Origin: Armatimonadia bacterium
GTDB taxonomy: Bacteria; Armatimonadota; Zipacnadia; Zipacnadales; JABUFB01
Assembly: GCA_039679385.1 (NCBI GenBank)
Contig: JBDKVB010000147.1
Span: forward strand, 1-50,992
Direction of reading: 5' to 3'
Length of the DNA: 50,992 bases
Shown here: piece after piece, positions 1 to 50,992 of the stretch
Numbering within the stretch: the stretch's first letter is position 1
Layout: each line of letters starts with the position of its first letter
The notes under the pieces: model-generated
What the model saw: only the letters and a program-made list of their open reading frames with translations
Databases searched by the model: none
Told to the model about the DNA's origin: nothing
Position numbers and translations under genes: made by a program

Positions 1-2
1 TT

Positions 3-1265
3 GTCGAGAACGGTCGCGGTGAGCAGGCAGAAGGCTGGGGCGGCATCTTCATGATGGACTTCTGGGGCTGGCCCGATCCGGCACTGACTCACCCAGACAA
101 AGAGGCCGCCATGAAGGAGGTCCTCCAAGGCTTCTGCGACCTGGTCCTGGCCTACCCCCAGGCTGCTCACCCGATCGCGCTCTTCCATGACGTCGAGGAC
201 GATCTGCGCAAGCTGAACCTCGAGGTCTGCGCCCGGCGCAATCTCACTCCGCCACAGCCTTTCCTGAGCGCGCTGGTCTCTGCCTCGCCTGTCGACGCCG
301 CCATCCATGATGCCTTCGGCAAGGTCAACGGCATCGACACCTACGACGGCTACAGCGCCGATTTCATGAGCGATGACCTCTCCCGCTGGTTGGGCCCCGA
401 CTTCGTCGGCCGCTACCCGCATGACTACGTACGCCCGTCCTACCTGCCTCGCGTTCCCATCTTCCATCTCTGCGGGGGCCTCGACAAGCTGACCCGCGAC
501 GAACTGGACGCGTCCGATCCGCAGGACGGCATCCCCAACTGTCTGGAGGACTGGATCGCCGCCCAGGGGATGTACTGCCTCAAGGTCAAGCTACGCGGCA
601 ATGACCTGGAGTGGGACATCGACCGCACGATCCGCGTCCATGACATCGGCCGGCGCGAACTGGACAAGCTCGGCATCGAGCCCCTCTACGTCACCGCCGA
701 CACCAACGAGCAGTGCGAGAGCCCCGAGTACATCGTCGAGCTGCTGCACAAGATCCGCGAGCGCTCGCCGGAGTGCTATGACCGTCTCCTGTACATCGAG
801 CAGCCGACCGAGCGCGACCTCACGGCCAGTCGCCACGACATGCGCAAGCTCTCCGCGCTCAAGCCCGTGATCGTCGACGAGAGCCTGACCGACATCGCCT
901 CCTTCGACCTGGCCATGGAGCTGGGTTGGTCCGGGATCGCCCTCAAGTCCTGCAAGTGCCAGAGCTCCGACACCCTCTTCTGGTCCAAGGCCGCGCAGTT
1001 GGGCATCCCCTACAGCGTTCAGGACCTCACCAACCCCTCCCTCTCACTCATGCACTCCGTGGGCATCGGTGCGCGGCTCCACACGATCATGGGCGTCGAA
1101 GCCAACAGCCGCCAGTTCTTCCCTGCCTCCACTCAGGAAGCAGAGAAGGCTGTGCACAGTGGCATTTTCGCGGTCTCCGGTGGCGAGGCCGACACCTCCA
1201 GCCTCCGCGGCACCGGGCTGGGCTATCAGATGGACAAGATGCGTGCCGCCGGCTGGACACCCTAG
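3..1265 (+). CDS. Mandelate racemase/muconate lactonizing enzyme-type enolase superfamily protein (5' partial)
   Basis: The reading frame is open from the first bases of the window, and the residues before the first ATG (51) look like the N-terminal capping domain (...GWGGIF...), so the gene begins upstream and is truncated by the window edge. It has the enolase-superfamily barrel signature: a KxK pair at nt 582-590, and metal ligands Asp (699), Glu in IEQP (798) and the Asp-Glu pair in VDES (876-881), then a Lys at 945 in ALKS. Two barrel-face lysines fit the muconate cycloisomerase/dipeptide epimerase-like branch, which abstracts a proton alpha to a carboxylate, rather than enolase itself. 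The substrate cannot be told. With the sugar-degrading genes further right, a sugar-acid dehydratase or similar role is possible. Superfamily call is secure, subfamily is not. Confidence 0.85.
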   Translation, partial: VENGRGEQAEGWGGIFMMDFWGWPDPALTHPDKEAAMKEVLQGFCDLVLAYPQAAHPIALFHDVEDDLRKLNLEVCARRNLTPPQPFLSALVSASPVDAAIHDAFGKVNGIDTYDGYSADFMSDDLSRWLGPDFVGRYPHDYVRPSYLPRVPIFHLCGGLDKLTRDELDASDPQDGIPNCLEDWIAAQGMYCLKVKLRGNDLEWDIDRTIRVHDIGRRELDKLGIEPLYVTADTNEQCESPEYIVELLHKIRERSPECYDRLLYIEQPTERDLTASRHDMRKLSALKPVIVDESLTDIASFDLAMELGWSGIALKSCKCQSSDTLFWSKAAQLGIPYSVQDLTNPSLSLMHSVGIGARLHTIMGVEANSRQFFPASTQEAEKAVHSGIFAVSGGEADTSSLRGTGLGYQMDKMRAAGWTP

Positions 1266-1296
1266 TCTCCTGTCTGGGTCGTGGTCCGACCTCCTC

Positions 1297-1340
1297 CCTG
1301 GGGAGTGCCCCCTGCGGCCTCCCCAGGAGCCTTTCCTCCT
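1297..1340 (+). terminator. Probable rho-independent terminator after the enolase-superfamily gene
   Basis: CCTGGGGA (1297-1304) pairs with TCCCCAGG (1320-1327), with a 15-nt loop, followed by a pyrimidine-rich tract containing several T. It lies about 30 nt after the stop codon. The T-run is interrupted, so strength is uncertain. Confidence 0.45.
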
Positions 1341-1560
1341 TTACGCTTGCCATACTCCGGATCAACATCACGTACACTTATGCTATGTATCTTCTTCTGG
1401 GCGCTCCCGGCTCCGAGGATAGTTGTGCGGGTGCCTCCGGGGTATCTGAAGTCTGCGGAAGGCGCGACGGCCCGGCGTTTTGCAGGAGCTCAGATCTGCG
1501 AAGTCTCCCCCACTTGTAGAGTGGATCTTGAGAATTTACGGATAAAGCGCTGCGGAGACC

Positions 1561-1589
1561 TTGACACGGAGCCCCTGTCTGCGTACAAT
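1561..1589 (+). promoter_or_regulatory. Near-consensus sigma70-type promoter
   Basis: TTGACA (1561-1566), a 17-nt spacer, then TACAAT (1584-1589). This is 11 of 12 consensus bases with ideal spacing. Transcription would start near 1596, about 285 nt before the receiver-domain gene. Confidence 0.7.
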
Positions 1590-1595
1590 GCTTTA

Positions 1596-1874
1596 CGGAG
1601 AAATTGGGGCCTTTTGCTCACGAATAACTCAATCTTTGATGGACGCCGGCAGCAGCTTTTCCTTGGGGGAAGGAGCTCTGGGCGCCAGAAGGCCCCGAAA
1701 GGGGCCCATGTTGGGGGTTTCACTAGTAACAGAGATGTCTGGGCACGACGAGTCCTGGGTATACTGCGACCGTTTCATCCCTTGAGCAGCCGCGATAGAT
1801 AGAGTCAGTAGCAGGAAGCCGGGTGTACCGACCGTCTGAATATGTTCGGGGCAGGATGGGAGGGACAACGCACC
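1596..1874 (+). other. Non-coding stretch with hairpins: long 5' leader or small RNA
   Basis: The gap 1266-1880 has no convincing gene; the ORFs in it lack ribosome sites and protein-like composition. The segment downstream of the 1561 promoter contains a GGCCCC-GAAA-GGGGCC tetraloop hairpin near 1691-1706 and an imperfect TCCTT/AAGGA hairpin near 1650-1675. It may be the leader of the receiver gene or an independent small RNA. I do not recognise a known riboswitch class. The part 1340-1560 shows nothing I can name. Confidence 0.4.
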
Positions 1875-1880
1875 GTGACA

Positions 1881-2276
1881 ATGGCCGCAGAACCAAAAGC
1901 TAGCTTCCGGCGCGCTCTCGTCGTTGATGATGAGGGGGGATTGCAGCTTCTCGTGCGGGCCGTTCTCGAACATGGATCCTACATGGTCGATGTTGCTCGC
2001 AACGGATGCGAAGCCTGTGATCGCATCAGGACCAATCAGTATGATGCCATCGTCTGCGACTTGCTGATGCCTCAGATGGACGGCGCCGCCTTCTTCAGGG
2101 CCCTCAAGGAGCTTGATGAGGAGCAGGCCGACCGCGTGATCTTCGTGACTGGTGCTTCCCTGGACCTTGAGACCAGGGCCCAGATCCGCGAGAGCGGCCG
2201 CCCGATCCTGCGCAAGCCCTTCGACATTGATGAGCTTGAGCGAGCCGTGAACGCTGTTGCGCAGGCAGGCGGTTAG
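1881..2276 (+). CDS. Single-domain response regulator (CheY-like receiver)
   Basis: A 131-residue protein made of one receiver domain with no output domain. The acidic pair D16-D17 (VVDDE), the phospho-acceptor D60 (CDLLMP), T90 (VTGAS) and K112 (RKPFD) are all present, so it should be phosphorylatable by a histidine kinase and act by protein-protein contact. No kinase gene lies in the window. The start is ATG 1881 or GTG 1875, just behind GGGAGGGA at 1858-1865; an in-frame ATG at 1842 has no ribosome site. It is monocistronic, preceded by a long structured leader and followed by a hairpin. Family certain, partner unknown. Confidence 0.88.
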   Translation: MAAEPKASFRRALVVDDEGGLQLLVRAVLEHGSYMVDVARNGCEACDRIRTNQYDAIVCDLLMPQMDGAAFFRALKELDEEQADRVIFVTGASLDLETRAQIRESGRPILRKPFDIDELERAVNAVAQAGG

Positions 2277-2316
2277 CCCGCAGTCGCTCCGTCGATTGTT
2301 GTCTGCATCCCTCTTC

Positions 2317-2352
2317 GGCCCCCCGGTTTGCCGGGTGGCCGAGTCTTGTTCT
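2317..2352 (+). terminator. Hairpin/terminator after the receiver gene
   Basis: GGCC-C-CCCGG (2317-2326) pairs with CCGGG-T-GGCC (2331-2340) around a TTTG loop, followed by GAGTCTTGTTCT. It is about 40 nt after the stop. The remaining bases to 2534 hold nothing I recognise. Confidence 0.5.
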
Positions 2353-2534
2353 CTGCCCCGTCGGCAATCTCTCCGCGACCGGAGCCACTGCCGAAGTGCC
2401 CTGTCTTCCTACTGCCCTGAGGCGGGCCCGACACTCTCGCCAGGCCGCCAATCTGAGCCTTCCCTGGTGGCTGCCACCGGGTTTCCCGGCCCCTACACGG
2501 AAACTTTGCCCCTACCCCAGGCGTCTATACCCAC

Positions 2535-3725
2535 ATGATGAGTTCGCTCCCGAGACCACTACGGAACCTCTGGCCCTGCCTCATACTCTGGGCCTGCACC
2601 AGCCTGCTTGCCGCTGAGACGCCCGCGCGGACCTCCACCAAGCCACCCTTCGACCCGAAGTACGAGGCACAGGTCGGCAAGGAGACGGCCGCGGAGATCG
2701 ACAAGGAGTATGACCGCGTCGACAACAAGCAGGCCTTGGCCAAGCTGCAGGCGATGGCGAAGGCCATCGGTGCCAACACCAAGCGCCCCGACGTGCAGTA
2801 CGACATACGTCTCGTCAAAGAGAAGAAGCCGGACAAGGAGCCGGAGGTCAACGCCTTCAGCCTTCCCGGCGGCTTCGTCTACGTCACTGAGGGGCTTCTC
2901 AAGGACGTCCAGTCCGACTCCGAACTGGCCGGCGTCCTGGCCCACGAGATCGCTCACAACGTCAACTATGACGGTCTCACGCAGGCCCAGCGTGCCAACA
3001 AGATCTACAAGGGCGAGATGGCCGCCGTCCTCGCCACCATCCTCATTGGCGGGCTGGACAGCCAGGCGTGGACGAACGTGATGCAGGCCGGCATCTACTA
3101 CCGGACAGGCGTTCTCGGCGGCTACTCCATCGAGATGGAGCGTCGCGCGGATGGTGACGCCGTCAAGGCCATGGCCACGACCCCCTATGACCCCGTCGGT
3201 CTCCTCACCTTCATGGAGCGACTGGCGGCCAAGGAGCGCCGCAATCCGCCGGTCGAGCTCGGCATCTACCAGACTCACCCGCTGAGCACTGAGCGCTGCG
3301 AGCAGCTCATCGGCGAGATCGAGAAGGTCGGTCTGCCCATCAACCGACGCAAGACCGCCAACTGGGACAAGCCCAAGGTCGAGGAGCGCAAGCTCGGCGA
3401 TGAGAAGGTCCAGGCTGTGCTCTTCCAGGGCATCCCGGTTTTCCAGACCAACGTGGCCGCGCCGGGCACCAAGGACGCCAAGGAGCGTGCCACAGCCATC
3501 GCCAAGTCGCTGACGGACGTCCTCGCCGCGGGTGGCGAGTCCTTCAACTTCAGTGTCTCGACCGTCGAGGGGCGTCCGGCGCTGATGGCCGGCGACAAGC
3601 CGCTCTTCACTGTCCTTGAGGCCGATGAGAAGTTGCTCGGGAAGCCTGCGGAACAGGTAGCCCAGGGGGCCCTGAGCTCGATCCGTGCGGGGCTGACCAA
3701 GGAGCGTCTGGCGCGTCTCTATTAG
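2535..3725 (+). CDS. Secreted M48 family zinc metallopeptidase
   Basis: 396 residues with an N-terminal signal peptide (about residues 1-27, hydrophobic LWPCLILWACTSLLA, cleavage near AAE). The zinc site is HEIAH at residues 137-141 and the third ligand is Glu202 in the MERRAD segment, as in BepA/YfgC-like M48 peptidases. The upstream SLPGGFVYV element is also typical of this family. The C-terminal 130 residues form an extra domain with no catalytic motif. Such proteins act in the periplasm or on the cell surface in protein quality control. It is followed by a strong terminator, so it is a separate transcript from the peptide-modification cluster that starts 200 nt later, although a role as maturation protease cannot be excluded. 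Confidence 0.9.
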   Translation: MMSSLPRPLRNLWPCLILWACTSLLAAETPARTSTKPPFDPKYEAQVGKETAAEIDKEYDRVDNKQALAKLQAMAKAIGANTKRPDVQYDIRLVKEKKPDKEPEVNAFSLPGGFVYVTEGLLKDVQSDSELAGVLAHEIAHNVNYDGLTQAQRANKIYKGEMAAVLATILIGGLDSQAWTNVMQAGIYYRTGVLGGYSIEMERRADGDAVKAMATTPYDPVGLLTFMERLAAKERRNPPVELGIYQTHPLSTERCEQLIGEIEKVGLPINRRKTANWDKPKVEERKLGDEKVQAVLFQGIPVFQTNVAAPGTKDAKERATAIAKSLTDVLAAGGESFNFSVSTVEGRPALMAGDKPLFTVLEADEKLLGKPAEQVAQGALSSIRAGLTKERLARLY

Positions 3726-3754
3726 CGGGACGTTGCTGCTTCGGGCACACTCTT

Positions 3755-3785
3755 GGGGCCGGCGCCTTGCGCCGGCCTTGCTTGT
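3755..3785 (+). terminator. Rho-independent terminator after the M48 gene
   Basis: GGCCGGCGC (3757-3765) and GCGCCGGCC (3769-3777) form a perfect 9-bp stem with a CTT loop, followed by TTGCTTGT. It separates the peptidase gene from the downstream cluster. Confidence 0.7.
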
Positions 3786-3853
3786 GTGCACCTGGTCTTG
3801 CTCTGGCCCTATACCTCTTCTCGCTGCCTCCACGGACCTTACTTGCCCCTGAA

Positions 3854-3882
3854 TTGACTCCCCTGTACGTTTCTGGTACCGT
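3854..3882 (+). promoter_or_regulatory. Candidate promoter of the peptide-modification cluster
   Basis: TTGACT (3854-3859), a 17-nt spacer and TACCGT (3877-3882), about 50 nt ahead of the first gene. The -35 element is good and the -10 element is weak, so this is tentative. Confidence 0.4.
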
Positions 3883-3930
3883 GTCCGTAATCTGCCGCTC
3901 TCTCCTGCAGAGGCGAAGGGCCCGACCGAT

Positions 3931-5073
3931 TTGACGAGTCTGCTGGTCACGAGAACCGAGCTACTGCCGCCGAGTCTGGCCTCGCTGGTTGCGCTGCTCC
4001 ATCCCCGTTGCTCTCGCGAGCATGCTCACCACCTTCTTGCGGACTCGCAGGATTTGCTCTCAGCGGCCCGGGCTCACGGGGTCGCCCCACTTGTGTTCCA
4101 CCTCTGGCAGTCCGAGATCGCGGCCGTGATGCCGCCCGCCGAGGCCGAGAACTGGCGGCGCATGTACCTGGCCTGTCTCACCCGGTCGGTTCAGACCCAG
4201 GCACAGTCCGTCGCCGCCTTGCGAGCCCTTGCGGACGCCGGTGTTGAGCCCGTGGCAATGCGCGGACTCTGGCTCGCGCAGACTGCCTACGAAGACCCGG
4301 CCCTGCGGCCATCGCAGGATCTTGATCTGCTGGTGCCGCTCGAGGCCGGCACGAGAGTCGGCGAGGTCCTGGAGAGCCAGGGCTTTACGAAGTTCGGCGA
4401 TCCGCACGAAGACCTGCGGGCCGCACCGGAAGACGGCTCGACCTCGGAGGTAACCGATGCCGACGGCGTGTGGCGCAAGCCGCTGCTGGAAGGTGCGGCG
4501 ACCGGTGCGGGTCGTGACCTGTGGATTGACCTCCACACCCAACTGCTTGTGGTCTCCGGCGGCTGGTGGCCCTATCGCCCGACCTATGCGGACCTCTACG
4601 CTCGCTCTGTGCCCTGGGAGTTCTCGGGAGTGGGCCTCCGGGCGTTCTCTCCCGGCGCCGCCATCCTGGTGCAGTGTGACAACGTCCTGCGCCATGCTCT
4701 TGCTCGCGATGTGCGCAACGACCGGCTTCTGGGGTATTATGATGTGCTACGCCTCCTGCCGAAGATGACGGAGGAGGAGTGGTCTGTCCTGATGGAGGAT
4801 GCACGGCGGTTGCACCTGGGAGTTCACATCGCCGCCGTGCTCGCCGGCGTGAAGCGACTGTGGGAGCCCGAGACTCCGATCCCTGACCCGGCGAAGCTCG
4901 GAGTCGGACCCTTCGCCTGGCGGGTGGCACGCTATGCTTGCTCTCGACCCCGCTGGCTTGGGCATCGCGGGCGTCTTGGCGTTGTGCAAGGTTGTGCGCT
5001 TGGGTCCTTGTGGCAGGCGTCGCGGTACTTCCTTCGGAATCTCAGGACTGGCCTTGTCGTTACCAACAATTGA
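3931..5073 (+). CDS. Uncharacterised nucleotidyltransferase family protein (PF14907 type)
   Basis: A 380-residue protein resembling the nucleotidyltransferase-fold family often found beside PqqD-like and HPr-kinase-like genes. The probable metal-binding carboxylates are in the SQDLDLLVP segment around residues 128-136, preceded by a helical N-terminal region. A TTG start at 3931 is the only good candidate; GAGGCGAAGGG lies about 10-20 nt upstream. The next gene begins 29 nt after the stop. By analogy with the fold it would transfer an NMP group to a protein or small molecule, but no member of this branch has a firmly known reaction to my knowledge. First gene of the cluster 3931-9239. Confidence 0.8.
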   Translation: MTSLLVTRTELLPPSLASLVALLHPRCSREHAHHLLADSQDLLSAARAHGVAPLVFHLWQSEIAAVMPPAEAENWRRMYLACLTRSVQTQAQSVAALRALADAGVEPVAMRGLWLAQTAYEDPALRPSQDLDLLVPLEAGTRVGEVLESQGFTKFGDPHEDLRAAPEDGSTSEVTDADGVWRKPLLEGAATGAGRDLWIDLHTQLLVVSGGWWPYRPTYADLYARSVPWEFSGVGLRAFSPGAAILVQCDNVLRHALARDVRNDRLLGYYDVLRLLPKMTEEEWSVLMEDARRLHLGVHIAAVLAGVKRLWEPETPIPDPAKLGVGPFAWRVARYACSRPRWLGHRGRLGVVQGCALGSLWQASRYFLRNLRTGLVVTNN

Positions 5074-5102
5074 CCCACCCTGACTACCCGGGAGCGACCG
5101 AT

Positions 5103-5372
5103 ATGAAACAGAACGCCGACTTCGTGGCCCGTCCCGTGGGTGCCGAGCTCGTACTCGTGCCCGTTACCCGCTCGGCCGCTGAGCTGGAGAGCATCTTCAC
5201 CCTCAACGAGGTAGGAGCCCGCATCTGGGCACTCCTCGCGACCTGCGGCGACGAGGAGCACATCGTCGACAAGCTGGTAGAGGAGTACGAGGTTTCCCGC
5301 GACGAAGCACTCGCCGACGTCAGGGAACTCCTCACGCAGCTAAAGGCCATCGGCGCCGTCCTCAGCGACTGA
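5103..5372 (+). CDS. PqqD family RiPP recognition protein
   Basis: 89 residues, the usual size of PqqD-like peptide chaperones. The pattern FTLNEVGARIWALL, followed by a helix with EEYEVSRDEALADV and a C-terminal L..L...G, is the typical PqqD winged-helix. ATG 5103 is chosen because GGGAG at 5090-5094 sits correctly before it; the longer frame back to 4938 overlaps the previous gene and is not protein-like. Known PqqD-type domains bind the leader of a precursor peptide and deliver it to a radical SAM enzyme; here the radical SAM gene follows 35 nt later and a fitting precursor lies 1.4 kb downstream. Confidence 0.88.
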   Translation: MKQNADFVARPVGAELVLVPVTRSAAELESIFTLNEVGARIWALLATCGDEEHIVDKLVEEYEVSRDEALADVRELLTQLKAIGAVLSD

Positions 5373-5407
5373 GAGAGCGGAGCCCTGCCTTCGGGGAGGC
5401 TTGCAGC

Positions 5408-6514
5408 ATGGACTGTGACGGCATCACCGAGCTTGAGCAGCAACAGTTTGCAGCGCTGATCACCAAGGTCCGACGCCCCTACAAGGCGCTGGTCGAGGTC
5501 ACTCAGCGGTGCAACAATTGCTGCCGCCACTGCTACCTGGATCCGGCCGGTCACGTGCCGCCGCCCGACCTGCCCACCGACTACTTCCTCGAACTGTTCG
5601 ACGCCTTGGCCGCCGAGGAAACCCTCTGGCTCACCCTTACGGGCGGCGAACCACTAACCCGCAGCGACTTCCCGCTCCTCTATGAGCAGGCCAAGCGCCG
5701 CGGGTTCCTGGTCGGGCTGTTCACGAACGCCTGCCTCCTCACCGACGAGATCGCCGACCTTCTTGCACAGCTTCCACCGCGCCTGGTCTCGATCAGTCTC
5801 TACGGGGCGACTGCCCCCACCTACGAGTCCATCACCTGTACGCCCGGTTCCTTCGACCAGGCGATAGCCGGCATCCGCCGCGTGCATGAGCGCGGGATCC
5901 ACGGTCACCTCAAGACTGTCCTGATGCGCAGCAACGCCCACGAACTCGAGGGGATGCAGGGCCTTGCGGAGGAGCTGGGCTGGAAGCTGCACATCGACGC
6001 CCTGCTTCAGCCCACGATCTACGGCAGCCAGGCGCCGCTGGAGGAGCGCCTCAGCCCGGAGGAAGCCGTCCGGCTGGATACGGATCTCCCTGAGCGACAC
6101 GAGGCCTGGCTCGAGGTCTGCGAGGCCAATCGTGAGACCAAGCCAATCGCCCGTCTCTACCCCTGCGCGGCGGGGCACTCCAATGTCTTCATCAGTGCCA
6201 CGGGACAGGTGCATCCGTGTCTGGTCGCCCGGAGTCTCGCTTGGCCTCTCGACCGCGACGATATGCGCGCGAGCCTTCATACAATCTTCTATGATAGCTT
6301 TCCCGACACTATGTCCTTCTGCCCCATCGGCCCTTTCCCGTGTGGAGAGTGCGAGGCACAGTATCTGTGCGTGTCCTGCCCGGCCTGCAGGGAGCTGGAG
6401 ACCGGCTCAGCAGCCCTGCCCTGTGCCTACAACTGCCGTCTCACACAGCTCCGGACCGAGGCTTTCGGGGTCCCACACCGGCCACCTGTACCCTCTCGGG
6501 ATGCGCCGAGTTAG
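5408..6514 (+). CDS. Radical SAM/SPASM peptide-modifying enzyme
   Basis: 368 residues. The [4Fe-4S]-SAM motif CX3CX2C is C35, C39, C42 (TQRCNNCCRHCYLD), followed by the LTLTGGEPL segment that binds SAM. The C-terminal third, from about residue 253 on, is cysteine-rich (CAAGHSNVF..., HPCLV, then CPIGPFPCGECEAQYLCVSC split over about 300-352), as expected for a SPASM domain carrying auxiliary iron-sulfur clusters. A GGGGAGG site (5394-5400) precedes the ATG. Enzymes of this type install thioether or C-C crosslinks, or epimerise residues, in ribosomal peptides. The adjoining PqqD gene and the Cys-containing peptide at 6734 make that the likely role. The precise chemistry is unknown. Confidence 0.9.
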   Translation: MDCDGITELEQQQFAALITKVRRPYKALVEVTQRCNNCCRHCYLDPAGHVPPPDLPTDYFLELFDALAAEETLWLTLTGGEPLTRSDFPLLYEQAKRRGFLVGLFTNACLLTDEIADLLAQLPPRLVSISLYGATAPTYESITCTPGSFDQAIAGIRRVHERGIHGHLKTVLMRSNAHELEGMQGLAEELGWKLHIDALLQPTIYGSQAPLEERLSPEEAVRLDTDLPERHEAWLEVCEANRETKPIARLYPCAAGHSNVFISATGQVHPCLVARSLAWPLDRDDMRASLHTIFYDSFPDTMSFCPIGPFPCGECEAQYLCVSCPACRELETGSAALPCAYNCRLTQLRTEAFGVPHRPPVPSRDAPS

Positions 6515-6593
6515 TCTGGCGGACCCTCTCGGGCACGACTTCGTCACACTGTGAAAGGGCGGGGGGTTGTTACTGGCGTATGGGCGAAGGGGC

Positions 6594-6623
6594 TTGCCTT
6601 TTGTGTATGTCCTGTGGTAACAT
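6594..6623 (+). promoter_or_regulatory. Possible promoter ahead of the precursor peptide
   Basis: TTGCCT (6594-6599), 18-nt spacer, TAACAT (6618-6623), each 4 of 6 to consensus, about 110 nt upstream of the small peptide ORF. Weak evidence. Confidence 0.25.
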
Positions 6624-6733
6624 GGCACCTGATGGTGGCAAGTCGTCACGGAGGAGCAGACTGCCCTCCGGGCGCCAGTGCTACCGGGGCATTACGTAGT
6701 TGGCATTCTGGCGCATGGAAGGAGTTCCCTCGC

Positions 6734-6877
6734 ATGCGGGAGAGAAAGCGCTACGAGAAGCCGGTCCTGTCCAAGGTGGAATTGCGGGCAGACGAAGCTG
6801 TGCTCGCAGCCTGCAAGACGATGGGTGACGCGGGTTGCCAGGGCGTCGGCGACCCACCGCCGAAGAGCGCATCCTAG
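6734..6877 (+). CDS. Candidate RiPP precursor peptide, 47 residues
   Basis: ATG 6734 is preceded by GGAAGGAG (6717-6724) at ideal spacing, the best ribosome site in the cluster. The N-terminal half is charged and leader-like with Y7-E-K-P10-V-L12...V15-x-L17, close to the YxxPxL motif with which several RiPP leaders contact PqqD-like domains. Then comes EAVLAAC at 21-27. The C-terminal half (C27 to S47) is short, rich in Gly, Pro and small residues, and has two cysteines, C27 and C35. It ends in KSAS. Position between the radical SAM gene and the HPr-kinase-like gene supports a substrate role. The longer frame back to 6551 is not needed. It could conceivably be a small structural or leader peptide instead, but context strongly favours a modified peptide. 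Confidence 0.75.
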   Translation: MRERKRYEKPVLSKVELRADEAVLAACKTMGDAGCQGVGDPPPKSAS

Positions 6878-7215
6878 GGTACACCGCGGATAGCGCGTCC
6901 ACGCGGAGCCCAGGGTCGCACGGGTCCGTGGCCGAACTCGGCACTGCCGCAGTTGGCGGCTGACTTCCTCTGTGCGCCATGAGTAACCGGTGCTGCCGGG
7001 GAGTGTCGAGAGTTGCCCAGCCGCAGACGACTGCAAACGGGGGCCACCGATTGCATGATCGTCCGCGATTGGGTCCTACAGTCTTTGGGCCGCGCGAGGG
7101 TCTCCATCTCGCGCGGCCCGAGTTCTTTCCTTGGCCTGATTCCCTGAACCCCGCAACACCCTTCAGCGGTGTGAGCGTGGCTCTTGAGCAAGCACGACCC
7201 CGGTGAGGTATTTCT
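6878..7215 (+). other. Intergenic stretch between precursor and kinase gene
   Basis: 338 nt without a convincing gene. A 75-codon ORF at 6979-7206 has no ribosome site and no protein-like pattern. The main content is the perfect hairpin at 7087-7119, described separately, and the ribosome site GGTGAGG (about 7201-7207) of the next gene. Confidence 0.5.
7087..7132 (+). terminator. Strong 12-bp hairpin, partial terminator or attenuator
   Basis: GGGCCGCGCGAG (7087-7098) and CTCGCGCGGCCC (7108-7119) are perfect complements around a 9-nt loop, followed by GAGTTCTTTCCTT. It lies 210 nt after the precursor stop and 97 nt before the kinase start, so it may limit read-through and keep the peptide transcript more abundant than the downstream enzyme transcript. 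Confidence 0.65.
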
Positions 7216-8163
7216 ATGGACGTCGGCTCCTCCACTGCTGCTACGACCCCTGAGCGCCCGGTACGTGGCGCGGACCTCACCCTTCAGATTGCCGGGATCG
7301 GCGTTCGCACCGTCACACCTGAGTCGGATATCCTTCTTCAGGTCCGTCCGCCGGAGAGCTGGTTCCTCACTCCCCAGGCAGACGTACGCTTCGACCTCCA
7401 GATCGTCGCAGGACCGACGCCTGATCCCGACGAGGGAGAGCTGCTCTTCCGCGTCGAGGACGTCTGGTCTGTCTCCCGCCTTGATGGCAAGCTCCGTGTC
7501 AATCAGGCGCTGGGGCACGGTGACTACCACCTCTCCCGATCCTTGCTGCTGGATTTCGAAGCTGGAACCGGCACGATGACTGTCGCTCCTCAGGACAACT
7601 ACTGGTGTTTCCGCACGGAGCCTGAGGGCCGTGTTACCGAGCCCTTCCAGTACCCGATCCTTCCGCTGCTGATCTACTGGGAGCTCGCCAACCGCCAGGG
7701 CCTGGGCATCCACGCCTCTGGTGCGGTCATCGATGGCGGTGCCTGCATCTTCGCCGGTGTCTCGGGGGCCGGGAAGAGCACCATCAGCGACCTGCTCCAC
7801 GGCGCGGGCTACACGATTCTCAATGATGACCGCCTCGGGTTGCTTCCCACCGGCAAGGGCTTCCAGGTTCACGGGACCCCCTGGCACGGGTCCTCGGCCT
7901 TCGCCATCCCACAGTCGGCTCCCCTGCGCGCCGTGTTCTTCCTGAAGCAGGCGCCCGTGAACAAGGCGGAGCGAATGCTGCCCCTTCAGGCGGTGGCGGA
8001 ACTCGTGGCACGGGCTTGCCCGCCCTACTTCTCCCATGAGCTCATGTCCCAGGTAGCGGCGACCTGCGCCCAGATCGCCGCGAGCGTCCCCTGCTACCGT
8101 CTCAGCTTCCTGCCCGACGAGAGCGTCCTGGAGTGTCTTCGGCAGGCCATCCCTCAGACTTGA
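7216..8163 (+). CDS. HPr kinase/phosphorylase-like protein kinase
   Basis: 315 residues. The C-terminal half matches the HprK catalytic domain: the strand with IHASGAV, a P-loop GVSGAGKS at residues 181-188, and the NDDRLGLL segment just after it. The N-terminal half lacks the usual HprK N-domain and no HPr gene is nearby, so this is one of the HprK-related proteins associated with PqqD genes rather than a carbon-catabolite regulator. Related kinases in lasso peptide clusters phosphorylate the peptide's terminal serine; the local precursor ends in Ser. GGTGAGG 9 nt upstream supports the ATG. It overlaps or abuts the next gene, suggesting translational coupling. Confidence 0.85.
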   Translation: MDVGSSTAATTPERPVRGADLTLQIAGIGVRTVTPESDILLQVRPPESWFLTPQADVRFDLQIVAGPTPDPDEGELLFRVEDVWSVSRLDGKLRVNQALGHGDYHLSRSLLLDFEAGTGTMTVAPQDNYWCFRTEPEGRVTEPFQYPILPLLIYWELANRQGLGIHASGAVIDGGACIFAGVSGAGKSTISDLLHGAGYTILNDDRLGLLPTGKGFQVHGTPWHGSSAFAIPQSAPLRAVFFLKQAPVNKAERMLPLQAVAELVARACPPYFSHELMSQVAATCAQIAASVPCYRLSFLPDESVLECLRQAIPQT

Positions 8164-8180
8164 GGATTTTTCTGGGCACG

Positions 8181-9239
8181 ATGCAGCCCCCCTCTGATCG
8201 CGACGACGAGGACCCGGCACGCCGTACCGTGGACGGTGAGGTGGTTCTCGAGCTGTGCCGAACCCTACTGGCTGCGGGGACCCCGGTGCGCATCCCGGTC
8301 TACGGCGTCAGCATGACCCCCACGCTACGCTCCGGCGACATCCTGCTCATCGAACCCCTTGGCGACACACCGCTGCAGCCCGGTGAGGTCGTGGTCTTCG
8401 AAGGCTCCTTCCGGCGGGCCATCGCACACCGTCTCGTCGCCCAGAGCACCCTTCGCGGCAAGACCTACCTGGTAACCGCACCCGACTACAACCCGCAGTA
8501 CCTTGAGCCCCCCATCGGCATCCAAGACGTGCTCGGAAGACTCGCGGGGTACGAACGCGACGGGAGCTTCCACAAGCTTCCTTCCATCCAACCGGCCCCG
8601 TCCGACGTCTGGCGCGCGCGGCGCATGATCCGACGTCACGCCGCCGGCCGACCGGTTCCCGAGTCACCCGCAAAGCCGCCGTGGCTCCTGTCCGTGGCAC
8701 ACCGGCTGGTGCTGCTTGGCGCGAATGGGCTTGGGCGGCTGCGACATTTCCCGCTGCTTCGGTGGCCGGTGTACCTGCTGCGGCCGCCCCTGGGAGACCG
8801 CTGCAACATTCTCGTGGCACCGCTCTCCGGCTCCCGGGCGCAAGGCAAGCACCTCTCTGCGCTGTACCGCGAGCACCCGGTCGGACGTCTCCTGCTCCTG
8901 CGAAAGCCGGCGCCCGACCTCTCGGAGCCGGCCTGGTGGGTGGGTGAGCTGACGGTCCGGACAGCCTACCGGCGACGGGGAATCGGTGCCCGCCTCTTGC
9001 GCGAGGCCCTTGCACAGGTCGCTGCCGAGGGTGCAACAGAGGTCTTCACCCAGGTTCCCTCCTCCCCTTCGGGACTGGCTCTCCTGCGCAGTCTGGGCTT
9101 CAGGCCGATCGCGAAGTCCGCAGCAAGCACAAAGCCGGCTCCCGAGGACATCCGAGAGCCGGCCGAGGAGAAGAACTTGGTGTTGCGTGCGGTGGTCGAG
9201 CCCCGTCACGCAGCTACCCCGCCGCGGGAGCACGTCTAG
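8181..9239 (+). CDS. S26 signal-peptidase-like domain fused to a GNAT acetyltransferase domain
   Basis: 352 residues from ATG 8181. The first about 130 residues resemble a type I signal peptidase/S24-S26 fold: the box GVSMTPTLRSGD contains the presumed nucleophile Ser44, and AHRLV supplies His83 where bacterial enzymes have Lys, as in the Ser-His archaeal/ER-type enzymes. No obvious membrane anchor is seen. The C-terminal part (from about residue 250) has the acetyl-CoA loop RRRGIGARL and a GNAT ending with LRSLGF. Alternative starts are TTG 8160, overlapping the kinase stop, or GTG 8133. A maturation protease joined to an N-acetyltransferase would suit peptide processing, but this is inferred. 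It ends only 4 nt from the convergent gene. Confidence 0.8.
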   Translation: MQPPSDRDDEDPARRTVDGEVVLELCRTLLAAGTPVRIPVYGVSMTPTLRSGDILLIEPLGDTPLQPGEVVVFEGSFRRAIAHRLVAQSTLRGKTYLVTAPDYNPQYLEPPIGIQDVLGRLAGYERDGSFHKLPSIQPAPSDVWRARRMIRRHAAGRPVPESPAKPPWLLSVAHRLVLLGANGLGRLRHFPLLRWPVYLLRPPLGDRCNILVAPLSGSRAQGKHLSALYREHPVGRLLLLRKPAPDLSEPAWWVGELTVRTAYRRRGIGARLLREALAQVAAEGATEVFTQVPSSPSGLALLRSLGFRPIAKSAASTKPAPEDIREPAEEKNLVLRAVVEPRHAATPPREHV

Positions 9240-9243
9240 CCCG

Positions 9244-11697
9244 CTACTTGCCCATGCTGTCCACGATGACGGGCTGGAACAGACTGCGACTGTGGCCCTC
9301 GAGATCGCGGAGGGTGAACACAGCAACGTACTGCCCATCCTTCGTCGGCTTCCCCCACTGATCGCGCCCGTCCCATACGTAGGTCTGCATCGTCGCGGTC
9401 GTGTCGGCCCAGGCGCGGACCGCCCGCCCGGTGCTATCGCGAATCTCCAGCACCATGACCCGCGGCCGCTTCTCTTCCTGTGCACTCAGGGTGAAGCTGA
9501 TGCTTCCACCCGGACCCTCTTCCTCCGGCGACAGGAACACAGGTGCCGCCGAGCTCGGCTGGGTCTCCTCGCCCACGACCACAAGCCGCGAGTCCGACTC
9601 CACATGCCCCTGCTCATCCACGTACTTCACCGTCAGCGGGTAAGCCCCCGCGCCGGGGAACTCAACGGTCGCGTCATACTGCCCGTTCAGCACCCGGTAC
9701 GGCACATCATTGACCAGCACCAGACGCGCACTCGCTGGAGCCTGTCCACCGACCGCAATCTCAGGGCGGTCGGCAAGCTGTACCGGCGGCTGACTGGGAT
9801 CACTGGGAACGGAGAGCAGGGAGATCGCGCTGGGACCGGCGGCAGTCTCGGGAGAGCCGGCGAGACCGACCTTCGTCTGCACAGGTACCTCGACGCCGAA
9901 GGGAGACGAACCCGTCGGGGTCAGGGTGGTAGGCACCTCTGAGGGCGGGACAGCGGCGGACGCCATCACCGTCGGGGCGTCGATGTGCCAGGGGCCGCCG
10001 GGCTTGTAGGCAAGCAGTCGACCCGAGGCATCGCCGACCAGCAGGTAACCTGAGGTGACGGCCGGTGCCGAGGTGAGGGCCTCTCCCGTGTTCTCGGCCC
10101 ACAGCACCTTCCCGTCCTGCGAGCGCAGCGCATACAGCATTCCGGCCTCTGAGGCAACAAACAGGTACCCCGACCGCGTCAGGACCGGCGGCGTCGAGAC
10201 CGGTCCGGCAACCTGCGTTCGCCAGAGGGTCTTGCCGCCGTCGCGCAGGTCAAGGGCAGTCACGCTTCCGTCGGCGCCCGGTGCATAGAGCCGCCCATCG
10301 GCAAGAGCCGGTGAGGCGCTGAGGGGCGCCTGGAGTTCCTGACGCCATGCCAGCCGTCCAGTCGCCGCTTCCAGAGCATGCAAAGTGCCCTTCTGACTGG
10401 CGGTGTAGACCAGCTTGTCGTCTACCGTCGGTGCGACCAGGATCGGTGAGCCAGTGCGGTAGCTCCAGACCAGCCCTCCGTCCGTCTCCCGCAGCGCGTA
10501 GAGCACGCCGTCGAGACTGGCACAGTAGACTACACCGCCCTCGGCCTTGCCGCGAGCCTCCTTGGCCACGGTCACGCCGCCGGGGGCAAGACTCGGAGAC
10601 GCCAGGATCGGGCCGCTCGTGGCATGCTGCCACACTTTCTTGCCGCGCACATCCAGGGCATAGCAGACGCCGTCCTGAGCCCCGAAGAGGATCAGACCCT
10701 TTGAGGTGACCAGCGGGCAGGACAGCACCGGCGCTCCCGCATCGAAGCGCCACTCCTCTGAGCCCACCAGCCCACCCGACAGCAGCGGCGGCTTCAGGCA
10801 GACCAGGTGCCCGGCTCTCGTGCCGACGAGGAGGCGGTCGCCAACTGCCGTGACCGCCTGCGTAACCTCGGAACCGACCGCAGCGCTCCACAGCGGGGTC
10901 CCATCTCGCAGGCGAAGTGCCTGGACCTCGCCACCGGCGCTGCCCACGTACACGGTATCACCGATCACAACCGGCCCACCACGAACCGCACCGCGAACGC
11001 CATACTGCCACGCCTGCTTCGCGGGCGGGGCGAAGTCGGAGGCACTCGCTGCGGCCGACTGGGCATCCTGACCCATCCGAGACCAGTTGGCGGTACCGCG
11101 CGGATACCAGGCTGTGGCGGTGACAAGACTCGTGCCGCCACCGTCGAGATCCTTGCGTGCCGCGACGGTCGCAATCGCGCCCATGTCGCCGACGTCACCG
11201 GAAGTGTCGCCCCAGGCGGTCGCGCGCTCGGCCTTCGGCTTTGCGACCTTCGTCCCCCAACTCAGGGGCGTGGACAGGAACACACCCGCCCGGAACTCTC
11301 CGCCGGCGGTCTGGAGGAAGGCGCCTGTCCCGAAGTCCTGCTTGAACTGGTGAGCGCTGAGCCCGACGCCGAACTCGTCGTCGATCATCCCGGCCGAGGC
11401 GCGGGCACGGATGCCCTTCCGCCAGGGCATGTCGTAGTTGTAGGTAGCGGTGATGTCATTGTCACCGTGGAAGCCGAGGATGTAGCTGCCGGTCACACTG
11501 TGGCGGGTAGTCAGCGGGACTGCGAAGCCCAGGTCCACACCCTCCAGGAAGTGATCGGCGTCGCTGTTGAGTTGCACGCGAGGGATCGCGAACACCATGG
11601 GAGGGGGCGGCGTGCTCTGGCCGGACTGGCACCATCCTGCGGTGAGCAGGCAGGTTGAGGCTGCGAGTAGGAGTGCTGCAAGGCAAGACTGGCGCAT
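9244..11697 (-). CDS. Secreted PQQ-type beta-propeller protein with beta-rich N-terminus and FlgD-like C-terminus
   Basis: 817 residues. Signal peptide at 1-24 (LAALLLAASTCLLTAGW). Residues about 35-150 alternate polar and aromatic residues (TGSYILGF, ATYNYDMPW, GVGLSAH) like a small outer-membrane barrel or barrel fragment. Residues about 230-570 hold repeated blades of the form YVGSAGGEVQALRLRDG..LW, typical of PQQ-like (BamB-like) propellers. About 735-810 is a FlgD/FlgD_ig-like immunoglobulin domain (VWDGRDQWGKPTKDGQYV). No catalytic residues are evident, so it is likely a surface scaffold or binding protein. It is monocistronic, with an AT-rich promoter region upstream and convergent to the peptide cluster. 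Confidence 0.8.
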   Translation of the reverse strand: MRQSCLAALLLAASTCLLTAGWCQSGQSTPPPPMVFAIPRVQLNSDADHFLEGVDLGFAVPLTTRHSVTGSYILGFHGDNDITATYNYDMPWRKGIRARASAGMIDDEFGVGLSAHQFKQDFGTGAFLQTAGGEFRAGVFLSTPLSWGTKVAKPKAERATAWGDTSGDVGDMGAIATVAARKDLDGGGTSLVTATAWYPRGTANWSRMGQDAQSAAASASDFAPPAKQAWQYGVRGAVRGGPVVIGDTVYVGSAGGEVQALRLRDGTPLWSAAVGSEVTQAVTAVGDRLLVGTRAGHLVCLKPPLLSGGLVGSEEWRFDAGAPVLSCPLVTSKGLILFGAQDGVCYALDVRGKKVWQHATSGPILASPSLAPGGVTVAKEARGKAEGGVVYCASLDGVLYALRETDGGLVWSYRTGSPILVAPTVDDKLVYTASQKGTLHALEAATGRLAWRQELQAPLSASPALADGRLYAPGADGSVTALDLRDGGKTLWRTQVAGPVSTPPVLTRSGYLFVASEAGMLYALRSQDGKVLWAENTGEALTSAPAVTSGYLLVGDASGRLLAYKPGGPWHIDAPTVMASAAVPPSEVPTTLTPTGSSPFGVEVPVQTKVGLAGSPETAAGPSAISLLSVPSDPSQPPVQLADRPEIAVGGQAPASARLVLVNDVPYRVLNGQYDATVEFPGAGAYPLTVKYVDEQGHVESDSRLVVVGEETQPSSAAPVFLSPEEEGPGGSISFTLSAQEEKRPRVMVLEIRDSTGRAVRAWADTTATMQTYVWDGRDQWGKPTKDGQYVAVFTLRDLEGHSRSLFQPVIVDSMGK

Positions 11698-11761
11698 GGC
11701 GTCAGCCTCCTAACTGTGATGATGGCGAGGTCCCGGTGCGTCGCGGTAGCGCGTGACAGGT

Positions 11762-11810
11762 TGTCTAAGGTTTTTCGTTAAACGCTTTACAACTTATTAC
11801 TCAATATAGC
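11762..11810 (-). promoter_or_regulatory. AT-rich promoter region with LacI-type operator-like palindrome
   Basis: A markedly AT-rich island in a GC-rich neighbourhood, 65-110 nt upstream of the propeller gene. It contains GTTAAACGCTTTAC (11777-11790), an imperfect palindrome centred on CG that resembles LacI-family operators. Possible -35 elements on the minus strand are TTGAGT (11804-11799) or TTGTAA, with weak -10 matches. Confidence 0.35.
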
Positions 11811-11844
11811 CCCACCTCCTGTCACCCGTCAACAGCCGACACCG

Positions 11845-11880
11845 CAAACAAAAAGGCAGGCCTCTTCCCAGAGACCTGCC
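11845..11880 (-). terminator. Rho-independent terminator of the holin-like gene
   Basis: On the minus strand GGCAGG-T-CTCT pairs with AGAG-G-CCTGCC around GGGA, followed by TTTTTGTTTG. Canonical stem and T-tract about 55 nt after the stop codon of the 111-residue membrane protein. Confidence 0.8.
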
Positions 11881-11932
11881 CGAGTGAACCTTCCTACTGT
11901 TTCGTGCCGCAACTGAGCGGCACGCAGCCGAG

Positions 11933-12268
11933 CTACTTGATGTCCTCTTCCTCTTCCTCCGTGCTCACGACAGGCCTGGGTGGCTCCTCAACCGGATTGG
12001 CGAACCGGTTGTAGGTGCTCGCTACGAAAAACCCGAAGGCCAGGCCCACGAGGAAGGCCAGGATACCGCCCCAGATGCCGCCGAAGAAGCCCACATAGTA
12101 GCCGGGCAGCGCGTAGTCCAGGGCCCGTGTCATCGGCGCGAACCACCCGGCGTGCTCGCCGAAGGGTCCGCCCGTCAGTCCGTTAAGCCAGGTGATGGCC
12201 GTTACCAGGATCGCCCACAGGCTCCCCAGTCCCACGCCCAGAGCAGGCGGGTTCAGCTTTGCGTACAT
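11933..12268 (-). CDS. Small two-helix membrane protein, holin-like
   Basis: 111 residues with hydrophobic segments at about 11-30 (GVGLGSLWAILVTAITWLNG) and 57-86 (YYVGFFGGIWGGILAFLVGL), and an acidic tail EEEEEDIK. Proteins with this GYYxGxxG...GxxxGFxxG design are often labelled bacteriophage holin in databases, but no phage genes surround it and a lytic role is unproven. GGGGGTGA precedes the ATG. It follows the candidate selenoprotein gene by about 70 nt on the same strand, and ends in a clear terminator, so the two probably form one small transcript. Confidence 0.7.
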   Translation of the reverse strand: MYAKLNPPALGVGLGSLWAILVTAITWLNGLTGGPFGEHAGWFAPMTRALDYALPGYYVGFFGGIWGGILAFLVGLAFGFFVASTYNRFANPVEEPPRPVVSTEEEEEDIK

Positions 12269-12337
12269 GGCTGGTCACCCCCAGTAGTCCCGAGCACCAG
12301 GCTCACGGTGCCGGGTGTTACCGCGACTCGTCGGCGA

Positions 12338-12520
12338 TCACTTCGCACTGCCCAGACCGCCGGCGCCGATCAGAGCGCCCGGAAGGCCGAACACAACCAT
12401 GGCAACCCACGGGTTGCTGGTCATGGGTCACCCGCCGCCGGCGCAGGTGCTCAGGCGGTTCAGCCCAAGACCAACGAGCGCACCAATCACGGCCCCAAGA
12501 ACCGGCTGCCACCAGGTCAT
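12338..12520 (-). CDS. Candidate selenoprotein: 60-residue two-helix membrane protein with in-frame TGA (DUF6132-like)
   Basis: Not visible as a normal ORF because codon 31 (12430-12428) is TGA. Reading through gives 60 residues: helix 1 (about W4-L23), a loop STCAGGG-U-PMTSNPW, helix 2 (about V39-L56), stop at 12338. The loop reproduces the CxxGxCP[IM]TSNP motif that I recall from small DUF6132-like membrane proteins, with the TGA exactly at the second Cys (C26-x-x-G29-x-U31-P). AGGAG lies 7 nt before ATG 12520. A hairpin meeting bacterial SECIS rules follows the TGA at once. Without read-through there would be two tiny peptides, one per helix (30 and 28 residues), the second starting two codons after the TGA. 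No sel genes are in the window, so Sec insertion is inferred. Upstream neighbour is a VOC gene, downstream a holin-like gene. Confidence 0.6.
12397..12426 (-). promoter_or_regulatory. SECIS-like hairpin directly after the in-frame TGA
   Basis: On the minus strand, starting 2 nt after TGA: lower stem CCATG/CATGG (5 bp), a 4-nt one-sided bulge ACCA, upper stem GCAACC/GGTTGC (6 bp), apical loop CGTG. Distance from TGA to loop is 16 nt and G is the second loop base. These values fall inside the published consensus for bacterial SECIS elements as I recall it (loop with G in the first two positions, spacing about 16-37 nt). Confidence 0.5.
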
Positions 12521-12561
12521 CTCCAGTCTCCTCGCCTTCGCCGACCCTCACCAGGACAGCA

Positions 12562-12951
12562 CTACTTCAGCATCGGCTCCGGCCGGTTGATGAGCTGCAG
12601 CGGAACGCCCCAGGGGTCCCGCAGCAGGCACAGCACGAAGCCTTCCGGCGTCGTCTCCACACCATCGACGGGCTGAGCGCCGGCGGCGAGAAGGCGCTCG
12701 CGATCACCCGCGACGTCCTCAGACCAGAAGGCAATATGCAGCGTCAGCGTGTGCATCGCCGCGTAGTCCGGCGGCGGAGCGACCGGGTTGTTGTAGATCT
12801 CCAGCATGACCTGCGCACCCGGAAGCTGGATGAAGTGCGTGTAGGGCGCTTCGCTCATGGACTTCAGAACCGTGCAGCCCAGGTTCTTGGAGTACCAGTC
12901 CGCAGCGCCGACCGGATCGGGATGGGTCAGGGCAATATGCTCGATGGTCAT
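12562..12951 (-). CDS. VOC family (glyoxalase/bleomycin-resistance fold) protein
   Basis: 129 residues from ATG 12951, which has AAGGAG about 6 nt upstream; the longer frame to 12972 is unnecessary. One vicinal-oxygen-chelate module pair is visible: IEHIALTHPDPVGAADWYSKNLG at the start, LHIAFWSEDV in the middle and LCLLRDPWGVPLQLI near the end. Metal ligands typical of this fold would be the first His, the mid His and a late Glu/Gln. Such proteins include lyases, isomerases and dioxygenases, and the substrate cannot be predicted here. It lies between the heat-shock cluster and the candidate selenoprotein on the same strand. Confidence 0.85.
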   Translation of the reverse strand: MTIEHIALTHPDPVGAADWYSKNLGCTVLKSMSEAPYTHFIQLPGAQVMLEIYNNPVAPPPDYAAMHTLTLHIAFWSEDVAGDRERLLAAGAQPVDGVETTPEGFVLCLLRDPWGVPLQLINRPEPMLK

Positions 12952-12993
12952 GGGAACTCCTTGCGTACTCACAGAATGGTTGCGTGGCTCGGC

Positions 12994-15429
12994 CTAACCG
13001 CTCTCGCCGACCACGAGCCGTAGCTTGATCTGGTCACCCTCGGCATCCACCTGCACCATATCGCCGTCGCCGAATTCGCCCCGCAGGATGGCGCTGGAAA
13101 TGGGGTTTTCCACCTTCTTCTGGATGACCCTTCGTAGCGGGCGCGCGCCGTACATCGGGTCATAGCCCTCCTGGGCCAGCAGCTTCCGCGCCGCCTCTGT
13201 CGCCTTCAGCGACATCCCGCGCTGCTTGAGCGCCTCGTTCACCCGCTTCAGCATCAGGTCGACGATCTGCCGAATCTCGGCCTCGGTGAGCGCGTGGAAC
13301 ACGATCACCTCGTCGATCCGATTCAGCAACTCCGGCCGGAACACATCCCGCAGCGAGGCCACGACCTGCTCGCGCATCTCCTCGTAGTTGTCGCGCCGCT
13401 CTTGCTCTGTCCACTCCGGCTTCGGCGGTTGGATGTACTGGCTGCCGACGTTCGAGGTCATGATGAGCACGGTGTTGGCAAAGCTCACCACTCGCCCGGT
13501 GTTGTCAGTCAGCCGCCCGTCCTCCAGCACCTGCAGCAGGATGTTGAACACGTCGGGATGAGCCTTCTCGATCTCGTCGAGCAGGATGACCCGATAGGGT
13601 CGCCGTCGCACCGCCTCGGTGAGCTGACCGCCCTCCTCATACCCCACATATCCCGGAGGCGCACCGATCAGCCGCGAGACCGCATGGCGCTCCATGTACT
13701 CGGACATGTCGATGCGAACCATGGCGTCTTCGTCGTCGAACATGAACTCGGCCAGCGCCTTGGCAAGCTCCGTCTTCCCCACACCGGTCGGCCCGAGGAA
13801 GATGAAGGAGCCGATGGGCCGCCGCGGGTCACTCAGCCCCGCACGCGATCGACGGATGGCCTCAGCGATGGCCTGCACCGCCTCATCCTGACCCTTCACT
13901 CGCTCGTGCAGTCGGTCCTCCATCTGCAGCAGCTTCTGGGCTTCCTGCTCAAACATCCGCGTCACGGGAATACCTGTCCACTGCGACACGATGGCCGCGA
14001 CATCCTCACCATCCACGGTATCATCCAGTTGCTCCACACCAGCCCATTTGTCCTCGGCGAGCGGCAGCTTCTTCTCCAGTTCGTCGATGCGCTGCTTGAT
14101 CCGCTCGGCCTCGGCGTAGTTCTGGCGATCCACAGCCTCCTGGCCCTGGTCGGTGAGCTGCTTGATCTCCTGCCGAAGTGCTTCCGGCCGAGGCGGCAGG
14201 TTGTAGGTGTCAATGCGCAGCTTGCTGGCGGCCTCGTCGATGAGGTCGATCGCCTTGTCCGGCAGGTGCCGATCCGGGATGTACCGGTTCGAGAGTTCGG
14301 CGGCCGCCTTCAGCGCATCGTCGGAGATCTTGACCCCGTGATGCTCCTCGTAGCGGGACCGCAGGCCCTCCAGAATCCGCACCGTATCTTCCACGCTGGG
14401 CTCGCCGACAAACACGGGCTGGAAGCGCCGCTCCAGCGCCGGGTCCTTCTCGATGTTCTCGCGGTACTCGTCGAGCGTGGTCGCGCCGATGCAGCGCAGC
14501 TCACCCCGAGACAGCGCGGGCTTCATCATGTTCGAGGCGTCCATGGCGCCCTCGGCAGCCCCTGCGCCAACCACCGTATGGATCTCGTCGATGAACACGA
14601 TGATCTGGCCCTCGGCGGCTCGAATCTCGTCGATGACGCCCTTCAGCCGCTCCTCGAACTCGCCTCGGTATTTGCTTCCCGCGACCATGCCGCCCAGGTC
14701 CAGCGCCAGCACCTGCCGTCCCTGCAGCATGTCGGGAACCTGGTCCGCCACGATCGCCTGCGCCAGTCCTTCGACGATGGCCGTCTTCCCCACACCCGGG
14801 TCACCAATCAGCACCGGGTTGTTCTTGGTGCGCCGCGAGAGAACCTGGATGACCCGCTTGATCTCCTCTTCACGACCGATGACCGGGTCCAGCTTGCCCT
14901 CTTTCGCAAGCTCGGTGAGGTCCCGCGAGTAGCGCTTGAGCGCCTCGTACTTGCTCTCCGAGCCGGCGTCGGTGACCTGGTGGCTGCCACGAATTCCTTG
15001 CAGCGCCCGGAGCGCTCCTTCCGTGGTGACGCCGGCGCCGTTGAGGATCCCGGCAGCGTCGGTCTGGCCGTCCTCAAGGATCCCCAGCAGCAGATGCTCG
15101 GTGGCGATGAACTGGTCGCCGAAGCGCTGGGCGATCTCCCAGGCCTTGTCGAACACCCGGCTGATCTGCGGGGTCACGTAGATCTGCGCCGTGTCCCCGC
15201 TGACCTGAACCTGTGGCCGCCGACCGAGGCTGCGCTCAACCTCTGCCGTGATCTTCTTGACGTCGGCGCCGCAGGACTGCAGGATGCGGTTGGCGACACC
15301 GCCTTCTTGCTCAAGCATGGCCAGGAGCAGGTGCTCGGTATCCAGTTGGTTGTGCCGATACCGCTGCAGAATCTGCTGACTGGCTGCGACTGTCTCCTTG
15401 GATGCATTCGTAAAGCGTTCGAAATCCAT
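12994..15429 (-). CDS. Clp family AAA+ ATPase (ClpC/ClpB-like)
   Basis: 811 residues. Double Clp-N repeat at about 1-150 ([27 protein letters not shown]), first AAA+ module with Walker A GDPGVGKT near 210-217 and IVFIDEIHT, a short middle region, second AAA+ module with Walker A GPTGVGKT near 545-552 and [14 protein letters not shown], then a ClpB-D2-small domain. The middle region is only long enough for a ClpC-like M-domain and contains a UVR-like segment ([21 protein letters not shown] split near 430-455), so it is ClpC-like rather than true ClpB with its long coiled coil. It is the last heat-shock gene of the minus-strand set, behind hspR, where ClpB is more usual. It likely unfolds or disaggregates proteins after stress. 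Confidence 0.88.
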
Positions 15430-15559
15430 GCCCTATCACTCGCCCATCTTGCTCGCCTTCAGCCCCACACCAGCCCGGACGGACCGGCCTGGGACCTCCA
15501 CGGCTCTAGTCCCGACCCTGGCACGGCTGGTCTTCCACGCATCGAGCCTCGCGCGTCCT

Positions 15560-15913
15560 CTAGCGTTCCGTCTGAATCTCAATGCGCACGGTGTTGCCCG
15601 CCGGGAGCTTCTTGGGGCCGTGCTCGATGTACTCGCGGAGACGCTCGATCTCGGCGTTCATTGCATCGATCTGGTCCAGCAGCTTCAGGACCACTTCGAC
15701 GCCCGCCAGGTTCACACCCATCTCCTGGGTCAACCGCTGAATCTGTCGCGAGCGCTCGATGTCACGCTCCGAGTACAGTCGCACGTTGCTCCCGCTCCGA
15801 CGGGGCGACAGGAGCCCGAGACGCTCATAGGTCCGCAGCGTTTGCGGATGGCATTGCAGCAATCGCGATGCGACGCTGATGTAATACACCGGTTCGTCAG
15901 ATAGCTCTGGCAT
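15560..15913 (-). CDS. hspR: Heat-shock repressor HspR (MerR family)
   Basis: 117 residues. MerR-type winged helix at about 8-75: [28 protein letters not shown] with [10 protein letters not shown] following, as in HspR, then a short helical tail ([20 protein letters not shown]). HspR binds HAIR inverted repeats (CTTGAGT-N7-ACTCAAG) at dnaK promoters with DnaK as co-repressor. Here the gene follows dnaJ by 66 nt, the classical dnaK-dnaJ-hspR order, and a HAIR-like repeat overlaps the dnaK promoter at 20218-20238. This makes the assignment secure. Confidence 0.9.
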
Positions 15914-15979
15914 CGTACACCTCGACTACGCCCCCAGCAGAGAATCGCCTTGCACACACAGCTTGGGCCGAGGCCGCGA

Positions 15980-17098
15980 CTACAGCCCCTGCGGCAAGTC
16001 TGCTCGTGGGTCTTCTTCGGTCACCCGCTGCAGCTCCTCGAGCAGCTCTCGCTGCTCCTTGCTCAGCCGCCGCGGCGGAAGGATCGCAACGGTTACGAAC
16101 TGATCGGAACGGCTCTTCGTTGCGGGCAGGACAGTGCCCTGACCCTTGAGGCGGAAGCGCTGGCCGCTCTTGGTGCCCGGCGGGATCCGCAAGGCTACAG
16201 ACCCCTCCACCGTCGGAACCGAGATCCGTGCGCCGAGTGCCGCTTCGGTGAAGCTGATCGGTACCTCTACTTCGATATCGTCTCCCACCCGCCTGAAGAA
16301 GGGGTGGTCTTCTACCTTCATGACCAGGATCAGGTCGCCATCCGCTCCGCCACGTACACCCCGGGCGCCCTCACCGGCGAGTCGTATCTTGCTGCCGCTC
16401 TTCACACCGGCGGGGATGCGCACCTTGAGGCGTCGCTCGCGGAGGACCTCGCCGCCGCCACGGCACTTGGGGCACTGCGCCGTGATGACCTGACCTGCTC
16501 CCTGACACTGCGGGCAGGCGCCACCGAAACCGAAGAGGCCGGTGCTACGCATGCTCTGCCCGGTGCCGCCACAGGCGGGACAGGTCTGCGACTTGCCGCC
16601 CAGGCCGTCGCACTCCGGACAGCGGTCGGCGATGCTCAGCGTCAGCCCCTTCTCGCCGCCTCTCACGGCATCGGCAAAGCTGATGGGCAACTCGTGCGAG
16701 ATCGTCTGTCCGCGCTCCGGGCCACGTTCAACCCGGGTGCGCTGTCGACCGGTGCCGCGCCGCAGGTCACCGAACAGGCTCCCGAAAATGTCCTCGAAGC
16801 TGCCGGCGCCGAAGTTCGTGTAGACGAAGTCTCCGAAGTCGCCGCCCTGCCAGCTTCCGCTCTGCTGAGCCTGCTGCCAGGCCTGCCCGTACTGGTCATA
16901 CTTCGAGCGCTTCTCAGGGTCGCTGAGCACTTCGTAGGCCTGGCTGATGCGCTTGTAGCGCTCCTCCGAGGCCTTGTCCCCCGGGTTGACATCCGGGTGG
17001 TACTTGCGGGCAGCCTTCCGGTACGCCTTCTTGATCTCGTCCGCGGAGGCGCCCCTGCTGACACCGAGAAGTTCGTAGAAATCCGTTGCGTTATCCAT
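15980..17098 (-). CDS. dnaJ: Chaperone protein DnaJ
   Basis: 372 residues. J domain at 1-70 with the HPD motif at about 34-36 (KYHPDVNPG), a Gly/Phe-rich linker ([15 protein letters not shown]), four zinc-binding CxxCxGxG repeats ([32 protein letters not shown]) and the two C-terminal peptide-binding domains. This is a complete type I DnaJ, which delivers unfolded proteins to DnaK and stimulates its ATPase. It lies downstream of two hsp20 genes and upstream of hspR on the same strand, about 140 nt from the former. Confidence 0.95.
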
Positions 17099-17239
17099 AG
17101 GGTCGAGCCTGATTCACCTGTCGTGTGCACTGGAAACTTGCTCCGCGAAGGGTCCCCTGCGTCTTTGCCCTCGCACAGCTCTCCCTGCTCAGCCTGTCCT
17201 GATCGAAGCTCTCTCTGCGGCCTGGCGGAGGTGCTCGCT

Positions 17240-17662
17240 TCAGGCCTCAACCGGCACTTCCACCGGTCCCGAGGCCTGGGGGGCCACGCGTCCCACCTGC
17301 ACCGTCAAGACCCCGTCCCGCAGCCTCGCGGTCACGGTGCCGACGTCGGCATCCGAGGGCAGTGCTACCGTCCGTGTGAAGGGACCGGACTGCCGCTCAC
17401 CTCGCAGCACCTGTCCACTCTCGCGATCCGGAAGCGTCTTGCGGCCCGCAAGGTGAAGTGCCCCGTGCTCGGCATAGACCCGCAACCCCTCCCGGGAGAC
17501 CCCCGGCAGATCCAACCGGATCAGGTATGAGTCGGCCGTGCGCGAGATATCCGTGGGCGGGTCGAAGCTCGGGGTAGTTGCCGGAGCTTCACGCCAGGCC
17601 CTGGCCTCGCGAAAGGCGCGGTCGAATTCGTCCTGGAGCTCGAGAAGAGTCCTCATCCGCAT
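17240..17662 (-). CDS. Small heat-shock protein Hsp20 (alpha-crystallin domain)
   Basis: 140 residues. The alpha-crystallin domain covers about 38-130, with YLIRLDLPGVSREGLRV, the GALHLAGRK strand, GPFTRTVALPSDAD and the closing strand DGVLTVQVG. The N-terminal 35 residues are short and helical. The C-terminal tail lacks the clear I-x-I/V anchor of many sHSPs, although PVEVPVEA follows. It acts as an ATP-independent holdase. Second of two sHSP genes between dnaK and dnaJ. The two differ strongly in sequence, so they are not a recent duplication. Confidence 0.9.
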   Translation of the reverse strand: MRMRTLLELQDEFDRAFREARAWREAPATTPSFDPPTDISRTADSYLIRLDLPGVSREGLRVYAEHGALHLAGRKTLPDRESGQVLRGERQSGPFTRTVALPSDADVGTVTARLRDGVLTVQVGRVAPQASGPVEVPVEA

Positions 17663-17715
17663 AGCCGGTCGTTCCTTGCCTTCGTCTCTGGAGCCGCTGG
17701 TGCAGTTCCTCGCAA

Positions 17716-18111
17716 TCAGCGCTGCAGCACGATCGTGAGCACGCCCTCCTGCAGTTGTGCCTGAACCTCCCGGGGCTCGAAGGGAAGGCTGAAGGATCGC
17801 AGGAAGTCGCCGAAGGGCCGTTCAGCCTGGAAGAACTCCTCAGCCCGTTGGCTGCTCTCCCGTTCGCGCCGGCCACTCACCGTGAGCACCGTGCCTTCCA
17901 GCGTTACCTCGATCGCCTCTCGGGGCACTCCGCACACTTCCAACTGCACCGTCACGTCCCGCCCGGTAGCGAGGATGTCCGCCGCCGGTGTCCAGAGCCG
18001 ATTGAGAGCCGAAGCTGGACGTGGCTCCGGGTAGGTCGCGTCCAGGAGGGCATGCAGGCGCGCCCGCAGTCGGTTCACTTCCTGAATTGGATCCTTCAGA
18101 TTGCCTACCAT
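17716..18111 (-). CDS. Small heat-shock protein Hsp20 (alpha-crystallin domain)
   Basis: 131 residues. The alpha-crystallin domain starts near residue 43 (PAADILATGRDVTVQLEVCGVPREAI in outline), continues with GTVLTVSGRRERE and FGDFLRSFSLPF, and ends with EGVLTIVLQR at the very C-terminus, so it has almost no C-terminal extension. It lies about 105 nt downstream of dnaK, behind a strong hairpin, and about 50 nt ahead of the second hsp20 gene. Holdase function is inferred from the family. Confidence 0.9.
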   Translation of the reverse strand: MVGNLKDPIQEVNRLRARLHALLDATYPEPRPASALNRLWTPAADILATGRDVTVQLEVCGVPREAIEVTLEGTVLTVSGRRERESSQRAEEFFQAERPFGDFLRSFSLPFEPREVQAQLQEGVLTIVLQR

Positions 18112-18184
18112 CCTCAGTCAGCCTCGCCGTGCTCGCGGTACCAGGTCTGTCGCTGCCGCCCTCGTATGAGGGTCTTTTGCGAGA

Positions 18185-18210
18185 GGGGGCCGGCGATCTC
18201 ACCGGCCCCC
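18185..18210 (-). terminator. Strong hairpin between dnaK and hsp20
   Basis: GGGGGCCGG (18185-18193) and CCGGCCCCC (18202-18210) form a perfect 9-bp stem with an 8-nt loop, directly after the dnaK stop. On the minus strand the tail is TCTCGCAAAAG, without a T-run, so it may be a stabilising or partial-termination hairpin rather than a full terminator, leaving dnaK mRNA more abundant than the genes behind it. Confidence 0.5.
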
Positions 18211-18216
18211 TTCAGG

Positions 18217-20106
18217 TTACTTGTCTTCCGCCTCGAACTCACCCTCGATCACGTCGTCGCCACCGGCAGCTCCTCCAGCGGCGCCGCCACCGACGGGGCC
18301 ACCTGTGGTACCCTCGGCGGCTTGCTCCTGCGGCTGACCGGCCCCTGCTCCGGCTGCCTCATACATCCGCTGCGAGACCCGGGAGAACTCCTGGTTCGCG
18401 GCATCAATGGCTGCTCGGATTGCGGCAGCGTCATCGCCCTTGGTCGCCTCGCGCAGGGCCTCGATCTTGCCCTGGATGGCCGTCTTCTCCTCCGCAGCCA
18501 CCTTGTCGCCCAGTTCGTTCAGCGTCTTCTCCAGCTGGTAGGCGACCTGGTCGCCGTGGTTGCGTGCCTCTGCGAGCTCCTTGAAGCGGTCGTCCTCCGA
18601 CCTGTGCGCGTCAGCCTCCTGGACCATCCGCTGCACGTCGTTGTCGGTGAGCTGGCCGGAGCCGGTGATCGTGATGGACTGCTGCTTACTCGTGGCCTTG
18701 TCGACTGCCGATACGTTCAGAATCCCGTTGGCGTCGAGGTCGAAGGTCACCTCAATCTGCGGCAGACCACGCGGAGCCGGCGGGATACCGGTCAGATGGA
18801 ACCGGCCCAGCGACTTATTCTGACTGGCCCGCGGGCGCTCGCCCTGCAGCACGTGCACTTCCACCGTCGTCTGCATGTCCGAGGCCGTGCTGTAGATCCG
18901 GCTCTCACGGGTCGGGATGTTCGTGTTGCGCTTGATGACGACGTCCATCACGTCGCCCAGGGTCTCGACGCCCAGCGTCAGCGGCGTGACGTCCATCAGA
19001 ACGATGTCTTGCACCTGGTCGCCGGCGAGGACTGCGCCCTGGATCGCCGCACCAACGGCGACCACTTCGTCCGGGTTGATGCCCTTCTTGGGGTCCTTGC
19101 CGGTAAGGCTCTTGACCAGATCCTGCACCTTCGGGATACGGGTCGATCCACCGACCAGGATCACCTCATCCACGTCGCCGTACTTGAGGCTGGCGGCCTT
19201 CATCGCGTCCTCAACCGCGACCCTCGTCTTCTCAATCAGGTCGCTGATGAGCTCCTCGAGCTTGGCCCGGGTAAGGGTCATCTCTAAATGCTTGGGCCCC
19301 TCGCCCTCTACCGAGGTGATGAAGGGCAGGCTGATGGAGGTCGTGACCTGCGTCGAGAGCTCGCACTTGGCCTTCTCCGCGGCCTCCTGGAGGCGCTGAT
19401 GAGCCTGACGGTCCTTGCGCAGGTCGACACCGTTCTCCTTCTGGAACTCGTCTGCCAGGTAGTTCACGATGCGCTGGTCGAAGTCGTCGCCACCGAGGCG
19501 GGTGTCGCCGGAGGTCGCCAGGACCTGGTAGGCGTCGCGCTCCTCGGTGCCAATCTCCACTTCCAGGATCGATACGTCAAAGGTGCCGCCACCGAGGTCG
19601 TAGACCATGATGGTGGCTTCCTTCTTGTCGGCCTTCCAGCCGTAGGCCAGCGCTGCTGCCGTCGGCTCGTTGATGATTCGCAAGACCTCAAGGCCCGCGA
19701 TCTCGCCGGCCTGCTTCGTAGCGGTACGCTGCGTGTCATCGAAGTACGCCGGGACGGTCACGACCGCCTGGGTCACCGGCTCGCCCAGATAGGCCTCTGC
19801 ATCGGCCTTGAGCTTGCTCAGGATCATGGCCGAGATCTGCTCCGGCGAGTACTCCTTGCCGTCGATCGTCGCGCGGTCACGGGTCCCCATCTTCCGCTTG
19901 ATCGAAGCGACAGTGCGCTCCGGGTTCAGGACTGCCTGACGCTTGGCGCTCTGCCCAACGAGGCGCTCCCCTGTCTTCGAGAAACCCACAACCGAAGGGG
20001 TCGTCCGAGCTCCGTCTGCATTCACAATGACGGTTGGCTCGCCGGCCTCAACGACGGCAACGCACGAGTTCGTGGTTCCGAGGTCGATTCCCACTGCTTT
20101 TGCCAT
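18217..20106 (-). CDS. dnaK: Molecular chaperone DnaK (Hsp70)
   Basis: 629 residues, full length. The ATPase signature [13 protein letters not shown] is at residues 6-18, followed by [12 protein letters not shown], the [12 protein letters not shown] phosphate loop and [11 protein letters not shown]. The substrate-binding domain and helical lid follow, and the C-terminal tail is rich in Gly, Ala and Pro and ends in EGEFEAEDK, similar to the usual EEVDxxDK end. First gene of the heat-shock set. Transcription probably begins near 20200 from a perfect consensus promoter overlapped by a HAIR-like HspR site, giving a leader of about 95 nt. Confidence 0.97.
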
Positions 20107-20208
20107 GGCACGTCACACCTTTCAGCACGCCGCGGCTTCGCCCAGAACCGGCCGAAAGCCGACTTAGAGGTCAATGGCGGACAGGTCCACCCCGCCTTAC
20201 TGACTGGC

Positions 20209-20237
20209 ATTATAAGGGTTGAGTGCATTACTGTCAA
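20209..20237 (-). promoter_or_regulatory. Perfect sigma70-type promoter of dnaK
   Basis: On the minus strand TTGACA (20237-20232), a 17-nt spacer and TATAAT (20214-20209). All 12 consensus bases match at ideal spacing. Confidence 0.85.
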
Positions 20238-20238
20238 G
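20218..20238 (-). promoter_or_regulatory. HAIR-like HspR operator overlapping the dnaK promoter
   Basis: On the minus strand CTTGACA-N7-ACTCAAC. Against the HAIR consensus CTTGAGT-N7-ACTCAAG the half-sites match 5/7 and 6/7 with the exact 7-nt spacer. It covers the -35 box and most of the spacer, so HspR binding would block RNA polymerase. The hspR gene is in the same cluster. Confidence 0.75.
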
Positions 20239-20281
20239 GTGCTTTACAAGATAAGCCGGAACTCGTCCACCAGCCTCCCGC

Positions 20282-21283
20282 TTACCCGCCCGACCTCATC
20301 CCAAACATCGCCTCAAGGTTCGCCCGCGGGGTTCCCGGCGGCACCTCGCATCCCGCTGCCAGGATGTAGGGGTCGCCCAAAACCCGGTGACTGCGCTCGC
20401 AGGCCCGACGAACCACTTCCGGCGTGGCGCTGTACAGCTCGCTCACCGGGTGGAAGTTGCCCATCAGGATCGTCCGCGGGCCGAGCAGCTCCCGGGCATG
20501 GGTGATGTCGCAGGGGTGATCCAGCTCCACGATCTCAGCGCCGGCCTCAGCCAGATAAGGCAGTAGGTGGGTCGTGTTGCCACAGATATGCAGCCGCGTG
20601 AAGGCCCCGGCTTCGCGAATCGCGGCCACGATTCGCTGCTCGCGAGGCAGGATCAGGCTACGGTAGATCTTGGCGGAGACCAGCGAGGCAGCCGCATCGC
20701 CCACACCAATGAAGTCGGCCCCGGCCTCGATTTGCGCCCGGGCGAAGGCGATCTCCATCTCGGTGACCCAGTCGAAGACCTCCTCCACCCAGGCGGGGTC
20801 ATCATATAGGTCCATCATGAGCTGCGACATCCCGCGCAGGTCGACGGCTTCGGCCATCGGTCCCTCGACCCAGCCAAGAATCGGTACTTCTCCTCCCACC
20901 TGCTCGCGGAACAGTGCACAGGCCTTCACCCGGTCGGTCATTCGTCCGCCGCCCAGTGGATCGGGCCTCTGCAGGCCACCCAGTGCGGACCTGTCTGCGA
21001 GAACCAGCTTGCGGGCTCGCGGCGGCGCGTTGTCGTAGTACTCGAGTTCGGCTCCGCAGTCGGCCGTCTCGCGCACGGGATCGGAGCAGCACGAGACACA
21101 GTCGATGCCGAACTCCTCGACGAGGCGGAGCTGGCAGCGCACGAGTACGCGGAAGTCCCTTACGTAATCGGCATAGCTCTCCCGCTCCATCTCGGCGGAG
21201 TACATCATAAGGATGGGCATGGCCAGGAGTCGGTCGAGGGGCTGTCCGGCAAGCAGTGCGCGGGTCATCTCGAAGGGGTTCAT
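20282..21283 (-). CDS. Uroporphyrinogen decarboxylase (URO-D) family protein
   Basis: 333 residues from ATG 21283, which has GCGAGG about 11 nt upstream; the frame back to 21340 is over-extended. The URO-D/MtaA fold is recognised from the ending pattern LHICGNTTHLLPYLAEAGAEIVELDHPCDI, ILMGNFHPV and the LAAGCEVPPGTPRAN motif. This last motif is typical of the methyltransferase-like branch (methylcobamide:CoM type, MtbA/MtaA-like) rather than HemE. The His/Cys in HICG and the Cys in AAGCE are positioned as zinc ligands in that branch. Isolated gene between the dnaK promoter and a tRNA cluster; methyl-acceptor unknown. Confidence 0.8.
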   Translation of the reverse strand: MNPFEMTRALLAGQPLDRLLAMPILMMYSAEMERESYADYVRDFRVLVRCQLRLVEEFGIDCVSCCSDPVRETADCGAELEYYDNAPPRARKLVLADRSALGGLQRPDPLGGGRMTDRVKACALFREQVGGEVPILGWVEGPMAEAVDLRGMSQLMMDLYDDPAWVEEVFDWVTEMEIAFARAQIEAGADFIGVGDAAASLVSAKIYRSLILPREQRIVAAIREAGAFTRLHICGNTTHLLPYLAEAGAEIVELDHPCDITHARELLGPRTILMGNFHPVSELYSATPEVVRRACERSHRVLGDPYILAAGCEVPPGTPRANLEAMFGMRSGG

Positions 21284-21353
21284 GAGCGGGCCTCGCAGGT
21301 GTGAGAGGAGTACGTGCCTTCGCCATTGTACCACGACCAAAGCACAAAAGGCC

Positions 21354-21383
21354 TTGACGGGCCTTCGGCGTGTTCTCTATAAT
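21354..21383 (+). promoter_or_regulatory. Promoter of the tRNA-Leu/Val/Gly genes
   Basis: TTGACG (21354-21359), 18-nt spacer, TATAAT (21378-21383), ending 10 nt before the tRNA-Leu gene. Confidence 0.75.
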
Positions 21384-21393
21384 GTCGGTCACC

Positions 21394-21481
21394 GCCGAGG
21401 TGGTGGAATTGGCAGACACGCTAGCTTGAGGGGCTAGTGCCCATCACGGGTGTGCGGGTTCAAATCCCGCCCTCGGCACCA
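21394..21481 (+). tRNA. tRNA-Leu (anticodon GAG)
   Basis: Acceptor GCCGAGG pairs with CCTCGGC, with an encoded ACCA end. The anticodon loop TTGAGGG sits on a CTAGC/GCTAG stem, giving GAG at 21428-21430 for CTC codons. The long variable arm (GCCCATCACGGGT) marks a class II leucine tRNA. Confidence 0.95.
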
Positions 21482-21509
21482 ATATGCGATCCTTTGATAA
21501 ACTGCAGTG

Positions 21510-21585
21510 GGGCGGTTAGCTCAGCTGGCAGAGCGCTACCTTCACACGGTAGAAGTCGCAGGTTCAAGTCCCGCACCGCCCACCA
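21510..21585 (+). tRNA. tRNA-Val (anticodon CAC)
   Basis: Acceptor GGGCGGT pairs with ACCGCCC and CCA is encoded. The anticodon stem CTACC/GGTAG holds TTCACAC, anticodon CAC (21543-21545), for GTG codons. It probably shares the tRNA-Leu transcript. Confidence 0.95.
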
Positions 21586-21656
21586 CTCAACAGCGCGCGG
21601 CAGGCCGCCTGCCGTTTCGCCTGACACCGGAGCCGGATTACGCGCCGGTGCGGCAA

Positions 21657-21732
21657 GCGGGAATAGCTCAGCTGGTAGAGCATTAGCTTCCCAAGCTAAG
21701 GGTCGCGGGTTCGAATCCCGTTTCCCGCTCCA
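21657..21732 (+). tRNA. tRNA-Gly (anticodon CCC)
   Basis: Acceptor GCGGGAA pairs with TTCCCGC, discriminator T and encoded CCA. The loop TTCCCAA on a TTAGC/GCTAA stem gives anticodon CCC (21690-21692) for GGG codons. Confidence 0.95.
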
Positions 21733-21779
21733 TGCAGTCAACAGTCCAGAGATCCTCTGGCCCAAGGGGTCAAGGGGTA

Positions 21780-21808
21780 TTGTGGTCCTCTGGGTTTGAT
21801 GCTATAAT
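21780..21808 (+). promoter_or_regulatory. Promoter of the second tRNA-Gly and tRNA-Cys
   Basis: TTGTGG (21780-21785), 17-nt spacer, TATAAT (21803-21808), about 36 nt upstream of tRNA-Gly(GCC). A perfect -10 box between two otherwise adjacent tRNA genes indicates a separate transcript. Confidence 0.65.
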
Positions 21809-21844
21809 CGCGGCGTCCGTCGCAGTGGACTGCCCACACAACGA

Positions 21845-21920
<76 letters not shown>

Positions 21921-22009
21921 AATGATTGATAGAGGCGGGCCGGGCAATCTCGGCCCGCCTTATAATATGTGCCGACGCTCGACCTTCAGGCGTCGGATCT
22001 CCCTTCCGG

Positions 22010-22084
22010 GGCGGCATAGCCAAGTGGTAAGGCGGCGGTCTGCAAAACCGCTATTCAGGGGTTCGATTCCCCTTGCCGCCTCCA
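22010..22084 (+). tRNA. tRNA-Cys (anticodon GCA)
   Basis: Acceptor GGCGGCA pairs with TGCCGCC, discriminator T and encoded CCA. The loop CTGCAAA on a GCGGT/ACCGC stem gives anticodon GCA for TGC/TGT codons. Confidence 0.95.
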
Positions 22085-22422
22085 TTTCTTTTTGTCCTGA
22101 GGTTATGAACGGCCGGGGTTGTCAAAAGGTGTAGTGGGCGGGCACAGTGAACCCTTCCTGGCGGGGCCCTCAGCCCCGACAGTCCCAGAGTGATCCCATC
22201 TGAGCCCCGCCCCGGCGGGACCGGGGCAAAGGGGCAGCGTCACGACGCGGCCTCCATTAGTGGTTCTCGCCTCCGGCGGAGCATGGGGTCCCCAGGCGCC
22301 CTGTCCAGTCCCACACACAAGTCGCACCTGAACCATCCCATGGATCACACTCGAAGTCGGCGCCAACGAAGCCGAAGGACCCACGGCCGCCGACGGAATA
22401 CTTGTACGGAGGGGTAATGACC
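22085..22422 (+). other. Intergenic stretch upstream of the secreted protein gene
   Basis: 338 nt with no convincing ORF. It contains GC-rich inverted repeats (for example around 22153-22175 and 22267-22280) but I see no named riboswitch and no clear promoter. The ribosome site GGAGGGG at 22408-22414 belongs to the next gene. Confidence 0.4.
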
Positions 22423-23847
22423 ATGCTGGCCAGCAACAGGTGGCACCTTCCCATCGCAGCACGCTGGCGCGTCTGGAGCCTGGCGCTCGCCGCCGCTTTC
22501 GCCCTGCCCTGTGCGGTTCAGGCCTGCTCGCCCGACATGCTCCCGTCCCCTGGGCTGTGGACCTACTTCAACCAGAAGATCTACGAGAAGAACTCCTCGC
22601 TCATCTACGAAGAAGACACCGACCACGACGGCGTCAATGATTACCGCATCTTCCGCAACAACCAGGACGGCACCCTGGTGGACCTTCGCCTCAAGCCCGG
22701 AGCCAACGGGATGGTCCCCGATGTAGTCGTCGTCCACGAGAAGAGTCAGGACAAGAAGAACTGGGTCTACGGGTTCTCCAAGAAGGGCGATGGCCAGATC
22801 GACATGATTGTTCGTGGCCAGTACGCCGAGAACAAGTGGAACCAGATGATCTATGACTCCGAGCACGACAACAAGGCCCACACCTTCCTCGCCGACAGCG
22901 ACGAGAACGGCGTCTGGGACTGCATGGGTGTCAGCACCAACGGCGACGGTCGCTTCGACTACCTCTACGACCTCGACAACAAGACCGGCGCCGTCATCAA
23001 CGAGACCATCGGCTGGGTGACCTTCAAGGAGCAGCAGCGCCGCGAGGCCCTGCCTCTGCTGTACTACTCCTTCGTCCCTGAGGTCAAGACTCTCAGCGGC
23101 GACCCGGCGACCATCGTCAGCTCCACCTGGGACTACGGCGACGAGACCGTCCGTCATCACGAATCCCTGGTCACCGGCGAGCACCCTTACAAGGGCGCCG
23201 GCACCTATGACGTCCAGCTCGACGTGGAGTTCAAGGTCGGCAACTCGGACAAGGTCTGGAAGGCCTGGTACGGGATCTCGCTGCCGGTCGTTGAGGGCCC
23301 CGCACCGGCGCCACCACTGACCGAAGAGATGATCCGCGCCTCCATCACGAACTTCTACGGCCTGTGCGGTCTGGTCACTTCCGACGAGCAGCCCAAGACC
23401 GGCACCATCGCCGAGCTGTGGCCGGGAGTGAAGACCCCCGAAGCCGCACCGATGGGCAAGGCACTGCGTGTCAGTGCAGCCGCCCCCGGCACCCTCGATC
23501 TCGGCGTGATGTGGTGGCGCAATGAGGCCGAGGCCAACGCCTTCCTCGACAGCCTGGCCGCAACACCCGGCATCGAGACTCAGCTTCCCGCCGCCGTGGT
23601 GCGGATGGAGTCGGCGCAGCCCTTCGAGGTCGTGAGCAAGGTGCGCGCGAAGCTGCTGGACAGCGAGAAGGACAAGGTCCGCATCGCCGCCTGGCGTGAG
23701 GGCGGGTTCATCATCACGCTGACGAGCAACATGCCGGCCACCGAGGTGCAGCGCTGGACGAGGCTGCTGTACGAAGTCCTCCATCCGGCCCCGGCGAAGG
23801 CTCCGGAGACCGCGACACCCGCGGCCACGACGACTACCAGCGGTTAG
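22423..23847 (+). CDS. Secreted protein with calcium-binding-type loops and a PKD-like domain
   Basis: About 474 residues from ATG 22423 (GGAGGGG 8 nt upstream; an earlier ATG at 22417 is too close). The N-terminus is a long signal peptide ending in ALPCAVQACSPD, possibly a lipobox with Cys as the lipid anchor. The first half holds Asp-rich loops like thrombospondin-3/EF-type repeats (DTDHDGVNDY, DSDENGVWD, STNGDGRFDY). A segment STWDYGDE...GAGTYDVQLDV resembles a PKD domain. The last third is a small alpha/beta region without known motifs, followed by a Pro/Ala/Thr tail. No catalytic site is seen; probably a surface or periplasmic binding protein. Monocistronic with its own terminator. Confidence 0.7.
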   Translation: MLASNRWHLPIAARWRVWSLALAAAFALPCAVQACSPDMLPSPGLWTYFNQKIYEKNSSLIYEEDTDHDGVNDYRIFRNNQDGTLVDLRLKPGANGMVPDVVVVHEKSQDKKNWVYGFSKKGDGQIDMIVRGQYAENKWNQMIYDSEHDNKAHTFLADSDENGVWDCMGVSTNGDGRFDYLYDLDNKTGAVINETIGWVTFKEQQRREALPLLYYSFVPEVKTLSGDPATIVSSTWDYGDETVRHHESLVTGEHPYKGAGTYDVQLDVEFKVGNSDKVWKAWYGISLPVVEGPAPAPPLTEEMIRASITNFYGLCGLVTSDEQPKTGTIAELWPGVKTPEAAPMGKALRVSAAAPGTLDLGVMWWRNEAEANAFLDSLAATPGIETQLPAAVVRMESAQPFEVVSKVRAKLLDSEKDKVRIAAWREGGFIITLTSNMPATEVQRWTRLLYEVLHPAPAKAPETATPAATTTTSG

Positions 23848-23861
23848 TAGATGGTAAACAA

Positions 23862-23896
23862 GAAGGGGCCGACCCACCAGGGCCGGCCCCTTTTGC
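23862..23896 (+). terminator. Rho-independent terminator after the secreted protein gene
   Basis: AAGGGGCCG (23863-23871) pairs with CGGCCCCTT (23884-23892) and continues into TTTT. It lies 15 nt after the stop codon. Confidence 0.85.
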
Positions 23897-24023
23897 GTAC
23901 GTGGACGCTGGACCTTGTGATACACTGATGTGCGAAGTGGGCTGTGCCGATCGCCCACCGCGCGCTGCTCTCCCGGTCGCACGGAACGGGCTGCTCTCCC
24001 GGTCGCAGGGAACAGGTTGCTTT

Positions 24024-24110
24024 GCCGGAGTGGCGGAACAGGCAGACGCATGGGACTTAAAATCCCAGGTCCCTTGGGGCGTGGGGGTTCGAGTCCCCCC
24101 TCCGGCACCA
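24024..24110 (+). tRNA. tRNA-Leu (anticodon TAA)
   Basis: Acceptor GCCGGAG pairs with CTCCGGC, encoded ACCA end, long variable arm (GTCCCTTGGGGCGT). The loop CTTAAAA on a TGGGA/TCCCA stem gives anticodon TAA for TTA codons. Confidence 0.95.
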
Positions 24111-24164
24111 GAGAGACATCGAAACGGCCCAGAGGTCAACGCCTCTGGGCCGTTTGTGGGTTCT
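24111..24164 (+). repeat. First copy of a direct repeat that includes the tRNA-Leu terminator
   Basis: Begins at the first base after tRNA-Leu. It matches 25444-25496 over about 53 nt with only a few differences (GACATC, AAAC, GCCCAGAGG, GCCTCTGGG, GTTTG, GGGTTCT are shared in order). The inner part is an 11-bp terminator stem. Confidence 0.75.
24122..24157 (+). terminator. Rho-independent terminator of tRNA-Leu(TAA)
   Basis: CGGCCCAGAGG (24125-24135) and CCTCTGGGCCG (24142-24152) form a perfect 11-bp stem with a 6-nt loop, preceded by AAA and followed by TTTGT. Confidence 0.85.
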
Positions 24165-24383
24165 GCGGCCCTGCACTGGGCAGACCGCCAAGGCGCGGAA
24201 AGTCAGGACGCATATGTAGACGGAGGTAATGTTTGGGCTAAGGAGAAGGAATGAGTTGTCGATTATCAGATACGTACACGGCGCGGCGCCCGGACGCCCT
24301 CTTGCGCCTCGATGGGAACTCGGTGTTCTGGCATTCCCATCGAACGCCTCTGCCCCCCAAGGGCCGCCAACTGGAGGGTCGCG

Positions 24384-25388
24384 ATGGGAACCGAAATCAA
24401 GGTCTGGCAGGTGCGAGACAAGGCCCTGGTGCCGCTGGAGCAGACGATGGCCGCTGCCGGTCGCAAGGAGACCGTGGACCTCGAGGAGTGGATACTGAGC
24501 GAGCCAGCCATTCTGGGTGACGACATCGTCATCATCGGGTCACAGATACAGACCCGCTCGGGGCCGCTCGATCTGCTAGGCATCGACTTTGCGGGGAATA
24601 CCGTCATCGTAGAGCTGAAGCGAGACATGATCCCGCGAGAAGCTGTGGCTCAAGCGATCGACTACGCCTCTGACGTCGCGGCATGGGATGTGGCCCGATT
24701 GGGTGAAGAGTGCCTGAAGTTCCGCCAACAGCCGCTGGACGACTACCTGCTTGAGAACCTCCCTGACGAGGTTGCACTCGATGCCCTGTTGCTCAATCGG
24801 AGCCAAAGAGTGCTCCTTGTTGGGACGGCCATCGAGGAGTCACTGCAGCGGATGATTGAGTGGCTGTCTGGGACCTACCAGATGCCGGTGAATGCGCTGC
24901 TGCTGCGGTACATCCGCACCGAGAGCGGCGAGGAACTCGTCGCACGTACGATGGTCATCCCCGAGGAGGTCGAGCGGCAAGCCGCGAAGCAGCGACGCGG
25001 CTTCCAGATGGACGACACGCCAGGGACCTTTGAGGACGAAGAGCTCAGAGAGCAGCTGACCGCCTACCTTCGCGAGGATAGGCCAACGCCGCGCCGTATC
25101 CGTACCGTTCTGCTTCCTCTCTGCCTTGACCACCAGCCTGTGAGCAGGGAAGAGATCAAGCAACGGCTCATCGCGCAGGAAGAGGCGGAGAGCGAGACCC
25201 AGGCGGGTCACGTGCTCAGCACCATCTCTCGCGAGCTGGGGATGCCAACGCGCGCCTACTTGCGGCAGGTGATCCGGTACCAGAAGCCTGAGGAGTGGCT
25301 GAAGGACAACTACTGCATAGACGACACCCACAAGGAGCTGGTCAAGGGCGTGCTGGCGGAGCTTACAGCGGAGGTCTCGGCCAGTTGA
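24384..25388 (+). CDS. NucS-like PD-(D/E)xK nuclease domain protein
   Basis: 334 residues from ATG 24384, with GGAGGG 6 nt upstream; the longer frame to 24312 is not supported. The core DLLGID...VIVELKRD provides D63, E77 and K79, a PD-(D/E)xK site in the arrangement seen in NucS/EndoMS-type and related nucleases, followed by AVAQAIDYASDV, also typical of that family. The C-terminal 200 residues are helical and unrecognised, so it is not a plain NucS mismatch endonuclease; a DNA-end or defence-type nuclease is possible. The gene is bracketed by two copies of the tRNA terminator repeat, right after tRNA-Leu, which suggests horizontal insertion. Confidence 0.75.
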   Translation: MGTEIKVWQVRDKALVPLEQTMAAAGRKETVDLEEWILSEPAILGDDIVIIGSQIQTRSGPLDLLGIDFAGNTVIVELKRDMIPREAVAQAIDYASDVAAWDVARLGEECLKFRQQPLDDYLLENLPDEVALDALLLNRSQRVLLVGTAIEESLQRMIEWLSGTYQMPVNALLLRYIRTESGEELVARTMVIPEEVERQAAKQRRGFQMDDTPGTFEDEELREQLTAYLREDRPTPRRIRTVLLPLCLDHQPVSREEIKQRLIAQEEAESETQAGHVLSTISRELGMPTRAYLRQVIRYQKPEEWLKDNYCIDDTHKELVKGVLAELTAEVSAS

Positions 25389-25443
25389 CTTGACCGAGCC
25401 GACTGCGGTCGTCTGCCCATCAGGACTGCGCTCGGGTAGACCA

Positions 25444-25496
25444 GACAGACATCAAAACCGCCCAGAGGCCAAGGCCTCTGGGCGGTTTGGGGTTCT
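25444..25496 (+). repeat. Second copy of the tRNA-Leu terminator repeat
   Basis: Same orientation as 24111-24164, which lies 1.3 kb upstream. Differences are compensatory within the stem (the outer pairs change together), so both copies still fold. Confidence 0.75.
25455..25490. terminator. Bidirectional terminator between convergent genes
   Basis: AAACCGCCCAGAGGCC (25455-25470) and GGCCTCTGGGCGGTTT (25473-25488) are perfect complements (16 bp with a minimal loop). A-rich and T-rich ends on both sides let it serve the nuclease gene and the minus-strand radical SAM gene. Confidence 0.85.
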
Positions 25497-25526
25497 CTAT
25501 GAGCGGCTGTCGAAGACGCCTCTCCC

Positions 25527-26852
25527 CTATTCGTCCGGGAAGCCGTGGTGGACGCAGGTTGAGTGCTTGAAGTCGCCCGACAGGCCCAGCTTGCCACCAG
25601 GGAGTGCTACCGGTCCGCAGCCGCAGACGAAGGCCCGCGGGTCCTGACCCAGTTCCTCACCCAACTCCTCCCACATCTGGGGTGTCTCCGTGCTGATGTA
25701 CAAGAGCACGTCCTTGTCCCAGCGTCGGATCTCCCGGATCAGGAAGCGGTAGATCTCCTTCCGCACCGACGGCGGGAAGGGACCGCTCCGCACTCCGCGC
25801 ATTTCCTCCTCCGAGGCGTTCAGCGCATCGACGAACTCAGGATCAAGCTCGTCCATCGCCAGCCGGTCGCGCAGCGATGGAGCGTCCATCCACATCACAA
25901 CCGTCATGCCGATTGACTCCGGCCGCACCTTCTCCAGCATCTGCTTGATCGTCGCGGCGTAGTCCTCGCGCCAGTTCCGCGTCGGCACGATGGGCTTGAA
26001 CTTGAACCGCACCGACACGCCCATCTCCTGACAGCGCCGGGCGGCCTCGATGCGCTCCTCGGCAGTCGCAGCTCCCGGCTCCTGGGTGCGGGCCGTTGCT
26101 GCACCGGTCGTGCTCCAGACTCCTGCGATGTGCTTGCGGTACTTCGGCTCGATGTCCGCGAGCCACTCCACGTTGGCCGACTTGGTGTGGAAGTAGATGT
26201 AGCGGTCGCCCAATTCCGCGCACTTGCGGCTCACCAGGTCGAAGATCCCATACTCGGGCTCGAAGGCGATGTGGTCTGCGTCCCAGGCGATCATGCGGAA
26301 GCACTTCTGCCAGGGGTTCTCGCGCATCACGGGCTCGACCACCTGGTCCACGTAATCCTCCACGTTGAGCCCCATCGCGATGTACTTGCCGTTCTTGCCG
26401 CGATTGCAGTACTGGCAGCCGTGTGGGCAACCGGACTGCGTCCCAAACTCCCAGGCGGTCCAGCAGACGAGGTTGGACTCCTCGTCGAACTGGCGCTTGC
26501 GCCGCCACTTGGTGCGGAAGCCTCCGTAGATGTCATCGACCCAGTGACGTGGGGTTCCCTCCGGGCAACGCGCCAGCAAGGCGTCGAGGTCGATGGGCTC
26601 CTCCTGGAGGCGCTGGAGAGTGAAGATGAAGGGACGGGTCCAGTGGATCGGGATCCCCTCCGGCGCTTCGGCGGGCGGCCACAAGGACTGCAACTCGGCC
26701 ACGACCTCGGGCAGGTTCTCGTCGGTGATGATCTTCAGTTGGTCGCGCGGGATGTTCAGCGCTTCGAGCATCCGCCAAAGGCGGGCGGAACCGGCGGGAT
26801 GATCCAGGGCACGATCGAGGGCGTAGACGCCCAAGGGCTTGAAGGGGTACAT
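25527..26852 (-). CDS. Spore photoproduct lyase-like radical SAM protein
   Basis: 441 residues from ATG 26852 (AAGGAG 7 nt upstream); the frame to 27002 is over-extended. The cluster motif CX3CX2C is C142, C146 and C149 (SGCPHGCQYCNRG). The order of later elements (YFHTKSANVEWL, VWSTTGAATA, RFKFKPIVP) resembles the SPL/SplB family, which repairs spore photoproduct or performs related chemistry. The C-terminus has further cysteines (VCGCGPV, STCVHH), one of which could be the H-donor Cys of true lyases. Nothing in the window indicates sporulation, so a different DNA-repair or unknown role is possible. Monocistronic. Confidence 0.75.
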   Translation of the reverse strand: MYPFKPLGVYALDRALDHPAGSARLWRMLEALNIPRDQLKIITDENLPEVVAELQSLWPPAEAPEGIPIHWTRPFIFTLQRLQEEPIDLDALLARCPEGTPRHWVDDIYGGFRTKWRRKRQFDEESNLVCWTAWEFGTQSGCPHGCQYCNRGKNGKYIAMGLNVEDYVDQVVEPVMRENPWQKCFRMIAWDADHIAFEPEYGIFDLVSRKCAELGDRYIYFHTKSANVEWLADIEPKYRKHIAGVWSTTGAATARTQEPGAATAEERIEAARRCQEMGVSVRFKFKPIVPTRNWREDYAATIKQMLEKVRPESIGMTVVMWMDAPSLRDRLAMDELDPEFVDALNASEEEMRGVRSGPFPPSVRKEIYRFLIREIRRWDKDVLLYISTETPQMWEELGEELGQDPRAFVCGCGPVALPGGKLGLSGDFKHSTCVHHGFPDE

Positions 26853-27204
26853 GCGACGCTCCTTGGCAAGAGGGAGGCGAATGGCACGACACGCAGGGGC
26901 GTTGTTTCGCGGTTCAGAAGGCCGCGACCTTCGGGGCGGTCGCTGCCTCCTCGCGTCAGGGGGGCTTAACTTCCTGCTAGCCCCCGCATAACCAGGAGCC
27001 AAGAGGGCATCGGTAGACTCATGCCGACAGTGACGCGTGCCGTAGCTGCAAGGGCCCGGCGGCTCGGCAAGCTTTCGCCGAGGCCCTCGACGGCCGCAGG
27101 GAAAATGTTAAGAAATCGGAAGGAGTATGGTGATACGCGTTGAAGGGAGTTGACGTTGTTCCTAACACCCGTCGTCCAGACGATGAAAGCAGAAGGTGAT
27201 AGCG

Positions 27205-27906
27205 ATGCGCAAAGGGTTTACGTTGATCGAGCTGCTTGTCGTGATTGCCATCATCGCCATCCTGGCCGCAATCCTGTTTCCCGTCTTTGCGAGGGCACGG
27301 GAGAAGGCCAGGGCAACCGCCTGCACGTCCAACATCAAGCAGTTATGCATGGGCTTCCTGATGTACGCCAACGACTACGATGGGAAGCTGTACTCGTACA
27401 ACGCTTCCCAGGTGGACCCCGAGTACGCCGGCCGATGCTTCTGGTTCAAGGCGATGCCCTACGTGAAGAACGCCGCTGTCTACGACTGCCCGACCAGCCC
27501 CGATGAGTGCGCCTTCACAACCCCGATGCAGTGGGCCACCTCTTACGACGGCAACTACGGCTACAACTACGACGGTCTCGAGGGGAGCAGCACGAACCTC
27601 TACAGCCTGCCGTATCCGGCAGAGACCTACATGATCTTCGATAGCGGCGACACCTCCGTTCGCGTCGGCACCAATGACTGGGCCGGTCTCATGGAGGAGC
27701 TTGACCTCGATTGGGACTCCCAGGCCGAGGGTCCGAACCGCCACAACATGGGTGTGAACGTCGGCTTCACCGACGGACACGTGAAGTGGCTGGGCCTGAT
27801 GACCTTCCTCAAGCGCAACGGCAAGAACCGCGTCCCGCCGTGGAACATTGCCTGGGACGACAACCCACCTGCCAGCGACGGCACTGTTCCCTATCCCAAC
27901 CGGTAG
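27205..27906 (+). CDS. Type II secretion/pilin-like protein with prepilin signal and H-x9-DG motif
   Basis: 233 residues. The N-terminus [19 protein letters not shown] is a textbook class III prepilin signal: cleavage after Gly4, Phe+1, Glu+5, then a hydrophobic helix, continuing with [13 protein letters not shown]. Near the C-terminus [19 protein letters not shown] contains H-x9-DG, the hallmark of the DUF1559-like pseudopilins abundant in Armatimonadota and Planctomycetota. It would be processed by a prepilin peptidase and assembled in a pilus-like or secretion fibre. GAAGG lies 8 nt upstream. Single gene with its own terminator; no other pilus genes nearby, as is usual for these dispersed copies. 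Confidence 0.9.
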
Positions 27907-27955
27907 GGCGTTCTGTCTGACGGGTCATGACGCAGCGACGAAGCACACAAGACAA

Positions 27956-28006
27956 GCCCCGCAGGATCACCCTTCGCAAGAGGGGTTGCCTGCGGGGCCT
28001 TTTTGT
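27956..28006. terminator. Bidirectional rho-independent terminator
   Basis: GCCCCGCAGG (27956-27965) pairs with CCTGCGGGGC (27989-27998), followed by CTTTTTGTG. The T-rich reverse side (TTGTCTTGTG) also serves the convergent minus-strand glycosidase gene. Confidence 0.85.
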
Positions 28007-28037
28007 GCTGCGAACAACGCTACCCCCCGGGCAGCCC

Positions 28038-31000
28038 CTACTTCGGCGCCGGGACCAGGTCCAGCAGTTGCCCGCCACGCAGGAGCTTCACACAAGCCAG
28101 AGTCGGCGCCTGGGTGAGGTCGAGGGTGTGCAGTCCGGGCCTGGCCTCCTGGGTTAGCAGCTCCTTGCCCTTGGCGTCGGCGAGGATCAACCGGTCGCCG
28201 GCCTGCACTCTGGTTAGCGTCACCTGCAGTTTGTCGCCCTCCTTCGTCGCCAGGATCAGTCGCGGAAGCACCGCAAGGCAGGCCACGTCGTCCCTCTCCA
28301 GGTACAGCGACACTCGCCCTTCGACGACGGGCAGCTCCTCGCACCGGAGCAGTTCCACCACGTGCCGGTCAGCGCCCACAGCGAGGGCCAACGCCGGCCC
28401 CTCGAAGGTATGCCCGAAAGCGTTGTACAGGTGGTACAGCGTCTTGCCCGCTCCAGCAAAGCGGTTGCAGTACAGGTAGGGCTGCAGCGTCGGCAGGAGA
28501 GGGTAGCTGTCCCGGCCCTGGTAGACGTCCTCGTTCTCCTTGAGGGTCACGTACATGTTGGCCGGGAAGTAGCGGCCGAAGGACTCGACAGCATTCCAGA
28601 ACTTCTTCCGGCTCAGCGGGTCGGCGCCCTGGTGGTCGAGCTCGTAGGCCTTGCACTCGGGGAAGTAGAAGCGCTGCAGGTTGCACTCCAGCGGCCGCAG
28701 CGGCGACTTCTGCACCGTCATGTCATAGGTGATGCAGCCCTCGAGGTACTGCATCAAGTAGTCGTAGCCCGGGTGCTCCGTGGTCAGCACCAGCCCCGGC
28801 CTGACCTTGTCCATCTCGGCGTGAACCATCTTTGTGGTCTCGGCGACCGCCTTCTGCCACTGGGTGATTCCCGGCTCGGCGAAGGTGTGGTGGTGAGTCG
28901 GACTGTAGCAGGCCCAGCCGCGATGACCGTACTCATCCAGTCGGATACCGTCGGCTCCGGTCTCCCGCATGACTCGGCCCATTGCGGTCGCAACCCACTC
29001 GCGCACCTCGGGGAGATCATGGCAGGGATTGTAGACTTCGTAGGCGGTGCTGAGCTTGTCCGTCTCGTCGATCACTCCCCACTCCCTGCCGTGAGCGAGG
29101 CCGGTCTTGGAGGTGAAGTCGACGCGGAAGGGGTCGGTGTAGAGGGTTGTCAGAGCGCCCATGCCCTGATAGGTCTTGACCGCCTGCTGGAAGGCGGGCA
29201 GTCCACCGAAGCGCTCGTTGTAGCCGTCGTAGTCTCCCGGCTGGTCGTTCCACATCCTCTTGCCGGTGACGGGGTCGGTGACGAAGTAGCCGCTCCACTG
29301 CTTGATCTGCGCCGGGGTGAGGACCTTGTCGAGCTCCTCGAAGGGCGTGCCGAAGGGCCCCAGCGGGGACCAGTCCCACCAACTCATCAGCTCGGTGCAG
29401 TCAGTGTTCGGTTGGATGAAATCGGTGCGGTACTTACCGTCCTTGAACAGGAAGCTGGTGCCCCAACCGGCGGCGATCATGTTGTGGATGCTCTTCAGCC
29501 GCGAGGGGTACGGGCGGAAGGCCCAGACCGAGTGCGCCCATCGGGCATAGTCGGCCATCGCCGTGTGCCAGTCACCGGCATGGGCTGTGAGCACCGCCGG
29601 AGCCGGACTGAAGGATCCGCCCGCTGGTCGGGTCCGGCGCAGGTACTCATAGGCGAAGGAAGTACCCTCGACGGCCTCCAGCGGTCCGGGCTTCCACTGG
29701 TACTCGGACTTGACCCGCATCGACAGGATCTCCTGCCCCACTTCTGTTTCTCCGGCGACGTACTTGCGCAAGGCAAGCACCTTGTGCCACCCCTCGGCAT
29801 CATCGGCGCGCACGGACAGGCCGCCTCCGAGTTGCGGGCTGTACAGGTCCATCACCTGGTACAGCGCCTCGTGATCGCCGTAGCCGCGACGGAGGCTGGA
29901 GGGAGTGTCGGCGATGATCCCGCCGCCCCAGGGGTAGAAGTAGTAGTCGTCCTCGGCCTGGGGTGAGACGGCCAGCCCGGCCAGGTGCGGGAAGGCCAGC
30001 TTGAAGTCGACCGACTGCGGCCCGACATTGGTGAGGCGGAAGCTGAGCCGCAGACCGGAGGCATCGACCGAGGCCTCCAGAAGGCCGCGCAGAGTCACGG
30101 CGGCGTCAGTCAGGTCCATCTGCGCCGAGAAGCCGGTGCCCTTCGCGGTCAGGCTGATGAGCTTGAAGTCGCGGCTGCCCGAGTAGCGCTTGTCCCCCAC
30201 CTCGACCAGGAACAAGGCACTCGCCGAGGCATCGCGGACCATCTCGGTCTTCGTGACCGTGTTGTAGAGAGAAGCCAGTTGCAGGTGCTCGCCGCGCTGG
30301 AAGGTCGCTTTGAGGTAACCGCCACTGAGTGTGACTTCCTTCTCGCCGACCTGACACGCGGGCGTCAGCGCGGTCGGCACAGTCACGCTCTTCACCGCAG
30401 GCGTCAGGTTGATTGGCTTCGGCTGGGGATGGTACGAGCGGCTGCCTCGCAGGGTCACGCTTTGGAGAGTTGCCGGACCTCCGGTGGCGGTGATGAGAAG
30501 ACCTGCGGGCTGCAGACTCCGTCCGGCAGGCAAGTCCATCGGTGCTCCCGTCGCCGGCGCCATCCCCTTCGCCGCTGCACCGTCGGCAGCCATCCACTGC
30601 ATCGTCAGCGCACCGCTGCCGGTGATCGAGGCCCTTAGCGGCTCCAACTGATCCAGCGCCTCGGGTCGCCACTCGACTCGCACCACCTGCCCCGGCGCGA
30701 GCTTCAGGCCTTCGGCATCCACCTTGGCCCCGCGTGCTCCGGCATAGACGATCAGGCCGGTGGAGTCCGTGATCGCCGCGCCCGGCTGCCACTTCACTTC
30801 GAACTGCGTCGGCTTGGTCAGCAGGTAGAGGCGGATCATGTACTCGCCGTTGCCGCCGGGGATCGTGAGGCGATCCTGCGTCCACGTCTTGCTGTCGAAG
30901 GTGACGCTGCTGTTGCCGCGCTTCTCGGTGTTGTCGATTCCGAGGTACAGGTAGTCGTCGCCCTTGGAGTCCGGCGACTTGCGCACCAGGATCTCGTTGG

Positions 31001-31445
31001 CCCCGTGGACGAACTCCTCGCGCGGAAGGGCGAAGTCGAACCAGCCGATGCTGGGCGGCTTGTTCTCGAGGAAGACCGGCGCGCCGCCGCTGGTCGGGAA
31101 CTCATGGACCTTCCCGTTGACCACGATCTGGTAGCTCTCGTCGAGGCCGTTGGCGGCTGGAAGATCGTGCCAGGAGTAGTCGCGCACCATGAAGTACACC
31201 GCGAGACGCAGCTGCACGACGCTGCCCCAAACCGTCTCCGGCACCGCACCGGTGTCGAGGACTTTCCTGGCCTGGTACTCGCCCCGGTTCATATGGGTGA
31301 TGCCGTTGGTCATGCCACCCCAGGTGCCGGCGTCATCATGAACCTCATAGACGCCCTCAGTTACGGGCGTGACGAGAGAAGGCACAGCGAAGGTGAGCGA
31401 GGTAGTGAGTGCAAGGCAAGCGACGAGGAGCAGTCTGTACAGCAT
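28038..31445 (-). CDS. Large secreted glycosidase-like protein (DUF6259 type)
   Basis: 1135 residues from ATG 31445 (GGAGGTG 9 nt upstream). Signal peptide at 1-20 (MLYRLLLVACLALTTSL). Residues about 20-400 are beta-sandwich-like. From about 560 a TIM-barrel-like region follows with WGTSFLF, DQPGDYDGYNERFGG, and the strand motif GADGIRLDEYG, where Asp/Glu could be catalytic as in GH36-like barrels. A beta domain closes the protein. I believe this is the DUF6259 family, presumed glycoside hydrolases acting outside the cytoplasm. First of several carbohydrate genes in this region. Substrate unknown. Confidence 0.65.
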   Translation of the reverse strand: MLYRLLLVACLALTTSLTFAVPSLVTPVTEGVYEVHDDAGTWGGMTNGITHMNRGEYQARKVLDTGAVPETVWGSVVQLRLAVYFMVRDYSWHDLPAANGLDESYQIVVNGKVHEFPTSGGAPVFLENKPPSIGWFDFALPREEFVHGANEILVRKSPDSKGDDYLYLGIDNTEKRGNSSVTFDSKTWTQDRLTIPGGNGEYMIRLYLLTKPTQFEVKWQPGAAITDSTGLIVYAGARGAKVDAEGLKLAPGQVVRVEWRPEALDQLEPLRASITGSGALTMQWMAADGAAAKGMAPATGAPMDLPAGRSLQPAGLLITATGGPATLQSVTLRGSRSYHPQPKPINLTPAVKSVTVPTALTPACQVGEKEVTLSGGYLKATFQRGEHLQLASLYNTVTKTEMVRDASASALFLVEVGDKRYSGSRDFKLISLTAKGTGFSAQMDLTDAAVTLRGLLEASVDASGLRLSFRLTNVGPQSVDFKLAFPHLAGLAVSPQAEDDYYFYPWGGGIIADTPSSLRRGYGDHEALYQVMDLYSPQLGGGLSVRADDAEGWHKVLALRKYVAGETEVGQEILSMRVKSEYQWKPGPLEAVEGTSFAYEYLRRTRPAGGSFSPAPAVLTAHAGDWHTAMADYARWAHSVWAFRPYPSRLKSIHNMIAAGWGTSFLFKDGKYRTDFIQPNTDCTELMSWWDWSPLGPFGTPFEELDKVLTPAQIKQWSGYFVTDPVTGKRMWNDQPGDYDGYNERFGGLPAFQQAVKTYQGMGALTTLYTDPFRVDFTSKTGLAHGREWGVIDETDKLSTAYEVYNPCHDLPEVREWVATAMGRVMRETGADGIRLDEYGHRGWACYSPTHHHTFAEPGITQWQKAVAETTKMVHAEMDKVRPGLVLTTEHPGYDYLMQYLEGCITYDMTVQKSPLRPLECNLQRFYFPECKAYELDHQGADPLSRKKFWNAVESFGRYFPANMYVTLKENEDVYQGRDSYPLLPTLQPYLYCNRFAGAGKTLYHLYNAFGHTFEGPALALAVGADRHVVELLRCEELPVVEGRVSLYLERDDVACLAVLPRLILATKEGDKLQVTLTRVQAGDRLILADAKGKELLTQEARPGLHTLDLTQAPTLACVKLLRGGQLLDLVPAPK

Positions 31446-31823
31446 GAGGATGCACCTCCAAGGGCTGCGGTCGTGACCCTCGCAGCTTCGGCAGTCGTGG
31501 GTCCGGCACCTGCCTTGGAGGGGCTGGCCCGCGACCGGCAGAAGCTGTCGGGCAGTTTGACTCGGGCTTCCCATCGCGGTATCATCCGCCTCGCGCGCAC
31601 AAGCGCTCCAGGGGAAGGCGCGAACGCCCGGTCGGTCGAGCTTGCTGACACCGCCGAGGGCCCCTCAGCCTCCTCTGATCCTCGCTGACTCACTCGCAGT
31701 GGCGTCCGCAGGTCGCGCTACGACTTTGGTCTCGGGCACCGGCAAGACGGCCGACCAGCCGTACGCATCATGCCCGCCGGAGGCGTCGCGAACCTCACGT
31801 GTCTGTGGGGGTAAGGTGGGAGT

Positions 31824-33077
31824 ATGCCAGACACTGAAAGAGCCGCCGGAGCGGCCCAAGAGCCTGACCTTCCGGCAAAGGGCGGCTGGGATCGCCAGAC
31901 CTGGGCCGTTGTCTTCTCCGGCTTCTGCGCCTTCCTCGGACTGTACGCCACGCAGCCGCTGCTGCCCCTGCTGGAGGAGTACTTCCATCTCGGCAAAGTG
32001 GCAGTGAGCCTCACGGTGACTGCTGCGACGGTCGGGGTCGCGATCTCGGCTCCGCTGATCGGGACCGTGGCCGACCGTCTCGGGCGCAAGCGCGTCATCG
32101 TCGGATCGGCCTGTCTGCTGGCACTCGCCACGCTGCTTGACGCGACGGCAACCAGCCTGCCGACCCTCGTCTTCTGGCGCTTCCTCCAGGGCGTGTTCAC
32201 CCCGGGTGTGTTTGCCGTCACGGTCGCTTACATTCAGGAGGAGTGGGCGGGGAAAGGCGCAGGACGGGCAACCGCAGCCTATGTCACCGGCACGGTCATC
32301 GGCGGCTTCGCCGGTCGGATGACCTCCGGTCTGATTGCGAGCCACGCCGACTGGCACCTGGTCTTCGTCGCTCTCGGCGCTGCGAGTCTGGTCGCTGCGG
32401 TCGTACTTCATGCCTGGCTACCCAGGGAGCGTCGCTTCACGCGCAGTTCAGAGGGCGCGTCCCCGCTCGCGGCGGCGATCGACCATCTGCGCAACAAGCG
32501 TCTGATAGGGATCTTCGCCGTCGGCTTCTGTGTGCTGTTCTGCCTGCTGGGCACCTTCACCTACGTAACCTTCTACCTCGCAGCGGCACCCTTCAACCTC
32601 AGCCCGGCAGCGATCGGATCGCTCTTCGTCGTCTACCTCGTCGGCGCGGTGATCACCCCGCCCTGCGGCAGCAAGATCGACCGCTACGGCCACCGGACGG
32701 TCCTGGCCTTCGCCATCGGTTTCGCACTGCTGGGCGAGCTGCTGACGCTCTCGCACTGTCTCTGGGTCGTGGTGCTCGGGCTTGCTGCGGTCTGCTCGGG
32801 GGTGTTCGTCGCGCAGGCCGCTGCGAACAGCTACATCGGCCACGTCGCCGAGCACAGCAAGGCCCTCGCGGTCGGGCTGTACGTAACCTTCTACTATGTC
32901 GGCGGCAGCGTCGGCGCCACCTTGCCGGGCTGCGTATGGTCCCTGGGTGGATGGCCCGCCTGCGTCGCGCTGTTTGCCCTGGTCCAGATCATCACGGTGA
33001 CGATCGCCCTGACGACCTGGCGCATCCCGACCGCCCTCACCTCGGGGGACGCCTACAGCGGAGTTCGACCGGACTAG
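31824..33077 (+). CDS. MFS transporter
   Basis: 417 residues with about 12 hydrophobic segments. The loop after helix 2 carries the MFS signature GTVADRLGRKRVI, and the second half repeats it as CGSKIDRYGHRTV. The N-terminal 25 residues are a soluble acidic/Gly tail before helix 1 (TWAVVFSGFCAFLGLYAT). The best resemblance is to arabinose-efflux/YnfM-like exporters. GGTGGGAG precedes the ATG. It lies divergent from the DUF6259 gene and its stop is only 9 nt from the convergent oxidoreductase gene. Substrate unknown; sugar or drug export both fit. Confidence 0.88.
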   Translation: MPDTERAAGAAQEPDLPAKGGWDRQTWAVVFSGFCAFLGLYATQPLLPLLEEYFHLGKVAVSLTVTAATVGVAISAPLIGTVADRLGRKRVIVGSACLLALATLLDATATSLPTLVFWRFLQGVFTPGVFAVTVAYIQEEWAGKGAGRATAAYVTGTVIGGFAGRMTSGLIASHADWHLVFVALGAASLVAAVVLHAWLPRERRFTRSSEGASPLAAAIDHLRNKRLIGIFAVGFCVLFCLLGTFTYVTFYLAAAPFNLSPAAIGSLFVVYLVGAVITPPCGSKIDRYGHRTVLAFAIGFALLGELLTLSHCLWVVVLGLAAVCSGVFVAQAAANSYIGHVAEHSKALAVGLYVTFYYVGGSVGATLPGCVWSLGGWPACVALFALVQIITVTIALTTWRIPTALTSGDAYSGVRPD

Positions 33078-33086
33078 CCCCGGCCC

Positions 33087-34214
33087 TCAGTCGAAGGCTG
33101 GGACCGGCACCACGGTGCCGCCCTTCATCGCCGACTCGTGGGCGCAGATTCCTGCGGCCGTCCAGTTCGCTGCCGTCACTGCGTTCACTCGCGCCGGGCG
33201 TCCCTCCAGGAGGCTCGACACGAACTCGTGCACCAGGTGCGGGTGCGAGCCGTGGTGTCCGCCTCCCTGCTCGAAGGAGAGATGGGTGTGGCGGCTTGTC
33301 GCCTTGAACCGCTGGGTGTGCTGGGCGATCTCCGGCGGCAGCAGGTCCTGGCGATCCGGAGCTGCCGGGCGAGTCGTGGTGAAGCGTCGCACCTCGCCGG
33401 GCACGACCGGTGAGGCCTCAAACAGCATCGGGTCCTCGGCCTCCATCTGCCACTCGTAGCACGCGTTCTCCCCGTAGACCACGAAGCTCTCCATGTAGGG
33501 CCGAGCGCAGTGGAAGAGCGTCCGCGTGACCTCGGCGGCCAGCCCCGGCTCGCCAAGTTCGAAGATCGCCGTCTCGACCGGGAAGGGGTTGCCATAGGGC
33601 TTGCGCAGCTCCTCCCGCATCACCCCCGAGCCGAGGGCTCGCACCGACACTGCCCGCGTATCGGCAAGGGCCAGGAGCGGCGACACAGCGTGCGTCGCAT
33701 ACCACATCGGCGGCAGTCCGTTCCAGTAGCTCGGCCAGCGCTCCATGTCCTGATAGTGGGCCCCGCGCAGGAATTGCAGGCGACCAAAGCGCCCCTGTCG
33801 CTGAAGCTCGCGTGCATAGAGGAACTGGCGGGTGTAGACCGCGGTCTCCATCATCATGTAGTTGCGGCCGGAGCGTCGCTGTGCGGAGAGGATAGCCTGC
33901 AGGTCGTCGAGGCTCGTGGCCATGGGCACCGTGCAGGCGCAGTGCTTGCCCGAGTCGAGCACCGCCACTGCCTGTCGAGCGTGGTCGGGGATGCCCGAGA
34001 CCAGGTGCACCGCGTCGTAGTCACTCGCCAGCACCTGCTCCAGGTCGGTAAAGGTGTCGGCGAACTCGAAGCGTTCGGTGATGGCCTGCAGGCGGCCTTC
34101 GTTGCGCTCGCAGACTGCGACTCGACCAACCTGCGGATGATCGAGGTAGATGGCGGGGAAGCTCCCGCCGAAGCCCAGACCGACAACGGCGACGTCAATC
34201 TTGCCCTGTGTCAT
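33087..34214 (-). CDS. Gfo/Idh/MocA family oxidoreductase
   Basis: 375 residues from ATG 34214 with AGGAG 7 nt upstream. The Rossmann fingerprint VAVVGLGFGGSFPA starts near residue 6, then DAVHLVSGIPDHARQA and the conserved strand GKHCACTVPMA, where most family members have EKP. The Lys of the EKP motif is therefore replaced (TVP), which may mean altered or lost dehydrogenase activity. The C-terminal domain has HPHLVHEFVSSLLEGRPARV, typical of the family. Such enzymes oxidise sugars or sugar acids with NAD(P). It sits among carbohydrate genes and precedes nothing on its own strand. Confidence 0.85.
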   Translation of the reverse strand: MTQGKIDVAVVGLGFGGSFPAIYLDHPQVGRVAVCERNEGRLQAITERFEFADTFTDLEQVLASDYDAVHLVSGIPDHARQAVAVLDSGKHCACTVPMATSLDDLQAILSAQRRSGRNYMMMETAVYTRQFLYARELQRQGRFGRLQFLRGAHYQDMERWPSYWNGLPPMWYATHAVSPLLALADTRAVSVRALGSGVMREELRKPYGNPFPVETAIFELGEPGLAAEVTRTLFHCARPYMESFVVYGENACYEWQMEAEDPMLFEASPVVPGEVRRFTTTRPAAPDRQDLLPPEIAQHTQRFKATSRHTHLSFEQGGGHHGSHPHLVHEFVSSLLEGRPARVNAVTAANWTAAGICAHESAMKGGTVVPVPAFD

Positions 34215-34346
34215 GAGTGGCTCCTGACTCTGCCGCCGGGGGCGTATCCGGGCTCTCGGCGGCAACTCTCGCCGGATTGACCGGCATGGCCCCGCGCACT
34301 GGTGCCGAGTCTGGTGCAGCAAGCGATGGGTATGTGAGCACTAAGG

Positions 34347-34367
34347 ACCTGACAGTATGTGTCAGGT
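34347..34367 (-). terminator. Perfect 8-bp inverted repeat after the six-hairpin gene
   Basis: ACCTGACA-GTATG-TGTCAGGT, starting at the stop codon of the 728-residue gene. The following minus-strand sequence is CCTTAG, not T-rich, so it may be a terminator, an mRNA-stabilising hairpin, or an operator for the downstream oxidoreductase gene. Confidence 0.45.
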
Positions 34368-36553
34368 TAGGGCGTCGTCACCGTCGCTGTGAAGGACAGG
34401 TCGCCTGTGGGTGAGAGCCAGCGGAAGCCGTCCGGGGTCGAGGCGATTTCTGCGGGCTGGTCGGCGGTGATCGAGCCGAGTTTGTAGCCCTGCGGCAGGC
34501 GGAGGTGAATCGCCACCCACTGCGGAGGCTTGCGGTTGCCGAGGGTCACGTGCCCGGTCACGCGACCTGCCGACGGGTCATACTGGAACCGGTAGCTGAC
34601 CTTGCCGAAGTCCGTCGGGGCGCCGCAGACCCCCACCGGTTCGCCCGAGGCCAACCACTCGCGATCCGTGCCGAGGGCAAGCTCGAGGCCCTCGCCGTCC
34701 TCCAGCACCAGACAGTCGCGCAGGCAGCGCACGACCGCCACCGGAGTCCACAAGTGCTGGCGGTCGCCGGTACACTCACTGCTTCCGGCCTGCTGCCCGC
34801 GCTCCTCACACCAGGTCACCAGCGGCGTCGCGTGATTCAGCGTCGCATACAGGTACCGGGCGGCAGCATCCCCGTTCTTGAGAGCAAGATGCGCCTCGGC
34901 CACGTTGTCGAGGGTGATCGCGACCCACATCCCTGTGGTCAGCCAGCCCGTGTTGACCGGGATGCCGCCGGGGCTCAGGTTGCTCTCGATCTTGCGCAGC
35001 GTGCCCTGAATCAGCTCGTGGTCGCCCGGCAAGATTCCGCAGGGCGTCAGGGCATTCAGCGCGCCCCAGCGGCTGCCGGAGGTCTTCTGCGGAACGCCGG
35101 GGATCCAGCGGTACCCGTCCTCGGTGATAGCTCCGCGCTCGACGGCCCGAAGGAGGTCTTCGAGCGCGGTCTCATAGAGGGTGGACAGCTCCGCCGCCTC
35201 TTCCTCCATGCCAAGGGTTCTTGCGGCTTCGACTGCGAGCTTGTCTGCGTAGACCGCCCAGAAGTTGTGCGGGAGGAAGAAGCCGTAGAGGTCGTCGTCA
35301 TCCTTGAGGCCGCAGTCGCCCATTCCGCGAGGCATGAGACCATAGGTGAGCGGGCGGTCGGAACCGTCTCCCACACGAGTGCGGGCACGCTCGCGCTCCT
35401 GAAAGCGTGAACTCGCCAGGAGGTGCGGGAACAGCGAAGCCAGGAACTGGCGGTCGCCGGTCACGCAGTAGTGCCGCCAGGCTGCCCAGGCCTTGAAGCC
35501 CGCTCCACCCCACATCAGGTGACCCCATCCGCGCGGATCGGCCCAGTTGCCGTCCTCCTCCTGCATCTCCCAGCACATCCGGTAGCCGTCCTCGGCCTCG
35601 GCGTGGAGCCCCGCTTCGTCGAGAGCCACTGCCACGATCGCCGCCTCGAAGGCGTTCGGCGCCCGGTAGCACTCGGTCCCTGGAACCGCCGCAACGTACC
35701 CCTCGGCCACCGGCTCGCGCATGATGAACAGGTCGGCGAGGCAGGCGCGATAGGCGTTCAGGAGGCCAGAATCAGGGAGGCTGAAGGCGGTCGAACGACT
35801 CAGCAGCTCCTCCCACTCGTCACAGGCCGCCTGGGCCTCGGCCAGCCAGTCGTGCTCGCGCAGGGCATCGAGATCCGCCGCATAGCGCCGGTAGGGTCGC
35901 ACGATCCAGCCCGTGCGGGTCTCGCCCGCAGGCACCTCCCACACCATCACCATCGACTTCGGACCGGGGGCCTTGCCGCTAGCTTCGAGGGAGTAGCTGT
36001 CGGCACCAAGACCAAGGACCAGCAGACGGTCGGCACGGTCGCCCCAGCCTGCCACGAGGTTATCGCCGACCCAGCGAGAGGGATCGACCCAGGCAGGGTT
36101 CTCGCCCCAGGCGCCCGAGTCGATGCGCAGCACGAACCGGTGTGGCCGGGTGTCGGTGTTGGTGACGGTCACCTGGGCCAGCATCGCGGTCTCTGCACCG
36201 AGGACCTTCAGCACCACGCAGCCCTGAGGGGATTCGTAGCTGTTGTACAGCGCCGGAAGGTATCCCGACAGGCGTGACCAGCCACTGCTCCCGATCGCCT
36301 CGCCGTCGATCTGCGGCGTCACAGTCAGCCGCCATCTCGTCGGCGGAGTCTGGAAGGCGGCCAGCGGGTAGTGGGTGAGGTCGTCGGTGGTCCAGGCGAT
36401 CTTCAGACTGCCGGGCTGCAGGTCGAGTAGGGTCCGGTCGCTGCTATCCGGCCGCCCCACGGTCAGTCGATGCGGCGTAGCAAAGGCATAGGAGAAGTCA
36501 ATGCGACTCGTCTCGCTCTGTGGGGCTGGTCCAAGGTCGGCAAAGGCCTTCAT
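34367..36553 (-). CDS. Six-hairpin glycosidase-like protein
   Basis: 728 residues with no signal peptide. The first about 230 residues are a beta-sandwich (LTVGRPDSSDRT, TVTNTDTRPHRFVLR). About 260-600 is an all-helical region with recurring aromatic/acidic patterns (GGAGFKAWAAWRHY, MPRGMGDCGLKDDDDLYGFFLPHNFWAVYADKLA split, GWLTTGMWVAI) as in (alpha/alpha)6 glycosidases of the GH63/78/GH15-like clans. Candidate acids are in CGLKDDDD and CEERGQ. A C-terminal beta domain follows. GGAGG precedes the ATG by 5 nt. Cytoplasmic location fits hydrolysis of imported oligosaccharides. Exact family uncertain. Confidence 0.6.
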   Translation of the reverse strand: MKAFADLGPAPQSETSRIDFSYAFATPHRLTVGRPDSSDRTLLDLQPGSLKIAWTTDDLTHYPLAAFQTPPTRWRLTVTPQIDGEAIGSSGWSRLSGYLPALYNSYESPQGCVVLKVLGAETAMLAQVTVTNTDTRPHRFVLRIDSGAWGENPAWVDPSRWVGDNLVAGWGDRADRLLVLGLGADSYSLEASGKAPGPKSMVMVWEVPAGETRTGWIVRPYRRYAADLDALREHDWLAEAQAACDEWEELLSRSTAFSLPDSGLLNAYRACLADLFIMREPVAEGYVAAVPGTECYRAPNAFEAAIVAVALDEAGLHAEAEDGYRMCWEMQEEDGNWADPRGWGHLMWGGAGFKAWAAWRHYCVTGDRQFLASLFPHLLASSRFQERERARTRVGDGSDRPLTYGLMPRGMGDCGLKDDDDLYGFFLPHNFWAVYADKLAVEAARTLGMEEEAAELSTLYETALEDLLRAVERGAITEDGYRWIPGVPQKTSGSRWGALNALTPCGILPGDHELIQGTLRKIESNLSPGGIPVNTGWLTTGMWVAITLDNVAEAHLALKNGDAAARYLYATLNHATPLVTWCEERGQQAGSSECTGDRQHLWTPVAVVRCLRDCLVLEDGEGLELALGTDREWLASGEPVGVCGAPTDFGKVSYRFQYDPSAGRVTGHVTLGNRKPPQWVAIHLRLPQGYKLGSITADQPAEIASTPDGFRWLSPTGDLSFTATVTTP

Positions 36554-36605
36554 GGTTGCCTCCGGGGGAAGTGACGGCTCCTGTCGACTCTTCCTGCTTG
36601 AGGGC

Positions 36606-36735
36606 GGAACGGCACCTCACCCCCCGAGCCCCCTCTCCACGCAGTGGCGAGGGGGAGTCAAACGACATCGAGAGGAGGCCCACCTAGGCCCTCGGCATCC
36701 TCTTCCCCAGAGGGGCAAGGACCAGGCTGAAGGTG
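36606..36735. repeat. Interspersed CCTCACCCC palindromic repeat island 1
   Basis: Contains CACCTCACCCCCCGAGCC, then CCCTCTCCAC...GTGG.GAGGGG. The same core recurs at about 37672-37848, 41508-41625 and 50508-50672. It fills the gap between the six-hairpin and deacetylase genes. Confidence 0.7.
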
Positions 36736-36755
36736 CCTTGCGGCGATTGGCGGTC

Positions 36756-37550
36756 CTACTTCGTTTTCGGCAGCGGCTCGGTCTCATCAAGGTACTTGCA
36801 CAGCTCGGCGGCGGTGACGAAGCGCACGTTCTGAGTCTTGAGGAAGGCGATGATCTTCTCGAACTCGGCGAAGCGCTCGTCGTTCCAGTTCCCCGGATGC
36901 ATCTGCAGGGCCAGATAGGGTCGGCTCGCGTTCCACTTGTAGCGCTCGATGAAGCCGGCGCTGTTGGGCACGAAGGTGGGCATCTCGAGATTCGCCCAGC
37001 GTTGGAAGACATGTGCAGTCGTCGCCTTCGCGGGACCATAGAAGACGCCCTGGATCTCCGGGTGCTGCGCGAGGACGCGAATCGTGGTGTCGTCGACTGC
37101 GTTGCCGGGAGCGCCGAAGACCTGGAACTTGATGCCCAGTTTCTCGCGAGCCAGGTTGCAGGCGCGGTCGAAGTGGTCCAGTTGCTCCTCGTAGGAGGTG
37201 CCGCTGAACTCACAGAGGGTGCGATCGCCGTCCTTGAAGTTGAGCCGGTGGTCGTAGCCGTGGTGCCAGAAGTCGAACTGCCCGGTCTTGAGGAGCTCCT
37301 GCACCCAGGCCACGAGCTTGGGATCGTCCTTCTCAAGGCTCTTGCAGATGATGCCGAGGCTGGCCTTGAGGTTGTTGTCGCGGATATAGGACACGTAGCG
37401 CTGCCAGGGCGCGGAGCGGCCGAAGTCGTCGGCCTTGAGCAAGATGAGCTGCTGTTTGGCCGGTGCGGGAGCCGGTTCCTCGGCGAGGACGACTCCGGCT
37501 GAACCGAGCAGCATGAGCGTTGTGAGGATTGTGGGTAGCGAAAGGCTCAA
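36756..37550 (-). CDS. Secreted polysaccharide deacetylase family protein
   Basis: 264 residues. A TTG start at 37550 is chosen: GGAGG lies 7 nt upstream and the protein then opens with a clean signal peptide (LSLPTILTTLMLLGSAGVVLA). The longer frame to 37718 runs through repeat DNA. NodB-like motifs: KADDFG (metal Asp pair), HHGYDH (H-x3-H zinc site), FGAPGNAVDDTT and LQMHPG near the end. These proteins remove acetyl or other N-acyl groups from sugars, or act on related substrates outside the membrane. It lies between carbohydrate genes and is divergent from the heparinase-like gene. Confidence 0.78.
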   Translation of the reverse strand: MSLSLPTILTTLMLLGSAGVVLAEEPAPAPAKQQLILLKADDFGRSAPWQRYVSYIRDNNLKASLGIICKSLEKDDPKLVAWVQELLKTGQFDFWHHGYDHRLNFKDGDRTLCEFSGTSYEEQLDHFDRACNLAREKLGIKFQVFGAPGNAVDDTTIRVLAQHPEIQGVFYGPAKATTAHVFQRWANLEMPTFVPNSAGFIERYKWNASRPYLALQMHPGNWNDERFAEFEKIIAFLKTQNVRFVTAAELCKYLDETEPLPKTK

Positions 37551-37925
37551 GACGGACCTCCAGGAAAGGGGAGAGATGAGTTGCGGCCTGTCGGCAAGGC
37601 ACCGTCGGCCTTTCGCCGCAGCAGCAAGGAGACCTGCCCGGAAGGACTGCTGCGTCTGGAGGTAGAAGGGGAAAGGTGCCTTATCCCCGGCCCCTCTCCA
37701 CGAGTGGGGAACGGCCACGGCACCTCACCCTTGCCTGCGGCATTCCCTCTCCACGCGTGGAGAGGGAAGAAGGCTAAAGGCAAAGGCTGAAGGCAAAGGC
37801 ACCTCACCCCCGGCCCTCTTCCGAGGGGAGAGGGCGTAGAAGGACAGCAACTCACAGCCTGGGTAGCACAAGACGGGCACGGCTCAGGATCGTCAGAGCC
37901 GACCGCAAGAAGGGATGGTTGGATC
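37551..37925. repeat. Divergent intergenic region filled with repeat island 2
   Basis: 375 nt between divergent genes. From about 37672 to 37848 it holds at least three copies of the CCTCACCCC..GGCCCTCT core, one with the perfect palindrome CCCTCTCCACGCGTGGAGAGGG truncated here as CCCTCTCCAC-GC-GTGGAGAGGG, plus AAGGCAAAGGC-type short repeats. Promoters for the two flanking genes must lie outside or within this; I see no clear one. Confidence 0.7.
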
Positions 37926-40900
37926 ATGACCAAGACTCTTGCCGTTGCATGCCTCTTGATGGTTGCCGCTACCGTCTGCATGGCGGGCGAGCTAGCCACC
38001 AGCTTCGAGGAAGGGGCTACTCCCCCGGGATGGCGGCTGGAGGATGGCGGCATCTCCACCCTTTCGGACCTGCAGGCACACACCGGGACACATAGCCTGC
38101 GCATCGTGGACCCCGACAACAAGGCTGGCTCCGAGGTGCGCTCGGACAGCCTTCCTGTGGCGGCCGGCGACCTGTGCTCGGTCTCGCTCTGGATGCGACT
38201 GGAGTCGGGCAACCGCGACGGCCTCGGCGTGTACCTGGAGTATGTGGATGCCGACGGCAAACGACTCGCACAGGCGTCGGAGGCCTCGGCGCATAAGTCG
38301 GCGATGGTGCAGGATCAGTGGGTACAGATGTCCTTCGTGACGGCGGTGCCCGAGGGTGCGGCAAAGGTCGCACTTCGGTTTCACAGCTACTCGAGCAGTG
38401 TCATCACCTGCTTCGTGGACGACGTGAAGCTGCAGGTGATTCCGGCGGCCGAAGTTGGACCCGGCGCGGAGTGGTTAGGCGGGACACTGGAGGAGCAGAC
38501 CCGTCGCGTCTGGCCGAGGGGCGTCCGCTGGGATCACTCGGCCTCGACCTCACTCACCCGGACCTTCGCTCAGCCGCAGGACTGGAGCGGCTTCGGCGCC
38601 CTTCACTTCTGGATGCACTCGGCGGCCGCCAACAACTCCAGCTTCATGGTCCTCGTCAACTCGGAGAACCCGGCCACAGAGGGAGGCGACTACTACGGCT
38701 TTCAGGTCAAGGTGGACTGGGAAGGCTGGAAGGAGTTCGTGCTTCCCTTCCGCGAGATCGGTGCCTCGCGAGAACCGAGAGGCTGGAACCAGGTTGATAG
38801 CGTCGTGCTCACGGCCTCCGGTTGGGGGCAAACGGTCAACCCGGCAACGGTGCTGACCCTGGACGGTTTCGAGCTGGCGGCGGCAGACAAGGCCGGCGGA
38901 CAGCCCACCGACGAGGAGTTCTTCGCCAGCCTGGATCTGGACCTGCCGGAGCTGGCCGCGATCAAGACGGCTGTGCAGGCTGGTGACATGGCGGCCGCCC
39001 GGAAGGCGCTGGCGGATCATCTGCGGGCACGCACCTACCCGCGCTGGACGATCGACTGGCGTAGCCGACCTCTGCGCGGCGTCAAGGTGCCCGGTCCGGA
39101 GGAGGACAAGGCGCCTGACCAGTGGGACTACTACTCGACCTTCCTGACCGTGGACTGGGTGGGCTGGAAGCACTTCACCCTGACCAAGGCCGACTTCAGC
39201 CCGCAGACCCTCGTGGAGGGCAAAGGCTGGCAGGGCAAGCAGCCCATCGGCTGGCACTGGATTCAGTACCTGGCGATCAACTCGAAGGGCTGGGGCCTCA
39301 CTCCCGACCCGAATACTGTCCTGTACTTTGACAACCTCCGGCTGGTCGGCAAGGACACCTCACAGGTGATCGCTGACTTCGAGGGCGAGGAGAGCAACTG
39401 GACGGGCCTGACACTCTCGGGCGAACAGACCCACGAGGGTAAGGGCGCGGGCAAGTGGGCCGACACAACCCAAGTCACCGGGCTGCGCTGCGACAACCTC
39501 CCTCACGACTGGACCAACTACGACGCCCTGGACTTCTGGGTCTACTCAGCCAAGGCCACCGGTCAGCGCCTCGTGATGGTGCTGGACTCGGACGTCCCCG
39601 GCAACATCATGGGCGCAGAGAAGGCGCTGCGCCACGAGTTCAACTACACCAAGGGCCCCGGTGAATCGGGAACCATCACCTTCGGCGACAAGATCGACTG
39701 GACTGCGAACCCGACCGAGGGTGAGGCCCGGACGCACCTGTGGAACGAGTCCATCAACCGGCACTTCCACTTCGCGACCCTCGCCGACGCCTACTGGCAG
39801 ACCGGGAAGGACAAGTACGCGGCGGAGATCGCGGCGCAGATCCTCGACTGGACCGCGCGGATGCCACGGCCGCTGCTCTCAAGCGGAAACAACGTGGGTC
39901 ACTACGCCTGGCAGACCCTGACGACGGGAATCCGCCTCGCCGACACCTGGCCGAATGCGCTGTACAAGTGCCTGGACGCGCCCTCCTTCACGCCCGAAGT
40001 GCTCACGGCAATGATGAAGTCAGTCCAACAGCAGGCGCAGCACCTGATCCGCTGGCCGAGCACGGGCAACTGGCTCACGGCGGAGTCCAACGGGATTTTC
40101 ACCGCCGGGATGCTGTTCCCCGAGTTCCGTGACGCCGCCCAGTGGCGGCGGATTGCGGTGGAGCGGCTCTACAAACAGTTGGATGACGAGGTCTATCCTG
40201 ACGGCATGGAGTATGAGCTTGCAGCGGGCTACAACACCTGGGTCGTGTCCGAGTTCGCCCACATCCTCGAGCTTGCCGATTTGAACAACCTGCGCCCGGA
40301 GATGCCGGCGGACTACCAGGCCAAGATCGAGAAGATGTTCAACTACGTGGCCTATGCGGCGATGCCGAACGGTGCGATCCCGGGGCTCAACGACTCGGGC
40401 AATGCAGACGTTCGCGGGCTACTCGCCACGGGCCTCAAGCTCTTCCCACAGCGTCAGGACTTCGAGTACGTATCCAGCCTCGGCGCCCGCGGAGTCATGC
40501 CGACGACCACTTCACACGCCTTCCCCTGGACCGGGCACTACGTCATGCGCTCCGGCTGGGACAAGGACGCGACCTTCCTGCTCTTCGACGCGGGGCCCTA
40601 TGGCTACGGTCACCAGCACGAGGACAAGCTCAGCTTCGTGCTCTGGGCGAAGGGCAGCCAACAGGTGCTCGATCCCGGTAACTTCTCCTACGACAACTCC
40701 CGCTGGCGGCGCTATGTTCTCGCCACCTACGGGCACAACACCGTGATGGTCGATGGTCAGGGGCAGCGTCGCGGCAGCCAGCGGAGTACCTACTTCTGGC
40801 CTCGACCCTGGCAAGGCGACGGGCCCGAAGGTCAGGACGCCCGCTGGGTCAGCACTCCCGAGGCGGACTTCGCAAGCGGCATATATGCGGATGGCTACGG

Positions 40901-41501
40901 CACGAACGCCGCCCTGAAGGTCACCCATCAGCGAGGCATGCTGTTCCTCAAGGACCTCGGCGTGTTCGTGGTGCTCGACACACTGACGCCGCCGGATGAG
41001 ACAGAGCACCGCTACGAGGCGCTCTTCCATCTCGACAGCGACGAGGCGATGATCTCCGAGGGCGCCGTCGTGAGCACTCAGAAGCCCCAGGCGGCGAACG
41101 TAGTGATACTTCCCGCCTCAGCGCTGCAGGTGGAGATCGTCAAGGGCAAGACGGAGGAGCCGGTGCAGGGCTGGTCAAGCGGTCCGTGGCGGGCAATCCC
41201 GACGGCCATCTACAGCACCACGGGCACCGGCATAACGCGCATGGCCTTCGTGATGGAGCCGGTCGGTGTTGGCGAGACGCGCAAGGTCAAGAGCGTGAAG
41301 GTGCTGCCGGGCGTGACCGAGGGGACTGCGCTGGAGATTGAGCTCGCGGACGGCTCACGGCGTGTCATCGTGCAGCGAGATCAGCCGGGCGAAGTCAGAG
41401 ATCTCGCCGGCATCGCGACGAGTCACGAGATCACCGTCGCGCTGCAGCAACCCGGCGGAGCGCTGACGACGCAGTACGCTCTGGACGGCAAGAGGCCGTA
41501 A
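37926..41501 (+). CDS. Heparinase II/III-type polysaccharide lyase with multiple carbohydrate-binding modules
   Basis: 1191 residues. Signal peptide at 1-20 (MTKTLAVACLLMVAATVCMAG in outline). Two jelly-roll modules follow (about 22-175 ending in FVDDVKLQV, 180-320 ending in LTLDGFEL), then a further module of the same type is inserted at about 395-480 (VLYFDNLRL) and another begins near 485 (ADFEGEESNW). The lyase part runs from about 570: a helical toroid with FAHILELADLNNLRPEMP and NSGNADV-like segments (PGLNDSGNADV), then the beta-sandwich HQHEDKLSFVLWAKG with His residues typical of heparinase II/III and alginate lyases, and YGHNTVMVDG. It would cleave uronic-acid polysaccharides by beta-elimination outside the cytoplasm. 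Confidence 0.8.
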   Translation: MTKTLAVACLLMVAATVCMAGELATSFEEGATPPGWRLEDGGISTLSDLQAHTGTHSLRIVDPDNKAGSEVRSDSLPVAAGDLCSVSLWMRLESGNRDGLGVYLEYVDADGKRLAQASEASAHKSAMVQDQWVQMSFVTAVPEGAAKVALRFHSYSSSVITCFVDDVKLQVIPAAEVGPGAEWLGGTLEEQTRRVWPRGVRWDHSASTSLTRTFAQPQDWSGFGALHFWMHSAAANNSSFMVLVNSENPATEGGDYYGFQVKVDWEGWKEFVLPFREIGASREPRGWNQVDSVVLTASGWGQTVNPATVLTLDGFELAAADKAGGQPTDEEFFASLDLDLPELAAIKTAVQAGDMAAARKALADHLRARTYPRWTIDWRSRPLRGVKVPGPEEDKAPDQWDYYSTFLTVDWVGWKHFTLTKADFSPQTLVEGKGWQGKQPIGWHWIQYLAINSKGWGLTPDPNTVLYFDNLRLVGKDTSQVIADFEGEESNWTGLTLSGEQTHEGKGAGKWADTTQVTGLRCDNLPHDWTNYDALDFWVYSAKATGQRLVMVLDSDVPGNIMGAEKALRHEFNYTKGPGESGTITFGDKIDWTANPTEGEARTHLWNESINRHFHFATLADAYWQTGKDKYAAEIAAQILDWTARMPRPLLSSGNNVGHYAWQTLTTGIRLADTWPNALYKCLDAPSFTPEVLTAMMKSVQQQAQHLIRWPSTGNWLTAESNGIFTAGMLFPEFRDAAQWRRIAVERLYKQLDDEVYPDGMEYELAAGYNTWVVSEFAHILELADLNNLRPEMPADYQAKIEKMFNYVAYAAMPNGAIPGLNDSGNADVRGLLATGLKLFPQRQDFEYVSSLGARGVMPTTTSHAFPWTGHYVMRSGWDKDATFLLFDAGPYGYGHQHEDKLSFVLWAKGSQQVLDPGNFSYDNSRWRRYVLATYGHNTVMVDGQGQRRGSQRSTYFWPRPWQGDGPEGQDARWVSTPEADFASGIYADGYGTNAALKVTHQRGMLFLKDLGVFVVLDTLTPPDETEHRYEALFHLDSDEAMISEGAVVSTQKPQAANVVILPASALQVEIVKGKTEEPVQGWSSGPWRAIPTAIYSTTGTGITRMAFVMEPVGVGETRKVKSVKVLPGVTEGTALEIELADGSRRVIVQRDQPGEVRDLAGIATSHEITVALQQPGGALTTQYALDGKRP

Positions 41502-41507
41502 GGCAGA

Positions 41508-41625
41508 AGGCAACGGATCACGGCAACGGCACCTCACTCCCCGACCCTCTCTCCACTCGTGGAGAGAGGGTGAAAGGCAAAGGCAAAAGGCAAAGGCAGA
41601 AGGCACCTCACCCCTTCTCCCGTGC
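41508..41625. repeat. Interspersed palindromic repeat island 3
   Basis: CACCTCACTCCCCGA followed by CCCTCTCTCCAC-TC-GTGGAGAGAGGG, a perfect 12-bp palindrome, then tandem GGCAAA-type short repeats and a second CACCTCACCCC. It separates two convergent genes and could also terminate transcription. Confidence 0.7.
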
Positions 41626-41669
41626 GCAAAGTCGCATGGCACTGAGAACGGAGCGAGGTGCTGGCCGTT

Positions 41670-42959
41670 CTAGGCCTGGGTTGAGGGTTGCACGCCCGTT
41701 GCGTCGTGACGCAGGGCCGCACGCATTCGGGTCACCAGGATCGCACAGGCTCCGTAGAAGCCGGCGAAGATCAGCAAGGACGGCGCGAAGCCCGCGTAGC
41801 GCTGGCGCAGGAACTGGGAGCCGATCATTGTGACGCCCGCGGTGAGGTAGCCCCAGGCGTTCGTCCCCGCGAAGACCAAGTGGCGCTGGTCCTGCGGGAT
41901 GTAGTCGCCGACGGCGGCAGTGCTGGCGACGCTGACCATGGCCGATTGCATTCCAAGCAGCGCCGAGACGACCGAGATGACGGTGATCGTCGGCCACAGC
42001 GACGCGACTACCAGGCCACTTGTCCCCAACAGGAACCCCAAGAGCATCACCCGCTCACGGCCCACCTTGTCCGAGGCATGACCGGCTGCCCAGGCGACCA
42101 GCAATCGCCCGGCATAGTAGGGCAGGACGATCCAGTGGAGCTTGTTGCCCGCGCCGAGGTCGCTGATGAGGAGCGTCAGAGTCGTGAGCAACAGGCCCCA
42201 GCCCAGGTAGTTCGCCACCGACAGCGCGACCAGGTAGCGTCCGGCCAGGGGACGAAGCGCAGCCAGAGCATCGGAAAGCCTGGCCGGTGGCAAGACCTTC
42301 GGCTTCACGCGAATCGTCAGGGCCATGAGGTTGCCCAGCAGGCTCAGGCCAAAGGAGGCGACCAGTAGAGCCACCTGACCCCGTGCCGGATCCGAGTAGC
42401 TGCTCAGCAGCGTGCCCAGCAGGATCACGCCGAGCATCTGGCCTGAATAGGTCGCGCTCTGGAACAAGCCGGAAGTGGTGCCATAGCGCGAGCGCTGCGA
42501 GGCGTTGATGACCTGCGTCGGCCCGGTCGCCCAGAGCAACTCCGCGCCGAAGCCCCAGAGGATGGCCGCCGTCAGGGCGACAGCCGGACTCGGCCACAGG
42601 AGTAGCGCCGCCGGGAAGAGCGTGTACATCAGCGTACCGACCACGACGCACCAGCGCTCGCGGAGCTTGTGGAACACGTAGCCATAGACCGACAGGAAGG
42701 CCACGCCCCCGAGGTATACGCAGGCGAAGGTGGCGGTCGAGAGGCCGTCGCTCATCCCCGCGCGGTCCTTGAGGATGGGCAGGACGAACTGCTGCAGCGC
42801 GCCGGTGCCCAGGAAGATGAAGAAGAAGGCACCGCACAGGGAGACCACCGGCGGTATGCCGCCGGAGACTGGTGCAGTCTGGCTCTCTTGCGGAGAAGGC
42901 CGCTGCGCCGTGGAGGAGGAAGAGTCAAGGGTACAATTCTCGCGAGGAGTGTCTGACAT
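41670..42959 (-). CDS. MFS transporter
   Basis: About 430 residues with 12 hydrophobic segments starting near residue 42 (VVSLCGAFFFIFLGTG). The half-way MFS loop is visible as GHASDKVGRERVM, and GLFQSATYSGQMLGV lies in the first half. The start is uncertain: ATG 42959 shares bases with the plus-strand ATG at 42958, and no good ribosome site precedes it, so a later start may be used. Sugar or oligosaccharide uptake is plausible because it is divergent from a GH51-like gene, but the substrate is not evident. Confidence 0.8.
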   Translation of the reverse strand: MSDTPRENCTLDSSSSTAQRPSPQESQTAPVSGGIPPVVSLCGAFFFIFLGTGALQQFVLPILKDRAGMSDGLSTATFACVYLGGVAFLSVYGYVFHKLRERWCVVVGTLMYTLFPAALLLWPSPAVALTAAILWGFGAELLWATGPTQVINASQRSRYGTTSGLFQSATYSGQMLGVILLGTLLSSYSDPARGQVALLVASFGLSLLGNLMALTIRVKPKVLPPARLSDALAALRPLAGRYLVALSVANYLGWGLLLTTLTLLISDLGAGNKLHWIVLPYYAGRLLVAWAAGHASDKVGRERVMLLGFLLGTSGLVVASLWPTITVISVVSALLGMQSAMVSVASTAAVGDYIPQDQRHLVFAGTNAWGYLTAGVTMIGSQFLRQRYAGFAPSLLIFAGFYGACAILVTRMRAALRHDATGVQPSTQA

Positions 42960-44979
42960 GTATCGCACCACTATGGCGTCACTGTTGGCCGTCGTGCTGT
43001 GTGTTGCAGCAGGGGCACAGCGAGAGGCTACCATCACTGTGTACCCCGACAAGGCGCTGGGCCAGGTGAACTGGATGATCCTGGGCAACAACCAACTGGC
43101 GTACCAGGGCAGTGAACGTTATTCGAACCGCGGCGCCGGCCTGTGGGACCCGGTGAAGCGGCAGCCGGTCCCGGAGTACGTTGCGCTGTCGAAGCAGGCG
43201 GGCATCTCCGTCCAACGCTGGCCGGGAGGTTGCACGACCCACAACTACAACTGGAAGGTCACCGTCGGTCCTCTGGCCGAGAGGCCGAACATGCAGTTCG
43301 GCCTGCCGGAGTTCATGACCTTCTGCGAGGCCACCGACTCGATCCCTCTGATCAGCGTCGCCGTCTTCTGGGGCACCGCGCAGGATGGTGCGGACCTGGT
43401 CGAGTACCTCAATGCTCCGAACGACGGCTCGAACCCTAAGGGCGGCAAGGACTGGGCTGCCGTCCGGGCCGGTGACGGACACCCGAAGCCCTATGGCGTC
43501 GTCTACTTCGAGTACGGCAACGAGGACTACCACGGCGAGCACAAGACCGCGCAGAACCCGAACCCGCGCAAGATCACAGCCGAGGACTACGCTCGCCAGT
43601 ACCTCCAGTACCAGGCGGCCATGAAGGCTGTGGACCCGCAGATCCAGCTCGGCGGGCTGCTGCAGAACGGCATGGCGGACTGGAATCAGAAGGTGCTCGA
43701 GGGCTGCGGGAAGACCATGGACTTCGGCATCGAGCACACCTACACGCCGGGGCACCAGGGCGATACCGACGAGTCCAAGACGCGCGGCTACATGGAGGCC
43801 TGCGTCGCCGTCGACCAGCGGATTCAGAGCATCTATGACGGGCTCCTCGCGCAGATCAAGGAAGTCACCGGGCGGACCGACCTCAGACTGGCGATCAGCG
43901 AGTACAACGGCTGGTTCGTGCAGGAGAAGCCTGTGCCCTACCGGCAGACGCTGGGCAATGCTCTGCGCAACGCCGAGCATCTGCGCATCATGATGCGACC
44001 TGAGAACAACATCCTCATGGCCAACTTCTGGCAGTTCTCCAACGAGTACTGGGGCATGGTGAACGGCTACATCGACCAGGGCCAGACACCCGTGAAGCAG
44101 GCCAACTTCTTCCCCTACCAGCTCTACCACGAGCACTTCGGCGACACGCTGATCGCCTCTGAGGTGGACTGCGCCAAGTGGGACTTCGGCGGCGGCCTGC
44201 TACCGGCCCGACGTGGGGAACCCTCGGAGTTCAAGCTCTGGGAGGAGAACCTGCTCCCGAAGGACTACACCTGGGAACCGCGCACTCCTGAAGCGGGCGC
44301 CGTGCAGCAGGTTCAGGGCGACACGGTGCAAGTCACCTTCGAGGGCAAGGACACGAACTACTACTCGGCGCGCTTCGCCTTCCCCGCGGAGCCGGGAATG
44401 GGGTATCGCGTCACCGGGCTCGTGAAGGCCGAGAACCTGGTCGGCGGATCCGGAGCGGGCTTCCAGGTGGCCGACGACCGAGGCTGGAACGTTACCCACT
44501 CGTGCTCCACGGGCGGCGATATCCAGGGCACGACGGACTGGACGCCGGTGGTCGTCGAGTACACCACACTGCCTGACGCTACCGGCGTTGAGATCCTGGC
44601 ACGCCGCCTCGGGGGCAAGGGGGACATCACCGGGAAGGCGTGGTACAAGCTGCAGTCGGTGCAGAAGTTCCGGCCTCAGAACCCGGGCGCTGTGCCGGAC
44701 CTGGGCGTCAATAGTGCTCGACGCGCCGATGGGACGGTCACCCTGATGGTCGTGAACAAGAACCTCGACGCGACGGTACCGGTGACGGTGAATGTGATGG
44801 ACGGTACCACCGGCGCTGCACGAGCGTGGATTCTGACCGGCCCGGCGCCGGAGGCCACGAATATGCAAAAACCGGATACCGTCGGGGTCCATGATCTGGC
44901 GGTGCGGCGTGCCGGGTCGGCGTATCAATTCGACATGCCGCCCTGCTCGATGGCGGCGGTGGAGATCGCCCCGCGGTAG
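42958..44979 (+). CDS. GH51-like arabinofuranosidase/clan A glycosidase, secreted
   Basis: 673 residues from ATG 42958 (GAGGAG 8 nt upstream). Signal peptide at 1-20 (MASLLAVVLCVAAGA). The (beta/alpha)8 barrel carries WPGGCTTHNYNW, EYGNEDYH with the likely acid/base Glu189, and AISEYNGW with the likely nucleophile Glu315, as in alpha-L-arabinofuranosidases of GH51 and relatives. The C-terminal half has a carbohydrate-binding-type module (about 440-570, RVTGLVKAENLVGG) and a final beta domain (VTLMVVNKNLDATVPVTVNVM split). It would release arabinose or similar pentoses. It is head-to-head with the MFS gene. Confidence 0.8.
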   Translation: MYRTTMASLLAVVLCVAAGAQREATITVYPDKALGQVNWMILGNNQLAYQGSERYSNRGAGLWDPVKRQPVPEYVALSKQAGISVQRWPGGCTTHNYNWKVTVGPLAERPNMQFGLPEFMTFCEATDSIPLISVAVFWGTAQDGADLVEYLNAPNDGSNPKGGKDWAAVRAGDGHPKPYGVVYFEYGNEDYHGEHKTAQNPNPRKITAEDYARQYLQYQAAMKAVDPQIQLGGLLQNGMADWNQKVLEGCGKTMDFGIEHTYTPGHQGDTDESKTRGYMEACVAVDQRIQSIYDGLLAQIKEVTGRTDLRLAISEYNGWFVQEKPVPYRQTLGNALRNAEHLRIMMRPENNILMANFWQFSNEYWGMVNGYIDQGQTPVKQANFFPYQLYHEHFGDTLIASEVDCAKWDFGGGLLPARRGEPSEFKLWEENLLPKDYTWEPRTPEAGAVQQVQGDTVQVTFEGKDTNYYSARFAFPAEPGMGYRVTGLVKAENLVGGSGAGFQVADDRGWNVTHSCSTGGDIQGTTDWTPVVVEYTTLPDATGVEILARRLGGKGDITGKAWYKLQSVQKFRPQNPGAVPDLGVNSARRADGTVTLMVVNKNLDATVPVTVNVMDGTTGAARAWILTGPAPEATNMQKPDTVGVHDLAVRRAGSAYQFDMPPCSMAAVEIAPR

Positions 44980-45298
44980 CCGGACAAGGGCAGGACACTC
45001 CCAAGACAGGTGCACAAAGGGGCTCTCTGAGGAGGGCCCCTATGTGGTTGGCGGACTTGGCCGGCTGCCTCACAAGGTTCGCGGTTCCGTCACCGGCGAC
45101 GGCGAACCCTTTGCGTTTGACATCACGGCACATAACCCGGTAATATACCAACGATTTGGGCACAGGGCGCGCAACGAGGTCGCTGTGCCCTTGTCCTAGA
45201 GAGCAAGCATACTGACCGGCGCCGCAGGGGGGATCCCCGCCGGCGCCGGTTCGTGATAGGGGACGCGGTCGGCGTGCCTGAAGGGGGGTAGGTCGGTG
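44980..45298 (+). other. Intergenic region with cysE promoter and structured leader
   Basis: 319 nt. A weak 6-bp hairpin (AGGGGC/GCCCCT, 45018-45041) may end the glycosidase transcript. After the promoter at 45117-45146 come two leader hairpins: GGGCACAG/CTGTGCCC (45158-45190) and ACCGGCGCCG/CGGCGCCGGT (45215-45250). No T-box or SAM-riboswitch consensus was found. Confidence 0.5.
45117..45146 (+). promoter_or_regulatory. Promoter of cysE-vanW
   Basis: TTGACA (45117-45122), 18-nt spacer, TAATAT (45141-45146). Perfect -35 and a fair -10 box; the surrounding sequence is AT-richer than average. Confidence 0.6.
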
Positions 45299-46054
45299 AT
45301 GTTCGAGCAGGTCTACAGTGACATTCAGGCTGCACGGGAACGAGACCCGGCGGCTCGCAGCACCCTCGAGATCGTGCTGTGCTACAGCGGGCTGCACGCA
45401 ATCTTGGCCCATCGGGTCAACCACTGGCTATGGACCCGGGGCTTCCGCCTGCCGGCCCGTTTCGGCTCACAATGCGCGAAGGTCCTGACCGGCATCGAGA
45501 TCCACCCGGGGGCGACGATCGGCAGCGGCTTCTTCATCGACCACGGCGCCGGCACGGTGATCGGCGAGACGGCGGAGATCGGCAACAACTGCACGCTGTT
45601 CCACGGCGTCACCCTCGGCGGCACGGGCAAGCAGAGCGGCAAGCGACACCCGACGCTGGAGGACGATGTCACCGTCGGTGCGCATGCCCAGATCATCGGC
45701 TCCATCACACTCGGCAAGGGCTCAGTGGTCGGTGCAGGGGCTGTGGTGCTCGATAGCGTGCCCGAGTACTGCACCGTCGTGGGCCCTAAGGCATATGTGG
45801 TTCGGCGGCAGGGGAAACGGGTATACGACTTTCGTCACGATCAGCAGCCCCGGGTCAGCGATCCGGCGCTTGAGTGTATGTTGTTGCGAATTCGCAAGCT
45901 CGAAGACGAACTGAAAGCGCTGCGCTCACAGACCCCGGCGGAGACCGCACCGGCCGTCATGATCACAACCTCACCCGAAGCCTTGGAAATCGCAGACAGC
46001 TCGCAGCAGGATGCTCTGGTTGAAAGATGGGTAAATCGGAAAACCGCAAGATGA
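45299..46054 (+). CDS. cysE: Serine O-acetyltransferase CysE
   Basis: 251 residues. The left-handed beta-helix is built from hexapeptide repeats from about residue 65 (IEIHPGATIGSGFFIDHGAGTVIGETAEIG in outline), with the active-site DHG and the HGVTLGGTGK loop, both diagnostic of CysE. The enzyme makes O-acetylserine from serine and acetyl-CoA for cysteine synthesis. ATG 45299 or GTG 45296 are possible starts behind GGGGGGTAGG. The C-terminal 70 residues beyond the helix are longer than usual and predicted coiled (LECMLLRIRKLEDELKALR). Overlaps vanW by 4 nt (ATGA) or 28 nt. Confidence 0.93.
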   Translation: MFEQVYSDIQAARERDPAARSTLEIVLCYSGLHAILAHRVNHWLWTRGFRLPARFGSQCAKVLTGIEIHPGATIGSGFFIDHGAGTVIGETAEIGNNCTLFHGVTLGGTGKQSGKRHPTLEDDVTVGAHAQIIGSITLGKGSVVGAGAVVLDSVPEYCTVVGPKAYVVRRQGKRVYDFRHDQQPRVSDPALECMLLRIRKLEDELKALRSQTPAETAPAVMITTSPEALEIADSSQQDALVERWVNRKTAR

Positions 46055-47622
46055 CGAAGTGGTTGTGGGTAGCAGTCTGGGTGCTCATCGCCCTGCTGCT
46101 GCTCACTGTTTTCGGCGTGGGGCTGGCAGCCAAGCAGTTCCGCGACGGCGAACGCATTGCCCCCAAAGTCCGCATCGAGGGCGTGCCGGTCGGCAATATG
46201 ACACCGGCGGAGGCTACCCGGGCGGTTGAAGCCGGCTGGGTGTCCAAGCTTCCGCAGACCGTTGCCCTGCGATGGCCGGGCGGAGCCCAGCAGGTTCCCC
46301 CCGATCAGCTCGGCGCCCACTTATATCTGGACACCGCCATCCAGCAGGCTCTCCGCGTCGGTCGCGAGGGCGGTCTGGTTGCGGTGGCGATTCAGCGTGT
46401 CCGCCTCACCGGGAACGGTATCGATCTGCGCGTCGAGAGTCAGGTTGACCCGGCCCGTGTCGAGGCGTACCTGACCTCCCTCGCGCCGCAGATCACCCGG
46501 AAGCCCAAGAACGCCGGCTTCAAGCTGGTCGGCACACAGGTCCAGGTGACGCCTGACGAGCCCGGAGTCGAACTCGACGTGAAGGACTCGGCGGCCAAGC
46601 TGGCGGCGGCACTGAAGGACCCGAAGACGGCAAGCTTCGACCTCACGGTGCGGGGTGCCGACGCAGCAGTCAAGGCCGACCGCCTCCGGCAGGTGGACAC
46701 TGTCCTCGCGTCCTACTCGACCAAGTTCCGCCCGTGGCAGGAGGATCGGACTCACAACCTGCGGCTGGGGATCGGCAAGGTCAATGGCGCACTGATCATG
46801 CCCGGCGAGACGCTGTCGCTGAACCAGCGCATCGGGCCACGGGAAGAGGAGCGAGGGTTCCGGTCGGCGCCGATCTTCGTGAACGGCCAGGTCGAGCCCT
46901 CGACCGGCGGCGGCGTCTGCCAGGTGGCCACCACAACCTACAACGCGGCGCTGCTGGCGGGACTGGACGTCGTCGAGCGCAATCACCACTCCCGGCCGGT
47001 TGACTACGCTCCTTCGGGGCGCGACGCCACCGTGTACTGGGGGCAGTTCGACCTCAAGATCCGCAACAACCTGAGCCACCCGGTCATCCTCGTCGGCAGC
47101 ATCGGTAGTGAGACGATCACCGTGAAGGTCCTTGGGAGCAGCGCCGACAAGGTGGAGGTGGAGATCCTGCGCACAAACGTTGGGAGCATCGGCCACGGCA
47201 CCGATCGGATCTCTGACCCGACGATGGCTCGCGGCGATACGAAGGTGGACCAGCCCGGACGTGACGGCGCGACCGCCACGATCACCCGAGTTGTCAAGAA
47301 GAACGGCCAGGTCATCGCCAAGGAACGGTTACACACCGACACCTATGGCGCCCAGAACCGCATCATCCGCGTCGGCACCAGGGCCAAGGCCGCGCCAGAG
47401 AATGAGGTCGACGGGGACATCGAGATCGGTCCGGCGGACGACACGCCCGGCGCTGTGAAACCGGCAGCCGGCACACCGCAACCCAAGCCGGCAGCTAAGC
47501 CTGCGCCCAAACCCAAGCAAGTCAAACCGGCTGCGCCACCAGCGCCCGCGACGCCTGCGGTCAAGCCAGAGCCGGCCTCGACGACGACCCATGCCAGGCC
47601 GCGACGCCTGAACCGCGGCTAA
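46051..47622 (+). CDS. VanW family protein with N-terminal membrane anchor
   Basis: About 523 residues from ATG 46051, whose ATGA overlaps the cysE stop; ATG 46027 (531 residues) is the alternative. One membrane helix at the start (WLWVAVWVLIALLLLTVFGV), then a repeated peptidoglycan-binding-4-like region, the VanW domain at about 250-350 (FRSAPIFVNG, STGGGVCQVATTTYN, NHHSRPVDYAPSG), a G5-like segment, and a Pro/Ala/Lys-rich tail of about 60 residues ending HARPRRLNRG. VanW-domain proteins act at the cell wall; exact role unknown, though a transpeptidase-like fold has been suggested. Coupling to cysE is unusual. Confidence 0.88.
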   Translation: MTKWLWVAVWVLIALLLLTVFGVGLAAKQFRDGERIAPKVRIEGVPVGNMTPAEATRAVEAGWVSKLPQTVALRWPGGAQQVPPDQLGAHLYLDTAIQQALRVGREGGLVAVAIQRVRLTGNGIDLRVESQVDPARVEAYLTSLAPQITRKPKNAGFKLVGTQVQVTPDEPGVELDVKDSAAKLAAALKDPKTASFDLTVRGADAAVKADRLRQVDTVLASYSTKFRPWQEDRTHNLRLGIGKVNGALIMPGETLSLNQRIGPREEERGFRSAPIFVNGQVEPSTGGGVCQVATTTYNAALLAGLDVVERNHHSRPVDYAPSGRDATVYWGQFDLKIRNNLSHPVILVGSIGSETITVKVLGSSADKVEVEILRTNVGSIGHGTDRISDPTMARGDTKVDQPGRDGATATITRVVKKNGQVIAKERLHTDTYGAQNRIIRVGTRAKAAPENEVDGDIEIGPADDTPGAVKPAAGTPQPKPAAKPAPKPKQVKPAAPPAPATPAVKPEPASTTTHARPRRLNRG

Positions 47623-47648
47623 CCGGCCACCTCGATACGGAACCACAA

Positions 47649-47682
47649 CACCCCGCGACGAATCGCCGCGGGGTGTTTTCGT
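47649..47682. terminator. Bidirectional terminator between vanW and the URO-D-like gene
   Basis: CACCCCGCG (47649-47657) pairs with CGCGGGGTG (47667-47675), followed by TTTTCGTTGTG. The reverse side reads TTGTGGTT. Both genes end within 30 nt of it. Confidence 0.85.
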
Positions 47683-47697
47683 TGTGAGTACAGCGAC

Positions 47698-48741
47698 TTA
47701 GCCCTGGAGTTCCCGCACGCGCCGGGCCATCGCGATGAAGTTGCGAGCCGCCCGGTCCGTGTAGGTGCCCGAGGCAGTGCCACCCAGGACGAAACCGCCG
47801 GGGCCCGCTTCCTCGAGACGCTGCTCGGCGATCTCCAGCACCTTCGCCTCCGGCAGCTTACCGATGACCTCCATGTCATCGAGGTTGCCGACGAAGCAGA
47901 TGCGGTCGCCGATCTGCGCCTTGGCCGCTCGCAGGTCACAATCGCCCCAGGGAGCGGCCTCGAAGCAGTCGCAGGCGTCCATGCCGATCCCCGCGATCAG
48001 CTCCAGGTAGCGCATCGTTGGCCCGTGGTTGTGGTAGTACACCACGGCGCCGTGCTCGTGCATGAGGTCGGTCACGGCTCGGTCGGGCCTGGTGACCGTC
48101 ACCTCGTAGGCTCTCGGCCCGAGTTGGGTGCTTGCATACTCGCCGCCCAGGAAGCGGAAGGCATCGACGCCCGCTCGGCAGCACAGGTCGGCCAGCTCGC
48201 AGAGGCGCTCGTTGGCGATCCGGATCAGCTCGAGGAAGGCCTCGGGCGCCTCCGCCCACAGCAGGCACATGTCCTCGGGAGAGAAGTAGGTCGCCGGGAC
48301 GCAGATGGCGTCGTTGAAGCCGAAGAGTACGATCCCCTCGTCGCCGATTCTGTCTTTCCACTCCAGGAAGCGCTGGACCGGTATCTCGCGCGGCGGCTCA
48401 TAGGGAACCGACAGCAGCTTCTCGATGTCGTCGGCGGTCTTACAGGGGAACTCCACCTGCGCCGAGGTGATGGCGGTTCGGCGGACGACACTGCGGAGTT
48501 GCCCCTTCGGGGTGTCGATGTAGGTGGTCGTGGTATCGCCCTCGACCTCGGTGCGGGTCTTGGCTGCGGCTCCCAGGAACCCACCTGCACCGCCGAGGCT
48601 CTGGATGAAGTCGGTCTCGCGCACCAACTCCAGGCCGATCTCGCTGTCCGGGTTGACCCTGCCGAAGCCGAAGGGCGCTACGGGCACTCGGTCGGGCGTG
48701 CCCAGACTGAAGGCACACAGCAGACGCTCGCGGGAAGTCAT
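47698..48741 (-). CDS. Uroporphyrinogen decarboxylase family protein
   Basis: 347 residues from ATG 48741 (GAGGAG 8 nt upstream); the frame to 48891 is over-extended. URO-D family pattern: TSRERLLCAFSLGTPDRVPV at the start, typical of the methyltransferase-like branch, FLGGEYASTQLGPRAYE, YYHNHGPTMRYLELIAGIGMDACDCFEAAPWGDCDL in outline (HNHG in the place of the zinc-site HxCG), and FVLGGTASGTYTDRAARN at the end. The final Cys of the CxxCG-like motif in other members is absent (LGGTASG), so the zinc site differs from the gene at 20282. Function unknown; not HemE. Confidence 0.78.
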   Translation of the reverse strand: MTSRERLLCAFSLGTPDRVPVAPFGFGRVNPDSEIGLELVRETDFIQSLGGAGGFLGAAAKTRTEVEGDTTTTYIDTPKGQLRSVVRRTAITSAQVEFPCKTADDIEKLLSVPYEPPREIPVQRFLEWKDRIGDEGIVLFGFNDAICVPATYFSPEDMCLLWAEAPEAFLELIRIANERLCELADLCCRAGVDAFRFLGGEYASTQLGPRAYEVTVTRPDRAVTDLMHEHGAVVYYHNHGPTMRYLELIAGIGMDACDCFEAAPWGDCDLRAAKAQIGDRICFVGNLDDMEVIGKLPEAKVLEIAEQRLEEAGPGGFVLGGTASGTYTDRAARNFIAMARRVRELQG

Positions 48742-48800
48742 CTCAGTTCTCCTCGGGACAGCATGGCACTCGGACCCCAGGGCGATCTCGGGCGACGTGC

Positions 48801-50411
48801 TCAGAAGCTCACGGTCGCCTCGGCGGCTACGGCCTTCGGACACCAGGCGCGAAGGGTAGCCTGGGTGCCCGGCTCGGCCTTCACGAACCACTCGACATTA
48901 CGCGCGCCACACACGCCCGGCAGGTGCCCGAGCTCGAAGATCTCCTCGCGGGACACGACCTGCGCACCCTTGAGGGCAACGCGAACGGGTTCGTTGCCGG
49001 TGACTCGAGCGCCGAGAGCGGTGATCTGGGTTGGCAGGTCACCGGTGTTCATGACGGTAGCGCGGACGCGGTGAAGGTTGCCCTCCAGGGCGGTGACCTC
49101 GACCTTGGTCAGCTCGAGACGCGGGTAGCGTCCCGCGTGGTCGAGGATGAACAGGGCGCAGCGCGGTCCAATGGTGGTCATGTCCTCGCTGGCCGGTGTC
49201 AGGACGAAGTGCCGTCGCCAGCCACCGATCTCAACCTGGCCAAGCTGCGGGTGGTTGAAGGGCGTCCAGTCCAGGAAGGCACGCTTCTGCGGGTGCTCAT
49301 CATGCCAGCGCAGGGCAGCGAGGTCGAAGTCCCAGCGCTTGTCGCCCTCGGCGGCGAAGATCTTCTCGGTGGTGTAGCCCGCCGAATTGTAGAGGTTGCC
49401 CAGCTCGATCTCATAGACGAAGAGGCCGAGGTGACGGTAGCCCCAGTCGTGGAAGTGGCCCTTCAGCGAGATGGGCTTCTGGGAATCCAGGCGATAGTCG
49501 ATGACCGCACGAAGCTTGAAGCCGGTGAGCTCCTCGCCACGCAGGCCGATCTCCTTGCACTTGCGCAGGTCCTCGGGCAGGAGGTCGTCATCACTGCCCG
49601 TGGAGGGAGGGCGCAGGACGGCATTCGACCCGCAGTGGAAGCCGAGTATGCCGTAGATACTGGGATGGTCATAGACGAACTCGGCCAGGGCCCGCATTTC
49701 GGGCTGCGAGAAGGGGAAGTCGCCGGCGCCGCCCTGCTCGTACTCGGGTCGCCAGTTCGCGGCCCAGTTGCGGTTGAAGTCTGCTGAGCGGAAGGCCAGG
49801 TTGATCCGGCCACCGTCCCAGTCGTGGACCATGCCCTCGGGGTAGACGAAGTAGAAGGGGCCCTCATCGTCGGCCTTGCGCGGAACCATCAGGCGCGGGT
49901 CCTTCGGGTGGCATTTCATGTCCCCGCAGGGGTCCTGGATTCGCATCGAGAGGATGAGGCCGTCACCGTTGACATCGGCCTGGTAGAGACCGTTCTTGCG
50001 GTAGCGCTCGGTATTCCGGCTGCGAAGGCTGCCGCCGGTGGTGAGGACAAACTCGGCCCCGTCGGGGTTCATACGGGGCACAAGGTAGAAGGTGACGTCC
50101 GTCAGGAGACTGCGGATTTGCGGGTCGGAACCGTAGCCTTCGAGGAGACGCTTAAGGAGGCAGAGGGCCGCATGGGTCCCGGCGACCTCCGGCGCGTGGA
50201 CGTTGGCCTGCACGAGGTAGGCAGGTCTGGTCTCGGGATCGCTGCCCGGTCCGGCCACGCGAGCCATGAGCAGTGGACGGCCCTGGGGCGTCTCGCCAAG
50301 GGGAGTAACGGTGCACAGGTCGGGGAAAGTCTTGGTAGCGTGGGAGAGGAAGGCGACGACCTCCTGCCACAGATAGTAATGGTCGTCGGCAAGGTCGGGA
50401 AGGCGCGTCAT
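48801..50411 (-). CDS. M14 family zinc carboxypeptidase
   Basis: 536 residues from ATG 50411 (GGAGG 7 nt upstream). The first zinc ligands are H-x-x-E in NVHAPEVAGTHAA (near residue 75-80), PRMNPDGAEF and NRNWAANW provide substrate-binding Asn-Arg, a third ligand His is in GFHCGSN, and the catalytic Glu lies in FVYEIELGN. These are all the M14 signatures. No signal peptide is visible. The last about 130 residues form a beta-rich accessory domain (VEVTALEGNLHRVRATVMNTGD). It would remove C-terminal residues from peptides or cell-wall stems. Neighbours give no further clue. Confidence 0.88.
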   Translation of the reverse strand: MTRLPDLADDHYYLWQEVVAFLSHATKTFPDLCTVTPLGETPQGRPLLMARVAGPGSDPETRPAYLVQANVHAPEVAGTHAALCLLKRLLEGYGSDPQIRSLLTDVTFYLVPRMNPDGAEFVLTTGGSLRSRNTERYRKNGLYQADVNGDGLILSMRIQDPCGDMKCHPKDPRLMVPRKADDEGPFYFVYPEGMVHDWDGGRINLAFRSADFNRNWAANWRPEYEQGGAGDFPFSQPEMRALAEFVYDHPSIYGILGFHCGSNAVLRPPSTGSDDDLLPEDLRKCKEIGLRGEELTGFKLRAVIDYRLDSQKPISLKGHFHDWGYRHLGLFVYEIELGNLYNSAGYTTEKIFAAEGDKRWDFDLAALRWHDEHPQKRAFLDWTPFNHPQLGQVEIGGWRRHFVLTPASEDMTTIGPRCALFILDHAGRYPRLELTKVEVTALEGNLHRVRATVMNTGDLPTQITALGARVTGNEPVRVALKGAQVVSREEIFELGHLPGVCGARNVEWFVKAEPGTQATLRAWCPKAVAAEATVSF

Positions 50412-50822
50412 AGTGACCTCCAGAAGGGCCGTCAACGGCCGCAAGAGAGCCTGAAGTGTGGCACCGACCGCGCTCTGTTCCCCGCAGCCTCGCGAATCCC
50501 CTCCAAGGGCACCTCACCCCCTTTGTCCCCCTCTCCACGAGCGGCGCAACGGCGCGCCGCTTTGGGCGAGGGGGAACGGCAACGGCGCAAGACAACGGCG
50601 AAAGGCAACGGCAACTACTCCTCACCCCAGCCCTCTCCGGAGGGGAGAGGGAGAAAGGCAACGGCTAAAGGCTGAGGAGGAAGGAACTCACTCCTGCTTT
50701 CCCCTGAGCGAAGAGGCAGAAAAGGAAGGCGGCGAGACAGGGGGTAAGGCAGGAGCATCGGTTTTAGCATCAAGGTTGTGAAAGTAGGGTAAGTGGTATG
50801 GGGCGGTAGTATCGGTGGGTGT
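50412..50822. repeat. Intergenic region with palindromic repeat island 4
   Basis: 411 nt. From about 50508 to 50672 it holds CACCTCACCCCCTTTGTCCCC with CCCTCTCCACGAGCGG and a second CTCACCCCAGCCCTCTCC-GGA-GGGGAGAGGG unit, plus tandem GGCAACGGC-type short repeats. The part 50740-50822 is AT-richer (TTTTAGCATCAAGGTTGTGAAAG) and may hold the 3' region or promoter of a flanking gene; I cannot decide. Confidence 0.65.
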
Positions 50823-50992
50823 TCAGTCGGGGGCGCGGGGTGGCGGTTGGCCTTCACAAAAGCGCATCGCCGCCAGCAGTTGCTCGCGGTTGACCAGCCA
50901 GGCGTCATGGTGGTCCAGGATGATGGTCACCAGTTCGCTCGGCAACAGGATCGCGTAGTGGTCGCCGAAGTACGCGGTGATCTCGCGGCCCG
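50823..50992 (-). CDS. 3' end of an unidentified gene (5' truncated by the window)
   Basis: An open minus-strand frame enters from the right edge and stops with TGA at 50825-50823. The 56 visible residues run from GREITAYFGDHYAILLPSEL through DHHDAWLVNREQLLAAMR to a Pro-rich end PPPRAPD. The codon use is normal for the region and the residues look protein-like, so it is a real C-terminus. I do not recognise the family. Confidence 0.6.
   Translation of the reverse strand, partial: GREITAYFGDHYAILLPSELVTIILDHHDAWLVNREQLLAAMRFCEGQPPPRAPD

Follow-up and report, generated by a model that had tools for sequence, protein, structure and literature searches.

The window analysed here, a 50,992-nucleotide stretch of DNA from an Armatimonadia bacterium, carries on its minus strand a very short gene whose reading frame is interrupted by one in-frame UGA. 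The features of this locus are the following:

12994..15429, minus strand: ClpB-type chaperone, upstream of the putative selenoprotein gene (named from its sequence, without a Pfam scan)
12562..12972, minus strand: protein of the glyoxalase/bleomycin-resistance superfamily, directly upstream of the putative selenoprotein gene
12528..12532, minus strand: Shine-Dalgarno sequence AGGAG, 7 nt ahead of the ATG (direct reading)
12338..12520, minus strand: putative selenoprotein gene for a DUF6132-related membrane protein of 60 aa and two helices, containing a single in-frame UGA
12443..12445, minus strand: codon of Cys26, the presumed resolving thiol of a CxxxxU motif (role inferred)
12428..12430, minus strand: UGA codon 31, very probably read as Sec; aligned with Cys in homologues, mostly from SelB-less genomes
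12392..12425, minus strand: candidate bacterial SECIS hairpin, CAUGACCAGCAACC-CGUG-GGUUGC(CA)UGGUUGUG (RNA structure; not significant alone)
11933..12268, minus strand: membrane protein of 111 aa, the next gene downstream, not assigned to a family (sub-threshold match to DUF5676 only)

The frame extends from the ATG at 12520-12518 to a terminal TGA at 12340-12338 and comprises 60 codons plus the stop; with UGA read as Sec (U), its product would be MTWWQPVLGAVIGALVGLGLNRLSTCAGGGUPMTSNPWVAMVVFGLPGALIGAGGLGSAK. Direct reading bore out the original prediction as to the 60-codon minus-strand frame, its ribosome site, motif and coordinates. The loop C26-A-G-G-G-U31-P-M-T-S-N-P lies between two hydrophobic stretches, so that the two membrane helices claimed on either side of the C26-x-x-x-x-U31-P-x-TSNP loop are indeed predicted. 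An AlphaFold model based on 24 aligned members places helices at residues 4-26 and 37-52 with U31 in the linking loop; its confidence is low (mean pLDDT 64.5), which makes the model too uncertain for a fold search, and searches of PDB and PHROGs retrieved nothing. The gene is overlooked by standard gene finders because its internal 'stop' codon is very probably read as Sec.

A homologue of the window gene is present in all four genomes of its own family (three genera), each with exactly one internal TGA in the same column. A profile built from these four genomes and then run on 291 Armatimonadota genomes retrieved 52 homologues, in which the aligned column is occupied by TGA in 38 and by a Cys codon in 14. 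The original prediction had placed the TGA at a motif cysteine and proposed to look for Cys homologues at codon 31; the 14 Cys forms align there. Outside the phylum, the degenerate DNA pattern of the commonest subgroup was scanned over 84,980 species and identified TGA-bearing relatives in Deltaproteobacteria-type, Syntrophaceae and Pseudomonadota-labelled MAGs, in Eremiobacterota and in Anaeromyxobacter, and in the class of the member L103 the gene occurs in 7 of 8 genomes with an internal TGA in all 7. Eight further matches to the pattern lacked flanking homology and were rejected as members, being reused as negative controls, and L026 was set aside as a weak match inside a long permease-like frame. 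Of the claim of a candidate new selenoprotein the selenoprotein reading is supported, but what had been taken for a single new gene is instead a family distributed over several phyla.

Codon-position bias persists past the TGA in the larger groups of relatives: differences at codon positions 1/2/3 amount to 14/0/41 % in the f29 subgroup and 13/7/38 % in the delta subgroup; the bias is weaker in f1 (29/28/47, n=4) and little of it remains in the PAVP group (45/31/47), perhaps as a consequence of RNA constraint there. The second thiol differs between subgroups, with CxxxxU in the window family, UxxxC in the GSTUGxxCNP type and UxxC in the UxSCxxPAVP type, and many members lack the first Cys and have one at U+3 or U+4 instead. 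The position of Sec is thus constant while that of its partner Cys moves.

The original prediction also called for a search for sel genes in the same genome, and the whole set (selA, selB, selC and selD) was found. In this assembly, 96.6% complete, selB scored 325 bits, above the curated cut-off, selA 555 bits and selD 356 bits, and a tRNA-Sec with anticodon TCA was detected by both Rfam and ARAGORN directly adjoining selD. The selD gene (L018, C74:7274-8194, near locus position 2390) carries a single in-frame TGA of its own and is itself a selenoprotein gene; the codons around this TGA, SCAGUAAKLG, fit the UxxK motif given for SelD in a 2026 review (PMC13188914).

Across the phylum SelB was found above cut-off in 141 of the 291 genomes, i.e. 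about half, and its distribution follows the form of the gene: it accompanies 34 of the 38 UGA forms vs 1 of the 14 Cys forms (Fisher p=4.7e-8). The same holds outside the phylum, with SelB in 11 of 12 true TGA members vs 1 of 8 chance pattern matches (p=8e-4). On the tree the Sec/Cys label switches at least 6 times, 3 of these forced by well-supported branches, and within family f45 a Sec form with SelB (L037) has sister rows (L038, L046) with Cys and without SelB above cut-off. A phylogeny-controlled sign test of Sec against SelB rests on only 3 independent pairs and gave p=0.25. In four UGA-form genomes of the phylum no SelB was detected above cut-off; two of these assemblies are 64% (G097) and 80% (G223) complete, and the other two (G190 and G269) about 95%. 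A further Sec form, L116 from the Anaeromyxobacter sp. RBG_16_69_14 MAG, has a hairpin with a GGUC loop and no SelB above cut-off in the MAG, which reflects either an incomplete assembly or loss.

Downstream of the UGA the window transcript can form a hairpin of 14 bp with a two-base bulge, whose apical loop CGUG (12411-12408) begins 16 nt past the UGA. The bacterial SECIS model requires a G within the first two loop positions at 16-37 nt (PMC13188914, section 5), and the window hairpin satisfies it, with G in the second position of a loop at 16 nt. Its stability did not exceed that of synonymous-codon shuffles (z=0.1; z=-0.6), and neither per-sequence folding energy nor a search for the bSECIS shape as published separated Sec from Cys forms. 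The signal emerged at the level of groups, picked after inspection of the sequences: consensus hairpins departed from synonymous-codon shuffles in PAVP (z=-17), delta (z=-9), a mixed 7-row Armatimonadota subgroup (z=-7.5), f29 (z=-5 to -6) and f1 (z=-3.2), whereas the same test found no consensus hairpin in two Cys subgroups (z=+0.8, -1.2). Covariation, scored in two alignments, was not reached by any of 500 shuffles and was far lower with slid partners; paired changes occur on both sides of the stems, e.g. the third base of Asn/Lys codons (C/U/G) changing with that of Gly codons (G/A/C). Relatedness among rows inflates the shuffle tests, although it is retained in the slid-partner controls. 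The loop of the PAVP stem, 20 nt past the UGA, consists of three bases, in most cases GGU or GUU; the f29 apical loop, AUYUAC, has no leading G; and two members, L116 and L123, have GGUC apical loops, which we take to resemble the E. coli fdhF element. When 34 CNP-type Sec genes were aligned together, essentially no shared structure emerged, because each subgroup has a hairpin of its own.

Could the UGA nonetheless be an ordinary stop, the 30-residue peptide being the product and the downstream half a chance frame or the remnant of a decayed gene? UGA is a normal stop in the source genome, where it also terminates the window gene itself, and standard gene callers would follow this reading. However, in-frame conservation of the second half extends over genera and phyla, Cys homologues span the column and codon-position bias persists beyond it, so that we consider termination at codon 31 highly improbable. 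The alternative of two separate peptides had been judged less likely in the original prediction because the motif would be split, and relatives ending at the TGA, which had been named as a refuting outcome, did not turn up. In-frame conservation would also be explained by read-through alone, with the UGA decoded as some other residue by stop-codon suppression or in a partly reassigned code. Against this stand the Cys that aligns in UGA-less relatives, the company of SelB, the restriction to a single UGA per gene and the covarying downstream RNA structure confined to Sec forms, and read-through as a residue other than Sec can hardly be upheld. It is also conceivable that the UGA serves as a selenium sensor, a 30-mer being made without selenium and the full helical hairpin with it, and that attenuation of downstream genes is its function. 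A UGA in mid-protein ties expression to selenium by nature and the window gene lies within a run of genes on the same strand, but relatives without SelB keep Cys forms devoid of any switch and the family members have no downstream gene in common; this remains a very unlikely reading. The reading that we favour is that of a selenoprotein gene in which UGA 31 would be decoded as Sec by SelB and tRNA-Sec, aided by the hairpin just downstream, an interpretation that we regard as very probable even though its support is entirely comparative and no biochemical proof is at hand. The product would be a membrane helical hairpin whose loop bears a selenol and usually one nearby Cys, the family position being occupied by Sec where an organism has the Sec machinery and by Cys where it does not.

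Resemblance to DUF6132 proteins, invoked in the original prediction, holds through relatives only. By itself the window protein matches PF19628 (DUF6132) with 13 bits, below the Pfam gathering cut-off of 23.2, while its close relatives L028, L029 and L027 exceed it (30.8, 31.7 and 24.8 bits), as does the Cys form L035; it is in turn homologous to L023 and L024 (E=7.7e-12 and 1.4e-11), both above the cut-off. On account of its own score we term it DUF6132-related rather than a member. The Pfam model alone retrieved the family in 6 of the 291 genomes vs 52 homologues by the family-specific profile. PF19628, a Cys form of unknown function, shares with our family a length of about 60 residues, two glycine-rich helices and a loop of the CxxGxCPxxxNP type, but it lacks the Sec that our family has at the second Cys.

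The 2026 review catalogues 119 prokaryotic selenoprotein families (PMC13188914, Table 1). DUF6132 is not among them, although prior listing in the groundwater survey cited there as ref. 66 is not excluded, and neither these 119 families nor the selenoprotein models of NCBIfam 20 include a protein of two helices that carries GSTUGxxCNP, GGGUPMTSNP or UxSCxxPAVP. Ten family members gave no match above cut-off against NCBIfam, and in the literature searched DUF6132 was not discussed (a single unrelated text match). The family is therefore uncatalogued in the sources examined. It has in common with catalogued selenoproteins a single UGA, SelB and tRNA-Sec, Cys homologues, a downstream hairpin and a redox-type motif, and departs from them in its UxxxC and CxxxxU spacings, the usual ones being UxxC and CxxU. 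Sec forms of MerT (PF02411) and YeeE/YedE (PF04143), listed in the same review (PMC13188914), are likewise membrane proteins with Sec in a conserved thiol motif, but they differ in size and topology and Pfam scans detected no sequence similarity to them.

The gene neighbourhood bears on function. About half of the CNP-type members adjoin a thioredoxin gene (confirmed as PF00085 in two examples and recognized by motif in the rest): the Sec gene lies a few bases after it in all 8 f29 genomes, six delta MAGs, G269 and G270, whereas 5 of 7 CNP-type Cys members precede it, in the reverse order. No thioredoxin neighbour was found in the window's own family or in the PAVP subgroup. In two other genomes of the window family clpB also lies upstream of the selenoprotein gene (L029/L084, L027/L092), and in L084 the gene stands behind clpB and ahead of a CIRCE-like repeat and groES/groEL. 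This inverted repeat, TTAGCACT...GAGTGCTAA, is found less than 200 nt past the selenoprotein stop (L028, L029; L084) and ahead of groES/groEL, which places the gene between clpB and the chaperonin operon. Other neighbours across the family include FmdB zinc ribbons, an OsmC protein (L085), a YgaP-type rhodanese with membrane helices (L105) and a metal-sensitive repressor together with a thioredoxin (L093).

Since CNP-type Sec and Cys members alike adjoin a thioredoxin gene, whichever of the two genes comes first, the simplest inference is that the protein is a small redox relay in the membrane, which would use its thiol or selenol to exchange electrons (or else sulfane sulfur) with thioredoxin. 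Only the gene neighbourhood and the motif speak for this role, to which we give about an even chance; it may not hold for all members, given the lack of a thioredoxin neighbour in the window family and PAVP. Thiol relays such as DsbD/CcdA have six or more helices and two Cys in the membrane; our family, with only two helices, would likewise take electrons from thioredoxin and deliver them into the membrane or to its other side, a functional analogy only, which is untested. On the other hand, the selenoprotein could take part in membrane handling of sulfane sulfur or selenium or of metals, as in YeeE/YedE or MerT, rather than in electron relay with thioredoxin. The OsmC, rhodanese, repressor-plus-thioredoxin and FmdB neighbours would fit such a role, as would the existence of Sec forms of both proteins (PMC13188914), but plain thioredoxin is by far the commonest neighbour and Pfam scans revealed no resemblance to YeeE or MerT; we retain this role as a possible explanation, though not the favoured one. 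The window's own family has chaperone genes (clpB, groES/groEL) as neighbours, so that its members may act in the quality control of proteins during redox stress. The fullest version of our proposal, to be taken as tentative and somewhat short of an even bet, is that of an unlisted multi-phylum family of membrane hairpins of 50-60 residues, with a loop selenol, a resolving thiol that has moved among at least three positions and electron exchange with a dedicated thioredoxin, which would make it the smallest transmembrane selenol relay described.

The bacterial selenoproteome thereby gains a family and not just a gene, in mostly uncultured bacteria in which annotation truncates or misses such genes, and DUF6132, of unknown function, becomes a testable redox candidate with a named reactive residue and a likely partner in thioredoxin. 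Besides, the family has sister pairs that differ naturally in Sec or Cys, and two covarying hairpins at different positions after the UGA, which offer material for the study of how bacterial SECIS elements evolve within coding sequence.

Two departures from the common architecture were also observed. The variant loops NCGTU (CxxU) and CKGGTLPU occur in L077 (G103) and L042 (G105), respectively, and suggest, as far as can be read from sequence, that the partner Cys may have moved more than once. In L096 and L094, which belong to an f19 and an f17 genome, the frame is open for about 100 residues upstream of the UGA, which suggests that the N-terminus is extended and includes one more membrane helix.
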